A stretch of DNA of 64,000 nt from Bacteroidaceae bacterium (GTDB taxonomy: Bacteria > Bacteroidota > Bacteroidia > Bacteroidales > Bacteroidaceae): the NCBI GenBank assembly GCA_017536765.1, contig JAFXGV010000034.1:1-64000 (forward strand), given 5' to 3'. A program made the position numbers and the translations under genes. The notes beneath the pieces were generated by a model. That model made no database searches. It was given only the letters and a program-made list of their open reading frames with translations, and was not told the DNA's origin. Positions 1-64,000 of the stretch are shown piece by piece (positions within the stretch are counted from its first letter, which is position 1; each line of letters opens with the position of its first letter).

Positions 1-3
1 AAA

Positions 4-117
4 GAGGCTGACTAAAAAGGCTCTTTTGTTGTTACGCTTGCCCGAAAAATACTCATTTACGCTTAGTAAACTGCGTTTTTTCGGGCTTCGCAAGCCTAAA
101 AATAGCTCTTTTTATCC
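4..117. repeat. Dispersed hairpin-rich repeat, copy 1
   Basis: About 110 bp that reappears with clear similarity at 49705-49820. Shared blocks include GACTAAAAAG, GTTACGCTTGCC, CTCATTTACGC, AGTAAACTGCG and CGCAAGCCT. It holds an internal inverted repeat (GCTTGCCCGAAAAA against TTTTTTCGGGCTTCGCAAGC). Like copy 2 it lies just past a gene 3' end, here nuoN. It looks like a non-coding REP or MITE-like element; whether it acts as a terminator is inference. Confidence 0.6.
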
Positions 118-126
118 AACCTCCCT

Positions 127-170
127 ACAAACGTGGGTGACTCATTTCACTTTTGGGTCACCCACTTGTA
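127..170 (-). terminator. Hairpin downstream of nuoN
   Basis: A 9-bp perfect stem (GTGGGTGAC / GTCACCCAC, at 133-141 and 157-165) with partly pairing flanks lies just beyond the nuoN stop. Its position fits a terminator for the nuo operon, but there is no strong U-tract. Confidence 0.4.
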
Positions 171-184
171 CTGATATACGCTGT

Positions 185-1609
185 TTACATCCCAAAACTC
201 ATAGCGCTTATGCCGCTGTAAATGAAACTGCAGATACCCAAAGCAATAATGCCAATGAGGCAGAAAACAAGGCTCGCACGGGTGATGATGCTGCTCTTGA
301 AGCGGGGCACAGGGCTCTCGTTGCTCTCTATGTACATAGCCTTTACCACAAGCAGGTAGTAGTAGAGCGAGATAACTGTGTTCACAAGCGCTATGAACAC
401 CAGCACCACAAAACCGGCGCTGAAGGCACTCATAAACACAAAGAACTTGCTGAAGAAGCCTGTAAACGGCGGAATGCCCGCCAGCGAGAAGAGTGCCAAA
501 GTCATTATGAGCGCAAGGCGCGGGTTGGTGGCATAGAAGCCCTTGAGTGTGTCGCGGCGCACCTCGTCCTTTATGTGGTGCTCCACCGCACCTATCACGC
601 CAAACACGGCAAGGTTGGCAATTATATACACAAGCACATAATATACCATAGCGCTCATTCCCTGCGCCGTGCCACCTATGACTGCAAGCATTATGTAGCC
701 CGCCTGCGATATGCTGCTATATGCCATAAAGCGTTTAAGGTTGTGCTGCTTTATGGCAAACAGGTTGGCAATGGTTATGCTGGCCACGGTGGTTATGTAT
801 ATAATCATCTGCCACTGCTGTACCATAGGTGCAAATACCGTTGTGAGCACCGTGAAGAGCGTGAACACCGCAGCGCCCTTTGATATTACCGACAGGTATG
901 CGGTTACAGCCGTGGGGGCTCCCTCGTAGCTGTCGGGGGTCCACATATGGAACGGTACAAGCGATATCTTGAATCCCATACCGGCAAAGAACATCACAAG
1001 CGCGAATATCTGCATAGGCGATGCTGTGAGGCCGCTGCACACCTCGCTGTAGTAGAGCGAGCCACAGGTGCCATAGAGGTACGATATGCCATAAAGCATC
1101 ATAGCCGATGCAAACATCGAGGTGAGGATATATTTGATACCTGCCTCGGCCGAGTGGTGGCGGTATTTGTCGAATGCCACAAGGCAGGCCATAGGCAGCG
1201 ATGCTAACTCAATGCCCACGAAGAGCAGCAGAAAATGGCGTGCGCTTATCATAAAATACATACCCACAAGAGTGCTCAGCAGCAGCGTGTAGAACTCGCC
1301 CTGCTTGTAGTATGTGTTGCTTGTGCGCAGCCAGCGGTGGGCCTGCATAATGGCTATCATACTGCCAAAGCCAAGCATAGCCTTCACAAACACAATCATT
1401 GCGTTGCTGTGGTACATACCCTCGAACAGCGTGAAGTCGCTTGTGTCGCGGAAGCACACCACCGTGTGCAGCAGCATAGCTATGCACACTAAGGGGTGGA
1501 AATAGCGGCGTGTGCGGTCGGTCGATATGAGGTCGTAGAAGAAGATTATGAGGAAGAAACCTAAAAGGCTCACCTCGGGGCGCATAAGAAAGAATTGTAT
1601 GTAATTCAT
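185..1609 (-). CDS. nuoN: NADH-quinone oxidoreductase subunit N
   Basis: Antiporter-like membrane subunit of respiratory complex I, 474 aa, essentially all transmembrane helices, so an inner-membrane proton channel. The residues expected for proton transfer are visible: Glu134 in the GIELASLPM helix, Lys159 in GIKYIL, and Lys214 seven residues before the histidine of the PFHMW motif. It is the last gene of the nuo operon, 25 bp after nuoM, and a hairpin follows. Length and motifs match the family. The start ATG follows a normal short intergenic gap. Confidence 0.95.
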
Positions 1610-1634
1610 ATTGTTTTGTTTCGGCTACGTTTCG

Positions 1635-3119
1635 TTATGGTTGTATGTTATTTATGATATTGGCCACGCCACCCTCTATGAGGTTGCTCACCCACATAGG
1701 CGCAATGCCTATGGCTGCCACGCATATTACAAGGCATATTACGGTGAAGCGCTCGTCCCAGGTGGCATCGCTCAGCAACTTGTGCTCCTCGTTGGTGGGC
1801 TCGCCGTAGAGTATGCGCCCCACTACGCGCAGTATATACACGGCTGTTATCACTATGCTTGTACAGGCAATTATGGTTACCGTGCGGTGGAACAGGTCGT
1901 TTGCCTCAAAGGCACCCACGAATATTGTCATTTCGGCCACAAAACCGCTGAACCCGGGCAATCCCAAGTTGGCCAGGCCGGCAATCACATAGCCCACGGC
2001 AAGGAAGGGCATTATCTTCATAAGGCCGCGCATCTGGCGCACATCGCGGGTGTGGGTGCGGCCGTATATCATACCAATTATGGCAAAAAAGAGTGCCGTC
2101 ATAAGGCCGTGCGACAGCATCTGCAAGATGGCTCCCGTGCAGGCAGTGCGGGTGGTCATAAGCAGGGCGAAGAGCACAAGGCCGCAGTGCGATACCGAAG
2201 AGTAGGCGTTTATGTACTTGAGGTCGGTTTGGCTTATGGCGCTGAGCGCACCATAAACAACGCTCACCGTGGTGAGTATGATGAATATCCACGCAAGGTC
2301 GTGCGCAGCCTGCGGCAGCAGATACATAGCTATGCGGAAACAGCCATATCCACCTAACTTCATAAGCACGCCGGCGTGTAGCATAGAGACTGCCGTGGGG
2401 GCACAGGCGTGTCCGTCGGGGCTCCAGGTGTGGAAGGGGAACAGCGCACCTAACACGCCGAATCCTATGAACGTGAGGGGGAAGAATATATACTGCACCT
2501 CGCGGGCTATGTTGTCTAATGCGGCAATCTCGTTAATGTTCATTGTGGTGGCGCCACTGCCAAAGTATATTCCCAAGATACCCATAAGCAGGAAGGCCGA
2601 GCCGCCCATAAGCATAAGCGTGAGCTTCATTGCCGAGTACTCCTTGCGGCCGCTGCCCCACACGCCAATGAGCAGGTACATAGGTATGAGCGCGGTTTCG
2701 TAGAACATAAACATAGCAAACAGGTCGGTGCTTATGAAAAAACCATACACACCCGTAGCAAGCAGTGTGTACCACAGGAAGAACTCCTTGGTAAGGGGTT
2801 TCAACCGCCACGATGCGAATGTGCCGGTGAACACTATCACCGACGACAGCAGCAGCATCGCCACCGAAATGCCATCCACGCCAATGGAGTAGCATATGTT
2901 GAGCGGTGCATACCAGCTCCACGAATCGCAGTAGAGCATAGCCGCGGTGTTGCCGCCGCTGCGCTGTGTTATGAAATCTATTGTGAGGTATGCCGAAAGG
3001 GCAAGCAGCAGGCTGCTGCCCACAACCATCACCGCACGTATCTGTCGCAAATTACGGCTTGCCCACAAAGCAAGCAACATTGCAAGCGGAATAATGACAA
3101 ACAGGTTAAGTATATTCAT
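1635..3119 (-). CDS. nuoM: NADH-quinone oxidoreductase subunit M
   Basis: Antiporter-like proton-pumping subunit of complex I, 494 aa, polytopic. Glu141 in the FYETALIP helix is the conserved TM5 glutamate, and the FPFHTWSPDGH motif follows at about 227-237. The lysine that normally sits seven residues before that histidine (Lys234 in E. coli NuoM; present here in NuoL and NuoN) is Leu223 in this protein. The downstream MKLGGYG lysine is kept. It lies between nuoL (9-bp gap) and nuoN in the operon. The family call is secure; the substitution is discussed as a finding. Confidence 0.95.
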   Translation of the reverse strand: MNILNLFVIIPLAMLLALWASRNLRQIRAVMVVGSSLLLALSAYLTIDFITQRSGGNTAAMLYCDSWSWYAPLNICYSIGVDGISVAMLLLSSVIVFTGTFASWRLKPLTKEFFLWYTLLATGVYGFFISTDLFAMFMFYETALIPMYLLIGVWGSGRKEYSAMKLTLMLMGGSAFLLMGILGIYFGSGATTMNINEIAALDNIAREVQYIFFPLTFIGFGVLGALFPFHTWSPDGHACAPTAVSMLHAGVLMKLGGYGCFRIAMYLLPQAAHDLAWIFIILTTVSVVYGALSAISQTDLKYINAYSSVSHCGLVLFALLMTTRTACTGAILQMLSHGLMTALFFAIIGMIYGRTHTRDVRQMRGLMKIMPFLAVGYVIAGLANLGLPGFSGFVAEMTIFVGAFEANDLFHRTVTIIACTSIVITAVYILRVVGRILYGEPTNEEHKLLSDATWDERFTVICLVICVAAIGIAPMWVSNLIEGGVANIINNIQP

Positions 3120-3128
3120 AGAGCCTTT

Positions 3129-5057
3129 TTATGCAAAATATATGAGTATCAATATGAGAATTATCGCTCCGCTCAGGAACCACACGCTGTAGGACTGCAC
3201 GTTGCCGCTCTGCAAGGGGCGTATGAGGCTTGCAAGCCTTTGTGTGCCGCTTGCCAGTTTGTCGAGCGAGCCGTCGATTATCTTCTTGTCGAACCAGGCA
3301 ATGGGCTTGCTTATGCAGTTGAAGATAATCTTCTTTGTTACAAAAATCCAAATATCGTCGATGTAGAAGCGGTTGTATGCCGCTCCCATAAGCCCGCGCA
3401 GGTTTCTGTTTATACCGCGTGTGAGGCGGCTGTAGCCGCCCTTGTACATTATGGTGGCAATGAAAATTGCTATGAGTGCAAACACAACGCTTGTGGTGGC
3501 CACTGCCTTGTTTATGTGTATGCTGTACTCCGTACCGTTGCTGCTCACAAAGTGTCCGAAGGGTATGAAGCCCGCCACGCAGCTTATGACTGCAAGTATT
3601 ATGAGCGGCGCGGTCATTGTGGCAGGTGCCTCGTGGGGTTTGTGGGGTGCCTTGCTGCACTTGCCGGCGTTGTAGAGTGCAAGCTGCTCCTCGTAGTAGC
3701 TCTTTCCCCAGAATATGAGGTAATATAGGCGGAACATATAAAATGCCGTGAGCGCAGCCACAAAACTCATAAACAGCCCCATAGGCCTCGAAAAGTGGTA
3801 GCATGCAACAAGAATTTCGTCCTTGCTGAAGAAACCGCTGAAGGGTGGTATGCCGGCTATTGCAAGGCAGGCAATGAGGAATGTTATGTGTGTTATGGGC
3901 ATATAGCGGCGCAGGCCTCCCATATGTATCTTTTCGTTGCTGTGCACGGCGTGTATTATGGCACCCGCACCCAGGAACAGCAACCCCTTGAACATTGCGT
4001 GAGTGAACAGGTGGAACATAGATGCCATATAACCGAGGCCGCCTTCATTGGGGTTTGCCGATGTGCACACGCCCAATGCCACCATCATAAACGCTATCTG
4101 CGATATTGTGGAGAAGGCAAGCACGCGTTTTATGTCTGTCTGCACGCAGGCCACCACCGCTGCATATAGCGCCGTGAAGGCTCCCACGTATGCCACAATG
4201 TGCAACACCTCGGGTGCGTAAGTTATGAACAGCGGGAACATACGCGCCACAAGATATACGCCTGCCACCACCATAGTAGCCGCGTGTATGAGTGCCGAAA
4301 CGGGTGTGGGGCCCTCCATTGCATCGGGCAACCATATGTGCAGGGGGAACATTGCGCTCTTTCCCGCACCGCCCACAAACATAAGCCCTAATGCCAACGG
4401 CAGCAGCGTGGCGGCACCGGCAAGGGCTGTCTCGGTGGGTGTGAATGTGAAAGTTTGTGTGTAGTAGCCGTAAATGAGTATGCCTATGAGGAAGAAGAGG
4501 TCGGCAAAGCGGGTTACTATAAATGCCTTTTTAGATGCTGCAATGGCCGCAGGCTTGGTGTAGTAGAAACCAATGAGCAGGTACGACGACACGCCCACCA
4601 GCTCCCAGAATATATACATCTGGAATATGTTGGTGGCAACCACTAACCCTAACATCGAGAATGTGAACAGCGACAGGAAGGCATAGTAGCGCTGGAAACC
4701 CTTTTCACCCTTCATATAGCCTAACGAGTATATGTGCACCATAAGGCTCACGGTGCTTATAACAATGAGCATCATCACCGAAATGGGGTCGAGCAGTATG
4801 CCCATATCTATGTTCAAGGTGCCCAACGGCAACCAGCTTATGTTGCAGGGCATAAGAGTGGCAAATGTGCCGTCGGCTCCGCGCCCTGCGCCAAAATAGA
4901 GCGCTGCTGCGGTGTACGACAGCAGTGCCACCACTGCAAGCGAGGCTGTGCCTGCCGCACCTGCCACCTTGTGGGGCATATATTTCCCTGCAAGTGCAAG
5001 CACGAGAAAACTTAGCAGGGGTAGTGCGAGTATGAGTATCGTAAATTCCATAACCAT
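3129..5057 (-). CDS. nuoL: NADH-quinone oxidoreductase subunit L
   Basis: Largest antiporter-like subunit of complex I, 642 aa, with a long C-terminal part that in this family forms the lateral helix along the membrane arm. Glu152 (FWELVGVSSYLL) and Lys233, seven residues before the histidine of FPLHIWLPDAMEGPTPVSALIHAATMV-type sequence, mark the proton path. The ATG overlaps the TGA of nuoK by one base (TGATG), which supports this start by translational coupling; a second ATG two codons later is the alternative. Confidence 0.96.
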   Translation of the reverse strand: MVMEFTILILALPLLSFLVLALAGKYMPHKVAGAAGTASLAVVALLSYTAAALYFGAGRGADGTFATLMPCNISWLPLGTLNIDMGILLDPISVMMLIVISTVSLMVHIYSLGYMKGEKGFQRYYAFLSLFTFSMLGLVVATNIFQMYIFWELVGVSSYLLIGFYYTKPAAIAASKKAFIVTRFADLFFLIGILIYGYYTQTFTFTPTETALAGAATLLPLALGLMFVGGAGKSAMFPLHIWLPDAMEGPTPVSALIHAATMVVAGVYLVARMFPLFITYAPEVLHIVAYVGAFTALYAAVVACVQTDIKRVLAFSTISQIAFMMVALGVCTSANPNEGGLGYMASMFHLFTHAMFKGLLFLGAGAIIHAVHSNEKIHMGGLRRYMPITHITFLIACLAIAGIPPFSGFFSKDEILVACYHFSRPMGLFMSFVAALTAFYMFRLYYLIFWGKSYYEEQLALYNAGKCSKAPHKPHEAPATMTAPLIILAVISCVAGFIPFGHFVSSNGTEYSIHINKAVATTSVVFALIAIFIATIMYKGGYSRLTRGINRNLRGLMGAAYNRFYIDDIWIFVTKKIIFNCISKPIAWFDKKIIDGSLDKLASGTQRLASLIRPLQSGNVQSYSVWFLSGAIILILILIYFA

Positions 5058-5368
5058 CAGTGTTTAAGTTCTCTCAGTTTCTTAATGTGTATCGAGTGGA
5101 TGTTGCGATATACATTTATTATTATGGCAATGGCAACTGCGGTTTCGGCTGCGGCTATTCCAATGCCGAAGAGGGCAAACACATAGCCCTCGAGCAGTTG
5201 CGGGTGGCAGTAGGCGTTGAACACTGCAAAATTTATATCCACTGCGTTGAGCATAAGCTCGGTGCTTATGAGCAACGACACCAGGTTGCGGCGTGTGAAG
5301 AACCCGAATACTCCTATGAAAAAGAGTACTGCCGAGAGTATGAGAAAATATTGTGCGGGTATTATCAT
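5057..5368 (-). CDS. nuoK: NADH-quinone oxidoreductase subunit K
   Basis: Small membrane subunit of complex I (103 aa from this start, three helices), part of the proton path between the quinone site and the antiporter subunits. Two buried glutamates are visible, in the STELMLNAVDINF and AAAETAVAIAI segments. The frame is open upstream to 5419, but that longer start would overlap nuoJ by 44 bp and add a charged tail unlike the family. ATG at 5368 gives MIIPAQYF, the expected start and length. Confidence 0.94.
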   Translation of the reverse strand: MIIPAQYFLILSAVLFFIGVFGFFTRRNLVSLLISTELMLNAVDINFAVFNAYCHPQLLEGYVFALFGIGIAAAETAVAIAIIINVYRNIHSIHIKKLRELKH

Positions 5369-5375
5369 AGGGCTT

Positions 5376-5885
5376 CTATTTTTTGCGTGCAATAAGTATA
5401 GCTCCCACGGTGCAGGCAAGCAGCAGTATGCTCATTACTTCAAAGGGGAGTACATAGTTGTAACGGCCTGTTCCCATAATGGAGATGCCGAGTGTTTTCA
5501 TAGGTACGTCGGCACTCATAAAGTGGTTGGCCTCAAAGGGGGTTATGTGTATGAGGTATATTGTGGTTGCCATACCGGCCATAGCGGTGAGCACGCCGGC
5601 AAGGTAACGCAGCTTGGATGTGTGCGTTATGTCTATGCTACCCTTGCCAATGAGCAGAATGGCAAATATAAAGAGCACCACAATGCCGCCCGCATATACC
5701 GTTATCTGCACCGCTCCCAGGAACGAGTAGTGGAGCATAAAGTAGAGACCTGCTGTGCCAAACAGCACAAACAGCAGCAGGGTGGCGGCACGCATAATCT
5801 TGCTCGATACCACGGCAAAAACAGCGGCCACTATCATAAAGATGGCAAGCCCCGAAAAGATGAATAGATTGGTGTGAAACTCCAT
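5376..5885 (-). CDS. nuoJ: NADH-quinone oxidoreductase subunit J
   Basis: Membrane subunit of complex I, 169 aa, five predicted helices. It includes the AGLYFMLHYSFLGAVQITVY region and the glycine-rich VYAGGIVVLFIF helix in which the family has its pi-bulge. It lies between nuoI (14-bp gap) and nuoK (7-bp gap). It forms part of the conformational link between quinone reduction and proton pumping. No oddities seen. Confidence 0.94.
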   Translation of the reverse strand: MEFHTNLFIFSGLAIFMIVAAVFAVVSSKIMRAATLLLFVLFGTAGLYFMLHYSFLGAVQITVYAGGIVVLFIFAILLIGKGSIDITHTSKLRYLAGVLTAMAGMATTIYLIHITPFEANHFMSADVPMKTLGISIMGTGRYNYVLPFEVMSILLLACTVGAILIARKK

Positions 5886-5899
5886 ATTGTATCTATTTT

Positions 5900-6355
5900 T
5901 TATTTGTTCAGTTTAAGTATGAGTTTGTTGCGGTCGAAAACGGCGTTCTCGAACTTGTTGTTGAACTTGATGGCCTCTTTGGGGCAGGCGTTCACGCACA
6001 GCTGGCAGAATGTGCAGCTGCCCAGGTCGTAGTGGTACTCGGCAAGCACCTTGCGGCTCTTGCCCGTTTCGCTGTCGGTAACCGTGGTTGTGGTTATGCT
6101 TATGGTGCCGTTGGGGCAGGCAGTTTGGCACAACCCGCAGGCTATGCAGCGGTTGTTGCCATCCTCGTCGGTGGGCATATACAGTTGCGCGCGGTGGCGC
6201 TCCGATATGTGCAGTGTGTTGCGGTTTTCGGGGTATTGCTCGGTTACCTTGGGGGTGAAGAACTCCTTCATAGTAACCTTTAGACCGGTGAGCAGCGAGT
6301 GTATGGCACCGAACACCGTTCCCACATATGTATTGTTCATATTTTTCTTTCTCAT
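5900..6355 (-). CDS. nuoI: NADH-quinone oxidoreductase subunit I (2x[4Fe-4S])
   Basis: Ferredoxin-like subunit that carries two [4Fe-4S] clusters (N6a and N6b) passing electrons toward NuoB and quinone. Both ligand sets are complete: Cys70, 73, 76, 80 in CIACGLCQTACP and Cys114, 117, 120, 124 in CTFCQLCVNACP. Length is 151 aa. The start could instead be the ATG five codons in (MNNTYVG). Because NuoEFG are absent from this operon, the electron donor to this cluster chain is not encoded in the window. Confidence 0.95.
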   Translation of the reverse strand: MRKKNMNNTYVGTVFGAIHSLLTGLKVTMKEFFTPKVTEQYPENRNTLHISERHRAQLYMPTDEDGNNRCIACGLCQTACPNGTISITTTTVTDSETGKSRKVLAEYHYDLGSCTFCQLCVNACPKEAIKFNNKFENAVFDRNKLILKLNK

Positions 6356-6373
6356 CTTGCTATCTCCTCTATT

Positions 6374-7447
6374 TTAGAATGTCCAGCCCATTACCACGCA
6401 TATGGTCATAAGCAACAGGTTCACAAGGCCTATGGGCACAAGGTACTGCCACTCGAGCACAAGCACCTGGTCTATGCGCAGGCGTGGGAAGGTCCACCTT
6501 ATCCACATAAGCAACCATATAACAAAGAATGTTTTGCCAAGCATCCACACAATGCCGGGTATGTAGGCCATAACGGCGTTCACGGCATTGAGCCCGGGTA
6601 TGTAGAGCGGTGCCCAGCCACCCAGAAAGAGGGTAGAGGCTATGGCCGAAACTATAAACACGTTCATAAACTCGGCCACATAGAAGAAACCGAAGTGCAT
6701 ACCCGAATACTCGGTGTGGTAGCCCGCGGTGAGTTCCGACTCGGCCTCGGGCAGGTCGAAGGGGGCGCGGTTGGTTTCGGCATTGCCCGCTATCAGGTAT
6801 ATTACAAATGCTATGCAGGCGGGTATGTGCCCCTTGAATATGAACCACCCGTCGAGCTGGCTCTCCACTATGGCGCTTATCTGCATTGTGCCGCCAAGCA
6901 CCACCATTGTGAGCATACAGAGGCCCACCGACAGTTCGTAGCTAATCATCTGGCCGCCGCTGCGCATAGCACCAATCATTGAGAATTTGTTGTTGCTGCT
7001 CCAGCCCGCAAGCAGGATGCCAAGCACGCCGAACGACGATGCCGCCATAAGGAAAAATACTCCTATGTTGAAGTCAAGCGCCTGCAAGCCCCGTGCAAAG
7101 GGGAGGCAACTGAATGTGAGCACCGAACTCATCACCACAATATATGGTGCCAGGGAGTATAGTATGTGGTCGCTGCGTTTAATGCTTATAATCTCCTTGA
7201 TAAGCATCTTGAACACATCGGCAAACACCTGTAAAAGTCCCCAATAGCCCACACGCATAGGGCCCACACGGCATTGGAAGGCCGCGCACACCTTGCGTTC
7301 CATAAATATCATTACTATTGCAAAAAGAACGTAGGCAAGCACCAGGCACAGTGCTATTAAAAGGCACTCCACAAGAATTACCGCCTGCTCGGGCATATAT
7401 GTGCGCAGCAGGTTGTCTATGGCTGTTGTTATTGTACTGAAATCCAT
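6374..7447 (-). CDS. nuoH: NADH-quinone oxidoreductase subunit H
   Basis: Quinone-site membrane subunit of complex I, 357 aa, eight or more helices. The diagnostic loop segment ETNRAPFDLPEAESELTAGY is present, with the acidic residues that line the quinone cavity. It lies between nuoCD (21-bp gap) and nuoI (18-bp gap). Length and motifs are normal for the family. Confidence 0.96.
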   Translation of the reverse strand: MDFSTITTAIDNLLRTYMPEQAVILVECLLIALCLVLAYVLFAIVMIFMERKVCAAFQCRVGPMRVGYWGLLQVFADVFKMLIKEIISIKRSDHILYSLAPYIVVMSSVLTFSCLPFARGLQALDFNIGVFFLMAASSFGVLGILLAGWSSNNKFSMIGAMRSGGQMISYELSVGLCMLTMVVLGGTMQISAIVESQLDGWFIFKGHIPACIAFVIYLIAGNAETNRAPFDLPEAESELTAGYHTEYSGMHFGFFYVAEFMNVFIVSAIASTLFLGGWAPLYIPGLNAVNAVMAYIPGIVWMLGKTFFVIWLLMWIRWTFPRLRIDQVLVLEWQYLVPIGLVNLLLMTICVVMGWTF

Positions 7448-7468
7448 ATTGTTTCTTTTCTCTCTGCT

Positions 7469-9037
7469 TTATCGGTCAATATCGGGTATCACATAGTCGA
7501 GTGTGGCACCAATGGTTATGAGGTCGGCAATCTTGCACCCTTTGAGTATCTTGTGCATGCTTGCAATGAGCGGCAGGCCCATAGGGCGGAATTTCACGCG
7601 GTAGGGGTTCTTGTCGCCGTGGCTCTCGATGAACACGCCAAACTCGCCGCGCGAGCCCTCGACCGAAGCGCTGAACCGCCCCTCGGGCAGTTTTATTATG
7701 GGCTTGGTCTTTTGCTTGTACTCGCCTGCGGGTATATTGTCTATCAACTGCCTTATTATGTGCACCGCCTGCTTTATCTCGTCAATGCGCATAAGCACGC
7801 GGTCGTAACTGTCGCCGTGTGTGTAGAGCACCTCCTTGAAGTCCACCTCGCCGTAAAGTGCATAGGGGTGGCGCTTGCGCACGTCGCAGGCCCAGCCTGC
7901 CGCACGGCCCGTGCAGCCTGTGGCACCATAGGAGATTGCCTCCTCGCGTGTGAGCACTCCCACACCCATCATACGGTTCTTGGTTATTATGCTCTTTACG
8001 AAAAGGTCCTCGAACTCCTTTATCTTGTCTATCTGGTAGGTGCAGTAATCCTTAACCTTGGCCTCCCAGCCTGCAGTGATGTCGGCCTGCACGCCACCTA
8101 TTATATTATAGTTCTGTATAAGGCGGCCGCCTGTGACCTCCTCAAAGATGTCGAGCACCTTCTCGCGGTCGCGGAACCCGTAAATAAATGCCGTGAGCGC
8201 TCCCAGGTCCATTGCGGCGCAGGAGAGCATAAGCAGGTGTGAGTCTATGCGCTGCAGCTCGTCCATTATGGTGCGTATGTATTGCGCGCGTGGGGTAATA
8301 TCCAGCCCCATAGCCTTTTCTATGCACATACACAGCGCGTGGCGGTTCTGGTGGGCGCTCAGGTAGTCGAGACGGTCGGTGAAGGCAAGCAACTGCGGGT
8401 AGGTCTTGCTCTCGCACAGCTTCTCTATGCCGCGGTGTATGTAACCGCAGTGAATGTCAATCTTGCGTATCTCCTCGCCTGCAAGTGCAAGCCTGAAGCG
8501 GAGTACACCGTGGGTGGCCGGGTGCTGCGGGCCTATGTTTATCACATACTCGTCGAAGTGCATAAAGTTCTCGCGTTTGGCAATGGCGGCGAACTCCTTG
8601 TCCTCCTCAATCTCGTACGAGCGTTGCAGGTCCTCGGGTGGCTCGCTGGTGAGGCGAATGGGGTTTATGGCTTCGCTTGCATTGTAGTCCTTGCGCAGGG
8701 GAAAGCCCTCCCAGTCGTTGCGCAGGAACAGACGGCGCATATCGGGGTGCCCCGTAAAATGTATTCCGTAGAAATCGTAAACCTCGCGCTCATACAGCTC
8801 GGCAATCTTCCACATATCGCACACGGTGGGCAGCGCGGGCCTTTGGCGCTCGGTGGTGCGCACGGCAAGGTGTGCCACCTCGTGCGTGCAGCTGTTCTCC
8901 AATATGTATATCACGCCCAAGCCCTCTTCGCCCCAGTCCATACCAATGAGCTCGCGCAGAAAATCCATTCCGCCCTCGCGCATTTTGCGCAGCGTGGTGC
9001 GTACATCCTTTTTATCTATAAATGTAATATCCATCAC
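7469..9037 (-). CDS. nuoCD: Fused NADH-quinone oxidoreductase subunits C and D
   Basis: Peripheral-arm protein of 522 aa. The N-terminal ~150 residues are NuoC ([20 protein letters not shown]-type signature around 80-100). The rest is NuoD, the [NiFe]-hydrogenase-like subunit that binds quinone at the NuoB interface, beginning with [18 protein letters not shown]. The C-terminal region carries the RAPSF-equivalent segment ([14 protein letters not shown]). The start overlaps the nuoB stop by 4 bp. A CD fusion is common in Bacteroidota and enterobacteria. Confidence 0.96.
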
Positions 9038-9678
9038 TTATCGGTTTTTTCGCACCCGTCGATGGGGGCGTTTGTTACTATTATGGGCTCGCGGCGCACC
9101 TCGCGCGGGTTCTGGTGGCGGTTCTTGTCGCCAAAGAATTTTTCAACCTTCACCTTGCGTTGCAACTGCATCATACCATAGAGTATAGCCTCGGGGCGGG
9201 GCGGGCAACCTGGTATATATACATCAACAGGCAGAATCTTATCTACACCGTTCACCACGTGATACGAACCCTTGAAGGGGCCGCCGCTTATGGCGCAACC
9301 ACCTACGGCCACCACATATTTGGGCTCCGCCATCTGGTCATAAAGGCGTTTGAGCACGGGTGCCATCTTGTGTGTTATGGTGCCGGCAACCATTATGAGG
9401 TCGGCCTGGCGAGGTGAATTTCGTGTCACCTCGAACCCGAAACGGGCAAAATCGTAACGTGCGGCACCCACCGACATAAACTCAATGCCACAACAGCTGG
9501 TGGCAAACGTGAGCGACCACAGCGAGTTGCTGCGTCCCCAGTTTATAAGGTCGTCGAGCGCACCCACAACCACGTTGGTGCGCTCTTTGTTAAGTTCCTT
9601 GATGAGAGCTTCGAGGGTTTCATTGTCTTTGAACTCCTCGTAGGGGATAGATTTGATATAAGGCTTTTTCATTTCCAT
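9034..9678 (-). CDS. nuoB: NADH-quinone oxidoreductase subunit B
   Basis: Carries cluster N2, the last [4Fe-4S] cluster before quinone; 214 aa. The four cysteine ligands are visible: the adjacent pair Cys62-Cys63 (ATSCCGIEF), Cys128 ([10 protein letters not shown]) and Cys158 ([11 protein letters not shown]). An N-terminal stretch of about 35 charged residues precedes the core. It overlaps nuoA by 10 bp and nuoCD by 4 bp, so translation of the three is probably coupled. Confidence 0.96.
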
Positions 9679-10019
9679 TCAAGAGCTTTTTTGCGCCAAG
9701 CATAAGCCAAGCCCAGGATTAGTATGAACATAAAAAAGAGCACTCCCACAAGTGCTTTGATGCCAAGTTCCTGCACCACCGTGGCCCACGGAAAGAGGAA
9801 AACGGCCTCTATGTCGAACATAAGGAAGAGGATGGCAAAAAGGTAGTAACCTGCCTTAAAGTGCACCCAGGTTTCTCCCTGTGTGGGGATACCGCATTCG
9901 TACGACTCGCTCTTCTGCTTGTTGTAGCTGCGCGGCGAAATCCATCTTGCTATCAGCATACCGGCTGCAACAAGCACCACCGATGCGATAATCATTGTGA
10001 AAAGAAGGATGTAATTCAT
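9669..10019 (-). CDS. nuoA: NADH-quinone oxidoreductase subunit A
   Basis: Small three-helix membrane subunit at the junction of the two arms, 116 aa. The conserved loop [12 protein letters not shown] and the acidic [15 protein letters not shown] helix are both present. It is the first gene of the operon. About 80 bases of leader lie between it and a TACATTTG box at 10104-10111. Confidence 0.95.
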
Positions 10020-10078
10020 ATATTGTTTTTGTTATAAAATTTCTTATTTTTGCTATCGTGTTGATAGATAAAGGTTTC

Positions 10079-10111
10079 CCCCTTACAACCCGTTGTGGCG
10101 GGGCAAATGTA
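10079..10111 (-). promoter_or_regulatory. Putative nuo operon promoter and leader hairpin
   Basis: On the minus strand TACATTTG (10104-10111) matches the Bacteroidetes -7 box TAnnTTTG. No clear -33 box is seen. Just downstream, at 10079-10104, the leader can fold into a hairpin with ACAAC/GTTGT and CCCC/GGGG arms. Promoter assignment is by consensus only. Confidence 0.4.
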
Positions 10112-10172
10112 ATAAAAATATCCTTTGGGTTGGTTGCCTTTTCTGCCATAAAATTTTATATTTTTATACATC

Positions 10173-10949
10173 TTATCCAATAGTGGCATCGAACACCATC
10201 ATAAGCGCAAAACCGCAGGCAAATCCTATGGTGCCGATGTTACTGTGTTTGCCGTTCTGCGACGAGGGGATAAGCTCCTCTATAACCACGTAGAGCATAG
10301 CTCCGGCAGCGAATGCAAGCAGCAGCGGCATAGCGGCAGCCGTGTCCTCAAGGAACAAAATAGTGGCAACCGCGGCAACGGGTTCCACAAGCCCCGAAAG
10401 CGTGCCCATTGCAAAAGCCTTTGCACGGCTCTTGCCCTCGCTGTGCAGGGGCATAGAGATGATTGCGCCCTCGGGGATGTTCTGCACTGCCATACCTATA
10501 GAGAGTGCCAATGCGCCTGCCACGGTGAGTGCGGTGCTGCCCTCGCCCACGCCGGCAAGCACCACGCCCACAGCCATTCCCTCGGGTATGTTGTGCAGTG
10601 CCACGGCAAGCATCATTTTTGCCGAGCGCGGCAGTGCCGATCGCACACCCTCGGGCAGCTCGTTGTCAATGTGCTGGTGCGGTATAAAAGTGTCGAGCGC
10701 AAGCAGGAAACCCATTCCCACAAGAAAGCCTGCGATAACGGGCCACACCTCTCCCAAACTGCTGCCGCCGCTCTGCTCCAATGCAGGTTGCAGCAACGAC
10801 CAAAAGGCTGCCGCCACCATAACGCCCGAGGCAAAGCCCAGCATACATTTGTTTGCAATCTCCGATATGCGGTCGCGTACAAGGAACACCATTGCCGCGC
10901 CCAATGTTGTTCCCACAAAGGGTAGTGTGAGTATTGTTAAAAATTCCAT
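10173..10949 (-). CDS. ZIP family metal transporter
   Basis: Inner-membrane divalent metal (probably zinc) importer, 258 aa, about eight helices. The two metal-site helices carry the ZIP signatures HNIPEG at 119-124 and QNIPEG at 156-161, so the first histidine of the second motif is Gln, as in several GufA/ZupT-like members. A short His-containing loop (IPHQHIDNE, about 89-97) sits where ZIP proteins have their variable metal-binding loop. It is transcribed divergently from purL. Metal specificity cannot be read from sequence. Confidence 0.9.
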   Translation of the reverse strand: MEFLTILTLPFVGTTLGAAMVFLVRDRISEIANKCMLGFASGVMVAAAFWSLLQPALEQSGGSSLGEVWPVIAGFLVGMGFLLALDTFIPHQHIDNELPEGVRSALPRSAKMMLAVALHNIPEGMAVGVVLAGVGEGSTALTVAGALALSIGMAVQNIPEGAIISMPLHSEGKSRAKAFAMGTLSGLVEPVAAVATILFLEDTAAAMPLLLAFAAGAMLYVVIEELIPSSQNGKHSNIGTIGFACGFALMMVFDATIG

Positions 10950-11133
10950 TGTTTTGTGAATAGATAGTTGTACTTATGCAAAAGTACTCATTTTTCTTAA
11001 CGGTTATCGGTTTGCGCTTGTTTTTATTGTTAATGTTGTTTAAGAAACCGCCCAAATGACAGCAAACTTGTGCCATATCGTTTTTTATTATAAAAAGCCT
11101 GCTCAAAGATTTCTATAAATTGGTTTTTTGTGG

Positions 11134-11141
11134 TATCTTCG
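11134..11141 (+). promoter_or_regulatory. Putative purL promoter -7 box (TATCTTCG)
   Basis: TATCTTCG followed by CAC, about 45 bp before the purL ATG. The same string occurs upstream of surE (56132) and of the lipoprotein glycosidase (25508), which supports it as a promoter element of this genome. The leader after it is very AT-rich. Confidence 0.45.
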
Positions 11142-11186
11142 CACAAGTTTACAAACGCAAAGTAATATAATATTATATAATCTCTT

Positions 11187-14100
11187 ATGATTTATTTCTT
11201 TAGCACTCCGGGCCACACGGTCGTTGCAACCGAGGCCACCTGCGCACTGCAGGCACACGATGTTGAAAAACTATGTTGGTTATACGGCGAGGCCACTCTC
11301 ATAGAGGGCGATGCCGTTGAGGGCTTTTTCGTGGGCCCGCGTCGCGAAATGATTACTCCGTGGAGTACAAATGCTGTTGAGATTACCCAGAATATGGGCC
11401 TCACAGGCATTCTTCGTATCGAGGAGTACTTTGCCGTGAAAGACGAGAATGCCGATTACGATCCTATGTTGCAGCGTATGTACAAGGGGCTCGACCAGAA
11501 CATCTTCAAAGTGGATATCGAACCACGCCCCATTGAGTTCATAGAGGACCTCGACAGCTACAACGAGCAGGAGGGCCTTGCTCTCTCAAAGGAGGAAATC
11601 GAGTATCTGCACCGTGTGGAGGGCGAGCTTGGCCGCAAACTCACCGACAGCGAGGTGTTTGGCTTTGCACAGATTAACTCGGAGCATTGCCGTCACAAAA
11701 TCTTCGGTGGCACGTTCATCATAGATGGCGAGGAGATGCCCTCGTCGCTCTTTGCAATGATTAAGCGCACTACCAATGAGAACCCCAACAGCATAATATC
11801 GGCCTACAAGGACAATGTGGCCTTTGCAGCCGGTCCCGTGGTTGAGCAGTTTGCACCCGCCGACCACTCAATCCCCGACTATTTTGTGATAAAGGATATA
11901 GAAACCGTTATCTCACTGAAGGCCGAAACGCATAACTTCCCCACAACAGTGGAGCCCTTCAACGGTGCATCTACAGGTACAGGTGGCGAGATTCGCGACC
12001 GTATGGGTGGTGGCAAGGGTTCTTGGCCCATTGCGGGAACTGCTGTTTATATGACCTCTTATCCCCGCACATACGACGACCGCAAGTGGGAGGATATTCT
12101 CCCCGTGCGCAAGTGGCTCTATCAGACTCCCGAGCAGATTCTCATAAAGGCATCTAATGGTGCTTCGGATTTCGGTAACAAGTTTGGTCAGCCGCTTATT
12201 TGCGGTTCGGTGCTCACATTCGAGCACAAGGAGAACAACGAGGTCTATGGCTACGACAAGGTTATTATGCTTGCCGGCGGTGTGGGCTACGGCACACGTC
12301 GCGACTGCCTCAAAGGCGCTCCCGAAAAGGGTAACAAGGTTATTGTGATGGGTGGCGATAACTACCGCATAGGCCTTGGTGGCGGTTCGGTGTCGTCGGT
12401 AGATACAGGCCGTTACTCTTCGGGTATAGAGCTTAATGCCGTGCAGCGTGCCAATGCCGAGATGCAGAAACGTGCCTACAACGTGGTGCGCGCATTGTGC
12501 GAGGACGATACCAACCCCGTGGTTTCCATTCACGACCACGGCTCGGCAGGCCACGTGAACTGCTTGTCGGAGCTTGTGGAGGAGTGCGGCGGTCTCATAG
12601 ATATGTCGGCACTGCCCGTGGGCGACAAAACCCTGTCGGCAAAAGAGATTATTGCCAACGAGTCGCAGGAGCGTATGGGCTTGCTCATTAAGGAGGATGC
12701 CATAGAGTATGTGAAACGTGTGGCCGACCGCGAGCGTGCTCCTATGTACGTTGTGGGCGAAACAACAGGCGATGCCCGCTTTGCCTTTGAGCAGGCCGAC
12801 GGAAAACGCCCCTTCGACCTCTCGGTGAGCCAGATGTTCGGCTCGTCGCCCAAAACATATATGGTTGACAAAACCGTGGAGCGCAACTACAAGGATGTGG
12901 AATATGATGCAAACAACATAGAGGAGTACCTCACCGATGTGCTGCGCTTGGAGGCTGTTGCCTGCAAGGACTGGCTCACAAACAAGGTGGACCGTTCGGT
13001 AACGGGCAAGATTGCCCGCCAGCAGTGCCAGGGCGAGATACAGCTGCCTTTGAGCGACTGCGGTGTGGTTACACTCGACTACCGTGGCCGCAAGGGTATT
13101 GCCACCTCAATAGGTCACGCCCCCCAGGCAGCGCTTGCCAACCCTGCCAAGGGTTCGGTGCTTGCAGTTTCCGAGGCACTCACAAACATTGTGCTTGCAC
13201 CCCTCACAAATGGCATAAAGAGCATTTCGCTCAGTGCCAACTGGATGTGGCCCTGCCGCTCACAGGAGGGTGAGGATGCACGCCTCTATCGTGGCGTTGA
13301 GGCTCTGTCGGGCTTCTGCTGCGACCTCAAAATAAACGTTCCCACAGGAAAGGACTCATTGTCGATGACACAGAAATACCCCGACGGCACCAAGGTGGTG
13401 AGCCCGGGTACCGTTATCGTGAGTGCAGGCGGCGAGGTGAGCGATGTGCGCAAGGTGGTGTCGCCCGTTATGGTGAACGAGCCCAAGAGCGCCTTCTATC
13501 ACATAGACTTCAGCTTCGACCAATTGCGTTTGGGCGGTTCGGCCTTTGCACAGACAAGGGGTTGTGTGGGTAACGATGTTCCCACCGTGCAGAACCCCGA
13601 ATATTTTGCCGAGGCATTCAATGCCGTGCAGAAATTAGTGAACCAGGGGCTCATACTCGCAGGCCACGACGTGTCGGCCGGCGGTCTCATAACCACACTG
13701 CTCGAAATGTGTTTTGCAAACACCACAGGCGGTATGGAGATAGACCTCAACGCCATTGCCGAAAAAGATATAGTGAAATTGCTCTTTGCCGAGAACCCCG
13801 CGCTGGTAATTCAGGTGGCCGATAAAGATAAGTGCCGCGTGCAGCAGGTACTCGACGAGGCCGGTATATGCTTTGTGAAGATTGGTGTTCCCACAACAAA
13901 ACGCCATATTGCCGTGGCAAAGGATAAACGCACACGCCTGTTCGACATAGACCACTATCGCGATGTGTGGTACGACAGTTCATACCTTATGGACCGCAAA
14001 CAGAGCTTCAACGGCTGTGCCGACGAGCGCTTGAAGAATTACAAGAACCAACCTTTGCGTTACCGCCTCCCCGCACAGTTCAGCGGTATGCTTGCCGACT

Positions 14101-14888
14101 ACGGAATGTCGGCCGACCGCCGCGAGAAATCGGGCGTGCGTGCTGCAATCATCCGCGAGAAGGGTACCAATGGCGAGCGCGAAATGGCATACGCAATGTA
14201 TCTTGCAGGGTTCGATGTGAAGGATGTTACAATGACCGACCTCATAAGCGGCCGCGAGACTCTCGACGAGGTGAACTTCATCGTATTCTGCGGTGGTTTC
14301 TCCAACTCCGACGTGCTTGGCTCGGCCAAGGGTTGGGCAGGCGGTTTCCTCTACAACCCCGCAGCCAAGGCTGCTCTCGACCGCTTCTATGCCCGCGAGG
14401 ATACTCTCTCGCTCGGTATCTGTAACGGTTGCCAGCTGATGATGGAGCTCAACCTCATAAACCCGCAGCACGAGCAACGCGGCTATATGCGCCACAACAA
14501 TTCGCATAAGTTCGAATCGTCGTTTGTGGGTGTGAATGTGCCCGAGAACAACAGCGTGCTCTTCGGCTCGCTTTCGAACAGCCGTTTGGGCGTGTGGGTT
14601 GCTCACGGCGAGGGTAAGTTCGACCTTCCATATGCCGAGGATAAGTACAACGTGGTAGCACGTTATGCATACGGCGAGTACCCCGGTAACCCCAACGGCT
14701 CGTCATACAATGTGGCTGCCCTTGCAAGCGCCGACGGTCGTCACGTGGCTATGATGCCTCACCCAGAGCGTGCAATATTCCCCTGGCAGTGTGCCACATA
14801 TCCTGCGGCCCACATTGCCGACGATGTTACTCCGTGGATTGAGATTTTCCGCAACGCATACAACTGGGTTGCCGAGAAAACAAAATAA
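11187..14888 (+). CDS. purL: Phosphoribosylformylglycinamidine synthase (large, single-chain)
   Basis: Fourth step of de novo purine synthesis: FGAR + ATP + glutamine to FGAM. This is the 1233-aa single-chain form with an N-terminal PurS-like region, two AIR-synthase-like domains and a C-terminal class I glutaminase domain. The glutaminase nucleophile is Cys1079 in GICNGC, and the His1192/Glu1194 pair sits in MMPHPERA. The substrate-loop segment NSEHCRHKIFGG is present early in the synthase part. It stands alone with its own promoter; a hairpin follows at 14912-14944. Confidence 0.97.
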   Translation: MIYFFSTPGHTVVATEATCALQAHDVEKLCWLYGEATLIEGDAVEGFFVGPRREMITPWSTNAVEITQNMGLTGILRIEEYFAVKDENADYDPMLQRMYKGLDQNIFKVDIEPRPIEFIEDLDSYNEQEGLALSKEEIEYLHRVEGELGRKLTDSEVFGFAQINSEHCRHKIFGGTFIIDGEEMPSSLFAMIKRTTNENPNSIISAYKDNVAFAAGPVVEQFAPADHSIPDYFVIKDIETVISLKAETHNFPTTVEPFNGASTGTGGEIRDRMGGGKGSWPIAGTAVYMTSYPRTYDDRKWEDILPVRKWLYQTPEQILIKASNGASDFGNKFGQPLICGSVLTFEHKENNEVYGYDKVIMLAGGVGYGTRRDCLKGAPEKGNKVIVMGGDNYRIGLGGGSVSSVDTGRYSSGIELNAVQRANAEMQKRAYNVVRALCEDDTNPVVSIHDHGSAGHVNCLSELVEECGGLIDMSALPVGDKTLSAKEIIANESQERMGLLIKEDAIEYVKRVADRERAPMYVVGETTGDARFAFEQADGKRPFDLSVSQMFGSSPKTYMVDKTVERNYKDVEYDANNIEEYLTDVLRLEAVACKDWLTNKVDRSVTGKIARQQCQGEIQLPLSDCGVVTLDYRGRKGIATSIGHAPQAALANPAKGSVLAVSEALTNIVLAPLTNGIKSISLSANWMWPCRSQEGEDARLYRGVEALSGFCCDLKINVPTGKDSLSMTQKYPDGTKVVSPGTVIVSAGGEVSDVRKVVSPVMVNEPKSAFYHIDFSFDQLRLGGSAFAQTRGCVGNDVPTVQNPEYFAEAFNAVQKLVNQGLILAGHDVSAGGLITTLLEMCFANTTGGMEIDLNAIAEKDIVKLLFAENPALVIQVADKDKCRVQQVLDEAGICFVKIGVPTTKRHIAVAKDKRTRLFDIDHYRDVWYDSSYLMDRKQSFNGCADERLKNYKNQPLRYRLPAQFSGMLADYGMSADRREKSGVRAAIIREKGTNGEREMAYAMYLAGFDVKDVTMTDLISGRETLDEVNFIVFCGGFSNSDVLGSAKGWAGGFLYNPAAKAALDRFYAREDTLSLGICNGCQLMMELNLINPQHEQRGYMRHNNSHKFESSFVGVNVPENNSVLFGSLSNSRLGVWVAHGEGKFDLPYAEDKYNVVARYAYGEYPGNPNGSSYNVAALASADGRHVAMMPHPERAIFPWQCATYPAAHIADDVTPWIEIFRNAYNWVAEKTK

Positions 14889-14911
14889 TTGTAATAAACG
14901 ATTCTCTTTTC

Positions 14912-14944
14912 CAGAGGCTGTTTGGCGTTAGCCGACAGCCTCTG
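14912..14944 (+). terminator. Hairpin between purL and chrA
   Basis: A perfect 10-bp stem (CAGAGGCTGT / ACAGCCTCTG) lies 23 bp after the purL stop and ends 13 bp before the chromate transporter start. No long U-tract follows, so read-through or attenuation into the transporter genes is possible. Confidence 0.5.
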
Positions 14945-14957
14945 TGGTTTGTAAATT

Positions 14958-15503
14958 ATGGGTGTAGAGTTAATAAAACTGTTTACCACATTCTTCAAAC
15001 TCGGGCTTTTTACCATAGGTGGCGGCTATGTGATGATTCCGCTCATAGAGCGCGAGGTGGTCGATAGGTATCGCTGGATAGAAAAACGCGACTTTGTGGA
15101 TTTGCTGGCCATTGCGCAATCCTCCCCGGGTGTGCTTGCCGTGAATATGTCCATATTCATAGGTTATAAACTGCGTGGCGTGCGCGGTTCGGTGGCTGCT
15201 GCTGTGGGCAATGTGTTGCCCTCGGTGGTCATCATACTGCTCATAGCGCTCTTCTTCAACAGGTTCCGCGAGTACGAGGTGGTAAACAATGTGTTTATGG
15301 GCATACGCCCCGCTGTGGTGGCCCTCATTGCATCGCCTGTGTTCTCCGTGGCAAAGAGTGCCAAAATAGGGTGGACCAATGTGTGGATTCCCGTGCTGTC
15401 GGCCCTGCTCATTGTGGCATTCGGTGTTTCTCCTATTTATATAATACTTATTGCCGGCATAGGTGGCTACCTGTGGGGGCGCGTGAAAGGGGGTAGGGTA
15501 TGA
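14958..15503 (+). CDS. chrA: Chromate transporter, N-terminal-type half
   Basis: One half of a CHR-family transporter, 181 aa with about five membrane segments. The family signature FKLGLFTIGGGYVMIPLIERE is at the N-terminus, and LLAIAQSSPGVLAVNMS follows. In the short-chain CHR group two such half-proteins work as a pair. Its TGA overlaps the ATG of the next gene (ATGA), so the two halves are translationally coupled. Chromate efflux is the family-level role; the true substrate is not known from sequence. Confidence 0.88.
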   Translation: MGVELIKLFTTFFKLGLFTIGGGYVMIPLIEREVVDRYRWIEKRDFVDLLAIAQSSPGVLAVNMSIFIGYKLRGVRGSVAAAVGNVLPSVVIILLIALFFNRFREYEVVNNVFMGIRPAVVALIASPVFSVAKSAKIGWTNVWIPVLSALLIVAFGVSPIYIILIAGIGGYLWGRVKGGRV

Positions 15504-16090
15504 CTATCCTGTTGGAACTTTTCTATACATTCTTAAAAGTGGGCCTCTTCTCCTTTGGTGGTGGCTATGGTATGCTGTCGGTTATTCAGGGCGAGGTGGT
15601 TACACGTCACGCATGGCTCACAAGTGCCGAATTTACCGACATAGTGGCTATAAGCCAGATGACACCCGGCCCCATAGGTATAAACTCGGCCACCTACGTC
15701 GGTTATACCGCGGCAATGAATGCCACGGGCTCACCCGCGGTGGCAGTGGCAGGTTCCCTGCTTGCCTCGCTTGCGGTGATGCTCCCTTCGTTTGTCATAA
15801 TGCTCACCATAAGCCGTTACTTTATGAAATACAGCAAGAGTGCCTCGGTTGAATCGGTTTTCAAGGCATTGCGCCCCGCCGTGGTGGGCCTCATAGCCTC
15901 GGCTGCCCTGCTGCTTATGACGGTGGAGAACTTTGGCTCGCCCACGGAATCGACGTTGCAGTTTGTGGTGAGTGTGCTGCTGTTTGCGGGGGCTTTTGTA
16001 GCCGCCTTGCGCTACAAGGTTAGTCCAATACTTATTGTTATTGCTGCCGGCGCTTTTGGTGGTGTTTTTTATGGGATTGTTGGTTGCTAA
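15500..16090 (+). CDS. chrA: Chromate transporter, second half
   Basis: Second half-protein of the CHR pair, 196 aa. The same motif recurs at its N-terminus (LKVGLFSFGGGYGMLSVIQGE), followed by VAISQMTPGPIGINSATYVGY. It overlaps the previous gene by four bases. The last codons (IVGC) run into the repetitive TTAAGGG tract that separates it from the convergent four-helix-bundle gene. Confidence 0.88.
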   Translation: MTILLELFYTFLKVGLFSFGGGYGMLSVIQGEVVTRHAWLTSAEFTDIVAISQMTPGPIGINSATYVGYTAAMNATGSPAVAVAGSLLASLAVMLPSFVIMLTISRYFMKYSKSASVESVFKALRPAVVGLIASAALLLMTVENFGSPTESTLQFVVSVLLFAGAFVAALRYKVSPILIVIAAGAFGGVFYGIVGC

Positions 16091-16236
16091 GGGCTGCTAA
16101 GGGTAATTAAGGGCTATTAAGGGTAATTAAGGGCTATTAAGGTTGCTTTAATTTCCCTTAATTCTCTTTAGTTTTCTTTATCCCTCCTTAGTTCTTCTTT
16201 TAATCTTGCTTTAGTCTTCTTTAGTTTTCTTTGAGC
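16086..16236. repeat. AT-rich TTAAGGG / CCTTAA repeat tract, copy A
   Basis: Begins with several near-tandem TTAAGGG-type units on the plus strand, then turns into CCTTAATTC, CTTTAGTT and CCTTAG-type units that are roughly their complement, so it can fold into a long imperfect hairpin. It closely matches 16790-16910, and together the two copies flank the four-helix-bundle gene. The right end of copy A overlaps the last codons of that gene. Confidence 0.65.
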
Positions 16237-16771
16237 GTTGTTGCAGCCTGGTGCGGGTTAGTTTTTCTCTAAACCCTCCTTCGTTTATAAATCGTTTTCC
16301 TGCCGACTGCAGATATTTGTATAGTAAATAATCTTCTTGGTATATAAGTATAATAGCAATGTTTGCAATTGTGCAAGCATCGCGAGTACTAACAATATTC
16401 ATCCAAAAAACGGTGTCGTTGTGTGCGCGACCTAATTGTTGTGCGCATCTTGCCTGTTCCGAATCTTCTGCCCAACGTTTATGCCCACGTGTCCGCAAAT
16501 AATCTTCATAATCGATAAGCAGTTCCTGTAGGCTGCTTTTAGCAACATTGAATAGTTTTAGTTCTGTTTCTGCCGATGTCGCACCGGCAGTGTAACCTTC
16601 TACAATATTCTGCTTGCCGCTACGGGCAGCTTGTACCATTTGGTCAATAGTGCGGTCTCCTTTATTAAGAAATTGCTTGGTAAAGAAAAATGTAATGTCG
16701 TATATGGTTTCTGCTTTACGGTAGCAAAGTAAATTCCGGTAGTTCCCTCGGTTGGGTATAAGGCTGGTCAT
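16211..16771 (-). CDS. Four-helix-bundle protein (23S rRNA intervening-sequence type)
   Basis: 186 aa, mostly helical. The central part (roughly 40-95) has the hallmark of the four-helix-bundle family first found in 23S rRNA intervening sequences: RTIDQMVQAARSGKQNIVEG followed by SAETELKLFNVAKSSLQEL and DYEDYL. The basic C-terminus may bind nucleic acid. Molecular role is unknown; relatives include accessory proteins of diversity-generating retroelements, but no reverse transcriptase is seen here. The gene sits between two copies of an AT-rich repeat, the second of which contains the uvrA 3' end, so it looks like an inserted cassette. Confidence 0.8.
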   Translation of the reverse strand: MTSLIPNRGNYRNLLCYRKAETIYDITFFFTKQFLNKGDRTIDQMVQAARSGKQNIVEGYTAGATSAETELKLFNVAKSSLQELLIDYEDYLRTRGHKRWAEDSEQARCAQQLGRAHNDTVFWMNIVSTRDACTIANIAIILIYQEDYLLYKYLQSAGKRFINEGGFREKLTRTRLQQRSKKTKED

Positions 16772-16789
16772 AGCTGGTTGGTGATGGCA

Positions 16790-16910
16790 GTTAATGATTA
16801 TTAAGGGTGATTAAGGGTTACTAAGGTTGCTTTAATTTCCATTAATTCTCTTTAGTTCTCTTTAATCCTCCTTAGTTTTCCTTTTAATCTTGCTTTAGTT
16901 TCTCTTTTAG
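16790..16910. repeat. AT-rich repeat tract, copy B (contains uvrA 3' end)
   Basis: Second copy of the 16086-16236 repeat: TTAAGGG-type units, then GGTTGCTTTAATTTCC, TTAATTCTCTTTAGTT, CTCCTTAG and finally TTTTAATCTTGCTTTAGT, the last of which is the complement of the final uvrA codons and stop. It also forms the upstream region of the four-helix-bundle gene. Confidence 0.65.
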
Positions 16911-19667
16911 AAACTGCCCTGTGTGCGATGCGGGGCAGGCTGCAACCTCCTCGGGGGTGCCTGCTGCAATGAGCTCGCCACCGTTTTCGCCACCTTCGGG
17001 GCCCAAGTCTATTATGTGGTCGGCGCATTTTATTATGTCCATATTGTGCTCTATTATCACAAGCGAGTGGCCGCGGGCTATGAGGCGCTCAAATGAGTTT
17101 AGCAGTTTCTTTATGTCGTGGAAATGGAGGCCTGTGGTGGGCTCGTCGAATATGAATAGGGTGGGCTTGTCGGTCTGGCGGCTCAGGTAGTAGGCGAGCT
17201 TCACGCGCTGGTTCTCTCCGCCCGACAGGGTAGATGACGACTGCCCTAACTTTATGTAGGCAAGCCCCACATCCTGCAGCGGTTGCAGATTTTCGGCAAT
17301 GCGCTTCTCTCCGTGTTCCTGGAAAAAGTTAATGGCATCGCCCACGGTCATTTCCAATATATCGTGTATGCTCTTGCCTTGGAATTTCACATCGAGCACC
17401 TCCTTCTTGAAACGCTTGCCGTGGCACGCCTCGCACACAAGCTGCAGGTCGGCCATAAACTGCATAGACACGGTTATCACTCCCTCACCCTTGCACTCCT
17501 CGCAACGGCCTCCGTCGGCATTGAACGAGAAATGGCCTGCGCCAAAGCCTAATTGCTTGGCAAGCGGTTGCTGTGCAAACAGGTGGCGTATGTCGTCATA
17601 TACCTTAAGGTATGTCACGGCATTCGAGCGCGACGATTTTCCTATTGGGTTCTGGTCCACAAACTCCACGCCTGTAATCTGCGACAGCGAGCCTTCCACA
17701 GCCACGCATTGCCCGGGTGCATCGGTCACCTCGCCAAAGTGGCGTTTGAGCGAGCGGTAGAGAATGTCGCGTACAAGCGTTGATTTGCCCGAGCCGCTCA
17801 CGCCGCTCACCACGGTAAGTACGTTAAGAGGTATCTTTACATCAATGCCTTTCAGGTTATTCTCGCGGGCTCCTTTTATAAGTATGCTGTTGTTCCACTT
17901 GCGACGGTGGGTGGGGGTGTCTATGGTCTCCTCGCCCAACAGGTATTTCACCGTGTAGCTGTTACTGCCCGGGGCCAAGTCGCTCATATTGCCTTTATAC
18001 ACAATGTTACCGCCGTATGAGCCTGCCTTTGGGCCCACATCTATTATGTAGTCGGCGGCGCGTATTATCTCCTCGTCGTGCTCCACCACCACCACGGTGT
18101 TACCGAGGTCGCGCAAGCGATAGAGTACTTTTATAAGGCGTTCCGTGTCGCGGCTGTGCAGGCCAATGCTTGGCTCGTCGAGTATATACAGCGAGCCCAC
18201 AAGGGCGCTGCCAAGCGAGGTTACAAGGTTTATGCGCTGGCTCTCTCCGCCCGACAGGGTGTTGCTCAAGCGGTTTAGTGTGAGGTAGCTGAGCCCCACA
18301 TCGCAAAGGCACTCTATGCGGCTCTTTATCTCGGTGAGTATGCGCGCTGCAATGGTGCTGTCCTGCTCGTCGAGTTGCAAATTGTCGAAGAATATCTTCA
18401 AACGGTCAATTGGCATCTCTATCAGCTCGGTGATGCTTGCGCCACCCACCTTCACATATGTAGCCTCTTTCTTGAGGCGTGTGCCGTGGCAGGTGGGGCA
18501 GATGGGCTTTCCGCGGTAGCGTGCAAGCATCACGCGGTACTGTATCTTGTATTGGTTGGCCTGCACCATCTTGAAAAAATTGTCTATACATATGCTCTCC
18601 TGGTACTCTTCAATCCAGGGGCCGGTGTGCCATAGGTAATCTTTTTGTTCCTGTGTGAGGTTGTAGTATGGTTCAAAGATTGGGAAATCGTCTTTTGTGG
18701 CGTGTTTGCAGAACTCTTTTCTCCACTCGCCCATCTTCTCGCCGCGCCAGCAGAATACCGCGCCGTCGTATATGCTCAGTGTCTTGTTGGGCACCACCAG
18801 GTTCTCGTCTATTCCCACAATGCGCCCGAATCCCTCGCAGTCGGGGCAGGCGCCAATAGGCGAGTTGAACGAGAACAACTGCTCTGTGGGCTCCTCGAAC
18901 TCAATGCCGTCGGCCTCGAAACGGGTGCTGAAGGTGTGCTGCTCCTCCTCCCCTACAAATTGCAGAATGCAGGTGCCGTTGCCTTCGTAGAAGGCTGTTT
19001 CGGCCGAGTCGAGAAGGCGTGATACTGTCTCTTGTGAATTTGAAACCGAGAGGCGGTCTATGAGCAACGCGGGCTTGTCACCCTTCTTGGGGGTGTAATC
19101 CTCGATGCGCACCACCTCACCGTTAAGGTATATGCGTGTGAAGCCCTGTTGCAGGTATATCGACAACTGCTCCTGCATATCGCGCCCCTTTCGCTTGGGT
19201 ATGGGGGCAAGCAGCATAAAGCGGGTGCCATCGGGGCGGCTTTGCATACAGGCAACAAGGTCCTCGGGGCTGTCCTTCTTTACAAGACGGCCGCTCACGG
19301 GCGAGTAGGTTTTTCCCACTCGTGCATACAACAGTTTCAGGTATTCGTAAATCTCGGTGCTTGTGCCCACGGTGGAGCGCGGGTTGCGGTTGTTCACCTT
19401 CTGCTCTATGGCAATGGCAGGGGGGATGCCTTTAATGAAATCGCACTCGGGCTTGTTCATCTGCCCCAGGAACTGGCGGGCGTATGAGCTGAGCGACTCC
19501 ACATAGCGGCGCTGTCCTTCGGCATAGAGTGTGTCGAAGGCAAGGGAGGATTTTCCCGAGCCCGAAAGGCCGGTTATAACCACCAACTTCCCGCGTGGTA
19601 TCTCCACATCCACATTCTTCAGGTTGTTTACACGCGCGCCCTTTATTGTAATGAATTTTCCCTCCAT
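16884..19667 (-). CDS. uvrA: Excinuclease ABC subunit A
   Basis: Damage-recognition ATPase of nucleotide excision repair, 927 aa from this start. It has two ABC domains with Walker [13 protein letters not shown] near the N-terminus and [13 protein letters not shown] in the second half, both with [13 protein letters not shown] signatures. Zinc-finger cysteine pairs are visible ([32 protein letters not shown]). The frame is open 22 codons further upstream, but ATG at 19667 ([12 protein letters not shown]) is the family start. The 3' end lies inside repeat copy B. Confidence 0.97.
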
Positions 19668-20065
19668 TGCATCTTCTTTAATAATATCTTGCGAAAATAC
19701 ACAAAAAACAGAAAGGTTGTATCCCTTTAACAAAAAATAGTGTATGCGCAGGATATGGTGTGTAGGCTGCTATCAAGAAAGTTCTCGGGCAACAAAAAAA
19801 CGAGGCTGAAAGTCTATGAGCCTCTTCGGGCTCCTCGCCACTCAACTTTGCATCCGGCAAGCGTTTATGCAGTTCCTCCTCTTCGCCCGCTTGTTTGTCG
19901 AACACCGGCATCTTATTTTTATCAACGGCTATAAATTTCGTCGCGGCTCAATATATACATAATATCGTAACTTTTTCAAAAATTTCAGACAAATGCGCAA
20001 TGGTGATATAAATGAACCAAAATGAACCGATGTGATCTAAAATATTTCCATTTTCTTTGTAATAA
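19668..20065. other. Intergenic region, no supported gene
   Basis: About 400 bp between uvrA and the gene relics. It holds short hairpins (GAGGCT...AGCCTC near 19803-19825; GAGCC...GGGCTC next to it). A short minus-strand frame at about 19800-19911 reads like protein (MPVFDKQAGEEEELHKRL) but runs into unrelated sequence and has no recognisable family. I see no intact gene. Confidence 0.4.
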
Positions 20066-20209
20066 TGGTGCGACAAATTATTTGCACACCGGCAACAAAG
20101 CAAAGAAATAGGAGCCGATTTATATACTGAGGCTGCCTCGCATAGGGCAGCCACGGGGATTTACGAGTGGCTTGTTGAAAAAAAGTTACCCCTGTTTTTG
20201 AATTTTTAG
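20066..20209 (+). pseudogene. Possible coding relic, family unknown
   Basis: A 47-codon open stretch after a TAA with no start codon. Its composition looks like a real protein (KEIGADLYTEAASHRAAT then GIYEWLVEKK) before it ends in a TAG. I do not recognise the family. It lies just upstream of the DUF262-like relic, so both may be remains of one decayed accessory gene or locus. Confidence 0.3.
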
Positions 20210-20261
20210 CCCGGCGTTACTATATTATATGCAACAAAACCACTAATGAATATAATTATGA

Positions 20262-20495
20262 GATGATAAACGTTATGATACAATACCCAATCTGCAGTTG
20301 TTAGGTTATGATGAAAATCGAAGCAAGATTGATATGCCCCTCAGTGATTGGTGGTACGGAAAGTCCTCGAAAGAGAAGGCTGAATATCTTTTGCCTGCAA
20401 ATTTCAGTACCGAAATAGGTGATTTCGATACTTTCTTTAGCGATCGTGAACAAATGTTGAGTGAAATTCTAAAAAAGAAATTAGGGATATTGTGA
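20262..20495 (+). pseudogene. C-terminal fragment of a DUF262/GmrSD-type protein
   Basis: A stop-to-stop frame of 77 codons. Only a TTG (20298) could start it, and the similarity begins upstream of that. The motif order IPNLQLL, GYDENRSKIDMPLSDW, EYLLPAN, then FDTFFSDREQMLSEILKKKL resembles the extreme C-terminus of DUF262/DUF1524 (GmrSD-like HNH) proteins, downstream of their nuclease motif. The N-terminal DUF262 domain and the HNH motif are missing, so this is a broken remnant of a likely anti-phage or restriction gene. The assignment is by pattern only. Confidence 0.5.
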
Positions 20496-20559
20496 CGCGA
20501 ACCCATATATTACCCAATTAGATAATATTACAATAAGTTGTATAAATAATAAGTAGGCT

Positions 20560-21960
20560 ATGAAAAAATGCACAGTACAAGAGATTAAGAATGTGGCTGA
20601 AGCCATTGAAGGTTTCAGAAAAAGAGTGGCCCACCGCCAAAATCCCTACAATCTCTTTACGGCATATAAGATGAGCGAAAACGACCATACCAAGATGTTC
20701 TTGGCATTGATGCGCTATCAAGATGCTTCAGGAAGATATGTGTTGCTCAACAGTTTCTTGAACAGATTTGCCAAGGGGCGCGACAAGATGATTCATTATC
20801 AGAACAAGTCGGATGTGAAGATTCTCTTCAATCCCCGATACAAGAACGACACGACAAACAGTTTCATTGACGGACTCATCACTTTTACAGCCGGTGGACG
20901 GCGCATAGCTATTATTGTGGAAAACAAAATCTATGATGCTCCCGACCAGCCAAACCAGATTTCCCGTTACATCAAACATATGAAAGAGGACGAAGGTATT
21001 GCTGTGGACAACGTATGGGTGTTCTATATGACGGGCGACGGCAGCAAGGAGGTTGACGCACATAGTTATGGTGGAAACGGCGAAGATTCCGTTAACATCG
21101 GCCTCCGTTTTGTGCCACTTGCATACAACAGCGACATCGTAAATTGGTTGAAGAGCGAGATTCTCGAGGCACGAATCTATCCCGAATCCTTGACAAGTGT
21201 GGTTCGCACCTATGTAGAGTCCCTTGAAAAAGATATGTTCGCAGAGGACGATTCCGACACACAGAAAATGCACTTCCTGTGTCGCATTATGGTAGGTCAT
21301 TGCAATCTTAAAAAATTGAGCGAAGAGGATTGCGAACAATTGTATGCACTCCGTGATGAGGTGGCAAAAGTGAGACACCAAATGCGTGAAGATGTTGCCA
21401 ATGGCTGCGATATGGATATGTCTGTTGTGGAAAATCTGTACGCTATTGTCAAAAAGTTGCTTAAAAAAATAGAGCAATTGGCTTTCGGCAATTTTGAAGA
21501 ATACACCATAGAACTGCTGAACAAGCACTGGAAGAAAGAGCTTGCGAAGTATAACGGTGTTCAATGGACGGCAGGGCACCGAGGGGTAAGTGCTAAAGGA
21601 TACCTGCAGGTTCGACTTGGCAACGAGTGGGAAACCGCTCATTGGGAATGGATACCGGTCAATACCTCAAAGATGTTAAGCGGGAAGGATTATACTTTGC
21701 AACTTCACATAGAACGCAACGTGGAATTGGCAAACAAATGGCGAAACCATCTGCAGAGCAATACTATTCTGCTCCCTAATGATGCAGCCCTTGGAAAGAA
21801 CGGCACGAAGATTGTCCTTAGTTATAAGGTTAAAACAATCAAACCCATTGCACAGATGAAAGAGAGGGAGTTGGAGGAACTTCTGAAAACTATCTATTTA
21901 GAAAAACTGAACTATTGCTGCAGAATGCTTGTCGATGAGTTTGGTGCATATAGTATGTAA
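20560..21960 (+). CDS. PD-(D/E)XK nuclease superfamily protein
   Basis: 466 aa, soluble. The N-terminal third carries the PD-(D/E)XK core of the PDDEXK_4 group: Glu40 (SENDHTKMFLALMRY helix), Asp104 (NSFIDGLI), the Glu121-Asn-Lys123 motif (IIVENKI), then Gln and RYIKHM in the following helix. The remaining 300 residues are helical and not recognised. No partner methylase or ATPase is adjacent. It sits in an accessory stretch with DUF262-like debris, so a role in defence or DNA processing is plausible but unproven. Start ATG at 20560 follows an AT-rich gap. Confidence 0.7.
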   Translation: MKKCTVQEIKNVAEAIEGFRKRVAHRQNPYNLFTAYKMSENDHTKMFLALMRYQDASGRYVLLNSFLNRFAKGRDKMIHYQNKSDVKILFNPRYKNDTTNSFIDGLITFTAGGRRIAIIVENKIYDAPDQPNQISRYIKHMKEDEGIAVDNVWVFYMTGDGSKEVDAHSYGGNGEDSVNIGLRFVPLAYNSDIVNWLKSEILEARIYPESLTSVVRTYVESLEKDMFAEDDSDTQKMHFLCRIMVGHCNLKKLSEEDCEQLYALRDEVAKVRHQMREDVANGCDMDMSVVENLYAIVKKLLKKIEQLAFGNFEEYTIELLNKHWKKELAKYNGVQWTAGHRGVSAKGYLQVRLGNEWETAHWEWIPVNTSKMLSGKDYTLQLHIERNVELANKWRNHLQSNTILLPNDAALGKNGTKIVLSYKVKTIKPIAQMKERELEELLKTIYLEKLNYCCRMLVDEFGAYSM

Positions 21961-22106
21961 TATTTTTTAATTCTGTTCAATAACTCTAAATCGGTCATTA
22001 GACTGTTACGTGCTAATAAATCCGTTTTTTGTCATTCTGTTCAAAAATAAGGTATATTATCATCATAACGCTAATGATCGATTTGAAATAAGATTCAAAA
22101 ACGTAT

Positions 22107-22310
22107 ATGGTACAAATAAAATTATTCAGGGACAAAACCCCTGACATAGATAAATTCGAGAAACAGATAAACACCTTTCTCCGCGAGCAGGAGGGCAGGA
22201 TTGTGGTTAGAGACGTCAAGTATACTGCCGACTATCCCAACCCCGGCAATGCGGCTTGGCAGAACTGGACTGCGATGGTAATATACGAGGTTGATGGCAA
22301 GGATGCGTAG
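22107..22310 (+). CDS. Cse60-like small protein
   Basis: 67 aa. The layout (IKLFRDKTPDIDKFEKQINT, a FLREQEGRIVVRDVKY strand, then WTAMVIYEVD at the end) resembles the Bacillus sporulation protein Cse60 family, which also occurs in non-sporulating Bacteroidota. Function is unknown. It stands alone between the nuclease and a short coding relic. The short length and lack of a clear RBS lower confidence. Confidence 0.5.
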   Translation: MVQIKLFRDKTPDIDKFEKQINTFLREQEGRIVVRDVKYTADYPNPGNAAWQNWTAMVIYEVDGKDA

Positions 22311-22374
22311 TTTGGCAGCGTTATAGAAACAACCTATGGCATTATTGTGGAACCTGCCTGAGTAAATCTAAATA

Positions 22375-22536
22375 AACCGCTATACCATCGACATAGAGGT
22401 GAACGAGGGCGTGAGGACATACTGTAATCTCTCGCTTTCCGATATTGATGTTACTACCGATGAGTGTTTCTCTTACAATGATGGTAACAGCGAGCGGGTA
22501 GATATTTTGGTTTCGTGTCGTGCAGAAAACCAATAA
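22375..22536 (+). pseudogene. Short coding relic, family unknown
   Basis: An open frame that starts after a TAA and has no ATG, reading YTIDIEVNEGVRTYCN, LSLSDIDVTTDECFSY, then SERVDILVSCRAENQ and a stop. The composition is protein-like. It could also be a short gene using GTG at 22399. No family recognised. The rest of 22311-22628 is promoter and leader of the next gene. Confidence 0.3.
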
Positions 22537-22589
22537 AAAAGGCGATTACTTTTTTATATTCGATATTTTTATCGGAACCATATTATACT

Positions 22590-22620
22590 TATCTTTGCTA
22601 TAAATTGTGACATTTGTCAC
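22590..22620 (+). promoter_or_regulatory. Promoter -7 box and palindromic operator candidate
   Basis: TATCTTTG at 22590-22597 matches the Bacteroidetes -7 box. Ten bases later a perfect inverted repeat GTGACA-TT-TGTCAC (22607-22620) covers the expected transcription start and ends 8 bp before the ATG at 22629. It could be a repressor site, for example for the gene's own putative DNA-binding product. Confidence 0.5.
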
Positions 22621-22628
22621 CAAACAAT

Positions 22629-23204
22629 ATGAAAGAGGAAGAAGTGGATATTAACAATGCGCTGCGAGAGAAAGTGGAAGTTGTTGCAGGCCGCAAAATG
22701 TGCGGGCCGCGCGACTTTGCCTATCTGTCAATGCGCATATTGGACAAGACAAAGCACTACGTGTCGGAAAGCACGTTAAAACGCTTCTGGGGCTACCTGG
22801 GAGAGAAGAGAAAGACCAAACCTTTTCGTTTTACGCTCGATGCGCTGGCGCAGTATGTCGGGCACATCGATTTCAAATCGTTTGAAGAGAACTACAAGCA
22901 GCCGGGCGCAATACAAAGCGATTTCATATTGAGCCCAAGTTTGCAGACCGCATTGCTGCAACAAGGCGATAGAATAATGCTTATGTGGCACCCCGACCGC
23001 CGTGTAACCATAGAGTACGAGGGTATGGGGCTTTTCAAGGTAAAGGAGAGCCTTAACAGCAAACTGTCGGTTGACGACACCTTCTTTTGCGAACAGATTG
23101 TAGACGGCGAGCCGCTTATACTGCGCTGCCTCATTCACGAGAATAACCCACCCATAAACTATGTATGCGGGAGAATAAACGGAGTTAAATTCAAACAAAT
23201 ATAA
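22629..23204 (+). CDS. Putative DNA-binding partner protein of the kinase
   Basis: 191 aa from ATG 22629; a TTG five codons earlier lies in the palindrome and is less likely. Residues ~1-85 are helical, with a Bacteroidales-type motif (DFAYLSMRILDKTKHY, SESTLKRFWGYL, TLDALAQYVG) that looks like a helix-turn-helix or SAP-like DNA-binding region. Residues ~95-191 are strand-rich (MLMWHPDRRVTIEYEGMG ... YVCGRINGVKF). No named family recognised. The stop is 7 bp before the kinase gene, so the two are co-transcribed; a regulatory or adaptor role is inference. Confidence 0.6.
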   Translation: MKEEEVDINNALREKVEVVAGRKMCGPRDFAYLSMRILDKTKHYVSESTLKRFWGYLGEKRKTKPFRFTLDALAQYVGHIDFKSFEENYKQPGAIQSDFILSPSLQTALLQQGDRIMLMWHPDRRVTIEYEGMGLFKVKESLNSKLSVDDTFFCEQIVDGEPLILRCLIHENNPPINYVCGRINGVKFKQI

Positions 23205-23211
23205 AAAAGAA

Positions 23212-25086
23212 ATGTTTACATCGGGGATAATAGAGGAAACTGAAAACACAGACAAAATAGAAATACTTGACACAGAGAGCTCCACGGCATTTACGTACCG
23301 CAGGAGCATAGGCGGCAAGCTATACTTTATGAAAAAGCTACGCCCGGAGTTTTACAACGACATGTGCTACCGCGATGCCTTTTTCAAGGAGTATGATGCG
23401 GGCAAAAATATCATAAGCCCATATATTGTGGAGTACTATGGCATAAAAGACGATGCAGACGGGCTCTACATCCTAATGGAATATATACAGGGCCGCACGC
23501 TTAAAGAAAAGATAGGAAAAGAGCCGGAATATTTCACAAAGAGCAACATAAAAAAGTTTCTTTTGCAACTGTGCAAGGCACTGAAAACGCTGCACAGCAA
23601 CAACATAGTGCACCTCGACATAAGCCCCAACAACATTCTTTTCGCCCAGGCAAGCAACGACATCAAGATTATCGATTTGGGATTCTGCCTTAGCAACTAT
23701 AATAACAATACCCGTGGCCACACTGTCGGTTTTTCGGCTCCCGAAGCACAAAGCAGCGATGCAAAGGAGATAAACGCAAGCACTGACATATACTCCATTG
23801 GTGCGTTGCTTGAATACATAGAGAAGAACAGCGGCACTTCACTGCCCCGCTATGCGAAGAAAATTAAAGAGCGCTGCCTGCAACCACAAAAGGAGAAACG
23901 CTACCAGAGTGTCGATGAAATCTTCAGCGCCCTGCGCAGCACAACGGTAAAGAGAGTTGCGGTTATCGCCACCATAATTGCAGTGGCAACATCTCTGCTT
24001 GCGCCATTTGCCCTGCAGGCATATAACGCTTGCAAAAATTATATTGCGTGGGAAACAGGGCAGATTCCCGAGAAATTTGAAGAAAACGGCGTGTTCTACC
24101 GCATTACCGACCACGATGCACGCACCGTGGAAATTACCTACAAGGGGAAAGATTACAATGAATATAAAGATGAATACACAGGTGCCATTGTATTTCCTGC
24201 CGAGGTTACACATCGCGGGCGCACCCTCAAAGTAACCGCCTTTGCCCAAGATGCCTTGAGTGTAAACACCATAAGCTCTATTAAGATAGAAAACGGAATA
24301 GACAGCATAGGTAACTTTGCGCTGTCGCGCAACCCTTTTGAGGGTACCTTGTTTATACCCGCGAGCGTTAAATGGATAGGCTATGGAATATTGGATAATT
24401 GTATATATTTAGAGAGGGTTGTGGTAGATGCAGCCAATCCCTATTACGACAGCCGCGAGGGGTGCAACGCTATAATAGAGACTGCGACAAACACGTTCAT
24501 TGCCGGTTGCAGCAACAGCAAAATACCGCAGGGAATCACTAAAATAGCGGGGTACGCATTTGCCGGACAGTTCAGACTGGGCAGCATCGATATTCCCGAG
24601 AGTGTTACATATATTGGCGATTATGCATTCCACCATTGCCCCTTCTATAGAATAAAATTGCCACAGGGGCTTACGCATATTGGTGATTACGCCTTCCAGT
24701 GGTGCGAGAAACTAATAGAGATAGATATTCCCGAAAACGTAACCTACATAGGTGAGGCTGCATTGTCGAATTGTGGTTACAGCACGCTGGTAATCCCCGA
24801 CAAGGTTACCTACATAGGTGCTTGGGCTTTTGACTACTGTCCTAATCTCACAACGGTAACAATAGGAGAGAGTGTTGCCTCGATAGGCGTTTTTGCGTTC
24901 GACGGTTGCGGCAAACTCACAAAAATTGTATCGCGCATTCCTGCCGACAAACTGTTTGCGGTGGATTGGAGTACTTTCGGCAGCGTTGCGGGTAACTGCA
25001 CCCTTTACGTACCGCGCGGTGCAAAGGCTACGTATCAAAAGACAGCAGGCTGGAACCATTTTGCAAAGATAATAGAGTATAGATAG
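23212..25086 (+). CDS. Membrane Ser/Thr kinase fused to BspA-type LRR domain
   Basis: 624 aa. Residues ~25-240 are a Hanks-type kinase domain: Lys41 in YFMKKL, Glu60 as candidate alpha-C glutamate, catalytic loop HLDISPNN (Asp136, Asn141), DLG at 155-157, APE at 176-178 and DIYSIG at 192-197. The catalytic-loop lysine is Ser138, and no clear glycine-rich loop is seen. One membrane helix follows at ~248-270. Residues ~330-600 are BspA-type (LRR_5) repeats such as YIGDYAFHHCP and SIGVFAFDGC, ending in a typical YVPRGAKATYQKTAGW tail. So: a cytoplasmic kinase, with the repeats outside the inner membrane. Ligand and substrate are unknown. Confidence 0.85.
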   Translation: MFTSGIIEETENTDKIEILDTESSTAFTYRRSIGGKLYFMKKLRPEFYNDMCYRDAFFKEYDAGKNIISPYIVEYYGIKDDADGLYILMEYIQGRTLKEKIGKEPEYFTKSNIKKFLLQLCKALKTLHSNNIVHLDISPNNILFAQASNDIKIIDLGFCLSNYNNNTRGHTVGFSAPEAQSSDAKEINASTDIYSIGALLEYIEKNSGTSLPRYAKKIKERCLQPQKEKRYQSVDEIFSALRSTTVKRVAVIATIIAVATSLLAPFALQAYNACKNYIAWETGQIPEKFEENGVFYRITDHDARTVEITYKGKDYNEYKDEYTGAIVFPAEVTHRGRTLKVTAFAQDALSVNTISSIKIENGIDSIGNFALSRNPFEGTLFIPASVKWIGYGILDNCIYLERVVVDAANPYYDSREGCNAIIETATNTFIAGCSNSKIPQGITKIAGYAFAGQFRLGSIDIPESVTYIGDYAFHHCPFYRIKLPQGLTHIGDYAFQWCEKLIEIDIPENVTYIGEAALSNCGYSTLVIPDKVTYIGAWAFDYCPNLTTVTIGESVASIGVFAFDGCGKLTKIVSRIPADKLFAVDWSTFGSVAGNCTLYVPRGAKATYQKTAGWNHFAKIIEYR

Positions 25087-25111
25087 CAGGGTACAGATAA
25101 CAAAAGTAATA

Positions 25112-25150
25112 TACTCCTCCTCTTGGAGGGGACCGCTTGCGGTGGAGGAG
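25112..25150. repeat. CTCCTCC...GGAGGAG hairpin
   Basis: Inverted repeat CTCCTCC / GGAGGAG enclosing a small CCGC-TTG-CGG stem, 25 bp after the kinase gene. It could end transcription of the kinase operon or be part of a dispersed element next to the tandem repeats. Confidence 0.35.
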
Positions 25151-25169
25151 AAGGAATAAGCACGGGTTG

Positions 25170-25445
25170 TGTTCTTTCTGTTCTTTTGTCTAAAACACCG
25201 CATACTGTTTTTGTCATTCCGAACGCATGTAAGGAATCTCCAAATATTCTCGAGATTCTTCCTCCTCGTGGTCGTCAGAATGACAAAACGGTGTTCTTTC
25301 TCTTCTTTTGTCTAAAACACCGCATACTGTTTTTGTCATTCCGAACGTATGTGAGGAGTCTCCAAATATTCTCGAGATTCTTCCTCCCCGTGGTCGTCAG
25401 AATGACAAAACGGTGTTCTTTCTCTTCTTTTGTCTAAAACACCAC
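25170..25445. repeat. 122-bp tandem repeat with inverted-repeat core
   Basis: Two complete units start at 25170 and 25292 and a partial third at 25414, exactly 122 bp apart and nearly identical. Each holds an element of about 80 bp bounded by TTTTTGTCATTCCGAACG and GTCAGAATGACAAAAC, whose ends are inverted (GTCATTC / GAATGAC). Such GTCATTCCGA-type elements look like dispersed REP/MITE sequences. Plus-strand frames through them repeat the same words and are not genes. Confidence 0.75.
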
Positions 25446-25448
25446 CTG

Positions 25449-25490
25449 CTGTTGAACCATTTTGTAAAGATTGTGGAGACCGATTTGTAG
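25449..25490 (+). pseudogene. Relic of the 3' end of a BspA-type LRR gene
   Basis: In frame it reads LLNHFVKIVETDL-stop, closely matching the end of the upstream kinase-LRR protein (WNHFAKIIEYR-stop); DNA identity is about 17 of 19 over AACCATTTTG and its flanks. It is separated from that gene by the 122-bp tandem repeats, so it is either a duplicated 3' end or the last trace of a lost paralogue. Confidence 0.45.
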
Positions 25491-25507
25491 CGGTAGGGGA
25501 AAAGTGT

Positions 25508-25515
25508 TATCTTCG
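25508..25515 (+). promoter_or_regulatory. Putative promoter -7 box of the lipoprotein glycosidase
   Basis: TATCTTCG followed by CG, about 30 bp before the ATG at 25546. It is the same variant box seen before purL and surE. Confidence 0.4.
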
Positions 25516-25545
25516 CGCTGTATTTCCAAAAATAGCTACAAGAAA

Positions 25546-27045
25546 ATGAGACTTTTCACCACAATGCTGCTTGCCGTGTTGCTGCTCTCCTGCTCCACGG
25601 GTAAGCATTCAGTTAAAACCAAAGAGAATATCCCTCCCAAACGTGAATTTCGCGGTGCCTGGATTCAGGCTGTCAATGGGCAGTTTATGGGGATGAACGA
25701 GGCTGAAATGAAGGGCTACCTCACCACAATGCTCGATAACCTACAGAAGGTAAACGTGAACGCCATAATATTCCAAGTGCGTGTTGAGGGCGATGCGCTC
25801 TATCCCTCGCCCCACGAGCCGTGGAGCCGTTATATGATGGGGCAGCAAGGGAAAAACCCGGGGTGGGATCCTCTTGCCTTTATGGTGGCCGAGGCTCACA
25901 AACGCAATATGGAACTGCACGCCTGGATTAACCCATACCGCGCCCGCACAAAAGGAACAAAATCTGTTGCGGCCAATCATCAGAGCCGCTTGCGCCCGGG
26001 CAATTTCATAGAGTACGAGGGGCAGCTCTATTTTAACCCCTCGTTGCAGGAGAACCGCGACCATATATGCAAGGTGATAACCGATATTGTCACCCGCTAC
26101 GATGTCGATGGCCTGCACATAGACGACTATTTCTACCCCTATCCCGTAAACGGCAAGCCTTTTAACGATGATAAGTGGTTCCGTTCCAGTGGCTACGAGA
26201 ACAAGGCGTTGTGGCGCCGCAGCAATGTTAACAACCTCATTGAGCAGATACACAAAACCGTGCGTGCAATAAAGCCGTGGGTTAAATTCGGCGTTTCGCC
26301 TTTTGGAATATACCGCAACGAGGGTAGTTGGGAGTGGGGCAGCCGCACCAAAGGCCTGCAAAGCTACGACGACCTCAATGCCGATGTGCTCTACTGGATA
26401 GACGAGGGCTGGGTAGATTACTGCATCCCGCAAATCTATTGGGAGATAGGCCACAAGGCTGCCGACTACGAAGCACTCGTGGAGTGGTGGGCCAAATATG
26501 CTGCAAAGCGCCCCTTGTACATAGGTCAGGATGTGAACCGCACCGTAAAGGCCAAAGACACAGAGAACCCCGCACGCCACCAGCTGATGCAAAAGATGGA
26601 TATACAGCGCTCATACCCCTCGGTTGGGGGCTCCTGCTTGTGGGATGCTGCATCGGCAGCCAACAATGTGGGCGGCTATCGCGATATCCTTGCCCAAAAT
26701 TACCAAAGCTACCCTGCGCTTATGCCCGCTGTACCGTTTATGGACGACGATGCGCCCAAAAAGGTGAAGGGTGTGCAGATGATAGAAGATAATGGCGAAA
26801 AGATACTTGTGTGGCTCCCCCGTGAGTGTGACGACGAGATGAATGCACCTGCCAAGTATGTGGTGTACCGTTTTGTGAAGGGGCAAAAGAGATCGCTCTC
26901 CTCGGCAGCAAACATCGTGGCAATAACACGCAACACATATTACAAGATACCTGCCGACGAGAAGGGCAAGGTAACATACGTGGTTACGGTGCTCGACCGT
27001 GTGCAGAACGAGTCTAAGGGTGTGAAGTGTAAAGTAAAACTTTAA
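25546..27045 (+). CDS. GHL10 (DUF187) family lipoprotein, putative glycosidase
   Basis: 499 aa. The N-terminus is a lipoprotein signal (MRLFTTMLLAVLLLSCSTG, Cys as lipidation site), so it is membrane-anchored outside the cytoplasm. The body is a GHL10/YngK-like TIM barrel: EFRGAWIQAVN, VNAIIFQVRVEGDALYPS, ELHAWINPYRAR, DGLHIDDYFYPYP (candidate acidic residues) and DYCIPQIYWEIG. A C-terminal ~90-residue beta domain resembles a fibronectin-like module. The frame is open 25 codons upstream from a TTG, but that lies before the promoter box. The substrate is presumably a cell-wall or surface glycan. Confidence 0.88.
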   Translation: MRLFTTMLLAVLLLSCSTGKHSVKTKENIPPKREFRGAWIQAVNGQFMGMNEAEMKGYLTTMLDNLQKVNVNAIIFQVRVEGDALYPSPHEPWSRYMMGQQGKNPGWDPLAFMVAEAHKRNMELHAWINPYRARTKGTKSVAANHQSRLRPGNFIEYEGQLYFNPSLQENRDHICKVITDIVTRYDVDGLHIDDYFYPYPVNGKPFNDDKWFRSSGYENKALWRRSNVNNLIEQIHKTVRAIKPWVKFGVSPFGIYRNEGSWEWGSRTKGLQSYDDLNADVLYWIDEGWVDYCIPQIYWEIGHKAADYEALVEWWAKYAAKRPLYIGQDVNRTVKAKDTENPARHQLMQKMDIQRSYPSVGGSCLWDAASAANNVGGYRDILAQNYQSYPALMPAVPFMDDDAPKKVKGVQMIEDNGEKILVWLPRECDDEMNAPAKYVVYRFVKGQKRSLSSAANIVAITRNTYYKIPADEKGKVTYVVTVLDRVQNESKGVKCKVKL

Positions 27046-27051
27046 CCGGCT

Positions 27052-27498
27052 ATGCAAGAAGAAATATTTGAAATTACAACCGCTTGCGAGGAGTATATCC
27101 GCCCCATAAACAAGTTGCTCGCGCAGTTGTCATCATCGCCCGTTTCTTTTACTATGAACGAATTGCAAGCAATGGTGGAGAGTACAGCATCGCGTCTTTT
27201 TCTATTGCGTGTGGATGGTGAGGTCGTGGGTATGATAACACTTGGCAGCTACCTTGCCCCCACAGGGCGTAAATATTGGATTGAGGATGTTGTGGTCGAT
27301 TCCGCAATGCGTGGCCGTGCCTATGGCCGCCGCCTGGTTGAGTATGTTATTGATTTTGCAGCCAACGAAGGCAGCGGAACGCTTATGCTCACCTCCAAGC
27401 CTGCACGCGTGGCTGCAAATGCGCTCTATCACGCAGTGGGCTTTGAACCAAAAGAGACAAATGTATATCGTATGGCTTTGAAATGCAACAAAGAGTGA
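27052..27498 (+). CDS. GNAT family N-acetyltransferase
   Basis: 148 aa. It has the GNAT fold, with the acetyl-CoA loop at GRAYGRRLVEYVI (R/Q-x-x-G-x-G/A type, about 90-102) after the strand YWIEDVVVDSAMRG, and the late ALYHAVGFEPKETNVYRM motif. The substrate is unknown. It starts 6 bp after the glycosidase stop, so it is probably co-transcribed with it. Confidence 0.85.
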   Translation: MQEEIFEITTACEEYIRPINKLLAQLSSSPVSFTMNELQAMVESTASRLFLLRVDGEVVGMITLGSYLAPTGRKYWIEDVVVDSAMRGRAYGRRLVEYVIDFAANEGSGTLMLTSKPARVAANALYHAVGFEPKETNVYRMALKCNKE

Positions 27499-27541
27499 TT
27501 CCTATTCTGCCATAATCGAGGTAAAATATTACTTTTTCTTG

Positions 27542-27571
27542 TTGATTATTTTTATTTTTAGGATATATTTG
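27542..27571 (+). promoter_or_regulatory. Promoter of the sugar-modification operon
   Basis: TATATTTG at 27564-27571 is a perfect Bacteroidetes -7 box, with TTGA at 27542-27545 near the expected -33 position (18-bp spacing). It is the only good promoter seen before the run of seven co-directional genes that ends at the 33347 terminator. Confidence 0.65.
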
Positions 27572-27638
27572 CAATATAAAGTCTATAATTTAGCGTGATG
27601 GTTTTATATATTAGCAAATAATAAATCAAGTGTTTTTT

Positions 27639-28418
27639 ATGGAACAGCTGAGATTTATAGAACTTCCCAAAATATTAGATGAGCGCGGGAACTTATCGGT
27701 TGTTGAGAATGGCGCCAATCTGCCGTTTGAAATAGGCAGCAGTGCGTGGCTTTACGATTTTCGCGATGGCGAAAAATGGCAAAACAAACATTTGGGCGGA
27801 AAAGACGAACTTGTGATTGCACTTTCTGGCGGTTTTGAAGTAAAGGTGGAAGATGGTGAACGCTGCAAGTCGTTTAACTTGAACCGCCCTTACAGGGCTC
27901 TATACATTCCCAAAGATTTGCAATGGCAGATGAGTAATTTTACAACCAATGCGGTGGTATTTGTCCTTTCTGCCGAAAAGGGTACAGGCTGCAGTGCTTG
28001 CGATGATGATTTCGGTGGCAAGATTGTACCGTTGAACAATGCGCCCTGCCTGCAAGGAAGAATAACCTTGGTAAAAAATGGCGACGGCACACCGTTCGAT
28101 GTTAAACGGGCATATTATCTGTATGACGTACCCGCAGGTGAGAGCCGTGGCGCTCACGCACATAGAGCACTCAAACAACTTGTTGTGGCTGTAGTGGGCA
28201 GTTTCAATATCACTCTCGATGACGGCACGGAAAAGCGCACCTACACATTGAACCGCCCCGGTGAGGCATTGGAGGTGGGCCCGGGTATGTGGCGCACTCT
28301 CGACGGTTTCTCCTCGGGTGCCATATGTTTGGTGCTGGCCTCAGAGGTTTATACCGCCGAGGACTATATTCGCGATTACGATGAATTTTTAGAGTATAAA
28401 AAACAACAAAATAAATAA
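27639..28418 (+). CDS. Tandem FdtA/WxcM-domain sugar 3,4-ketoisomerase
   Basis: 259 aa built of two cupin domains of the FdtA/QdtA/WxcM type. These isomerise dTDP-4-keto-6-deoxyglucose to the 3-keto sugar before transamination. The C-terminal copy (~130-255) keeps the active-site region ESRGAHAHRALKQ with two histidines. The N-terminal copy (~1-120) has KHLGGKDELVIAL at the same place and lacks the His-x-His, so it may be structural. The longer frame start three codons upstream is less likely than this ATG. It is the first gene of the operon, 6 bp before the ACP gene. Confidence 0.85.
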   Translation: MEQLRFIELPKILDERGNLSVVENGANLPFEIGSSAWLYDFRDGEKWQNKHLGGKDELVIALSGGFEVKVEDGERCKSFNLNRPYRALYIPKDLQWQMSNFTTNAVVFVLSAEKGTGCSACDDDFGGKIVPLNNAPCLQGRITLVKNGDGTPFDVKRAYYLYDVPAGESRGAHAHRALKQLVVAVVGSFNITLDDGTEKRTYTLNRPGEALEVGPGMWRTLDGFSSGAICLVLASEVYTAEDYIRDYDEFLEYKKQQNK

Positions 28419-28423
28419 TTGTT

Positions 28424-28648
28424 ATGGAACAGAAAGTATTGGAAATAATTAACAATATTCGTGCAACCAAGGATATGGCTCCCGTGGCATCGCTCAATGG
28501 CAGCGACAACCTGCGCGACGACCTTGGTCTCACATCATTCGATTTGGCCGAGCTCACGGTAAACATCGAGGCCGAATTCGATGTGGATATTTTTGAAGAT
28601 GGCTTGGTAAATACCGTAGGCGAGATTTACGAGAAATTGCAGAAATAA
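28424..28648 (+). CDS. Acyl carrier protein
   Basis: 74 aa, acidic. The phosphopantetheine attachment site is Ser38 in DDLGLTSFDLAEL, preceding the usual helix II. It is a dedicated carrier inside a sugar operon rather than the fatty-acid AcpP, since no fab genes are near. Its stop overlaps the ATG of the ANL ligase gene (TAATG), which points to the ligase as its loading enzyme. Confidence 0.9.
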   Translation: MEQKVLEIINNIRATKDMAPVASLNGSDNLRDDLGLTSFDLAELTVNIEAEFDVDIFEDGLVNTVGEIYEKLQK

Positions 28649-29865
28649 TGGCTCTATTTCTTTATAATGGCGCAAAGGAATACTCCTATGAAATGCTGGT
28701 CGATTCCATCAACCAACATAGGGAGTATTTCCCCTTGTATAAAACAGACGACCTTTTTGCCTATTTCGAGAACCTCGTAAAGGCCATTGCTGCCGGCCGC
28801 CCGTTAACCCTGCTTGATTCCGATTTGAGCATATCGGAGATTGAGGGCCTTGACAATGGTGCCGTGAACGTTCCTGTGAAACTCGACGACACAACATATT
28901 CCTCAGTTGATGCACTTGTTGCGGCCGTGCTTGATTCGTCGTCGGAAATAACGATATTCACATCGGGCACCACGGGGCAGCCTAAAAAGGTTGTTCACTC
29001 CATTTCCACCCTCACGCGTGCCGTCAGGGTGAGCCGGGGGCATACCGACGATATATGGGCCTATGCCTATAACCCCACTCATATGGCCGGCCTGCAAGTA
29101 TTCTTTCAGGCCTTTGCCAACAAAAACACCCTTGTTAATGTGTTTAACTTGCAACGCAACGATGTTTACCGTAACATTGCGGCACACGGTGTAACGCATA
29201 TATCGGCCACGCCCACGTTCTACAGGTTGTTGCTGCCCTATGAACAGCCATACCTGAATGTGAGGCGTGTGACATTGGGTGGAGAGAAATCGGGCACGCA
29301 ACTATATGATAACATACGTTTGATATTCCCCAACGCCAAAATAAACAACGTATATGCATCAACCGAGGCGGGTTCGTTGTTCGCTGCCAAAGGCGATTGC
29401 TTTCAGTTGCCCACAGGCTTGCGAGACAAATTTTGTGTGGTCGATGAGGAACTGCTCATCCACCATTCCCTGCTTGGCAGGTCCGACAGCTTCAAACTCG
29501 ATGGCGAGTTTTACCACTCGGGCGACCTCATCGAATGGGTTGATGAGGCTAACGGCTGTTTCAGGTTCAAAAGTCGCAAGAACGAACTCATAAACGTGGG
29601 TGGTTACAAGGTAAATCCCTCTGAGGTTGAGGAGGCGATAGATGCCATTGACGGTGTGCGCCAGTCGCTTGTATATGGCAAGCCCAATTCTGTGCTTGGT
29701 AATATTGTGGTGGCCGAGGTGTTGCGCGAAGATGGTTCTGCGGTTACCGATGTGGATATACGCAAGTCGTTACGCGACAAATTACAGGACTTTAAGATAC
29801 CCCGTAAAATTATATTTGTTGAAGAATTCACTCTCACACGTACAGGAAAAATAAAACGATTATGA
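28648..29865 (+). CDS. ANL-family acyl-activating enzyme (AMP-dependent ligase)
   Basis: 405 aa. The ATP-binding P-loop FTSGTTGQPKK is at 104-114, the adenylate region NNVYASTEAGSLFA follows near 232-245, the hinge/A7-A8 segment YHSGDLIEW ... RKNELINVGGYKVNPSEVEE comes next, and the A10 lysine is Lys401 in RTGKIKRL. It is shorter at the N-terminus than the usual ~500 aa. It probably adenylates a carboxylic acid and loads it on the adjacent ACP. It overlaps the next gene by 4 bp. The acid is unknown. Confidence 0.87.
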   Translation: MALFLYNGAKEYSYEMLVDSINQHREYFPLYKTDDLFAYFENLVKAIAAGRPLTLLDSDLSISEIEGLDNGAVNVPVKLDDTTYSSVDALVAAVLDSSSEITIFTSGTTGQPKKVVHSISTLTRAVRVSRGHTDDIWAYAYNPTHMAGLQVFFQAFANKNTLVNVFNLQRNDVYRNIAAHGVTHISATPTFYRLLLPYEQPYLNVRRVTLGGEKSGTQLYDNIRLIFPNAKINNVYASTEAGSLFAAKGDCFQLPTGLRDKFCVVDEELLIHHSLLGRSDSFKLDGEFYHSGDLIEWVDEANGCFRFKSRKNELINVGGYKVNPSEVEEAIDAIDGVRQSLVYGKPNSVLGNIVVAEVLREDGSAVTDVDIRKSLRDKLQDFKIPRKIIFVEEFTLTRTGKIKRL

Positions 29866-30584
29866 ATATATTGGTTACCGGCTGCTCACGTGGAGTGGGC
29901 CTGGAGATATGCAAAGTGCTTCTTACACAAGGGCACACGGTGTATGGTGTAGCACGTTCCTACACTGCCGAATTCAAGGAACTCGAAACCTCCTATGCAG
30001 GCAGGCTGTTTTTCAAAAGCATCGACCTCGCATCATCGGGCAATGTGCGGGAAACCGTTTTCAAGGAGTTTATAACCAACAAGGTGCAGCTCGACGGCTT
30101 TGTGAACAATGCCGCAATGGCCTACGACGATATAATAACAAACCTCAATTTGGAACGCTTGGAGGAGATGTACGCCGTAAACGTGTTCACTCCTATGATG
30201 CTGACAAAATATGCCATAAGACATATGCTGCTCCACAAGAACAAGGGTAGCATAGTGCACATATCGTCGATAAGCGCACACACGGGCTACAAGGGGCTTG
30301 CTATGTATGCCTCCTCAAAGGGAGCACTCGAGGCTTTCTCCAAAAACACTGCCCGCGAGTGGGGTGCTCTGGGAATACGCAGCAATGTGGTGGTGCCCGG
30401 TTTTATGGAGACCGCAATGAGCTCCACCCTCACAGATGACCAAAAGGACCGCATCTACAAACGCACGTCGCTTAAGGCTGCTACAAGCGTAGCATCGGTT
30501 GCCGAAACGGTGGCCTTTCTGCTGTCGGAAAAGGCAGCATCCATTACAGGGCAAAACATAAATGTTGATAACGGAACAATTTGA
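29862..30584 (+). CDS. Short-chain dehydrogenase/reductase (FabG-like)
   Basis: 240 aa Rossmann-fold SDR. Cofactor motif TGCSRGVG at 6-13, NNAAM at 82-86, catalytic Ser136, and Tyr149/Lys153 in YASSKGALEAF. The order NILVTG...VVPGFMETAMS and the C-terminal ITGQNINVDNGT are typical of 3-oxoacyl-ACP-reductase-like SDRs. Next to an ACP and its ligase it could reduce a 3-oxoacyl-ACP, giving a hydroxyacyl group; alternatively it reduces a sugar keto group. It overlaps the ligase gene by 4 bp. Confidence 0.85.
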   Translation: MNILVTGCSRGVGLEICKVLLTQGHTVYGVARSYTAEFKELETSYAGRLFFKSIDLASSGNVRETVFKEFITNKVQLDGFVNNAAMAYDDIITNLNLERLEEMYAVNVFTPMMLTKYAIRHMLLHKNKGSIVHISSISAHTGYKGLAMYASSKGALEAFSKNTAREWGALGIRSNVVVPGFMETAMSSTLTDDQKDRIYKRTSLKAATSVASVAETVAFLLSEKAASITGQNINVDNGTI

Positions 30585-30590
30585 TATAAT

Positions 30591-31376
30591 ATGAAATTTA
30601 CCGGCAGAAACGTACATATAGGCAAGAACGTTAAGATTGGTGAGGGGGTAAAGATAGGTGACGACACCATTATTTATGATAACGTGGAGATAGGCTCCAA
30701 TACCATAATATCCAATAATTGTGTGTTGGGCGAGCCATTGAACGATTATTACAACAATCTTTCGTACGAAAATCCCCCTTTGAAGATAGGCGCAGGCTCG
30801 CTCATAAGGAGCCACACAATATTCTATGCCGGCAGTACGTTTGGCGATAATCTGCAAACAGGGCATCGGGCAACGGTGCGCGAGAATACCATTGCCGGCA
30901 GAAACTGCTCGATAGGTTCATACGTGGATATCCAGGGGTTTTGCGAAATTGGTGATTATGTGAGAATGCACAGCTATGTAAATGTGGGGCAGGGTGCAAA
31001 AATAGGCAGCTATGTGTTTATATCGCCCTTCACCGTTCTCACAAACGATCCCACACCCCCGTCAAACACCATAGCCGGTGTAACCATAGGCGATTATTCA
31101 CAGGTGACAACATCGTGTGTTCTGCTCCCCGGCTGTGTCATAGGGCGTAATTGTATGGTTGCAGCCCACTCCACAGCGGGTGGTACATTCGAAGATTACT
31201 CTTTCATAGGCGGCAGCCCGGCAAAAAGGCTTTGCGATATAAGAAAAGCTCCCATATTCAATGCCGAGACAAAGAAACGCCACTATCCCTGGCAATATAA
31301 TTTTGAAAGAAATATGCCTTGGGAGGGTGTTGGATATGCCAAATGGTTGGAGCAGAACGAGCAAGATTGCGAATAA
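30591..31376 (+). CDS. Hexapeptide-repeat (left-handed beta-helix) acyltransferase
   Basis: 261 aa. Long runs of hexapeptide repeats ([18 protein letters not shown] ..., [37 protein letters not shown]) form a left-handed beta-helix trimer, as in FdtC/WbbJ/LpxA relatives. The pattern continues past residue 210 and ends in a helical tail. Its place next to an FdtB-like aminotransferase suggests it N-acylates the 3-amino sugar; the ACP and ligase in the operon suggest the donor may be acyl-ACP rather than acetyl-CoA. That donor is inference. Confidence 0.82.
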
Positions 31377-31390
31377 CAAATAAACAGAAT

Positions 31391-32494
31391 ATGATACCTT
31401 TTCTTTCTCTTAAGGATGTAACCGCTTTGTACGAAGCGGAAATAAACGAGGCCGTGGCACGCGTAGTGAAGAGCGGCTGGTATTTGCAAGGTCCCGAAAA
31501 TGAGGAGTTCGAGAAAAACTACTCTCAGTTCATAGGTGCAAAACATACTATAGGTTGCGCCAACGGTCTCGATGCTCTTATATGGATTTTCAGGGCCTAT
31601 ATTGAAATGGGTGTTATGAAGCCCGGCGACGAGGTCATTGTACCGGCCAATACATATATAGCAACTATCCTTGCAATAACCGAGAACGGCTTGGTGCCTG
31701 TGTTGGTGGAACCAAACATCGATACGTTGCAGATAGACGACAGTCTCATAGAAGAGGCTATCACCCCACGTACGCGCGCCATAACAATAGTGCATCTTTA
31801 TGGCCGTTTGGCGTGGACCGAAAAGATAGCCTATTTGTGCAAAAAATACAACCTCAAACTCATAGAGGATAATGCGCAGGCACACGGTTGCCAGACACCC
31901 GATGGCCGCATTACAGGCTCGTTGGGCGATGCGGCCGGTCACAGTTTCTATCCCGGCAAGAATCTTGGTGCATTGGGCGATGGAGGTGCCGTGACAACCA
32001 ACGACAGCGAGCTGGCTCGCGTGGTGAGAACGCTTGCCAACTATGGTTCGAGCAAGAAATATGTGTTTGAATATACAGGGCGCAACAGCCGTCTCGACGA
32101 GATACAGGCAGCCGTGCTCAATGTGAAACTGCATCACCTTGTCGATGCCAACAATGCGCGCAAGGCCATTGCAGGTCGTTATATAAAAGGTATAAAGAAT
32201 CCTCTTATAACTATGCCCGTTACATTGCCCGAAGAGCAGAATGTGTTCCACCTGTTCCCTGTTTTATGCGAGCGCCGCGACGAACTGCAAGACTATCTCC
32301 TGGAAAACGGTGTGCAGACAATAATACATTACCCCATACCGCCTCATAAACAGGCCTGCTACAAGGAGTGGAATGACGTGTCGTTGCCCATTACCGAGGC
32401 TATTCACGCTCGCGAACTCAGTCTGCCCATAGGCCCGGCAATATCTATCGAGGATGCCGACAGGGTAGTGGAATTTATAAACAATTTTAAGTAA
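31391..32494 (+). CDS. DegT/DnrJ/EryC1/StrS aminotransferase (FdtB-like)
   Basis: PLP enzyme that transaminates a keto-sugar nucleotide, 367 aa from ATG 31391. The longer frame (from 31319) would overlap the previous gene. The Schiff-base lysine is Lys190 in [16 protein letters not shown], and GCANGLDAL (55-63) and DNAQAHG (160-166) are the other class signatures. With the FdtA-type isomerase it forms the pair that makes dTDP-3-amino-3,6-dideoxy sugars. The dTDP-sugar synthesis genes (rmlA/B) are not in this window. Confidence 0.92.
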
Positions 32495-32500
32495 ACAGCT

Positions 32501-33307
32501 ATGAAAAACATAACCACAAGCGTGGTGCTTGCCACCTACAATTGGCCCCAGGCACTGGAGCTCTGCTTGTTGAGCATTGCCAACCAAACCGTACTGCCCA
32601 ACGAAGTTGTTGTTGCCGATGATGGCTCTCGCGATGAAACGCGCCAATTGATTGACAGAATGCGCCCCCAATTGCCATATAAACTTATACACGTGTGGCA
32701 GGAGGATAAAGGATTCCGTGTTGCAACAATATGCAATAAGGCTTTTGCAAAATGCACATCCGACTATATAATACAGATAGCGCAAGATATTATTATGGAT
32801 ACACATTTTGTTGAGGACCATATACGTCACGCCGAGCGTGGCTATTACATAAGCGGTTCGCGTGCAAAACTCACCGAGCCTTTTACTAAGAAACTCATAC
32901 AGCGCAAGATTTACAAACTATCGCCCTTTACCTGCGGCGTCATACGCAAGTTTAACGCAATGCGCATTCCTTGGCTCACCAAATATTTCTACAAGTACCG
33001 CTTGTATAAACTCGACCGCGGTTGCAATATGTCATTCTGGCGCGACGACCTCTATGCCGTTAACGGATACGATGGCGATATGGTTGGCTATGGAAGTGAA
33101 GATACCGATTTGTCGGCGCGTATCCGTGCTCTCGGCGTTAAGAAGCGCACTATAAAATTCAGTTGCATAGAGTACCACATATGGCACAAAGAAACGGAAA
33201 GCAAGTTCGACGATGAACTCAGGAGCCACAATATAGCATTGAGAGAGAGCAACAGCGCTACCGGCAGAATAAGGATTGAGAACGGAATAGATAAATATCT
33301 GGAATAA
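32501..33307 (+). CDS. Glycosyltransferase family 2
   Basis: 268 aa GT-A transferase. TSVVLATYNWPQALELCL starts the nucleotide-sugar fold, and VVADDGSRDET is at about 38-46. The motif where the family normally has DxD reads IAQDIIMD (Ala94-Gln-Asp96), so the first Asp is replaced. The C-terminal part (RGCNMSFWRDDLYAVNGYD, GYGSEDTDLSARI) is the galactosyltransferase-C type acceptor region, seen in chondroitin-polymerase-like GT2s. It is last in the operon and so probably transfers the modified sugar. Confidence 0.88.
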   Translation: MKNITTSVVLATYNWPQALELCLLSIANQTVLPNEVVVADDGSRDETRQLIDRMRPQLPYKLIHVWQEDKGFRVATICNKAFAKCTSDYIIQIAQDIIMDTHFVEDHIRHAERGYYISGSRAKLTEPFTKKLIQRKIYKLSPFTCGVIRKFNAMRIPWLTKYFYKYRLYKLDRGCNMSFWRDDLYAVNGYDGDMVGYGSEDTDLSARIRALGVKKRTIKFSCIEYHIWHKETESKFDDELRSHNIALRESNSATGRIRIENGIDKYLE

Positions 33308-33346
33308 TTAAAACATTAGAGTAAACTTTATGTTTCGCTTGTTTGC

Positions 33347-33384
33347 AAAAAGCACCCCGGTCATAATAGGCCGGGGTGCTTTTT
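33347..33384 (+). terminator. Rho-independent terminator of the sugar operon
   Basis: A perfect stem GCACCCCGG / CCGGGGTGC extended by A5/T5 (33347-33360 and 33371-33384), 40 bp after the glycosyltransferase stop. The A/T flanks make it usable in both directions, and the convergent sigma-like gene ends 15 bp to the right. Confidence 0.85.
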
Positions 33385-33398
33385 AACTTTATGGTTGG

Positions 33399-34043
33399 TT
33401 AGTTTGCGATATCGCAGCTTCTTAATTTTTCTATAACCTTGTTGGTTGTGTTGAAAAGTTGGTTACAAGCATTCCTTTTGCTTGCTGCAAGCGTGTCTTG
33501 CACTTTTTTTGTGGGTAGTGTGCGCCAGTCGGTATCCTTGTGCTTGGTGTATTGCCACAGGGTGTCGGCTGCCTCCAAGGTGCTTTGTCCTTTAATAACA
33601 AGGTACTCAAGAGTTTTTTGATGATTCTCTTTGAGCATACCGTATGCTTGTGCCACAGCCTTGCACAGCAACTCCTTCTCATCGTCAATCTCGTCACATA
33701 TATCAACAAATTCATAATCGGGGTTCTCTACGAATTTGTTTTTTATGTTTTTGAGAGCTATGAAATGGTTGTTGGCGCAATATGAGAGGTAGTATATAAG
33801 CGTGGCATTGTTTCTGCCCTGGTATTGGCGCAGTACTTTCCAATTGTTGTCGCTCAGATATTCGTAAAATTCACCTACCAAGGCTTTGTAATTGTCGTCG
33901 TGGCGGGTGATTACTGATATGTCCTTAAGCAATTTCTTGCAAAAATCAAAAAAGAAATAATCGACCAAGCCGGCATCGGGGTTGCTGCTTATGAGCTCCC
34001 CTATGATGTCGGTGTCGCTACGGTCTTTATATTTTTTGCTCAT
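33399..34043 (-). CDS. Divergent RNA polymerase sigma-70-like protein
   Basis: 214 aa. The first half resembles sigma region 2 (LVGEFYEYLSDNNWKVLRQY ... TLIYYLSYCANNHFIALKN). After an acidic linker, the second half resembles region 4 (LCKAVAQAYGMLKENHQKTL, YLVIKGQSTLEAADTLW) with an extended helical insert before the basic end. This is the usual look of divergent ECF-like sigma factors in Bacteroidota. It is the second gene of a two-gene operon with a lipoprotein, 6 bp apart. The target promoters are unknown. Confidence 0.65.
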   Translation of the reverse strand: MSKKYKDRSDTDIIGELISSNPDAGLVDYFFFDFCKKLLKDISVITRHDDNYKALVGEFYEYLSDNNWKVLRQYQGRNNATLIYYLSYCANNHFIALKNIKNKFVENPDYEFVDICDEIDDEKELLCKAVAQAYGMLKENHQKTLEYLVIKGQSTLEAADTLWQYTKHKDTDWRTLPTKKVQDTLAASKRNACNQLFNTTNKVIEKLRSCDIAN

Positions 34044-34049
34044 ACAGTT

Positions 34050-35000
34050 TTACTTAATGAACTTTATATCGTAGTTAGTGTTGTATATATCCGATGTTAC
34101 GTCGTACTTAAACTCGTTGGCACCGTTGTGTATGAGTGTGAATATTTTGCTGTCGGCAGAATAATCCTCTTCCCATTTGCCATCTATAAGCAATCTGAAC
34201 GACTGCTCCTCCTGGTACAAAGTGTATGGGCAGTCCTTGCCAAAATACCCCATGGCAGCATATATCTGAGGCATATGGTTGTACAGGAATGCATTTGTCT
34301 GGAACACGTGGTTGGTGCCCAATTTACCATATGTGTAGCTGTATGCCTTTAGGGTTCTCAGGCTGCCGTCTTTTTCGTCAATGTCTATGCTTGTGAGCTT
34401 GCAGTCGCCATCCCAGTTGTATGTATATGTGTGGGTGATTTGCCCGGCGGCGTTGTCTTTATCGGTGTATGTGCTGGCTACACAAAACTCATCTGCATAT
34501 TCGAAAGTTCTGTTTGTGGTGGTAGAGCTTGTTTTCACACCATCCTTGTTATAGCTGTCAATCATACGCTCAATGGTCGTGATGCGGCCCTCGGTGCATT
34601 GTATATTTTCAATGATTCTTTCTTTGTTATATTTTTGGTAGTCGTATCCGAATATCTCTTTTTCGGCATTGATTACGTTTGCGATGTTGCCGTTGGGATA
34701 ATAGGAGAGGTTGCCGCTCTCTTTTTCCACGGTGGTTTCTATGTATCCCTCTTTCTGCTGTTTTGTGGTTGTTTCGTGAGTATATGCGCTAATGGTTCTA
34801 TTGCTATTGTACTCGAATGTCCATTTTTCCGAAATTTCCCTTTTACCACTCTGTTTTTCAATGATTATCTCATTGGGATAGAACGGGCTTTTCTCTTGTT
34901 CAAGGTATGGGTTAAAGGCCGTGTCGTCACTGCTGCTGCACGAAGATATAGATATAGCAATAAGTGCTATGGGTAATAAGAGGTAAAGTATTTTTCTCAT
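34050..35000 (-). CDS. Putative lipoprotein, function unknown
   Basis: 316 aa with a clear lipoprotein signal (MRKILYLLLPIALIAISISSCSSSDD; lipidated Cys at about 21, followed by a Ser/Asp linker). The rest is strand-rich, with repeated tyrosine-containing hairpins of YD-repeat flavour (WTFEYNSNRTISAYTHE, RTFEYADEFCVAS, THTYTYNWDGDCKLTSI). It recalls the DUF4595-like lipoproteins of Bacteroidales, but I cannot name a family safely. It is transcribed first, with the sigma-like gene 6 bp behind it, so it may sense or report envelope state to that sigma factor; this is inference. Confidence 0.75.
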   Translation of the reverse strand: MRKILYLLLPIALIAISISSCSSSDDTAFNPYLEQEKSPFYPNEIIIEKQSGKREISEKWTFEYNSNRTISAYTHETTTKQQKEGYIETTVEKESGNLSYYPNGNIANVINAEKEIFGYDYQKYNKERIIENIQCTEGRITTIERMIDSYNKDGVKTSSTTTNRTFEYADEFCVASTYTDKDNAAGQITHTYTYNWDGDCKLTSIDIDEKDGSLRTLKAYSYTYGKLGTNHVFQTNAFLYNHMPQIYAAMGYFGKDCPYTLYQEEQSFRLLIDGKWEEDYSADSKIFTLIHNGANEFKYDVTSDIYNTNYDIKFIK

Positions 35001-35048
35001 AGTTTTATATGTTTGTATTTAGGTTAGTGAACGAATTGTATAATCGTG

Positions 35049-35078
35049 CAAACATAATCATTTTATTTGATTATGCAA
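35049..35078 (-). promoter_or_regulatory. Promoter with embedded inverted repeat (lipoprotein/sigma operon)
   Basis: On the minus strand TTTG - 19 bp - TATGTTTG, a full match to the Bacteroidetes TTTG-N19-TAnnTTTG promoter. Between the boxes lies CATAATCA-N7-TGATTATG (35053-35075), an inverted repeat placed where a repressor would block RNA polymerase. Confidence 0.6.
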
Positions 35079-35100
35079 AATTTTTGCACTTGATGCAGTG

Positions 35101-35481
35101 TTAACGGTTTGTGAAAAAATCTAAAGATTCCAATAAATCCTGTTTGGTGATTTCGCGACGGGTGTATTGCATATCTTTGTTTATTAACAATAAACGATAG
35201 CTGCCGATGGCGTCGGCTATCTTGTCATAGCTTTTGCAGTCGAATGAAAACGGCTTGTTGCCATCGCGGTAGTTCTTTACGTATGTGTGCAGTTTCATTG
35301 TGGGGAATTCTGCAAGAATAGCCGAGAGAAAGAGCGCACATATGATGCCTGCGGCGGTATATTCCTCTTCGCCGGTCTTGTCGCCAAACGCAGCCTGCAT
35401 AGCTTGTGCTATTTGGCGGCCGAACTCCTTGTCTGCCGGTTGTCCTGTAATTTTTGATAATAGTTCAATTGGCCGGTTCAT
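35101..35481 (-). CDS. Hypothetical protein
   Basis: 126 aa, mostly helical, no signal peptide, no recognised domain. The N-terminal half (LLSKITGQPADKEFGRQIAQ) is amphipathic and there is one hydrophobic stretch (AAGIICALFLSAILAEFP, about 43-60) that could be a buried helix. It is an isolated gene on the minus strand; 35482-35683 between it and the outer-membrane protein gene holds only AT-rich divergent upstream sequence. Codon use looks normal for the window. Confidence 0.6.
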   Translation of the reverse strand: MNRPIELLSKITGQPADKEFGRQIAQAMQAAFGDKTGEEEYTAAGIICALFLSAILAEFPTMKLHTYVKNYRDGNKPFSFDCKSYDKIADAIGSYRLLLINKDMQYTRREITKQDLLESLDFFTNR

Positions 35482-35683
35482 TTCGCACGTTTCTTTTGCT
35501 GCAAATTTAAGTATTTGTTTCTTATTTTCAGTAACGCTTTGGGTTTATGTAAATAATTCTCTATTTTTACGCTTGACACGCACTTATGCCTTTATATTAA
35601 AAGCAGATAAAAATGTATTTTTTTATTAAACCAAACAATCTTTTCAGAGTCAAAGAAAAAGTACGCAAATATTTTACAAAACT

Positions 35684-38599
35684 ATGAGATACCTATCTAC
35701 ATTCATCCTTTCGATATTGGTTCTTGCCGTGGCTGCGCAAGAACAGGTGAAAAAGGGAACGCTGAGCGGTGTGGTTACCGCTGCCGACACGGGCGAATCC
35801 CTGCAGACTGCGGCCTTGCAGCTGCTTGCTCTCCCCGATACCGTTTACAAATCGGGTGTAGCCACCGATGTGCACGGCGGTTTTTCGCTTGTGGCCCCTG
35901 TGGGTTCGTATATTTTGCGTGCAACATATGTGGGCTATCTCACGGCCGACAAAAAGGTGACCATTGCCGAGGGCAAGAATACCAATATAGGCAAGCTCGC
36001 TCTTAACCCCGACGTGGTTCTTCTAAAAGGTGCCGAGGTTACGGCCGAAGTGCCACCCATCACGGTGTCCGAAGATACCACGGTCTATAATACCGCAGCC
36101 TTCCGCGTGCCTGCCGGCTCAATGCTCGAGGAGTTGATAAAAAAATACCCCGGTGTGGAGATAAGCGACGATGGCACCATAAAGATAAACGGCAAAACGG
36201 TGTCGCGTATTCTTATGAAAGGCAAGGATTTCTTTGGCACCGACAAGGATATGGCACTGAAGAATATTCCCGTGGATGTTGTCGATAGGGTTAAATTCTA
36301 TGACAAAAAGAGCGATTTCGCCCGCATAACAGGCATTGATGACGGCGAGGAGGAAACTGTGCTCGACCTGCAGATGCGCCGCGACGTGGAGGAGGGTATC
36401 TTTGCCAATGCCGATTTGGGTTATGGTACCAAGGAACGTTACAGTGCCAAAGGAATGGCCAACTATTTTACCGATACGCAGCGTTACACTCTCATCCTGT
36501 CGGCCAATAACACCAATGACCGCGGTATGTCGGGCGGTGGTCGTGGCGGCGGTCTCAATAATGCCAAGACGGGTGGCTTTAATTTCGCTACAGGCAACGA
36601 CACCGTGCAGTTTGGCGGAAATGTGCGCTTTAACCATAACAACAGCGACTCAAGGAGCTACACCTCGAGTGAGCGTTTTATGGTGGGCGGTGCCAAGAAC
36701 CAGTTCAGCAACAGTAACAGCACTCGTTTTGGGCACACTTTGGGCTTGAATGCCAATTTCCGTTTAGAGTGGAAACCCGATACAATGACACGCCTCATCT
36801 TCCAGCCGGCAATCTCTTATTCAAAGAACGAGAACTATTCAAGGAGCCTTTCGGCAATGTTCGACGAGAATCCTTTTGACTACGGTGATTACCCCAAGGA
36901 TGAGTTTGGCGAGGTGCTGCCCGAGTTCGAGGAGATTGCCATTAACCGCAATAGCAGCGAGAGCCTCGGCCTTTCCGACAGCCGCTCGGTAAATGCCAGC
37001 CTTATGCTTAACCGTCGTCTCGAAAAGCCCGGGCGCAATGTCACCTTCCGTGGAAATGTGTCGTACAGCCAAAGCGAAAGCGATTCGTACTCACTGAACG
37101 ATGTCAATTATTACCGCTCCACCGATGCCGGCAGAATAACCGATAGAAAACGTTACTCCACAACCCCCAACAAGAACTGGAGCTATTCGCTACGCGGCAG
37201 CTACACCGAGCCCCTTCTTAAAAACCTGTTCCTGCAACTGAACTACAGTTTCAATTACAGCTACCAGAACAGCGACCGTTCGACCTATGTGTTCGACAAT
37301 CTCGATAGTTACGAGATGTATATGAACCACCACTACGGCAAGCCTATTCTGCCCGAGGACTACGAGCAGTATTTCGACAAGGACCAGAGTCGCTACTCTG
37401 TGTATCGCAATATGCGCCACGATGCGCAGATTATGTTGCGATACATAACATCCAAGGCCAACCTAAGCGCAGGTGTGTCGTGGCAACCCGTGCAAACCGA
37501 GATGGAGTACAAGTACCTGGGCCTCGATACCAAGGTTAAGCGCACCGTGCACAATGTGTCGCCCAACATACATTTCCGCTATCGTTGGTCCAAAACCACC
37601 AGCCTCAGAGTGAGGTATCGTGGTTCTATGTCGCAGCCCTCTATGACCGATATGCTCGACATTACCGATGACTCCAATCCCTTGAACATTACAAAGGGTA
37701 ACCCGGGGCTTAAGCCTTCGTTCAATAACAATATGAACGCCGATTTCACAACCAACAACCCCGACAAGCAGCGCACCATCAGCGCCAATATGCGCTTTGG
37801 ATACACTCTCAACAGCATAGAGCGCAAGATGACCTATGACGAGGCTACCGGTGTCACCACAAGCCAGCCCGACAACATCAATGGCAACTGGAATATAAGC
37901 GGAGGGTTCAACTTCAATTCGGCATTGCCGCAGAATAAAAAATACACTTATAGCACATCTACCACGCTTGGTTACAGGCATAATGTGGGCTATATAAGCA
38001 CCACCACAAGCAAAAACAGCGTGCGCAATATTGCCGAAACGGTGGATGTGGGTGAGTCGCTCAATGCCTCATACCGTTCCGACCATTTCGACCTCTCGCT
38101 CGACGGGCGCCTTTTCTATTCGCATAGCACATACAGTATGCGCCCCGAAAACAATATGGACACCTGGAACTTCTCCTATGGCCCAAGCACCACGGTGCGC
38201 CTGCCGTGGCAGAATCTCCAGTTCTCCACCAACCTGTCGATGAGCAGCCGTCGCGGATACAGCGACCCACAGTTCAACACCAACGAACTGCTGTGGAATG
38301 CGCAGGTGTCTGTGAGTTTCTTAGAGAAGAATGCGCTCACCCTCTCGTTCCGTATGTACGATATCCTGCACGAGCAGAGCAACGTGTCGCGTGCCATATC
38401 GGCCACATCGCGTAGCGATAGCGAGAATAACTCCATCTACAGCTATTGTATGTTCCACCTTATATATAAATTCAACCAGATGGGGCACGAAGGTGGCAAT
38501 AACGAGCGAGGCCGCGGAGCACGCGAGTACAATGGCGGTGGTCGCTCTTATGGCCCTCCCGGTGGTTTTGGCGGCGGCTTCGGTGGTGGTCGTTTCTAA
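35684..38599 (+). CDS. OMP_b-brl family TonB-receptor-like outer membrane protein
   Basis: 971 aa. Signal peptide (1-~18), then a carboxypeptidase-regulatory-like beta domain (LSGVVTAADTGESLQ ... LRATYVGYLTA, ~25-105), a plug-like region (MLEELIKKYPGVEI ... INGKTVSRILMKGKDFFG) and a long beta-barrel in the outer membrane. The tail after the last strand is glycine-rich (~40 residues, GGG/GRG/PPGG), exposed or disordered. Members of this group lack a full TonB-dependent receptor plug; the substrate is unknown. It is a single gene closed by a strong hairpin. Confidence 0.88.
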   Translation: MRYLSTFILSILVLAVAAQEQVKKGTLSGVVTAADTGESLQTAALQLLALPDTVYKSGVATDVHGGFSLVAPVGSYILRATYVGYLTADKKVTIAEGKNTNIGKLALNPDVVLLKGAEVTAEVPPITVSEDTTVYNTAAFRVPAGSMLEELIKKYPGVEISDDGTIKINGKTVSRILMKGKDFFGTDKDMALKNIPVDVVDRVKFYDKKSDFARITGIDDGEEETVLDLQMRRDVEEGIFANADLGYGTKERYSAKGMANYFTDTQRYTLILSANNTNDRGMSGGGRGGGLNNAKTGGFNFATGNDTVQFGGNVRFNHNNSDSRSYTSSERFMVGGAKNQFSNSNSTRFGHTLGLNANFRLEWKPDTMTRLIFQPAISYSKNENYSRSLSAMFDENPFDYGDYPKDEFGEVLPEFEEIAINRNSSESLGLSDSRSVNASLMLNRRLEKPGRNVTFRGNVSYSQSESDSYSLNDVNYYRSTDAGRITDRKRYSTTPNKNWSYSLRGSYTEPLLKNLFLQLNYSFNYSYQNSDRSTYVFDNLDSYEMYMNHHYGKPILPEDYEQYFDKDQSRYSVYRNMRHDAQIMLRYITSKANLSAGVSWQPVQTEMEYKYLGLDTKVKRTVHNVSPNIHFRYRWSKTTSLRVRYRGSMSQPSMTDMLDITDDSNPLNITKGNPGLKPSFNNNMNADFTTNNPDKQRTISANMRFGYTLNSIERKMTYDEATGVTTSQPDNINGNWNISGGFNFNSALPQNKKYTYSTSTTLGYRHNVGYISTTTSKNSVRNIAETVDVGESLNASYRSDHFDLSLDGRLFYSHSTYSMRPENNMDTWNFSYGPSTTVRLPWQNLQFSTNLSMSSRRGYSDPQFNTNELLWNAQVSVSFLEKNALTLSFRMYDILHEQSNVSRAISATSRSDSENNSIYSYCMFHLIYKFNQMGHEGGNNERGRGAREYNGGGRSYGPPGGFGGGFGGGRF

Positions 38600-38614
38600 A
38601 GCTATAAAAGGTTA

Positions 38615-38648
38615 AAAAGCCATAAAAACCGCGGTTTTTATGGCTTTT
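38615..38648 (+). terminator. Rho-independent terminator after the OMP gene
   Basis: A perfect 17-bp inverted repeat, AAAAGCCATAAAAACCG and its complement, meeting at the central CCGCGG and followed by ATCTTTTTT. The stem covers a possible ATG at 38640 for the next gene, which argues against that start. Confidence 0.85.
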
Positions 38649-38693
38649 ATCTTTTTTATGCCTAATTTAGCCAATGAGTCATTCCCCATCTCA

Positions 38694-40127
38694 ATGGAAC
38701 AACTGCTGAACATAGACGGGCTTTTTGGTTATCTATACCTTGTAAACAACATTTTGGCGGTGTTTGTAATGGTGTATGTGGTGCTCGACAACCGCAACCC
38801 CATAAGAACGCTTGCCTGGATAATGGCGCTTCTCTTTCTGCCTTTCCTGGGGCTCTTGCTCTATTTTTTCTTCGGGCGTAATACCAAAAAGCAGAAATAT
38901 ATAAACCGCCGTTCCCTGTCGCAGATACAGCAGCGCAGCCATCTCTACTACCGCTCACAGGGTGGGGTGGTGTCCCCTGCGGAGTATTCCCACCTTGTCG
39001 CCTACCTCGAAAATACAGCCTCGGCCTATCCTATGGCCGGTAGCAGCGTGCGTGTTATTGGTTCCACTGCCGTTTTTGTGGAGGAACTCATCTCTGCAAT
39101 AGCCGGTGCAAAGGAACATATCCACCTGCAATTCTATATATTTGAAAATGACGAGTTAGGCACCCGCGTGCGCGATGCTCTGGCGGCAAAGGCTCGCGAA
39201 GGGGTTGAGGTGCGCGTGATATACGATAGCGTGGGCTGCTGGAGCGTGCCGCGCGGCTTCTTCGAGGAGATACGCTTTGCCGGCGGGCAGGTAGAGGCCT
39301 TCCTGCAGGTGAGGTTCCCCATCTTGGGTAACAGGCTCAACTATCGCAACCACCGCAAAGTGGTTGTAGTGGATGGCAGCGTGGGTTTTGTAGGTGGTTG
39401 TAATCTTGCCGACAGGTATGTGAAGGGTACATCGCGGGGCGGCTGGCGCGACACTATGCTGGCGATAAGCGGTGCAGCCGTTCACGGCTTGCAAACATCG
39501 TTCCTCATAGATTGGTATTTTGCCAACAATTCGTTGGTCAGCGGCAAGCGCTATTTCCCGCAGGCCCTGCCGCAGGGCAGTGCAATGGTGCAGGTGGCGC
39601 AGTCCAACCCTGTGGGCAGCAATCGTGTGATAATGTCGGCACTTGTTATGCTCATAGGTGCTGCACGCCGGTATGTGTATATACAAACCCCGTACCTCGC
39701 CCTCACCGATTCAATGATTCTTGCAATGCGCAATGCCGCGCTCTCGGGGGTGGATGTGAGGCTTATGATTCCAATGCGGTCCGACAGCCGCCTGGCCGAC
39801 TATGCCTCATACTCTTATCTTGGGACACTGCTCGAGGCGGGCGTCAAAGTGCTTCTTTATAATGGTGGTATGCTGCATTGCAAAACAGTGGTGAGCGACG
39901 ATGCTGTATCTTCGGTTGGCTCGGCCAATTTTGATTTTCGCAGTTTCTACTACAATTTCGAGGTAACAGCCTTGGTGTATGATGGTGCTGTGGCCCGCGA
40001 TTTGAAGAGCCTCTTTGTATCCGACGAAAAGTGTTCGGTGCAGTTAACCGCCCGCAGCTATGCGGCCCGCCCATTTGTCCGTCGTTGCTTGGAGTCGGCC
40101 GCACGCCTCTTCTCGCCCATATTGTAA
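38694..40127 (+). CDS. cls: Cardiolipin synthase (phospholipase D family)
   Basis: Condenses phosphatidylglycerol into cardiolipin at the inner membrane. Two N-terminal membrane helices (GYLYLVNNILAVFVMVYVVL; IRTLAWIMALLFLPFLGLLL) precede two PLD domains with HKD motifs HRKVVVVDGSVGFVGG and HCKTVVSDDAVSSVGSANFDFRS. About 477 aa from this ATG. In-frame ATGs at 38640 and 38658 are upstream; the first is inside the terminator stem and the second directly follows its T-tract, so 38694 is preferred but not certain. Confidence 0.92.
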   Translation: MEQLLNIDGLFGYLYLVNNILAVFVMVYVVLDNRNPIRTLAWIMALLFLPFLGLLLYFFFGRNTKKQKYINRRSLSQIQQRSHLYYRSQGGVVSPAEYSHLVAYLENTASAYPMAGSSVRVIGSTAVFVEELISAIAGAKEHIHLQFYIFENDELGTRVRDALAAKAREGVEVRVIYDSVGCWSVPRGFFEEIRFAGGQVEAFLQVRFPILGNRLNYRNHRKVVVVDGSVGFVGGCNLADRYVKGTSRGGWRDTMLAISGAAVHGLQTSFLIDWYFANNSLVSGKRYFPQALPQGSAMVQVAQSNPVGSNRVIMSALVMLIGAARRYVYIQTPYLALTDSMILAMRNAALSGVDVRLMIPMRSDSRLADYASYSYLGTLLEAGVKVLLYNGGMLHCKTVVSDDAVSSVGSANFDFRSFYYNFEVTALVYDGAVARDLKSLFVSDEKCSVQLTARSYAARPFVRRCLESAARLFSPIL

Positions 40128-40131
40128 TTGC

Positions 40132-40674
40132 CTATTCTCCTCCTTTTTTGAAAAATGTGAAATTTACGCTGCCATATGCAACGTGGCGGAAAAAGTGCGG
40201 GTTGTCGCTGAAGTCGTTGTCCTTGCCGTGCTCAAAGATGAAGAGGCCGCCCTCTTTTAACATATTCGATTCCAAAACGAGTTGCGGAATATCCTTGAGC
40301 TCCTTTAATGCATATGGAGGATCGGCAAATATGAAGTCGTAACTTGCTGTGCAGCGGCGTATGTAGCGGAAAACATCGTCGCGCACAAGGCGCCAGTTAC
40401 TATCGTTCAGCGCAGTGGCGCTCTTGCGCAAGTGGGTGAAATGCAGGGGCTCTAACTCCACCGATGTAACCGAGGCGCAACCACGCGACAGCAGTTCGAG
40501 GCTTATGCTACCCGTGCCCGAAAAGAGGTCCAGTGCATCCACCTCCTCAAAATCCATTATATTGCATAGGATGTTGAAGAGGTTCTCCTTTGCAAAATCT
40601 GTTGTGGGGCGTGCTTTGAAATTGCGTGGTATGTCGAAATGACGGCCCTTGTATTTTCCGCTTATTATTCGCAT
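40132..40674 (-). CDS. rsmD: 16S rRNA (guanine(966)-N(2))-methyltransferase
   Basis: 180 aa SAM-dependent rRNA methyltransferase that modifies G966 of 16S rRNA. Motifs seen: the RIISGKYKGRHFDIP start, RPTTDFAKENLFNIL, the SAM loop ALDLFSGTGSISLE and the catalytic FADPPYAL. Its start overlaps the upstream DUF3822 gene by 10 bp, a pairing common in Bacteroidota. It converges with cls with only 4 bp between the stops. Confidence 0.94.
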   Translation of the reverse strand: MRIISGKYKGRHFDIPRNFKARPTTDFAKENLFNILCNIMDFEEVDALDLFSGTGSISLELLSRGCASVTSVELEPLHFTHLRKSATALNDSNWRLVRDDVFRYIRRCTASYDFIFADPPYALKELKDIPQLVLESNMLKEGGLFIFEHGKDNDFSDNPHFFRHVAYGSVNFTFFKKGGE

Positions 40675-41468
40675 AGTAGTAGTGCTTGTAGGTCAAACGG
40701 TATGTTGCTCATCCTGTTTAACAGGTTGGGTGGGAACATTGCTCCCGGGTTTATGCGCTCTCTGTGGCGTATGAATTGTGCCAAAGCAGTAGAAAGTTCT
40801 TCCACTCTTTTGTTGCCGCACAGGTAGAGGGTATCGTCGGTCTGCGACAGCCCTTGTGCCTTCCAAATAGCTAACAGATAGTATAGCTGGTTGTGGTTGT
40901 CGGCAGTGCCAAAACAGTTTATGAGCTCCACACGCCCGTTGTTTATGGAGAGGAGCAGCGAACCATCCTCGCTGTAGTAGGCAAGCATATATTTGTCACC
41001 CGCAAGTGGTTTGCTTGCTATGTAGCCGGGCAATATGCTTGCCGGTGTGTAATAGCTCACGTTGCCCATCTGTGCCAGGCGGTTGTATATGTTCTTCTCC
41101 ACGGGGAACAGCACGGTGAGGTTGTGTGCCGTAAGCCTGTTGGCTATTATCTCTACATTGGTGTCGGCCTTGGGGAAACAGCAGCGATAGTAAATCTTGT
41201 GATTCTGCTTCTCGTCATATTCGGCAGGCAGGGTGGTGAAGTCGTTTGTGGCAATTATAGCCTTTATGTCGGCAGCCTCGCCTATTGGCAGCGGGCACTC
41301 CTCAATGGCGCGGCACAGGTTGGCATAGAGGCTGCTGTTGCCGTCGGCACGGTTAAAGTGGTACTGCACCGAGTCGGGCTCGGCGGCATTGTATATGCAA
41401 AAACAAAATCCATTCGTACTTATACGAATGGATAATGTTTTATATGGTGTGGTTTCTCCTTTCATCAA
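40665..41468 (-). CDS. DUF3822 family protein
   Basis: 267 aa, soluble, no signal. The sequence has the actin/ROK-like look of the DUF3822 family (LSIRISTNGFCFCIYN ... EYDEKQNHKIYYRCCFPKAD ... DDTLYLCGNKRVEEL). DUF3822 proteins are restricted to Bacteroidota and nearly always sit next to rsmD, as here, where the two genes overlap by 10 bp. The role is unknown; a link to rRNA modification or ribosome assembly is only by context. Alternative start is the second Met. Confidence 0.8.
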   Translation of the reverse strand: MMKGETTPYKTLSIRISTNGFCFCIYNAAEPDSVQYHFNRADGNSSLYANLCRAIEECPLPIGEAADIKAIIATNDFTTLPAEYDEKQNHKIYYRCCFPKADTNVEIIANRLTAHNLTVLFPVEKNIYNRLAQMGNVSYYTPASILPGYIASKPLAGDKYMLAYYSEDGSLLLSINNGRVELINCFGTADNHNQLYYLLAIWKAQGLSQTDDTLYLCGNKRVEELSTALAQFIRHRERINPGAMFPPNLLNRMSNIPFDLQALLLCE

Positions 41469-41475
41469 AGAGAAA

Positions 41476-42162
41476 TTATTCCCAGTTACCGGCGTTGTTG
41501 TTGGGGTTCTCTACATCACCCACCTTCAAACCGCAGTAACGGTCCATCTTCTTCATCTGGTATTTGAGGTTGGCAAGCTCCTGGTCGTTGATGTCCTGCA
41601 AGTAAACATCGTAGGGAGTGCGAGCCTCGAAGAGGTACTGTGCGCTACCTGCCTTTGTGGTATCGCAGCTGGTGAGGAGCTCGAATTTCTCGCCCTTGCC
41701 AAAGGGAACGAATGCGAGAGAATCTACCACAAACTCTTTGGGATAGATGGTGTCGAGCAGGGCAATCCAAGATGTATCGCGACGGAAACCGCGCAATCCC
41801 TCTTTGTCAACCTCGCCCCATTTTCCGGTCTTTTCGGCCTTTTTAATCATCTCCAATGCTTTGTCCTCTGTAAGACCACGCTCAAGCTGGGCATCGTCAA
41901 GCTCGCCCTGCTTCAAAACGATAGGCATTTTTGCGTTTTTCAGGAAATTGATGAGTGAATCAAAATCATCGGCGTATGCGCCCTCGTGGCTGTTGCGGTA
42001 CTCAATCTGTGCGGTACGAATGTCGATAAGACGAGCCACAATCTCCTTTTCACGAGCCGAACGAACCTCAGCAAACTCAATGGGGCCCATAATACTACGA
42101 TAGCTGATGTATGCCAAACCTACAACAGCAAGAATAAGCAATACTTTTAAGACGTTTTTCAT
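41476..42162 (-). CDS. Membrane-anchored protein, function unknown
   Basis: 228 aa with one N-terminal membrane helix (NVLKVLLILAVVGLAYISYR, residues 3-22) and a long charged periplasmic part (helical EIVARLIDIRTAQIEYRNSH then a mixed region). The helix followed by an amphipathic segment resembles type IV pilin or pseudopilin layout, but there is no prepilin peptidase site and no secretion genes nearby. It lies 7 bp before the DUF3822 gene in the same direction, so it is the first gene of a DUF3822-rsmD operon. Confidence 0.7.
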   Translation of the reverse strand: MKNVLKVLLILAVVGLAYISYRSIMGPIEFAEVRSAREKEIVARLIDIRTAQIEYRNSHEGAYADDFDSLINFLKNAKMPIVLKQGELDDAQLERGLTEDKALEMIKKAEKTGKWGEVDKEGLRGFRRDTSWIALLDTIYPKEFVVDSLAFVPFGKGEKFELLTSCDTTKAGSAQYLFEARTPYDVYLQDINDQELANLKYQMKKMDRYCGLKVGDVENPNNNAGNWE

Positions 42163-42255
42163 TGTTACTATATTTAATTTATGTATTTTCGTGTCGCAAA
42201 AATAAGATAAAAAAACGAATTTCCGTTTTATATGGTATATATTTATTAAATAATT

Positions 42256-43692
42256 GTGATAAATAAATATTTAACATCGCAAATTAAAACAAATTTTCCC
42301 TTTGTTCCAACAAAAGAGCAGGAAAAATCACTCGAAGAGATAGCTACGTTCCTGTTGTCGGCCGACGACAGGCGCCTGTTCCTCCTCTGCGGCTATGCGG
42401 GAACGGGAAAGACCTCGCTTGTGGCAGCCCTTGTAAAGACTATGGAGCAACTGGAGCGCCGCACCGTGCTGCTTGCCCCCACGGGCAGGGCTGCCAAGGT
42501 GTTCTCCTCCTATTCGGGCAAGCCTGCATATACCATACATAAATGGATTTACAGGCAAAAGTCCATACTCAACGGCTCCTCGTTCACTCTTATGGAGAAC
42601 AGGGCGCAGAACACCCTGTTCATTGTGGATGAGGCCTCTATGATAGCCAATGAGGGTGCCACGAATTTCGGCTCGGGCGCTCTGCTCGACGACCTTGTGG
42701 AGTTTGTCTATTCGGGGCGCGGCTGCTCATTGCTTTTGCTTGGCGATACTGCACAGTTGCCTCCTGTGGGCGAGGAGCTGTCGCCGGCGCTCTCGGCCAC
42801 CTATCTGCGCTCTATGTTCCTTAACGTGTCGGGTATGGAGCTCACGCAGGTGATGCGCCAGCTCGATGGCTCGGGCATTCTGCAAAACGCAACAATGCTG
42901 CGCCACATAATAGCCGATGGTGCCGTGGGTGCCTTGCCGCGAATTAAGTTAAGTGGCTTTGCCGATATTTGCAGGGTGCAGGGCGAGGAACTCATAGAGG
43001 CCATCGAAGGCTCGTATAGCTCGGTGGGCATAGATGAAACCATTGTCTTGTGCCGCTCTAACAAGCGTGCCAACATATATAACGAGGGAATACGCCGCCG
43101 CATACTCTACCGCGAGGAGGAACTCAACCGTGGCGATATTCTTATGATAGTGAAGAATAACTACTATTGGCGCGAGGAACTTGGCAAGCAGGACAAGACA
43201 ATCCTTGAAAAGATAGATTTCATAGCCAACGGTGACACTGCCGAGATTGTGTATGTGGGCTCCACCGAGGAGATGTATGGCTTCCGCTTTGCCGATGTCA
43301 CCCTCTCGCTCACCGATTACGAGGATTGTGAGCTCGATGTGAAGATAATGCTTGGCACCCTCACAAGCGAGTCGCCCTCGCTCACCCGCACCGAGAGCGA
43401 AACGCTCTTTGCCGCCGTGTGGGAGGATTACCCCGAAATACGTTCCAAACGCAAGCGGATGGAGGAGGTGCGCAAAAATCCCTATTATAATGCCCTGCAG
43501 GTGAAGTATGGATATGCCGTAACCTGCCACAAGGCGCAGGGCGGCCAGTGGAAACGGGTGTTCCTGGACCAGGGCTACGTAACCCCCGAGATGGCCGGCC
43601 CCGACTATTATCGTTGGCTCTACACGGCCTTCACGCGTGCATCGGAAAAACTATATTTAGTAAATTGGAGCGATTCCCAGATAGAGAAATAA
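42256..43692 (+). CDS. RecD-like SF1 DNA helicase
   Basis: 478 aa superfamily 1B helicase. Walker A GYAGTGKTSL at about 46-55, motif Ia LLAPTGRAAKV, DEAS (VDEASMI) as motif II, GDTAQLPPVGEEL as motif III, and near the C-terminus YAVTCHKAQGGQWKRVF and LYTAFTRASEKL as motifs V and VI. It lacks the N-terminal domain of RecD2 and the RecBC partners are not nearby. The start is GTG at 42256; no closer ATG fits. The stop codon lies inside a perfect 48-bp palindrome. Confidence 0.85.
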   Translation: MINKYLTSQIKTNFPFVPTKEQEKSLEEIATFLLSADDRRLFLLCGYAGTGKTSLVAALVKTMEQLERRTVLLAPTGRAAKVFSSYSGKPAYTIHKWIYRQKSILNGSSFTLMENRAQNTLFIVDEASMIANEGATNFGSGALLDDLVEFVYSGRGCSLLLLGDTAQLPPVGEELSPALSATYLRSMFLNVSGMELTQVMRQLDGSGILQNATMLRHIIADGAVGALPRIKLSGFADICRVQGEELIEAIEGSYSSVGIDETIVLCRSNKRANIYNEGIRRRILYREEELNRGDILMIVKNNYYWREELGKQDKTILEKIDFIANGDTAEIVYVGSTEEMYGFRFADVTLSLTDYEDCELDVKIMLGTLTSESPSLTRTESETLFAAVWEDYPEIRSKRKRMEEVRKNPYYNALQVKYGYAVTCHKAQGGQWKRVFLDQGYVTPEMAGPDYYRWLYTAFTRASEKLYLVNWSDSQIEK

Positions 43693-43728
43693 GGCAACAG
43701 AGCGCGCTCTGTTGCCTTATTTCTCTAT
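43681..43728. terminator. Perfect 48-bp palindrome overlapping the helicase stop
   Basis: Two 24-bp arms, the left one ATAGAGAAATAAGGCAACAG plus AGCG and the right one its exact complement, with no loop bases. The left arm encodes the last three codons and stop of the helicase gene. It probably serves as a terminator stem (ending in TTATTTCTCTAT rather than a pure T-tract). Confidence 0.7.
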
Positions 43729-43742
43729 CGTTCGTGCCGGTA

Positions 43743-43775
43743 TTAAATCTTGGCAATCTCAAATACCTTGTCCAT
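43743..43775 (-). pseudogene. Duplicated 3' end of alaS
   Basis: On the minus strand it reads MDKVFEIAKI-stop, and 31 of 33 bases match the true alaS end at 45516-45548 (EKVFEIAEI-stop). It lies on the far side of the LRR lipoprotein gene, so that gene is bracketed by the alaS terminus and its copy. Sequence from 43776 to 43935 shows nothing else I can support. Confidence 0.7.
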
Positions 43776-43935
43776 TATTACAGGTTCTTGTTTGTGATAA
43801 ATTGCTTTCTTATATTGTAAAAGGTTCTCGCCACGTTGTTGCTTTTGGGTATGCTGCCAAGAATAATCCGGTTAGACTCTGTCTCTATAATTGCGTTGCA
43901 GTTGTTGCGACTATCGTATTTCTTGTATTCTTTAA

Positions 43936-45447
43936 CTACAACGTTTTAAGAATGGCGTTCTTAAGGTTTGTACATCCTTCAAAAACTCCCTTTCCTATAT
44001 ACTTGAGTTTTTTTGGCAGTGTTATGTTCTTAAGGTTTATACACCCTCCAAACGCTTCATCTCCTATATACTTGAGTTCTTTTGGCAGTGTTATGTTCTT
44101 AAGGTTTATACATCCTTCAAACGCTTCAGCTCCTATATACTCGAGTTCTTTTGGCAGTGTGATTTTTTTAAGGTTTATACACCCTTCAAACACTCCAGTT
44201 CCTATATACTCGAGTTCTTTTGGCAGTGTTATGCTCTTAAGATTTGTGCAATAGGCAAACGCGCTATTAGCGATTAATTCAACATTTCCTCCAATCTTTA
44301 CTTTCTTTAGGTTCTGGCAATTTTCAAAAGCAGCACCTTTAATAATTGTTACGCTATTTGGAATTATAACTCTCTTTAGATTGGGTGAGTTGTCAAAAGC
44401 ATAAATTGGAATATTTTCGACTCCGTCAGGGATTGCAATCTCTTCCAAACCTGTACGACTGAGTACTCCTTGGTCCATTTTTGGCGCACCTTTGAAAATA
44501 AAGTTCTTGAGTGACTGGCATCCTTTGAATGCTTCAAAGCCAATATTTTTTACACTGCCGGGAATGTTAATGCTTTCAAGAGCCGTACAACTTTCAAAAG
44601 CACGTCCGCCAATGCTTGTAACGCTGTTCGGTATAGTTACTTTGGTAATCTTATCGTTGAACCTGAACAGATTGCTTCCTAATGAATAATTCTCTCCTTT
44701 AAAGTCCGCCGGAAGAACAACCTCTGCTTTATTTCCTGTATAAGCTATAAGAACGTGTTTGTTGCCGGTTGTTGCAAAGATAAAATCTCCGATTTCCGTC
44801 TTTGGGGCGGTATCTGTATTTATTACAGGTCTCACATTGCGCCCCCAATATCTATAATCTACCGAGGTTAAACTGTAATTGGAATTAATTGTGCCTGTTT
44901 TATCAAAATTGATGAAACAAGCATAATTCTGAATACTAATCCAGCTTTGGGAAAGTTCAGAACACCAATAATTGCCATTTTGGGTATAATCGAGGTCTCC
45001 GTCTATTTTAACACCGGCAGATGGGAAAAAGATGCTGTTTCCATTAGGACCGGTACAGATGCACCCGGCAACGCCTGTGGCGTTATAATCGTCTACCCAT
45101 TCCCAACTACACTCGTTGTACAATTCTACAGCCTGCAAGTACGTAGGCATACACCACTCTTTACCTTTAAGTGTTGTTGCTGCATCATATTCTGTTCCGC
45201 GAATACTCATTCTATAATTGTTAAAAAAGATATAGTCGCTGTCAAAATATGTATTAATGTTATAGTGTTGTTTTTCAGCAGTTTCTCCCCAAGCCAGATA
45301 TAAACCACTTTCGTGTTCCTTCTCGGCTCCTAAATTGCAGGTGGCCCATAATGTTCCGCTGCTTAGTCCAAGGTCAACATACTGAGCGTTTGTTATCGTG
45401 CAGCCCAGAAGCAAAAATGCTGACAATATAAATTTTAAGTGTTTCAT
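43936..45447 (-). CDS. BspA-type LRR lipoprotein
   Basis: 503 aa from MKHLKFILSAFLLLGC (lipobox LLGC, or signal peptidase I after NAQ). Residues ~20-215 look like the FISUMP/DUF1566-type domain (YVDLGLSSGTLWATCNLGA, CMPTYLQAVELYNEC, NYWCSELS...NVRPV). Residues ~255-500 are BspA (LRR_5) repeats, the last four nearly identical 23-residue units (ITLPKELEYIG...FEGCINLKN), encoded by 69-bp DNA repeats. It is probably a surface adhesin-like protein. It lies between alaS and a duplicate of the alaS 3' end, so it looks inserted. Confidence 0.82.
   Translation of the reverse strand: MKHLKFILSAFLLLGCTITNAQYVDLGLSSGTLWATCNLGAEKEHESGLYLAWGETAEKQHYNINTYFDSDYIFFNNYRMSIRGTEYDAATTLKGKEWCMPTYLQAVELYNECSWEWVDDYNATGVAGCICTGPNGNSIFFPSAGVKIDGDLDYTQNGNYWCSELSQSWISIQNYACFINFDKTGTINSNYSLTSVDYRYWGRNVRPVINTDTAPKTEIGDFIFATTGNKHVLIAYTGNKAEVVLPADFKGENYSLGSNLFRFNDKITKVTIPNSVTSIGGRAFESCTALESINIPGSVKNIGFEAFKGCQSLKNFIFKGAPKMDQGVLSRTGLEEIAIPDGVENIPIYAFDNSPNLKRVIIPNSVTIIKGAAFENCQNLKKVKIGGNVELIANSAFAYCTNLKSITLPKELEYIGTGVFEGCINLKKITLPKELEYIGAEAFEGCINLKNITLPKELKYIGDEAFGGCINLKNITLPKKLKYIGKGVFEGCTNLKNAILKTL
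43961..44236. repeat. Four tandem 69-bp repeats in the LRR lipoprotein gene
   Basis: Units begin at 43961, 44030, 44099 and 44168 with TTAAGGTTT and are almost identical at DNA level. Each encodes one 23-aa leucine-rich repeat in reverse. Such near-identity suggests recent expansion and easy copy-number change by slippage or recombination. Confidence 0.85.
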
Positions 45448-45515
45448 ATTAAAAATGTTAAATGTAATATTGTGATACAACTTGTCAGTTACAATCTGTG
45501 GTTGCCGTTTCTATA

Positions 45516-48134
45516 TTAAATCTCGGCAATCTCAAATACCTTCTCCATTGCGGCCTTGATACCTGCGGGGTTCTTGCCACCTGCCTGTGCAAAGTGTGCC
45601 TGTCCGCCACCGCCGCCTTGCATTTCGCGTGCAGCCTGGCCCACAATCTTGCCTGCGTTTATGCCACGCTCCACAAGGTCGGCACTTGCCGAAATGGTGA
45701 GCTGGGGTTTCTCGTTGTATATGCTGCCGATAACCACAAAGAGGTTCTCGGGCTGCTCCTGGCGCAGTGCAAATACTATATCCTTAACCGTTGCGGGTGC
45801 AGCGGGGAGCAGTGCGCTTATGTAGCGTACGCCCTTGCGCTCCTTTATCTCCTTCAACAGGTCGTTCTTCATACTCAAAGCCTTCTCCTTGGCATACTCC
45901 TCAATCTCTTTCTTGAGCTCGGCATTCTCGGCAATCGATTTTACTATTGTAGCCTTGAGGTTGGGCACGTTGTTGAAGAGGGCGTGTATCTCCTTCATAA
46001 GGTTCTGTGCCTTGTAATGGTGCTCCTCCAATGCCTCGCCTGTGATGGCCTCAATGCGGCGCACGCCTGCTGCCACGGAGCTCTCCGAAATAATCTTCAC
46101 CATACCTATGTTGCCGGTTGCCGCTACGTGTGTACCGCCGCAGAACTCTATGGATGTGCCGAACTGCACCACGCGCACGTGGTCGCCGTATTTCTCGCCA
46201 AAGAGGGCGATGGCGCCAAGTTTCTTTGCCTCCTCTATGGGGATGTTGCGGTGGTCGGTGAGGGGGATGTTCTCGCGTATGCGGGCGTTCACAATGCGCT
46301 CTACCTGCTCAATCTCCTCGTCGGTCACCTTCTGGAAATGCGAGAAGTCGAAACGTATTGCATCGGGTGTCACAAGCGAACCCTTCTGCTCCACGTGTGT
46401 GCCGAGCACCTGGCGCAATGCCTGGTCCAGCAGGTGGGTGCAAGAGTGGTTTGCAGCGCAAGCGTTGCGCTTCTTCAAATTCACCTGGGCGCGGAAGGTT
46501 GCCGCAGCATCGGCGGGCAACTGCTTTGTTATGTGTATTGGCAGGTTGTTCTCCTTCTTGGTGTCTATTACCTCTATGCGCTCGTCGCCACAGATGAGGA
46601 GGCCGGTGTCGCCCACCTGACCACCGCTTTCGGCATAGAAAGGAGTCTCTTTGAGCACAATCTGGTAAAGAGTCTGGTTCTTCTGCTTTGTCTGGCGGTA
46701 GCGCAAGATTGTTGTCTCGTACTCGGTGTTGTCGTATCCTACGAATGTGCAGTCGCCCTCGCTCACTGTAATCCAGTCGCCGTTCTCCACAGCGGCAGCG
46801 TTGCGTGCACGTGTCTTTTGCTTTTGCATCTCCTCGTCGAACTGTTGCATATTCACGGTGAGGTTGTTCTCGCGCAGAATGAGCTGTGTGAGGTCGATGG
46901 GGAAACCGAATGTGTCGTACAATGTGAATGCCTCCACGCCGCTAATCTCGCTCTTGCCCTCGGCTTTTGTGGCTGCAATAACCTTGTCGAGCAGGTGCAT
47001 ACCGGTGTCGAGGGTGCGAAGGAATGAATCCTCCTCCTCCTTTATCACCTTGGTGATGAGCTCCTGCTGCTGTTTCAGTTCGGGGTAGGCATCGCCCATA
47101 TTCTCGATGAGTGTGGGCACCAACTTGAACATAAATGCCTGTTTCTGCCCTAAGAATGTGTAGCCGTAGCGTACGGCACGGCGCAATATGCGGCGTATCA
47201 CGTAGCCTGCTTTTGCGTTCGAGGGGAGCTGTCCGTCGGTGATGGAGAAGGCGATTGTACGTATGTGGTCGGCAATTACGCGCATTGCAACATCGGTCTG
47301 CTCCTCGTCACCATACTTCTTGCCGCTGATGTCGCCTATGGCCTTGATGATGGGCTGGAACACGTCGGTGTCGTAGTTCGACTGCTTGCCCTGCAGAGCC
47401 ATACACAAACGCTCGAATCCCATACCGGTGTCGATAACCTTTGCAGGGAGTTCCTCCAGGTGGCCGTCGGCCATACGGTTGAACTGCATAAACACAAGGT
47501 TCCATATCTCAATCACCTGGGGGTGAGAACCGTTTACGAGGTCGCGGCCAGGGATGGCTTTGCGCTCCTCTTCGCTGCGGAGGTCGATGTGAATCTCCGA
47601 GCAGGGGCCGCAAGGGCCTGTATCGCCCATTTCCCAGAAGTTGTCGTGGTGGTTGCCGTTGATGATTCTGTCGGCAGGCAGGTGCTTGCTCCAGATGGCT
47701 GCAGCCTCGTTGTCGCGCTCAAGGCCCTCGGCCTCGCTACCCTCGAACACGGTGGCATACATACGCTCAGGATCGAGCTTTGCAACCTGTGTCAAGAATT
47801 CCCAGGCCCAGTTGATGGCATCCTCCTTGAAGTAGTCGCCAAATGACCAATTGCCGAGCATCTCGAACATTGTGTGGTGGTAGGTGTCGTGGCCCACCTC
47901 CTCGAGGTCGTTGTGCTTTCCGCTAACGCGCAAGCACTTCTGCGAGTCGGCCACACGCTTGCTTTTTGCAGGGCTGTTGCCCAGGATTATATCCTTGAAC
48001 TGGTTCATTCCCGCGTTGGTGAACATCAGTGTGGGATCGTCTTTTACTACCATAGGTGCCGATGGCACAATGAGGTGTCCTTTTCCTTCGAAGAACTGCT
48101 TGAAAGATTCTCTAATCTCTTTTGATGTGAGCAT
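45516..48134 (-). CDS. alaS: Alanine--tRNA ligase
   Basis: Charges tRNA-Ala, 872 aa. N-terminal class II catalytic core ([57 protein letters not shown]), then the editing domain with zinc ligands ([26 protein letters not shown]) and a C-Ala domain with the [16 protein letters not shown] tail. Length and order are normal. Its last 11 codons are duplicated at 43743-43775. Confidence 0.97.
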
Positions 48135-48175
48135 ACTATATTATGTTTTATTTTATTGTTTTCATTTCCAACCTG

Positions 48176-48183
48176 CAAAAATA
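48176..48183 (-). promoter_or_regulatory. Putative alaS promoter -7 box
   Basis: TATTTTTG on the minus strand fits TAnnTTTG and lies about 40 bp before the alaS ATG. No good -33 box seen. Confidence 0.35.
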
Positions 48184-48319
48184 CAATAAAAAGACGGAAA
48201 AAACGAATAAAATAAACTAATTATCGCGCGTGGTATCCACGTGTTTATGCATTTATGATATAAATCTCGAATTATATTGTTATACACTGTTAATGCGATG
48301 CCGATAATTTGGTATTTAG

Positions 48320-48350
48320 TTGCAAAAAAGGATAGCTTTTATTACTTTTG
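48320..48350 (+). promoter_or_regulatory. Promoter of the M23 peptidase/MerR operon
   Basis: TTGC - 19 bp - TACTTTTG (48320-48323 and 48343-48350), correct spacing for a Bacteroidetes promoter, with the ATG 21 bp after the -7 box. Confidence 0.55.
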
Positions 48351-48371
48351 TCTGCATAAAGGGTGCTGCCG

Positions 48372-49346
48372 ATGCGAAAAGTCTATTACATATTCAACCC
48401 TGCTACACGAACATACGACCGCGTATATCCGAACTTGGCACAACGCTTCCTCACTATACTGAGGCGCGTATTATTGTTTATCATTTTTGGCGGTTTGTCT
48501 TTTCTCATTTTCTACCTGCTCATTGAAACTCCATCGATGAGCGAACTGCAACAGGAAAATTCAAGATTGCTGGCGCAATATCGCATTATGTCGCAGCGCC
48601 TTGACGATGCTATGGAGGTGCTCGAGGATATACAGCAGCGCGACGATAACCTATATCGTGTTCTCTTGAACTCCGAGCCGGTTTCAACCTTTGCCCGCCG
48701 GTCGGGGTATGCCGGCACTGCCCGTTACGACGAGCTTATGGATATGAGCAATTCGGCCCTTGTGGTTGAAACTGCGCAAAAGATAGATATGCTCGACAAG
48801 CAGCTGTACTTGCAGATAAAATCCTTTGAGGAACTTGTGAAACTTGATGAGGAAAAAGAGGATTATCTGCGCCATCTGCCCGCTATTCAGCCTATTGCCA
48901 ACCGCGACCTCAAGCGCACCGCATCGGGCTATGGCTGGCGCATCGATCCTGTATATAAAGTTCGCAAGAAACATAACGGAATGGATTTCTCCTGCGACAA
49001 CCGCACTCCCGTCTATGCAACCGCCGACGGCACCGTTGTTTCGGCCAAATGGCAGGCAGGCTATGGCTATACCGTGAAAATAGACCACGGCTACGGCATA
49101 GAAACCCTCTATGCCCACCTCTATAACAACAAATTTATGGTGAAGCCGGGGCAAAAGGTTGTGCGTGGCGAGCAAATTGCGTTGAGCGGAAACTCGGGCA
49201 AGAGTACCGGCCCTCACCTCCATTACGAGGTTATCATCAAAGGGCAGCACGTAAATCCCATTAACTACTATTTTATGGACCTCGATGCCGAGGGTTACGA
49301 CCAGATGCTGCAGATGGCCGAGAACCACGGAAAAGTATATGATTGA
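48372..49346 (+). CDS. M23 family metallopeptidase (membrane-anchored)
   Basis: 324 aa. An N-terminal membrane helix (VLLFIIFGGLSFLIFYLLIE, about 33-52) is followed by a coiled coil (SELQQENSRLLAQYRIMSQR ...) and a LytM/M23 domain with zinc-site motifs KHNGMDFS, then HGYGIETLYAHL and GPHLHYEV. It likely cleaves peptidoglycan cross-links or activates another hydrolase in the periplasm. ATG at 48372 (MRKVYYIFN) is preferred over the frame start three codons earlier. Next gene starts 2 bp after its stop. Confidence 0.92.
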   Translation: MRKVYYIFNPATRTYDRVYPNLAQRFLTILRRVLLFIIFGGLSFLIFYLLIETPSMSELQQENSRLLAQYRIMSQRLDDAMEVLEDIQQRDDNLYRVLLNSEPVSTFARRSGYAGTARYDELMDMSNSALVVETAQKIDMLDKQLYLQIKSFEELVKLDEEKEDYLRHLPAIQPIANRDLKRTASGYGWRIDPVYKVRKKHNGMDFSCDNRTPVYATADGTVVSAKWQAGYGYTVKIDHGYGIETLYAHLYNNKFMVKPGQKVVRGEQIALSGNSGKSTGPHLHYEVIIKGQHVNPINYYFMDLDAEGYDQMLQMAENHGKVYD

Positions 49347-49348
49347 TT

Positions 49349-49699
49349 ATGGCACTGTTAAAAAATAAGGACCTGAAGATGTACTACACCATAAAGGAGG
49401 TGGCAGCCGAGCTTAACACCCCCGAATCTACCCTGCGCTATTGGGAAACCGTGTTTCCACAGATAGCACCGCACAAGGGCAGCAACGGCGTACGTCGTTA
49501 CACCAAGGAGGATATTAAAACCGTACGCCTTGTGCATCATCTTGTGAAGGAGCGCGGGCTCACCATTGCCGGTGCCAAGCAGTATCTTAAGGGTGCGGGT
49601 AACAAGGAGGTTGCCGATGTGTCGGCCGAGGTTATCGACCGCCTTTCGGCTATTCGTGAGGAGCTGTTGGGGATTAAAGCGCAGCTCGATGTCCTGTGA
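49349..49699 (+). CDS. MerR family transcriptional regulator
   Basis: 116 aa. The winged helix (YTIKEVAAELNTPESTLRYW ... VRRYTKEDIKTVRLVHHLV) is followed by a short helical tail (AIREELLGIKAQLDVL) with no metal-binding cysteines, so it is the small MerR-like type often found beside M23 peptidases in Bacteroidota. ATG at 49349 lies 2 bp after the peptidase stop. Targets unknown. Confidence 0.88.
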   Translation: MALLKNKDLKMYYTIKEVAAELNTPESTLRYWETVFPQIAPHKGSNGVRRYTKEDIKTVRLVHHLVKERGLTIAGAKQYLKGAGNKEVADVSAEVIDRLSAIREELLGIKAQLDVL

Positions 49700-49704
49700 C
49701 CAAG

Positions 49705-49866
49705 GAAATGACTAAAAAGTGTATTTTTGCGTTACGCTTGCCTTCAAAATCCTCATTTACGCCCAGTAAACTGCGGTTTTTCAGGCTGCGCAAGCCTTAA
49801 ACTACATCTTTTTATTCATCTCCATAAAAATGAGGCTGCTAAAAAATACTTTTTAGTCAGCCTCGC
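49705..49866. repeat. Dispersed hairpin-rich repeat, copy 2
   Basis: Core 49705-49820 matches 4-117 at the left window edge. This copy continues to an inverted end: GACTAAAAAGTGTA at the left against TACTTTTTAGTC at the right (about 49848-49859), and its far end AGTCAGCCTC is the complement of the start of copy 1. It fills the gap between the convergent merR and rel genes. Confidence 0.65.
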
Positions 49867-49889
49867 AAAATAATCTGTTTAAGCGTGAA

Positions 49890-52115
49890 TTATCCTACGC
49901 GCGCAATGGTCTTTATATGCTTCACCTTCTTCAATGCGCTGCAAAGTTTGTTCACATCATCCACATCGTGAACATTGAGCCAGAAGGTTCCTTCGAAAAT
50001 GCCATCGAAACACTCCAAATGCAGTTTCTGTATGCTTGAATTCATCTGCTGTGTTATGGCGGTAATCTCGTTGAGCACACCTAAGTCGTCTATTCCCTTT
50101 ATTTGAATGGGCACAATGAAATTCAGTTTCTTGTGGGTATCCCATTTGGCTGCCAATATGCGGTCGCCGTGGCTGCTCTTGAGTGTGTTGGCCACGGGGC
50201 AGTTGCGCTTGTGTATCACAATGTGCTTTTCGTCGTCATAGTATCCAAGAACATCGTCGCCAGGGATGGGGTGGCAACAGTCGGCTATTATGTAGCTGCT
50301 CTTTATGTTGTCGTCGGTGAGGCTTATGGGTGTTTTGCGGTCTATCTGCTCAAATGTTTCGGCACTCTTTTCCTCTTTCTTTTTATCCTTGCCAAACGAG
50401 AACAGTGATTGGAAACTGAATTTCTTGTTGCCAAGCAGCGCATCCTTGTCCTCGTTGCCAAGAGTGATACTGCCATCGCCTATGGCCACAAGCAGTGCAT
50501 CCTTGTCCTTGAGTTCGTGCAGCTTCCATATCTTTTCTATGTTGTTGCTGTAGTTGCTTAGCCCCTCGCTTTCGAGGAACTTGTTAAGTATCTCCTCGCC
50601 GTCGCGCATAAGCAGGCGTTGCTTGCGGCGCAGGGCTGCAAGTATCTTGGCACGGGCCTTGGCGGTGGTTACAAACGATAGCCATCCCTCTTCAACGCGT
50701 GGTGCGTTAGAGGTTATTATCTCCACCTGGTCGCCGCTCTGAAGCTGGTGGTTCAGCGGCACAAGCCTGTGGTTCACCTTGGCGCCTATGCAGTGGTTGC
50801 CTAAGAAGGTGTGTATGCTGTATGCAAGGTCCAGTGCCGTGCAGTTCTGCGGCATTGTCTTTATGTCGCCTTTGGGCGTGAAGACAAATATCTCCGTTGC
50901 ATACAGGTTCAGCTTTATGGTGTCGAGGAAGTCGAGTGCATTGGGCTGCGGATCGTCGAGTATCTCCTTGATGGTGTGCAGCCAGTTTTCGAGCTGTTCG
51001 TCGCCGCTGTCCTCTCCCTGGCTCTTGTATTTCCAGTGGGCGGCAATTCCCTTCTCGGCCATCTCGTTCATCTTCTCGCTACGTATCTGCACCTCTATCC
51101 ACTCGCCGCGTTTGCTCATAAATGTGGCGTGCAGCGCCTTGTAGCCGTTGGTGCGGGGCTTGTTCACCCAGTCGCGCAGACGGTCGGGGTGGGCGTTGTA
51201 TAGTTTTGTGAGGGCTATGTATATGTTGAAGCACTCGTTGTTCTCGTCTTTTCCCTCGCGTGGAGTGAATATGATGCGCACCGCCAGTATGTCGTATATA
51301 TCCTCAAAGGCTACGTGCTTCTTCTGCATCTTGTTCCAGATGGAGTAGGGCGATTTCACGCGGCCTATTATGCGGTATTTGAGCCCCATTGCATCGAGTT
51401 CGCTGCATATGGGCGATGTGAATTCGCGGTAGAGGATGTCGCGGTCGCGCTGTGTCTTTTCTATCTTCTTCTCTATCTTGGCATACTCCTCGGGGTGCTC
51501 GTAGCGGAAGCTCAGATTTTCGAGCTCGGTCTTTATTTTGCTCAATCCTAAGCGATAGGCTATGGGGGCATATATGTAGAGCGTTTCTCCCGCAATTTTG
51601 TACTGCTTGTTCACGGGCATAAACTCCAGCGTGCGCATATTGTGCAGGCGGTCGGCTATCTTTATGAGGATAACGCGTATATCCTCGCTCATTGTGAGCA
51701 ACAGTTTCTTGAAATTCTCGGCTTGCTCCGATGCGTGTGCGCCAAACACACCGCCGGCAATTTTTGTGAGGCCGTTCACAATCTCGGCTATCTTGTCGCC
51801 AAACAGGTTGCGGATATCCTCCACGGTGTAGTCGGTATCCTCCACCACATCGTGCAGCAGCGCCGCGCATATAGATGTAGAGCCTAATCCTATCTCCCTG
51901 CACACTATGGTGGCAACCTCCAGCGGGTGCATAATATATGGCTCGCCGCTATGCCTGCGCACTCCTTTATGCGCATGGCGTGCGAAGTTGAATGCTTTTG
52001 TTATGAGCTCCACCTTCTTGCGGTGCTGCGATGCTAAATATATATCCAGCAACTCCTTGAACGCATTGTTTATAGCGGTCTCTTCATCCATTATTTTATT
52101 CTTGTCGCTGTTCAT
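49890..52115 (-). CDS. rel: Bifunctional (p)ppGpp synthetase/hydrolase
   Basis: Stringent-response enzyme, 741 aa. The HD hydrolase domain has its metal ligands (HAHKGVRRHSGEPYIMHPLE; AALLHDVVEDTDY), so hydrolysis should be active. The synthetase domain follows (RVKSPYSIWNKM ... NKPRTNGYKALHATFM ... AAHWKYK), then TGS (EIFVFTPKGDIKTMP) and a C-terminal ACT domain. The frame is open to 52178, inside mltD. ATG at 52115 (MNSDKNKIMDEE), 2 bp after the mltD stop, is preferred; MDEE at 52091 is possible. Confidence 0.95.
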   Translation of the reverse strand: MNSDKNKIMDEETAINNAFKELLDIYLASQHRKKVELITKAFNFARHAHKGVRRHSGEPYIMHPLEVATIVCREIGLGSTSICAALLHDVVEDTDYTVEDIRNLFGDKIAEIVNGLTKIAGGVFGAHASEQAENFKKLLLTMSEDIRVILIKIADRLHNMRTLEFMPVNKQYKIAGETLYIYAPIAYRLGLSKIKTELENLSFRYEHPEEYAKIEKKIEKTQRDRDILYREFTSPICSELDAMGLKYRIIGRVKSPYSIWNKMQKKHVAFEDIYDILAVRIIFTPREGKDENNECFNIYIALTKLYNAHPDRLRDWVNKPRTNGYKALHATFMSKRGEWIEVQIRSEKMNEMAEKGIAAHWKYKSQGEDSGDEQLENWLHTIKEILDDPQPNALDFLDTIKLNLYATEIFVFTPKGDIKTMPQNCTALDLAYSIHTFLGNHCIGAKVNHRLVPLNHQLQSGDQVEIITSNAPRVEEGWLSFVTTAKARAKILAALRRKQRLLMRDGEEILNKFLESEGLSNYSNNIEKIWKLHELKDKDALLVAIGDGSITLGNEDKDALLGNKKFSFQSLFSFGKDKKKEEKSAETFEQIDRKTPISLTDDNIKSSYIIADCCHPIPGDDVLGYYDDEKHIVIHKRNCPVANTLKSSHGDRILAAKWDTHKKLNFIVPIQIKGIDDLGVLNEITAITQQMNSSIQKLHLECFDGIFEGTFWLNVHDVDDVNKLCSALKKVKHIKTIARVG

Positions 52116-52117
52116 AC

Positions 52118-53458
52118 TTATCTGTATATCTTCAATCGTCTGCCGGCCCTTATCTTGGTGTTGCGCATATTGTTCCATTTCATAATCTGCTTCACTGTCA
52201 CGCGATATTTGCGGGCGATACTGCCAAGTGTCTCCCCGTTGCGTATCTTGTGATACTTGAGTGTGCCGCGACCGTCGTCGTTTGCTTTGGCCTCCTTAAG
52301 CATCTTCGCTATGTTGCTGCTCGGGAAGAACTCCTCCTTCTTGTAGTTGTATATGCTGTCCTCCTTTGTGATGAAACGGGTTATGGCATCGTTGGTGAGG
52401 CGCAGTACATACTTTTCGGCTTCGCCCGGTACAATATCTTTGATATACTGCGGGTTGAGAGCTCTTATGTCCTCTATGTTTATATCGCAGAATTGCTCTA
52501 TCTGTTTGAAGTGCAGGTTCTTTGTTATGTGCAATGTGTCGGTTCCTATGGGCAGCGCGGGCTCCATAGGGCATATGCCGTGCTCCTCGTGGTAGGTCAT
52601 TATGTAGTTGGCTGCAATGAGTGCAGGCAGGTAGCCGCGTGTCTCGCGTGGCAGGTAGCGATAGATGCCCCAGAAGTCGGTCTTTCCACCCGAGCGCAGA
52701 ATAGCCTTTTTCACGTTGCCGGGGCCGCAGTTGTAGGCTGCTATTGCAAGGTCCCAACGGTTGAAAAAGTTATAAAGGTCGCGCAAGTAGTTGAGGCCGG
52801 CGTGTGTGGCTTTCAGCGGATCGAAACGGTCATCTATGTAGTTGTTCGACTTGAGCCCGTATAGCTTGCCTGTGGCAAACATAAATTGCCACAATCCCTT
52901 TGCCCCTGCGCGAGATACTGCCTTTGGGTTCAGTGCCGATTCTATAACGGGCAGGTATTTGAGTTCGTGTGGCATATTGTACTTGTCTATCTCGGCCTCA
53001 ATCATAGGCATATAGTACTCGGCAATGCCAAGCATATACGACACAAGTGAGCGGTTGCGTGTGGCGTAACGGTCTATGCAGTGGCGCACGGTGCTGTTGT
53101 ATGGCATCTCTATTATGCTGTGCAGGTCGCGCAAGCGCTCGGCATATGTGGTGTCACTTGTCTTTATGTATTCCCACCCCTCGGTTTGGCAGTCGAGTGC
53201 CTTTAGCAGGTGGCGTGCCTGCCAACCGTTCATAAGGCTGTCGATGTTGGCGGTCATTCCCTCGGGCAGTTCAAAGACAAGGCTGTCGCACTCCATTGTC
53301 TCCACTGCAATGTCCATTGTGTCGGGGCTGGCAATGGCTTTGTCGAGCCGGGCATTGTCGTTTATGCTGTCAATGGGTGTAAAATCGTTCTCTTGTGCCT
53401 GTGTGTTTGTGGCAAAGAGCAGTAAAAGTGTGGCTATGTATGTCGTGTATCTTTGCAT
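52118..53458 (-). CDS. mltD: Membrane-bound lytic murein transglycosylase D-like
   Basis: 446 aa, exported (signal peptide 1-~21, ending TQAQ). The SLT domain spans ~150-290 with catalytic Glu173 in LPVIESALNPKAVSRAGAKG, followed by GLWQFM and AAYNCGPGNV. One LysM domain is at the C-terminus (RNGETLGSIARKYRVTVKQI ... RAGRRLKIYR). It cleaves glycan strands of peptidoglycan. It lies between DUF5683 (6-bp gap) and rel, in a gene order typical of Bacteroidales. Confidence 0.93.
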   Translation of the reverse strand: MQRYTTYIATLLLLFATNTQAQENDFTPIDSINDNARLDKAIASPDTMDIAVETMECDSLVFELPEGMTANIDSLMNGWQARHLLKALDCQTEGWEYIKTSDTTYAERLRDLHSIIEMPYNSTVRHCIDRYATRNRSLVSYMLGIAEYYMPMIEAEIDKYNMPHELKYLPVIESALNPKAVSRAGAKGLWQFMFATGKLYGLKSNNYIDDRFDPLKATHAGLNYLRDLYNFFNRWDLAIAAYNCGPGNVKKAILRSGGKTDFWGIYRYLPRETRGYLPALIAANYIMTYHEEHGICPMEPALPIGTDTLHITKNLHFKQIEQFCDINIEDIRALNPQYIKDIVPGEAEKYVLRLTNDAITRFITKEDSIYNYKKEEFFPSSNIAKMLKEAKANDDGRGTLKYHKIRNGETLGSIARKYRVTVKQIMKWNNMRNTKIRAGRRLKIYR

Positions 53459-53464
53459 TCCTTT

Positions 53465-54208
53465 TTAGAAATTTATATTGCAGTTTATTCCATAATATCC
53501 CTTGTCCATTCGCCCTATGTTGTTGTTCATAATCTCGGGCTCCACGGTTATGTTCAGGTTTTCGCTTATGTCGAAGCTGGCAAGCTGTGCATCCACATAG
53601 GCATCTATTACCGAGAGTACATACACGCCTATGAAAGCGAATATGCTCAAATCGCGCCAGCGGCGGTAGCGGTCCTTCCTCTTTTTGAACAGCCCTGTGA
53701 GGTACTCTTTGTTCCCCTCGAAATCGTATCCCGGGCGGAAGAAATCCTTGTACGAATCGGTGTTTGGATCGCTGTCCATAATGTCGAGGTAGGCCTGGCG
53801 GTAGTCGCTGTACATCTGGCTGTTCCAGTTGTATGCATACAAGCAACCTACAAAGCCGCCATATACGATGGGCAGTTTCCAGTATTTGCGGTTGTAAATC
53901 TGTCCTCCACCCGGTACAACCACTGCAAGCCAAGTGGCTTTTGTGGGGTTAGGCTTGAACGGTTTTATGTTACCGGTTATTTCGTTGTAGTTGCGTTTCA
54001 TTGCCGCGCGGCTGCTGTCGGGCGAAAGGCTCACATCGCTCCTGTATATGCTGTCTATTGTTGCAGAGTCGGCTTTTAGGGCGCTTTCAATAATAGAGTC
54101 TCCCTGTAATGCAAATCTATCTTGTGCATAGCTGTTTTTTGCAGCCATCAAGCAAAACAAAACGGCCAACAACGCGGTATGCAGGTATGTGAATCTCGGC
54201 ATTTTCAC
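53465..54208 (-). CDS. DUF5683 domain-containing membrane protein
   Basis: 247 aa with a signal peptide (MKMPRFTYLHTALLAVLFCLMA...SYAQ). The DUF5683 region follows (KATWLAVVVPGGGQIYNRKYWKLPIVYGG), with two or three further hydrophobic segments (FVGCLYAYNW; LSIFAFIGVYVLSVIDAYVDA). The function is not known. It sits between parB and mltD, a conserved neighbourhood in Bacteroidales, 4 bp from parB, which suggests an envelope or cell-division link. Confidence 0.85.
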   Translation of the reverse strand: MKMPRFTYLHTALLAVLFCLMAAKNSYAQDRFALQGDSIIESALKADSATIDSIYRSDVSLSPDSSRAAMKRNYNEITGNIKPFKPNPTKATWLAVVVPGGGQIYNRKYWKLPIVYGGFVGCLYAYNWNSQMYSDYRQAYLDIMDSDPNTDSYKDFFRPGYDFEGNKEYLTGLFKKRKDRYRRWRDLSIFAFIGVYVLSVIDAYVDAQLASFDISENLNITVEPEIMNNNIGRMDKGYYGINCNINF

Positions 54209-54212
54209 TATG

Positions 54213-55094
54213 TTAATTGTTTAATTTGTCAAATATGGCAATAATTCTTTCGAGCTCCTGCTCGTTCTTGAATTTGATGCTTATCTTGCCGCTTCCCTTT
54301 GCCGAGCAGGTGAGCTGCACCGGCGACTGGAAAAAGTGTGTAAGTTGTTTCTTCAGCTGATGAAATTCGGGGTGGGGCAGCTTGGCTGCTACCTTTTTTG
54401 GCGCAGGCGCTTCGCCGCCCTCCTTCATTTTGCGCACAATCTCCTCTACTTCGCGCACCGAATAGCTGTTGGCCTCGATGTCGTGGAACAGCTTTATCTG
54501 CTCGGCGGGATTGTCGAGCGACAGCAGCGCACGGGCGTGTCCCATATCTATGCGTTTCTCTTTAAGAGCCACCTGTATTGTGGCGGGCAGGCGCAGCAGG
54601 CGCAGGAAATTGGCAATGGTGGCACGTCCTTTGCCCACACGCTTGCTCAGTTGCTCCTGCGACAGATTGTGTTGCTCTATAAGCTGCTGGTAGGCAAGGG
54701 CTATTTCTAATGCGTTGAGGTCCTCGCGCTGAATGTTCTCTATGAGAGCCATCTCCATAGTGTCCTCGTCGTCGGCCTTCAGGATATATGCGGGGATAGT
54801 GGTTTTGCCTGCTAACTGCGATGCGCGGAAACGGCGCTCGCCGGCAATAATCTGATATTTATCTTTGCCCATCTTGCGCAGTGTGATGGGTTGTATTATG
54901 CCAAGTTCTTTAATAGAATCGGCAAGCTCCTGCAAGGCCTCCTCGCTGAATTCGCGACGTGGTTGGTTGGGGTTGGCCTCTATTTGGCTTATCTCAATCT
55001 CGCCAATGGATTGCGAGCCCGCTGTCTGCACGGTTTCGGTGGATATGAGTGCATCGAGCCCTCGGCCTAATGTGAATTTCTTATTTGGTGCCAT
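54213..55094 (-). CDS. parB: Chromosome partitioning protein ParB
   Basis: 293 aa parS-binding CTPase. The N-terminal ParB/Srx region has IEANPNQPRREF, LGIIQPITLR and GERRFRASQLAG; the central helix-turn-helix is LSKRVGKGRATIANFLRLLR; the C-terminal dimer part follows an Ala/Pro linker at ~225-240. It starts 3 bp after parA. I found no canonical parS site near the genes. Confidence 0.95.
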   Translation of the reverse strand: MAPNKKFTLGRGLDALISTETVQTAGSQSIGEIEISQIEANPNQPRREFSEEALQELADSIKELGIIQPITLRKMGKDKYQIIAGERRFRASQLAGKTTIPAYILKADDEDTMEMALIENIQREDLNALEIALAYQQLIEQHNLSQEQLSKRVGKGRATIANFLRLLRLPATIQVALKEKRIDMGHARALLSLDNPAEQIKLFHDIEANSYSVREVEEIVRKMKEGGEAPAPKKVAAKLPHPEFHQLKKQLTHFFQSPVQLTCSAKGSGKISIKFKNEQELERIIAIFDKLNN

Positions 55095-55097
55095 TGG

Positions 55098-55865
55098 TTA
55101 TTCATTGTTTCTGTTAATTATTTCTTGTGCAAGCGCAAGGTAGTTCTTGGCGCCGGTGGAGTCGGCATCGTACATTATCACAGGGATACCCATACTGGGT
55201 GCCTCGCCCAGTCGTATGTTGCGCTGTATCACGGTGTTGAACACGAGCTCGCGGAAGTGCTTTTTCACCTCGTTGTACACCTGGTTGCTAAGGCGCAGGC
55301 GCGAATTGAACATTGTGAGCAGGAATCCTTCAATGTCGAGCGAGGGGTTAAGGTTTGATTTTATGATTTTAATTGTATTCAACAGCTTGCTTATACCTTC
55401 CAATGCAAAGTACTCGCACTGCACGGGTATTATCACCGAGTCGGCTGCGGTGAGCGAGTTCACCGTAATGAGGCCTAACGATGGCGAGCAGTCGATGAGT
55501 ATGTAGTCGTATTTGTCCTTTACCGGTGCCAATGCCTCGCGCATAATCTTTTCGCGGTTGGGCATATCGAGCATCTCAATCTCGGCACCCACAAGGTCTA
55601 TGTGCGAGGGTATTATATCGAGCCCCTCGACACAGGTGTTGTGTATGCCGTCGGTTATTGCGGCCTTGTTTATGAGGCACTCGTAAATGGAACATTCAAT
55701 CTCACGTATATCTATGCCGAGGCCCGACGAGGCGTTGGCCTGGGGGTCGGCATCTATTACCAGCACCTTTTTCTCGTATGTGGCGAGCGATGCTGCAAGG
55801 TTTATAGCTGTGGTTGTCTTGCCCACACCACCTTTTTGGTTGGCAAGTGCTATTATCTTTCCCAT
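55098..55865 (-). CDS. parA: Chromosome partitioning ATPase ParA (Soj)
   Basis: 255 aa. Deviant Walker A KGGVGKTT directly follows MGKIIALANQ; LVIDADPQANASSGLG and DYILIDCSPSLGL give the A' and B motifs. The frame is open 69 codons further upstream, but that stretch is AT-rich, basic and unlike the family, so ATG 55865 is used. With ParB it drives origin segregation. It is divergent from surE. Confidence 0.95.
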   Translation of the reverse strand: MGKIIALANQKGGVGKTTTAINLAASLATYEKKVLVIDADPQANASSGLGIDIREIECSIYECLINKAAITDGIHNTCVEGLDIIPSHIDLVGAEIEMLDMPNREKIMREALAPVKDKYDYILIDCSPSLGLITVNSLTAADSVIIPVQCEYFALEGISKLLNTIKIIKSNLNPSLDIEGFLLTMFNSRLRLSNQVYNEVKKHFRELVFNTVIQRNIRLGEAPSMGIPVIMYDADSTGAKNYLALAQEIINRNNE

Positions 55866-56131
55866 ATTTTTTCGTATTTTCTCAGTTAATCTATTGGTAA
55901 TCTGCGTGTCGGCTCCCGTGCGGTTTTTCCCGACAATATCTTTTATACCCAATTTATGGTTGCGAAGATACGAAAAAAAAAGATTGCTTTTCAGTATTTG
56001 CAGTTTAGTTATAAACAGGTGATAATAAAATGTGTTAAAAAATGTTGCAAATAGATGTTTGGGCTTTCGCATCCTTTTTTTTGCAGATGTGCTTTAGTAT
56101 CTTCTGCTTTGTTTTTTGTCGCTTTTTTCAG

Positions 56132-56139
56132 TATCTTCG
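56132..56139 (+). promoter_or_regulatory. Putative surE promoter -7 box (TATCTTCG)
   Basis: TATCTTCGCACC, 25 bp before the surE ATG, preceded by TTTTTTG and a T-rich spacer. It matches the purL box. Confidence 0.45.
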
Positions 56140-56163
56140 CACCCGTAAAAATACTATGGTACT

Positions 56164-56946
56164 ATGAATGAAAAACCTCTTATTTTAGTTTCGAATGATG
56201 ATGGTTACCTTGCAAAAGGTATAAACTGCCTTGTGCAGGTGTTAAGGGAATTTGGTGATGTTGTGGTGGTGGCTCCTCACACGGGGCGTTCGGGCAATGG
56301 GTGTGCCGTAACAAGTGAAACACCTCTTAAGGTCTGGGAGGTTAAAGCCGAAGAGGGCTTGGTTGTGTATGCCTGTACCGGTACTCCGTGCGATTGCATA
56401 AAGCTCGGATGCCACGCATATGTGCCCCGCACTCCTTCGCTCATTGTGGCCGGTATAAACCACGGCGACAACTCGGCTGTTAATGCCCACTATTCGGGTA
56501 CTATGGGTGCGGTGATAGAGGGTTGTATGAAGGGGATTCCTTCGGTAGCCTTTTCGCTCTGCTCGCACGATGCCGATGCTGATTTCACACCCACATACCC
56601 ATACATACGCCGCATAGTTGGCGAGGTGTTGCAGCGCGGGCTTCCCGTGGGCAGTTGCCTGAATGTGAATTTCCCCGTCTCCCCCTCGTATGCGGGCGTG
56701 AAGGTATGCCGCCAGGCTGTGGGCTGTTGGGTGAACGAGTGGGAGGCGCACTATCATCCGCGTGGCGGTAAATGGTGGTGGCTCACAGGTGAGTTCGAGA
56801 AACACGACACCGATGAGGCTGCCGACAGGGTGGCACTCGATAACAATTTTGTGGCCATCACTCCCACAAAAATAGATTTCACCGATTACGCCCTGCTTGC
56901 CGATATGCAGGGGTGGGGTGATATCTTCAAACCGCTTGAAAAGTAA
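56164..56946 (+). CDS. surE: 5'/3'-nucleotidase SurE
   Basis: 260 aa metal-dependent phosphatase of nucleoside monophosphates. The metal-binding start ILVSNDDGYLAKGI (adjacent Asp pair) is present, as are APHTGRSGNGCAVT, GTPCDCIKLG and the NHGDNSAVNAHYSGTMGA loop with the Asn ligand. It lies 5 bp before lpxB in the same direction, a pairing common in Bacteroidota. Confidence 0.95.
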   Translation: MNEKPLILVSNDDGYLAKGINCLVQVLREFGDVVVVAPHTGRSGNGCAVTSETPLKVWEVKAEEGLVVYACTGTPCDCIKLGCHAYVPRTPSLIVAGINHGDNSAVNAHYSGTMGAVIEGCMKGIPSVAFSLCSHDADADFTPTYPYIRRIVGEVLQRGLPVGSCLNVNFPVSPSYAGVKVCRQAVGCWVNEWEAHYHPRGGKWWWLTGEFEKHDTDEAADRVALDNNFVAITPTKIDFTDYALLADMQGWGDIFKPLEK

Positions 56947-56951
56947 GGCTT

Positions 56952-58091
56952 ATGAAATACTATCTTATAGTTGGTGAGGCTTCGGGCGACCTGCACGCCT
57001 CCAACCTTATGAAAGCACTTAAGGCTGCCGACAAAGAGGCCGATTTCCGTTTCTTTGGCGGCGACCTTATGTCGCAAGTGGGTGGCACCTGTGTGAAGCA
57101 CTACCGCGATTGTGCTTTTATGGGCATTATTCCTGTGCTTATGAATCTGCGCACGATATTTGCCAATATGGCAATGTGCAAAAAGGATATCAAGGAGTGG
57201 CAGCCCGATGCGCTTATTCTTGTGGATTACCCGGGCTTCAATCTATCCATAGCGCGCGATATTCACAAGACTACATCTATCCCCGTCTATTATTATATAG
57301 CTCCCAAGATTTGGGCTTCGCGCGAGGGCAGAATAAAAAACATAAAGCGCGATGTAGATGCTATGTTTTCAATCCTCCCATTCGAGGTAGGGTATTTCAA
57401 AAAACACAATTACGATGTAAACTACATAGGTAACCCCTGTGTAGATGCCGTAGATGCCTATTTGCGTGGGAACGAGCGCAACGATGCCGTTTTTCGTACG
57501 GCCAACGGCTTGGGCGACAAGCCCATAGTGGCGCTTTTGGCAGGCAGCCGCAAGCACGAAATTAAAGACAATCTGCCACAGATGCTTGAGGCTATGGCAA
57601 AATTCCCCGATTACCAACCGGTGATAGCGGGTGCCCCGGGAATAGACAAGGAACTTTATGCTCCATATTTGCAGCAGGGTGCTGCCATTGTTTTCGGCGA
57701 TACATACCGCTTGCTGCAGCACGCCCACGCGGCGTTGGTTACATCGGGCACGGCCACCCTTGAAACGGCTCTCTTTCGTGTGCCGCAAGTGGTGTGCTAT
57801 AATATGCCCGCGGGGTGGCTTGTATCTAAACTCAAACACCTGTTCCTGAAGGTGAAATACATATCGCTGGTGAACCTTATTGCCGGCCGCGAGGTGGTGC
57901 GCGAGCTTGTGGCTGCCGATATGACAGTGGAAAATGTTACCCGTGAACTTGGCAGGTTGTTGCCGCCTGATTCGCCCGAGCGGCACACAATGCTCGCCGA
58001 GTATAGCCGTATGATAGATATTCTTGGCGAACCGGGTGCCTCGCAGCACGCTGCCGAAAAGATGGTGCAGCTATTGACACACAAAAAATGA
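56952..58091 (+). CDS. lpxB: Lipid-A-disaccharide synthase
   Basis: 379 aa GT19 glycosyltransferase; joins UDP-diacylglucosamine and lipid X to form the lipid A disaccharide at the inner membrane face. Motifs: IVGEASGDLHASNL at the N-terminus, LVDYPGFNLSIA, YYIAPKIWASREGRI, ALLAGSRKHEI and VTSGTATLETAL. Its stop codon lies in the arm of the following hairpin. Confidence 0.96.
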   Translation: MKYYLIVGEASGDLHASNLMKALKAADKEADFRFFGGDLMSQVGGTCVKHYRDCAFMGIIPVLMNLRTIFANMAMCKKDIKEWQPDALILVDYPGFNLSIARDIHKTTSIPVYYYIAPKIWASREGRIKNIKRDVDAMFSILPFEVGYFKKHNYDVNYIGNPCVDAVDAYLRGNERNDAVFRTANGLGDKPIVALLAGSRKHEIKDNLPQMLEAMAKFPDYQPVIAGAPGIDKELYAPYLQQGAAIVFGDTYRLLQHAHAALVTSGTATLETALFRVPQVVCYNMPAGWLVSKLKHLFLKVKYISLVNLIAGREVVRELVAADMTVENVTRELGRLLPPDSPERHTMLAEYSRMIDILGEPGASQHAAEKMVQLLTHKK

Positions 58092-58116
58092 TGAGCCGCG
58101 GCTCATCATTTTTTTG
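58083..58116. terminator. Bidirectional terminator between lpxB and cdsA
   Basis: An almost perfect inverted repeat AAAAAATGATGAGCCG / CGGCTCATCATTTTTTT with A- and T-runs on either side, overlapping the lpxB stop and facing the convergent cdsA end at 58145. Confidence 0.8.
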
Positions 58117-58144
58117 TGTGTATGTTTATATTGTCGTCTGTTTT

Positions 58145-58978
58145 TTACAATACACCGATAAGGCTCAAATAAATCATTGCGCAGGGTGCGGCAAGCAGGG
58201 TGCTGTCGAAGCGGTCGAGTATGCCGCCGTGCCCGGGCAGTATGTTGCCCGAATCCTTGATGCCCATTTCGCGCTTCATACAAGACTCTATGAGGTCGCC
58301 GTATGTTCCGGCAACGGCAACAACGGCAGCCATTCCCATCCATTGCCAGGCATTCAACTGGGTGAAGAAGAGCGACATCACATATCCCGCAATCATTGCA
58401 ACCACAAAGCCACCTATGGTACCTTCCCAGGTCTTTTTAGGCGATACGCGCTCCCACATCTTGTGGCGGCCTATCGAACAGCCCACAAAGAATGCACCGG
58501 TGTCGTTGCACCAGATAAACACAAATATGGCGAGCGGCAGTGCGTAGCTATATGTGTCGCCTACGGCGCCCACGGTCGATAGGGGGTTGAGCAGTGCAAA
58601 GGGTAGTGCGGCATATATCTGTGTGAGAGCAAAATAGGCGTAATTGTCGAGTGAACTGCCCTCGGTGCAGAACAGCCTGCGAATGAACATATATACCATA
58701 AGCAGTGCGTAGGGTGCAAATAGCAGGGGGGTGTCGGTCACTCCCAAATGAGCCTTTGCATAGAATGCAAAAAAGAGATAGCCACCGCCTATAACCGCAA
58801 TCAATGTGCTGAATGTGGTTTTCTTGTGCTCGTGTATGAGGTTGGTAAACTCGTTTACCGCAAGCATAGTGACAATGGTGAACAATGCGCCGAATGAGCT
58901 GTGCCCGTAAAGAATTGCACCCAGCAGGACTATGCCGAATGCGGCACCTGTGAGTATGCGTACAAGTAGTTTATTCAT
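58145..58978 (-). CDS. cdsA: Phosphatidate cytidylyltransferase
   Basis: 277 aa, about eight membrane helices. Makes CDP-diacylglycerol from phosphatidate and CTP. The family signature is near the C-terminus (IKDSGNILPGHGGILDRFDS), with KKTWEGTIGGF before it. It overlaps the ftsH stop by 8 bp on the same strand. Confidence 0.95.
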   Translation of the reverse strand: MNKLLVRILTGAAFGIVLLGAILYGHSSFGALFTIVTMLAVNEFTNLIHEHKKTTFSTLIAVIGGGYLFFAFYAKAHLGVTDTPLLFAPYALLMVYMFIRRLFCTEGSSLDNYAYFALTQIYAALPFALLNPLSTVGAVGDTYSYALPLAIFVFIWCNDTGAFFVGCSIGRHKMWERVSPKKTWEGTIGGFVVAMIAGYVMSLFFTQLNAWQWMGMAAVVAVAGTYGDLIESCMKREMGIKDSGNILPGHGGILDRFDSTLLAAPCAMIYLSLIGVL

Positions 58979-60980
58979 TTTCTTTGGTGTTTATGGTTTC
59001 TTCTGTCGTGGTATTGTTTGCATCGTCGGGTGCTGTGGTTGTTTCGGCTGTATGCGTCTCAACCTCTTCGGCAGCCTCTTCAATGTTGTTATTATCAATA
59101 ATCTCCTCGCTGCGCGAAGCCCAGGGGCGCTTGCCGAAAATCTTCTCCACATCCTCGGCAAATATGACCTCGCGTTCCATAAGTACTTTGGCGAGTTCGG
59201 CGTGCCCCTCTTTGTGCTCGGTGAGCAGTTGCTTTGCACGCTCGTACTGGCTGTTTATCATCGCCTGCACTTCGTTGTCTATGAGCTCGGCAGTGCGCTC
59301 GCTGTATGGGCGGTTGAACGAGTATTGCTCGTTGTTGTAGTAGCACAGGTTGGCAAGCTTGTCGCTCATACCGGCATATGCAATCATTCCATATGCCTGC
59401 TTGGTCACACGCTCTAAGTCGTTCATTGCACCTGTGGATATGTGCCCTGTGAACAACTCCTCGGCTGCACGGCCGCCAAGTATGGCACACATTTCGTCGA
59501 GCATCTGCTCTTTGGTTGTTATCTGTCGCTCCTCGGGCATATACCAAGCTGCTCCGAGTGCGCGCCCGCGCGGTACTATGGTTACCTTTATAAGCGGGTT
59601 GGCGTGTTCAAGGAACCACGACAGGGTGGCGTGCCCGGCCTCGTGTATGGCAATTGTGCGTTTCTCTCCTTCGGTCATCACCTTGGTCTTTTTCTCCAAG
59701 CCGCCGATTATTCTATCCACGGCATCGAGGAAATCCTGTTTCTCCACTGCACGTTTGCTGTTGCGTGCAGCTATAAGAGCGGCCTCGTTGCACACGTTGG
59801 CAATGTCGGCGCCCGAGAATCCTGGTGTCTGGCGGGCAAGTGTATCCACATCTACCGACGGAGCAAGTTTCAGCGGGCGCAGATGTACACCAAAGATGGC
59901 CTTGCGCTCGTTGAGGTCGGGCAGGTCCACGTGAATCTGGCGGTCGAAACGGCCTGCACGCAGCAGCGCCTTGTCTAAGATATCGGCGCGGTTGGTGGCT
60001 GCCATAACAATGATTCCGCTGTTGGTGCCAAAACCATCCATCTCGGTGAGCAACTGGTTCAGCGTGCTCTCGCGCTCGTCGTTGCCGCCCATCGAGGGGT
60101 TCTTGCCACGGGCGCGGCCCACGGCGTCAATCTCATCTATGAATATGATGCAAGGTGCCTTCTCCTTGGCTTGGCGAAAGAGGTCGCGCACACGCGATGC
60201 TCCCACGCCCACGAACATCTCCACAAAGTCGGAACCCGACAGCGAGAAGAACGGTACGTTGGCTTCGCCTGCCACAGCCTTTGCCAGCAGAGTCTTTCCT
60301 GTTCCCGGAGGGCCCACAAGCAGGGCTCCTTTGGGGATTTTGCCGCCAAGTTCGGTGTAGCGTCCGGGGTTCTTCAGGAAATCCACAATCTCCTTAACCT
60401 CCTGCTTGGCACCCTCCTGGCCTGCAACATCCTTGAATGTTATGCGGTTGCTGTCGCTCTTTTCAAACAGCTTGGCTTGAGATTTGCCCACGTTGAACAC
60501 ACCACCCTGTGAACCACCTCCACTCATACGGCGCATTATGAACATCCATATGCCCACAAATACCACTATTGGCAGTACATTCCATAGAATGCCTCCCCAG
60601 TAGTCGGGCTTTTTCTCATATTTAAGTGAACCTTGATAGTTGCCCGCAGCCTCCTGTTCCTCTATGAATTTTTCGAAATTCTCCTTTGAACCAATCTGCA
60701 GGAAAACCATAGGCTCCTCGCCTATCTTATCTACCTTGCCGGGGAATACATATTTGGCCGAGTCGGGGTAGAGTATTGCCTCCACATCGTTGTTGTCATA
60801 AACGGTGATGTCCGAAACATAGCCCTTTTCCACATACGACTTTAGTTCGGAATATATAACCTCCTTTTGCAGCGAAGTAGTTTCGCCACCGAAGAGGGTG
60901 AAAAATATAAGCACGGCTCCTGCAATAATGTAGAACCAGGTGAAATTGAATTGTGGTTTTTGTATCTTCTTATTACTCAT
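58971..60980 (-). CDS. ftsH: ATP-dependent zinc metalloprotease FtsH
   Basis: 669 aa membrane AAA+ protease. Two membrane helices (about 14-30 and 131-148) flank a periplasmic domain. Walker A GPPGTGKT is at 223-230, Walker [10 protein letters not shown] at ~278-286, and the zinc site HEAGH at 446-450 with a third ligand in the later [10 protein letters not shown] region. The C-terminal ~60 residues are an acidic, Glu/Thr-rich tail. It lies between rsfS (3-bp gap) and cdsA (overlap). Confidence 0.96.
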
Positions 60981-60983
60981 AAA

Positions 60984-61355
60984 TCAGTCTAAATCGGGGA
61001 TGTTTGTAATTTTTGCATCGGCCCACAGGTGTTCAATGTCGTAAAACTCGCGCACGTCGGGCAAGAAAACGTGTACAAGCACATCGCCATAGTCCATTGC
61101 AACCCATTGTGCGTTGCGCAAGCCGTCTATTGCATAGGGCTTGCGTTTGCAGCCTATTCTCACCACATCTTCAACCGAGTCGGTTATGGCGCTTACCTGT
61201 GCGGGCGAGTTTCCTTGGCATATAACAAAAAAGTCGCATATGCTGTTCCCGAGTTTCTCCATATCAACAATTGTTATTCCCTTGCCTTTTTTCTCCTGTA
61301 TGCCTTCCACTATCTTGTCAATAAGTGCTTTTGTTGTTTTATCCTCTTTTTGCAT
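60984..61355 (-). CDS. rsfS: Ribosomal silencing factor RsfS
   Basis: 123 aa from MQKEDKTTKALI. Binds ribosomal protein L14 and blocks subunit joining in starvation. Family motifs are visible: ICDFFVICQGNSPAQVSAI, AQWVAMDYGDVLVHVF and REFYDIEHLW. The frame extends 29 codons upstream, but that part is unlike the family. It leads the rsfS-ftsH-cdsA operon. Confidence 0.92.
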   Translation of the reverse strand: MQKEDKTTKALIDKIVEGIQEKKGKGITIVDMEKLGNSICDFFVICQGNSPAQVSAITDSVEDVVRIGCKRKPYAIDGLRNAQWVAMDYGDVLVHVFLPDVREFYDIEHLWADAKITNIPDLD

Positions 61356-61586
61356 TGTAAAAATTTTCTTTATTCCTTTTATAATAGATAGTGCAAATAG
61401 CGTGCCATTGCTGTTTTTGCAATAATTCTGCCAATTTGGCATAGTAAGCCTTGCCGGCGCGTGTCTATCTTCAAAATTTGTTTCAAAGATAGGTAGATTT
61501 TACCCTAAAACTGCAATATGAGATAAAAATTTTCAAATATTTGAAGAAAAAAATGCCGAAAATATTTTTTTTAAAGATAATTGTTG

Positions 61587-61594
61587 TATCTTTG
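61587..61594 (+). promoter_or_regulatory. tRNA-Gln promoter -7 box (TATCTTTG)
   Basis: TATCTTTG, 16 bp before the mature tRNA 5' end, after an AT-rich stretch with no strong -33 box. Confidence 0.5.
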
Positions 61595-61610
61595 CATCGC
61601 ATTTGAGCAT

Positions 61611-61681
61611 TGGGCTATGGTGTAATGGTAACACTGCAGATTCTGGTCCTGCCTTTCCTGGTTCGAGTCCGGGTAGCCCAA
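61611..61681 (+). tRNA. tRNA-Gln (anticodon CTG)
   Basis: 71 nt cloverleaf: acceptor TGGGCTA / TAGCCCA with discriminator A, D arm GTGTAATGGTAACAC, anticodon arm GCAGA-TTCTGGT-CCTGC with CTG in the loop, and T arm CCTGGTTCGAGTCCGGG. CCA is not encoded. The bottom pair of the anticodon stem (31:39) is A-C instead of A-T; all other pairs are normal. Confidence 0.92.
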
Positions 61682-61686
61682 CAGAA

Positions 61687-61717
61687 GAAGTCTTGCATTG
61701 GCAAGGCTTCTTTTTTT
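61687..61717 (+). terminator. Terminator after tRNA-Gln
   Basis: Stem GAAGTCTTGC / GCAAGGCTTC (one G-T wobble) with an ATTG loop, followed by seven Ts. Confidence 0.75.
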
Positions 61718-61740
61718 GTGCTTGCAGGCCGGTAAAATAA

Positions 61741-61780
61741 AATTATAGGGCAATCGTCGCGCGACGATTGCCCTATAATT
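61741..61780 (-). terminator. Perfect 40-bp palindrome after the nucleotidyltransferase gene
   Basis: Two 20-bp arms (AATTATAGGGCAATCGTCGC and its exact complement) lie 23 bp beyond the convergent gene's stop. On the minus strand the stem is followed by TTTATTTT, consistent with a rho-independent terminator. Confidence 0.75.
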
Positions 61781-61803
61781 ATTTGGTTTTGGTTGTTTAA
61801 TTG

Positions 61804-62709
61804 TTAGAACAACTTGTTGGGATATTCACCGGCCTCAACGAGTGACTGAATCTTCTCAACTGTAGCGGGGCGGTCGGCAGCATATGTTACACCGAACCAC
61901 TTTGCTGTAGTGTCGAGAACCTCGCAAGTAGCTTCGCCGCGGTTGATGAGGTTGTCAACTACCAAGGGGATAAAGTACTCTGCTTTGGGCTTGTCGGCAT
62001 TCTCCTTCAAGAAATCAACAAACTGCTCCTCGCTGTGCTTGAAATAGTCGGGTGTGAAGCCCCAGAAGTTCATAGAAACGGGAGTCTGCTCGCCAACAGC
62101 TGTCCAGCCGCCCTGCTCGTCTTTGTAGCATATGTCGCCATCTACACGCATAATTTCTGTGCGCTCCACTACACCTGTGAGCAAGTCTTTGTCATCTTTT
62201 GCGCAGATACCGCGTGCAACGCTGCCGTTTTCGCTCAATGTGTTGCAAATGCGGAAACCTACCATACTGTATTTGCCTGTGCTACCCTCAGGGAGGTCGC
62301 TCAACCATTTGCCCATTACAGCAAAAGCATCGCGGCCATAGAAATCGTCGGCGTTGATTACTGCGAAAGGCTCTTTGATAACGTCTTTACCCATAAGTAC
62401 TGCGTGGTTTGTACCCCAAGGCTTGGTGCGCTCTGCGGGAGCAGTGAAACCTGCAGGCAGGTTGTCGATAGCCTGGAAAACAAGCTCTGTGGGGATGTGG
62501 CCCTCGTACTTGCTCAATACCTTCTCGCGGAAATCCTGCTCAAAATCCTTGCGGATAACGAATACCAACTTGCCGAATCCTGCGCGGATAGCATCGAAGA
62601 TAGAGTAGTCCATAATTGTCTCACCGTTGGGGCCCAGACCGTCCAACTGTTTCAAACCACCATAACGGCTGCCCATACCTGCAGCCAAAACAAAAAGTGT
62701 AGGTTTCAT
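61804..62709 (-). CDS. Sugar-phosphate nucleotidyltransferase
   Basis: 301 aa, NTP-transferase fold. N-terminal motif VLAAGMGSRYGGLKQLDGLG (nucleotide-binding G-x-G-x-R), DDFYGRDAF as the metal-binding Asp region at about 116, and SMNFWGFTPDYF later. It resembles the UTP/dTTP:glucose-1-phosphate group used for surface polysaccharide precursors, but substrate choice cannot be read. It stands alone with its own promoter and terminator. Confidence 0.88.
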   Translation of the reverse strand: MKPTLFVLAAGMGSRYGGLKQLDGLGPNGETIMDYSIFDAIRAGFGKLVFVIRKDFEQDFREKVLSKYEGHIPTELVFQAIDNLPAGFTAPAERTKPWGTNHAVLMGKDVIKEPFAVINADDFYGRDAFAVMGKWLSDLPEGSTGKYSMVGFRICNTLSENGSVARGICAKDDKDLLTGVVERTEIMRVDGDICYKDEQGGWTAVGEQTPVSMNFWGFTPDYFKHSEEQFVDFLKENADKPKAEYFIPLVVDNLINRGEATCEVLDTTAKWFGVTYAADRPATVEKIQSLVEAGEYPNKLF

Positions 62710-62768
62710 AATAGAAATGTTTTATAGATTAGATAAGTTTGTTTCTCTTTTTTGAGTATGTAACTTTG

Positions 62769-62776
62769 CAAATATA
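62769..62776 (-). promoter_or_regulatory. Promoter -7 box of the nucleotidyltransferase gene
   Basis: TATATTTG on the minus strand, a perfect -7 box, about 60 bp before the ATG. The -33 region is AT-rich without a clear TTTG. Confidence 0.5.
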
Positions 62777-62863
62777 GATATTTTGTTTTTCTTTAAGTAA
62801 TATTTTGTATTCTTTTTTTCAAAAACACATTTTTTATTGGTGTGCTGTGGCAAAACACTCTTA

Positions 62864-64000
62864 TTAGAATGGGTAGCCTATGGCAAAATGCCAGGCGAAT
62901 CCATCGCCAAACGGCGATAGGTTGAAATAACCCTTCTTGTCGGTCTTGTATGGTGCGTGCAATCCCAAACCGAAATCGAGGCGCAGCACCAGGAAATCGA
63001 GGTCGTACCTCACACCGAATCCCGTGTTCAGTGCAATGTCCTTGGCAAAATTTTTCATGGTTATTTCACCACCCGGGCGGCTCTCGTCACGTTTGGTGAG
63101 CCATATGTTGCCGGCATCCACAAAAAGAGCGCCGTGCAGTTCCGATATTATGCGGAAACGATACTCTATGTTGGCCTCTAATTTCAGAGTACCCGTTTCG
63201 TCAAGGTAGGAATATCGTGTTTCGGCAGCCGGGTGGAAACTTCCCGGGCCCACCGTGCGCACAGTGAAGGCACGCAGGCTGTTGGCTCCTCCAATGTAAA
63301 ACTGTTCGCTGTATGGGGCATATTCGGCATTTCCATAGCTATGCAGAATGCCTGCCATTATGCGTGTGGCTATGAAATTGTTACGGTCTATCCTGTATAG
63401 CTGGCGCAGTTCGGCAGTCACCTTCACAAATTGCGCATAAGGGTTCTCGAACAGGTTTTTGTCCTTCTCGTTCCACCCTTTGCCGAAGGCGCAGAATGCC
63501 AGCGACGTGATGTTGCCCGCTGCCGTCACCGAACCTTCGAAATAGCTTTTGTTGCGGTGCCGTGTCTTTATGTTGTCGTATGTGAAGGTGTATTGCATTG
63601 CGGGAATGAATTGGTCGCGGAAACTGTTCTGCAACGAACGGTTGTCGGCTACAATTTCGTCAAATTTCTCGCTGGTATCCCTCAAAAGGTCGAATGTGAG
63701 GCGTAGCGGGGTGATTGTGTGTGTGGTAGTGCTCTTTGTGTAGATTTTGTATGAGAGGTCGCCACCCAAATGTATCATTCTGAAGAATCCCGAGCGGTTG
63801 AGGCGGTCCACATACACCCTTACCGACGTGGATGCCGGTATGCGCATAAGCTTTCTCTGGAAGAAGGGAAGGAACAGGCGGGGGAAGGTGAGCGACACAT
63901 CGGCACCCATCTCCCAGGAGTTCAGCAGGTCCTTGTCGGTTATTCCCTCGTCTTTTGTCTGCCACTCATAGGAGCCTTTAAGGCTCATTGTGAGTGTCTC
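62864..64000 (-). CDS. BamA/TamA-type outer membrane protein (TamL-like), partial
   Basis: C-terminal 374+ residues of a larger protein that continues past the right edge; the Met at 63988 is internal. It is an Omp85-type beta-barrel: alternating amphipathic strands, the FYIGGANSLRAFTVRTVGPGSF segment (the VRGF-like motif of loop 6), GALFVDAGNIW, and a final aromatic strand ending WHFAIGYPF. In Bacteroidota this layout fits TamL, the partner of TamB in outer-membrane assembly. POTRA domains would be outside the window. Confidence 0.8.
   Translation of the reverse strand, partial: ETLTMSLKGSYEWQTKDEGITDKDLLNSWEMGADVSLTFPRLFLPFFQRKLMRIPASTSVRVYVDRLNRSGFFRMIHLGGDLSYKIYTKSTTTHTITPLRLTFDLLRDTSEKFDEIVADNRSLQNSFRDQFIPAMQYTFTYDNIKTRHRNKSYFEGSVTAAGNITSLAFCAFGKGWNEKDKNLFENPYAQFVKVTAELRQLYRIDRNNFIATRIMAGILHSYGNAEYAPYSEQFYIGGANSLRAFTVRTVGPGSFHPAAETRYSYLDETGTLKLEANIEYRFRIISELHGALFVDAGNIWLTKRDESRPGGEITMKNFAKDIALNTGFGVRYDLDFLVLRLDFGLGLHAPYKTDKKGYFNLSPFGDGFAWHFAIGYPF

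Follow-up and report, generated by a model that had tools for sequence, protein, structure and literature searches.

A Hanks-type membrane kinase, a DNA-binding partner encoded beside it and an operator standing before the gene of a matching secreted protein suggest, taken together, an undescribed surface-sensing gene switch of gut Bacteroidales. We put the probability of a dedicated switch of this kind, leading from kinase to transcription factor and serving surface proteins, at roughly 0.68. The copy described here lies in a stretch of 64,000 nucleotides from a Bacteroidaceae bacterium (hereafter the window). No description of such a kinase-partner unit was found in the open-access literature.

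The kinase, its partner and their conservation

Two intact genes follow each other in the window, the first coding for the partner (191 aa) and the second for the kinase (624 aa). Each runs from an ATG (22629 and 23212) to a stop codon (ending at 23204 and 25086), and the 7-nt gap between them agrees with the two-gene unit of the initial annotation, which had started the unit at 22590, i.e. at a TAnnTTTG (-7) box, TATCTTTG, located at 22590-22597. The features are as follows:

20014-20028, reverse strand: GGTTCATTTTGGTTC, the operator type predicted for a partner with Ser at residue 48; a lead only, about one per genome being expected by chance
22590-22597, forward strand: candidate -7 promoter box (TAnnTTTG) of the two-gene unit, from the sequence and from the fixed distances between TAnnTTTG box and operator in relatives
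22629-23204, forward strand: partner gene, 191 aa, HTH domain and C-terminal small beta-barrel
22629-22898, forward strand: N-terminal helical HTH domain of the partner, residues 1-90, from AF2 helices and CI/HTH_3-like neighbours
22767-22790, forward strand: predicted recognition helix, residues 47-54 (E-S-T-L-K-R-F-W), with specificity residue 48, from covariation with the operator
22926-23201, forward strand: C-terminal beta-barrel domain of the partner, residues 100-191, with a conserved NSKL motif (S144 codon at 23058-23060)
23212-25086, forward strand: membrane kinase gene, 624 aa
23257-23946, forward strand: Hanks-type kinase domain, residues 16-245, catalytic residues intact, HxD without Arg (HLD)
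23956-24024, forward strand: single transmembrane helix, about residues 249-271, from the sequence and a long AF2 helix (234-281)
24064-25083, forward strand: LRR_5 ectodomain, residues 285-624, with an N-terminal cap common to secreted LRR proteins

The kinase matches Pkinase (PF00069, E 2.8e-30, residues 24-200, 106 bits vs. a gathering score of 31.7) and LRR_5 (PF13306, E 2.4e-46, best stretch 434-547, 157 bits vs. a gathering score of 27.7), and its AF2 model (mean pLDDT 88) consists of a kinase lobe, one long helix (234-281) and an LRR part from about residue 288. The combination of Hanks kinase, single transmembrane helix and LRR_5 domain, first read from the letters alone, is thus recovered by Pfam and AF2. 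K41, E60, D136, N141, D155 and G157 (catalytic Lys, Glu, HxD...N and D[FL]G) are invariant in the relatives; as far as sequence and model allow, the possibility that the kinase domain does not bind ATP did not come true. No PASTA or propeller domain was matched in the ectodomain (NCBIfam PknB_PASTA_kin gave 90.7 bits for a cut-off of 450), and neither protein of the unit has a Pfam match to a histidine kinase or receiver domain.

Across the relatives, the kinase ectodomains are of the LRR_5 type in the clade of the window, and carry other or unnamed domains elsewhere. The window ectodomain is homologous to a divergently encoded secreted LRR protein (37% over 296 aa, with common cap and repeats) and shares 27% identity with an LRR protein of its own genome. 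It resembles the BspA-type LRR_5 surface proteins in its repeats and N-terminal cap but, unlike them, is fused to a kinase through a transmembrane helix.

Concerning the partner, its AF2 model (pLDDT 93.8) has five helices (2-20, 27-41, 47-54, 67-76 and 82-90), of which 27-41 and 47-54, with the turn between them, form an HTH, followed by a small beta-barrel. Structurally, residues 1-98 come closest, for the most part, to phage CI, DdrO, HigA-type and HTH_3 domains, with VIA-align Z-scores of 4.9-6.5, i.e. below the level of 8 that is safe on its own, and a CI/HTH_3-like fold of the modelled N-domain is therefore suggestive only. The HTH-like N-terminus of the initial annotation is supported and, as far as sequence and model allow, a partner devoid of a nucleic-acid-binding fold is not what was found. 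The C-domain has weak Sm/SH3-like structural matches only.

No match to the partner was found in Pfam, NCBIfam, PADLOC or PHROGs, FHA and Trans_reg_C being among the Pfam domains not matched; the HTH_3 profile does not match the window partner and is absent among the 25 Pfam families listed for 72 relatives. A Foldseek search of the PDB with the partner model found nothing at E <0.001 among the families listed there. Like the CI/HTH_3 repressor-type proteins, the partner has a five-helix HTH domain with the specificity residue at a helix N-terminus; unlike them, it has no HTH_3 Pfam match, its target is a tandem direct repeat rather than a palindrome, and it bears an additional C-terminal barrel.

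The full two-domain partner was seen in Bacteroidales only. Its N-domain alone is spread across the phylum, for instance fused to P-loop proteins (NACHT/STAND-like, by eye), and looks like a phylum-wide HTH family that has no Pfam entry. In other Bacteroidota, five loci (L064, L065, L192, L194 and L195) carry a partner-type HTH-like N-domain fused to large P-loop proteins, and in a sixth (L193) it is joined to a transmembrane protein.

A Hanks kinase lies within two genes of 72 of the 81 partner genes found in 80 Bacteroidales contigs (Bacteroidaceae, Prevotellaceae, Muribaculaceae, Parabacteroides, Paraprevotella and Phocaeicola), a pairing rate that holds for the nearer family, since the contigs were picked by partner similarity. 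Three of the nine partner genes with no near kinase stand at a contig end. Within the genus of the window, partner homologues occur in 16 of the 36 other genomes searched, and a Hanks kinase above cut-off in 17/17 partner-bearing vs. 5/20 partner-free genomes (Fisher p 3.1e-6). Conserved pairing, which the initial annotation proposed to seek in Bacteroidota genomes, is thereby documented among Bacteroidales both by adjacency and by co-occurrence. Two genomes of this genus (G035 and G359) have 17 and 25 Hanks kinase matches respectively, a kinase expansion in which nearly all of those in G035 are away from the partner gene.

The partner gene mostly precedes the kinase gene; convergent and kinase-first arrangements also occur. 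That the pair is kept through such varied orders argues for a functional link going beyond a merely transcriptional one.

A direct-repeat operator and its proposed recognition code

Upstream of the partner genes of relatives lies a conserved 10-bp tandem direct repeat, e.g. TTGGTTCATC TTGGTTCTTC. When scored blindly as 9-mers matching at no fewer than 8 positions, period-10 repeats were found in 51% of 98 upstream regions vs. 1.4% in Markov shuffles, other periods being near background; by this 9-mer criterion, a period-10 repeat is lacking in roughly half of the relatives. The two half-sites change together, with GTTC, GTCC or GTAC in both.

The central base of the site follows residue 48 of the partner: with sites registered on the GTNC core, T48 goes with GTCC (16/16), I, V or S48 with GTTC (17/17) and M48 with GTAC (7/7), while N48 partners, present at two loci, have mixed sites. 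Residue 48 ranks first of the 191 positions as predictor of that base (z 19.8, H(site|residue) = 0), residue 47 ranks second, and these two residues open the predicted recognition helix at its N-terminal end. Where Lys51 is replaced by Arg or Glu, the sites have different cores (GTTTC/GTATC and TGACA), which are compatible and lie outside the scored set. At least five changes of site type are counted on a tree built from the partner C-domain only. Among 61 genomes, the exact operator is found at partner loci only. Because of this covariation of residue and base, binding of the repeat by the partner is strongly supported, and very probably takes place.

The operator also keeps a fixed position relative to two promoters. 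A divergent -7 box of the Bacteroides type (TAnnTTTG) starts exactly 28-29 nt from it in 26 of 47 loci (shuffles: mean 0.09, maximum 2), and on the opposite side the partner's own -7 box lies at 35-36, 45-47 or 56-58 nt in 30 of 47 (shuffles: mean 0.39, maximum 3). This geometry persists in the 33 loci with unlike flanks, 15 of which have the divergent and 22 the own spacing. The own-promoter distances step by about 10.5 bp, so that the helix face is kept. As for the divergent promoter, the operator occupies the place of its -33 element, which is the place covered by the sites of class II activators. A site so placed, and helically spaced from the partner's own promoter, makes activation more likely than repression. 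From the same geometry, the partner quite probably controls both the divergent gene and itself.

At many LRR-clade loci, the product of the divergent gene has LRR_5 repeats behind a signal-peptide-like start (by eye); elsewhere it has Sel1 or Big_2 repeats, or no Pfam match. A neighbour homologous to the kinase's own ectodomain was found for 18 of about 43 LRR kinases and for none of the non-LRR kinases of the 80 contigs, a count in which kinship was ignored. LRR genes are also near three non-LRR kinase loci. Visual inspection of the secreted LRR proteins had raised the suspicion of a type IX sorting tail, which an NCBIfam model did not confirm in four proteins.

The initial annotation thus stands for the conserved pair, whose small member appears to be a DNA-binding regulator. 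A third element usual in the wider system, namely an operator shared with a divergent secreted-protein gene, could not be seen there, being absent at the window copy.

A proposed switch, its alternatives and known systems

In the switch proposed here, the kinase would lie in the inner membrane with its catalytic part on the cytoplasmic side; the LRR part would, in a Gram-negative cell, project into the periplasm and not be exposed on the surface. The partner would bind the 10-bp direct repeat in a sequence-specific manner, its two half-sites being separated by one turn of the helix and facing the same side of the DNA. The targets under its control would be the operon to which it belongs and, at many loci, the divergent gene of a secreted repeat protein, frequently one of the LRR_5 type and homologous to the kinase ectodomain. 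The kinase would set the activity of the partner, most simply by Ser/Thr phosphorylation, for which the conserved S97 and S144 are candidates. Finally, the ectodomain would read a signal, which might be the condition of the matching surface protein.

Judging from the pairing, control of the partner by the kinase is likely; phosphorylation, as the simplest form of such control, is favoured with less assurance. We hypothesise that the LRR part senses the surface protein homotypically. More broadly, and tentatively, the unit might represent a previously undescribed, order-wide class of Ser/Thr-kinase analogues of the two-component systems, in which ectodomains are modular and a single helix residue fixes the DNA specificity of the regulator. 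The ectodomain of the LRR branch would then be a copy, tethered to the membrane, of the controlled surface protein, and would serve self-monitoring.

The alternative that survives best is that the partner is a true transcription factor for the divergent gene and itself, while the kinase acts elsewhere and owes its place to co-regulation. The operator evidence, which concerns the partner alone, fits this. Co-transcription is however insufficient to explain an association that is kept whether the genes are in tandem, convergent or kinase-first, and kinase and partner also co-occur by genome, which leaves this explanation rather unlikely.

HipB and HipA are a known HTH-plus-kinase pair (PMC8262856). 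In a HipBA-like toxin-antitoxin module, an HTH antitoxin would both repress the operon that encodes it and counteract a toxin that is a Ser/Thr kinase; as in the present unit, an HTH gene would stand just 5' of the kinase gene, with an operator ahead of both. The structural neighbours of the partner N-domain also include one HTH protein of a toxin-antitoxin system (6af3). The kinase of the unit is nonetheless Hanks-type (PF00069): no HipA family match was found in Pfam or NCBIfam, and the window kinase fits only Hanks or protein-kinase-like families. It is moreover membrane-anchored with ectodomains of many kinds, the gene order varies to include convergent and kinase-first forms, the operator is phase-locked to a divergent secreted-protein promoter as well, and the partner occurs in no phage record and in one plasmid record only. 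A toxin-antitoxin role is accordingly improbable.

An anti-phage defence module, to which PADLOC kinase matches (mad6, PD-T4-6 and Stk2) and an upstream PDDEXK gene (PDC-S26) might point, is scarcely credible, given that among the PADLOC matches listed all fall within residues 25-258 of 624, in the kinase domain and the juxtamembrane part, as for any Hanks kinase, that the PDDEXK gene is not a conserved neighbour, that the partner has no PADLOC match and that the neighbours are secreted surface proteins. The identification as a PADLOC defence kinase (PD-T4-6, Stk2, MADS) was rejected as generic, the matches listed not spanning the whole family model.

For the kinase-to-transcription-factor switch, the nearest described logic is that of mycobacterial PknH-EmbR, in which phosphorylation by PknH raises the promoter binding of EmbR (PMC6213207). 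In this and other Hanks kinase-regulator pairs a transmembrane Ser/Thr kinase acts on a DNA-binding regulator, as is inferred here. EmbR is, however, OmpR-like and phosphorylated by several kinases, whereas the present partner belongs to an unrelated, unnamed HTH and beta-barrel family, is kept beside one kinase across an order and has a local, covarying operator. The bacterial Hanks kinases have been described as lacking dedicated transcription factors (review PMC6213207).

The PASTA and beta-propeller (PknD) membrane kinases likewise join a Hanks kinase to one transmembrane helix and an outer sensor domain; here that domain is of the BspA-type LRR_5 instead. With two-component systems the unit shares a membrane sensor kinase and a dedicated DNA-binding output encoded beside it, but the kinase is of the Ser/Thr (Hanks) rather than the histidine type, and there is no receiver domain.

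With kinase, regulator, operator and target gene encoded together, the chain from ectodomain to gene can be tested in one locus, for a class of kinases whose signals and outputs are otherwise hard to find. The covariation provides a testable DNA-recognition code, from residue 48 to the central base. The setting is that of abundant gut and rumen Bacteroidales, in which LRR_5 surface proteins would be linked to a sensor with the same fold.

The window copy and its genome

At the window copy, no period-10 operator was found in the 200-420 bp upstream of the partner or at the positions predicted from the -7 box, and a divergent LRR gene is likewise missing; the stretch 22080-22560 has a degenerate appearance. 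Having S48 and K51, the window partner is predicted to recognise a GGTTC-type operator. Its genome holds three sites of the predicted type, GGTTCNNNNTGGTTC, where about 1.1 are expected by chance, and these are treated as leads only. The most tempting of them, an exact SxST-type operator, stands before a secreted-protein and LRR_5 gene pair (G000:C82:17248, L177), and may be a distant target of the window partner or a chance occurrence. One exact site in another genome lies inside a rubrerythrin-like coding sequence.

The window genome also contains a second locus (G000:C75), which is complete in having both an operator and a divergent LRR gene. A 118-bp stretch is duplicated at 80% identity between the window (19914-20028) and another contig (G000:C9, about 8911-9028; L176), each copy carrying GGTTCATTTTGGTTC. 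Just upstream of the unit, at 20560-21960, lies the PDDEXK_4 nuclease-like gene that matches PDC-S26, a candidate defence family of PADLOC. A second LRR_5 protein is encoded on the reverse strand at 43939-45480 (514-aa frame, signal-peptide-like MKHLKFILSAFLLLG), with no predicted-type operator nearby. A third, divergent partner-like gene is found elsewhere in this genome (G000:C70:39521-43214), about 2.5 kb from another Hanks kinase.
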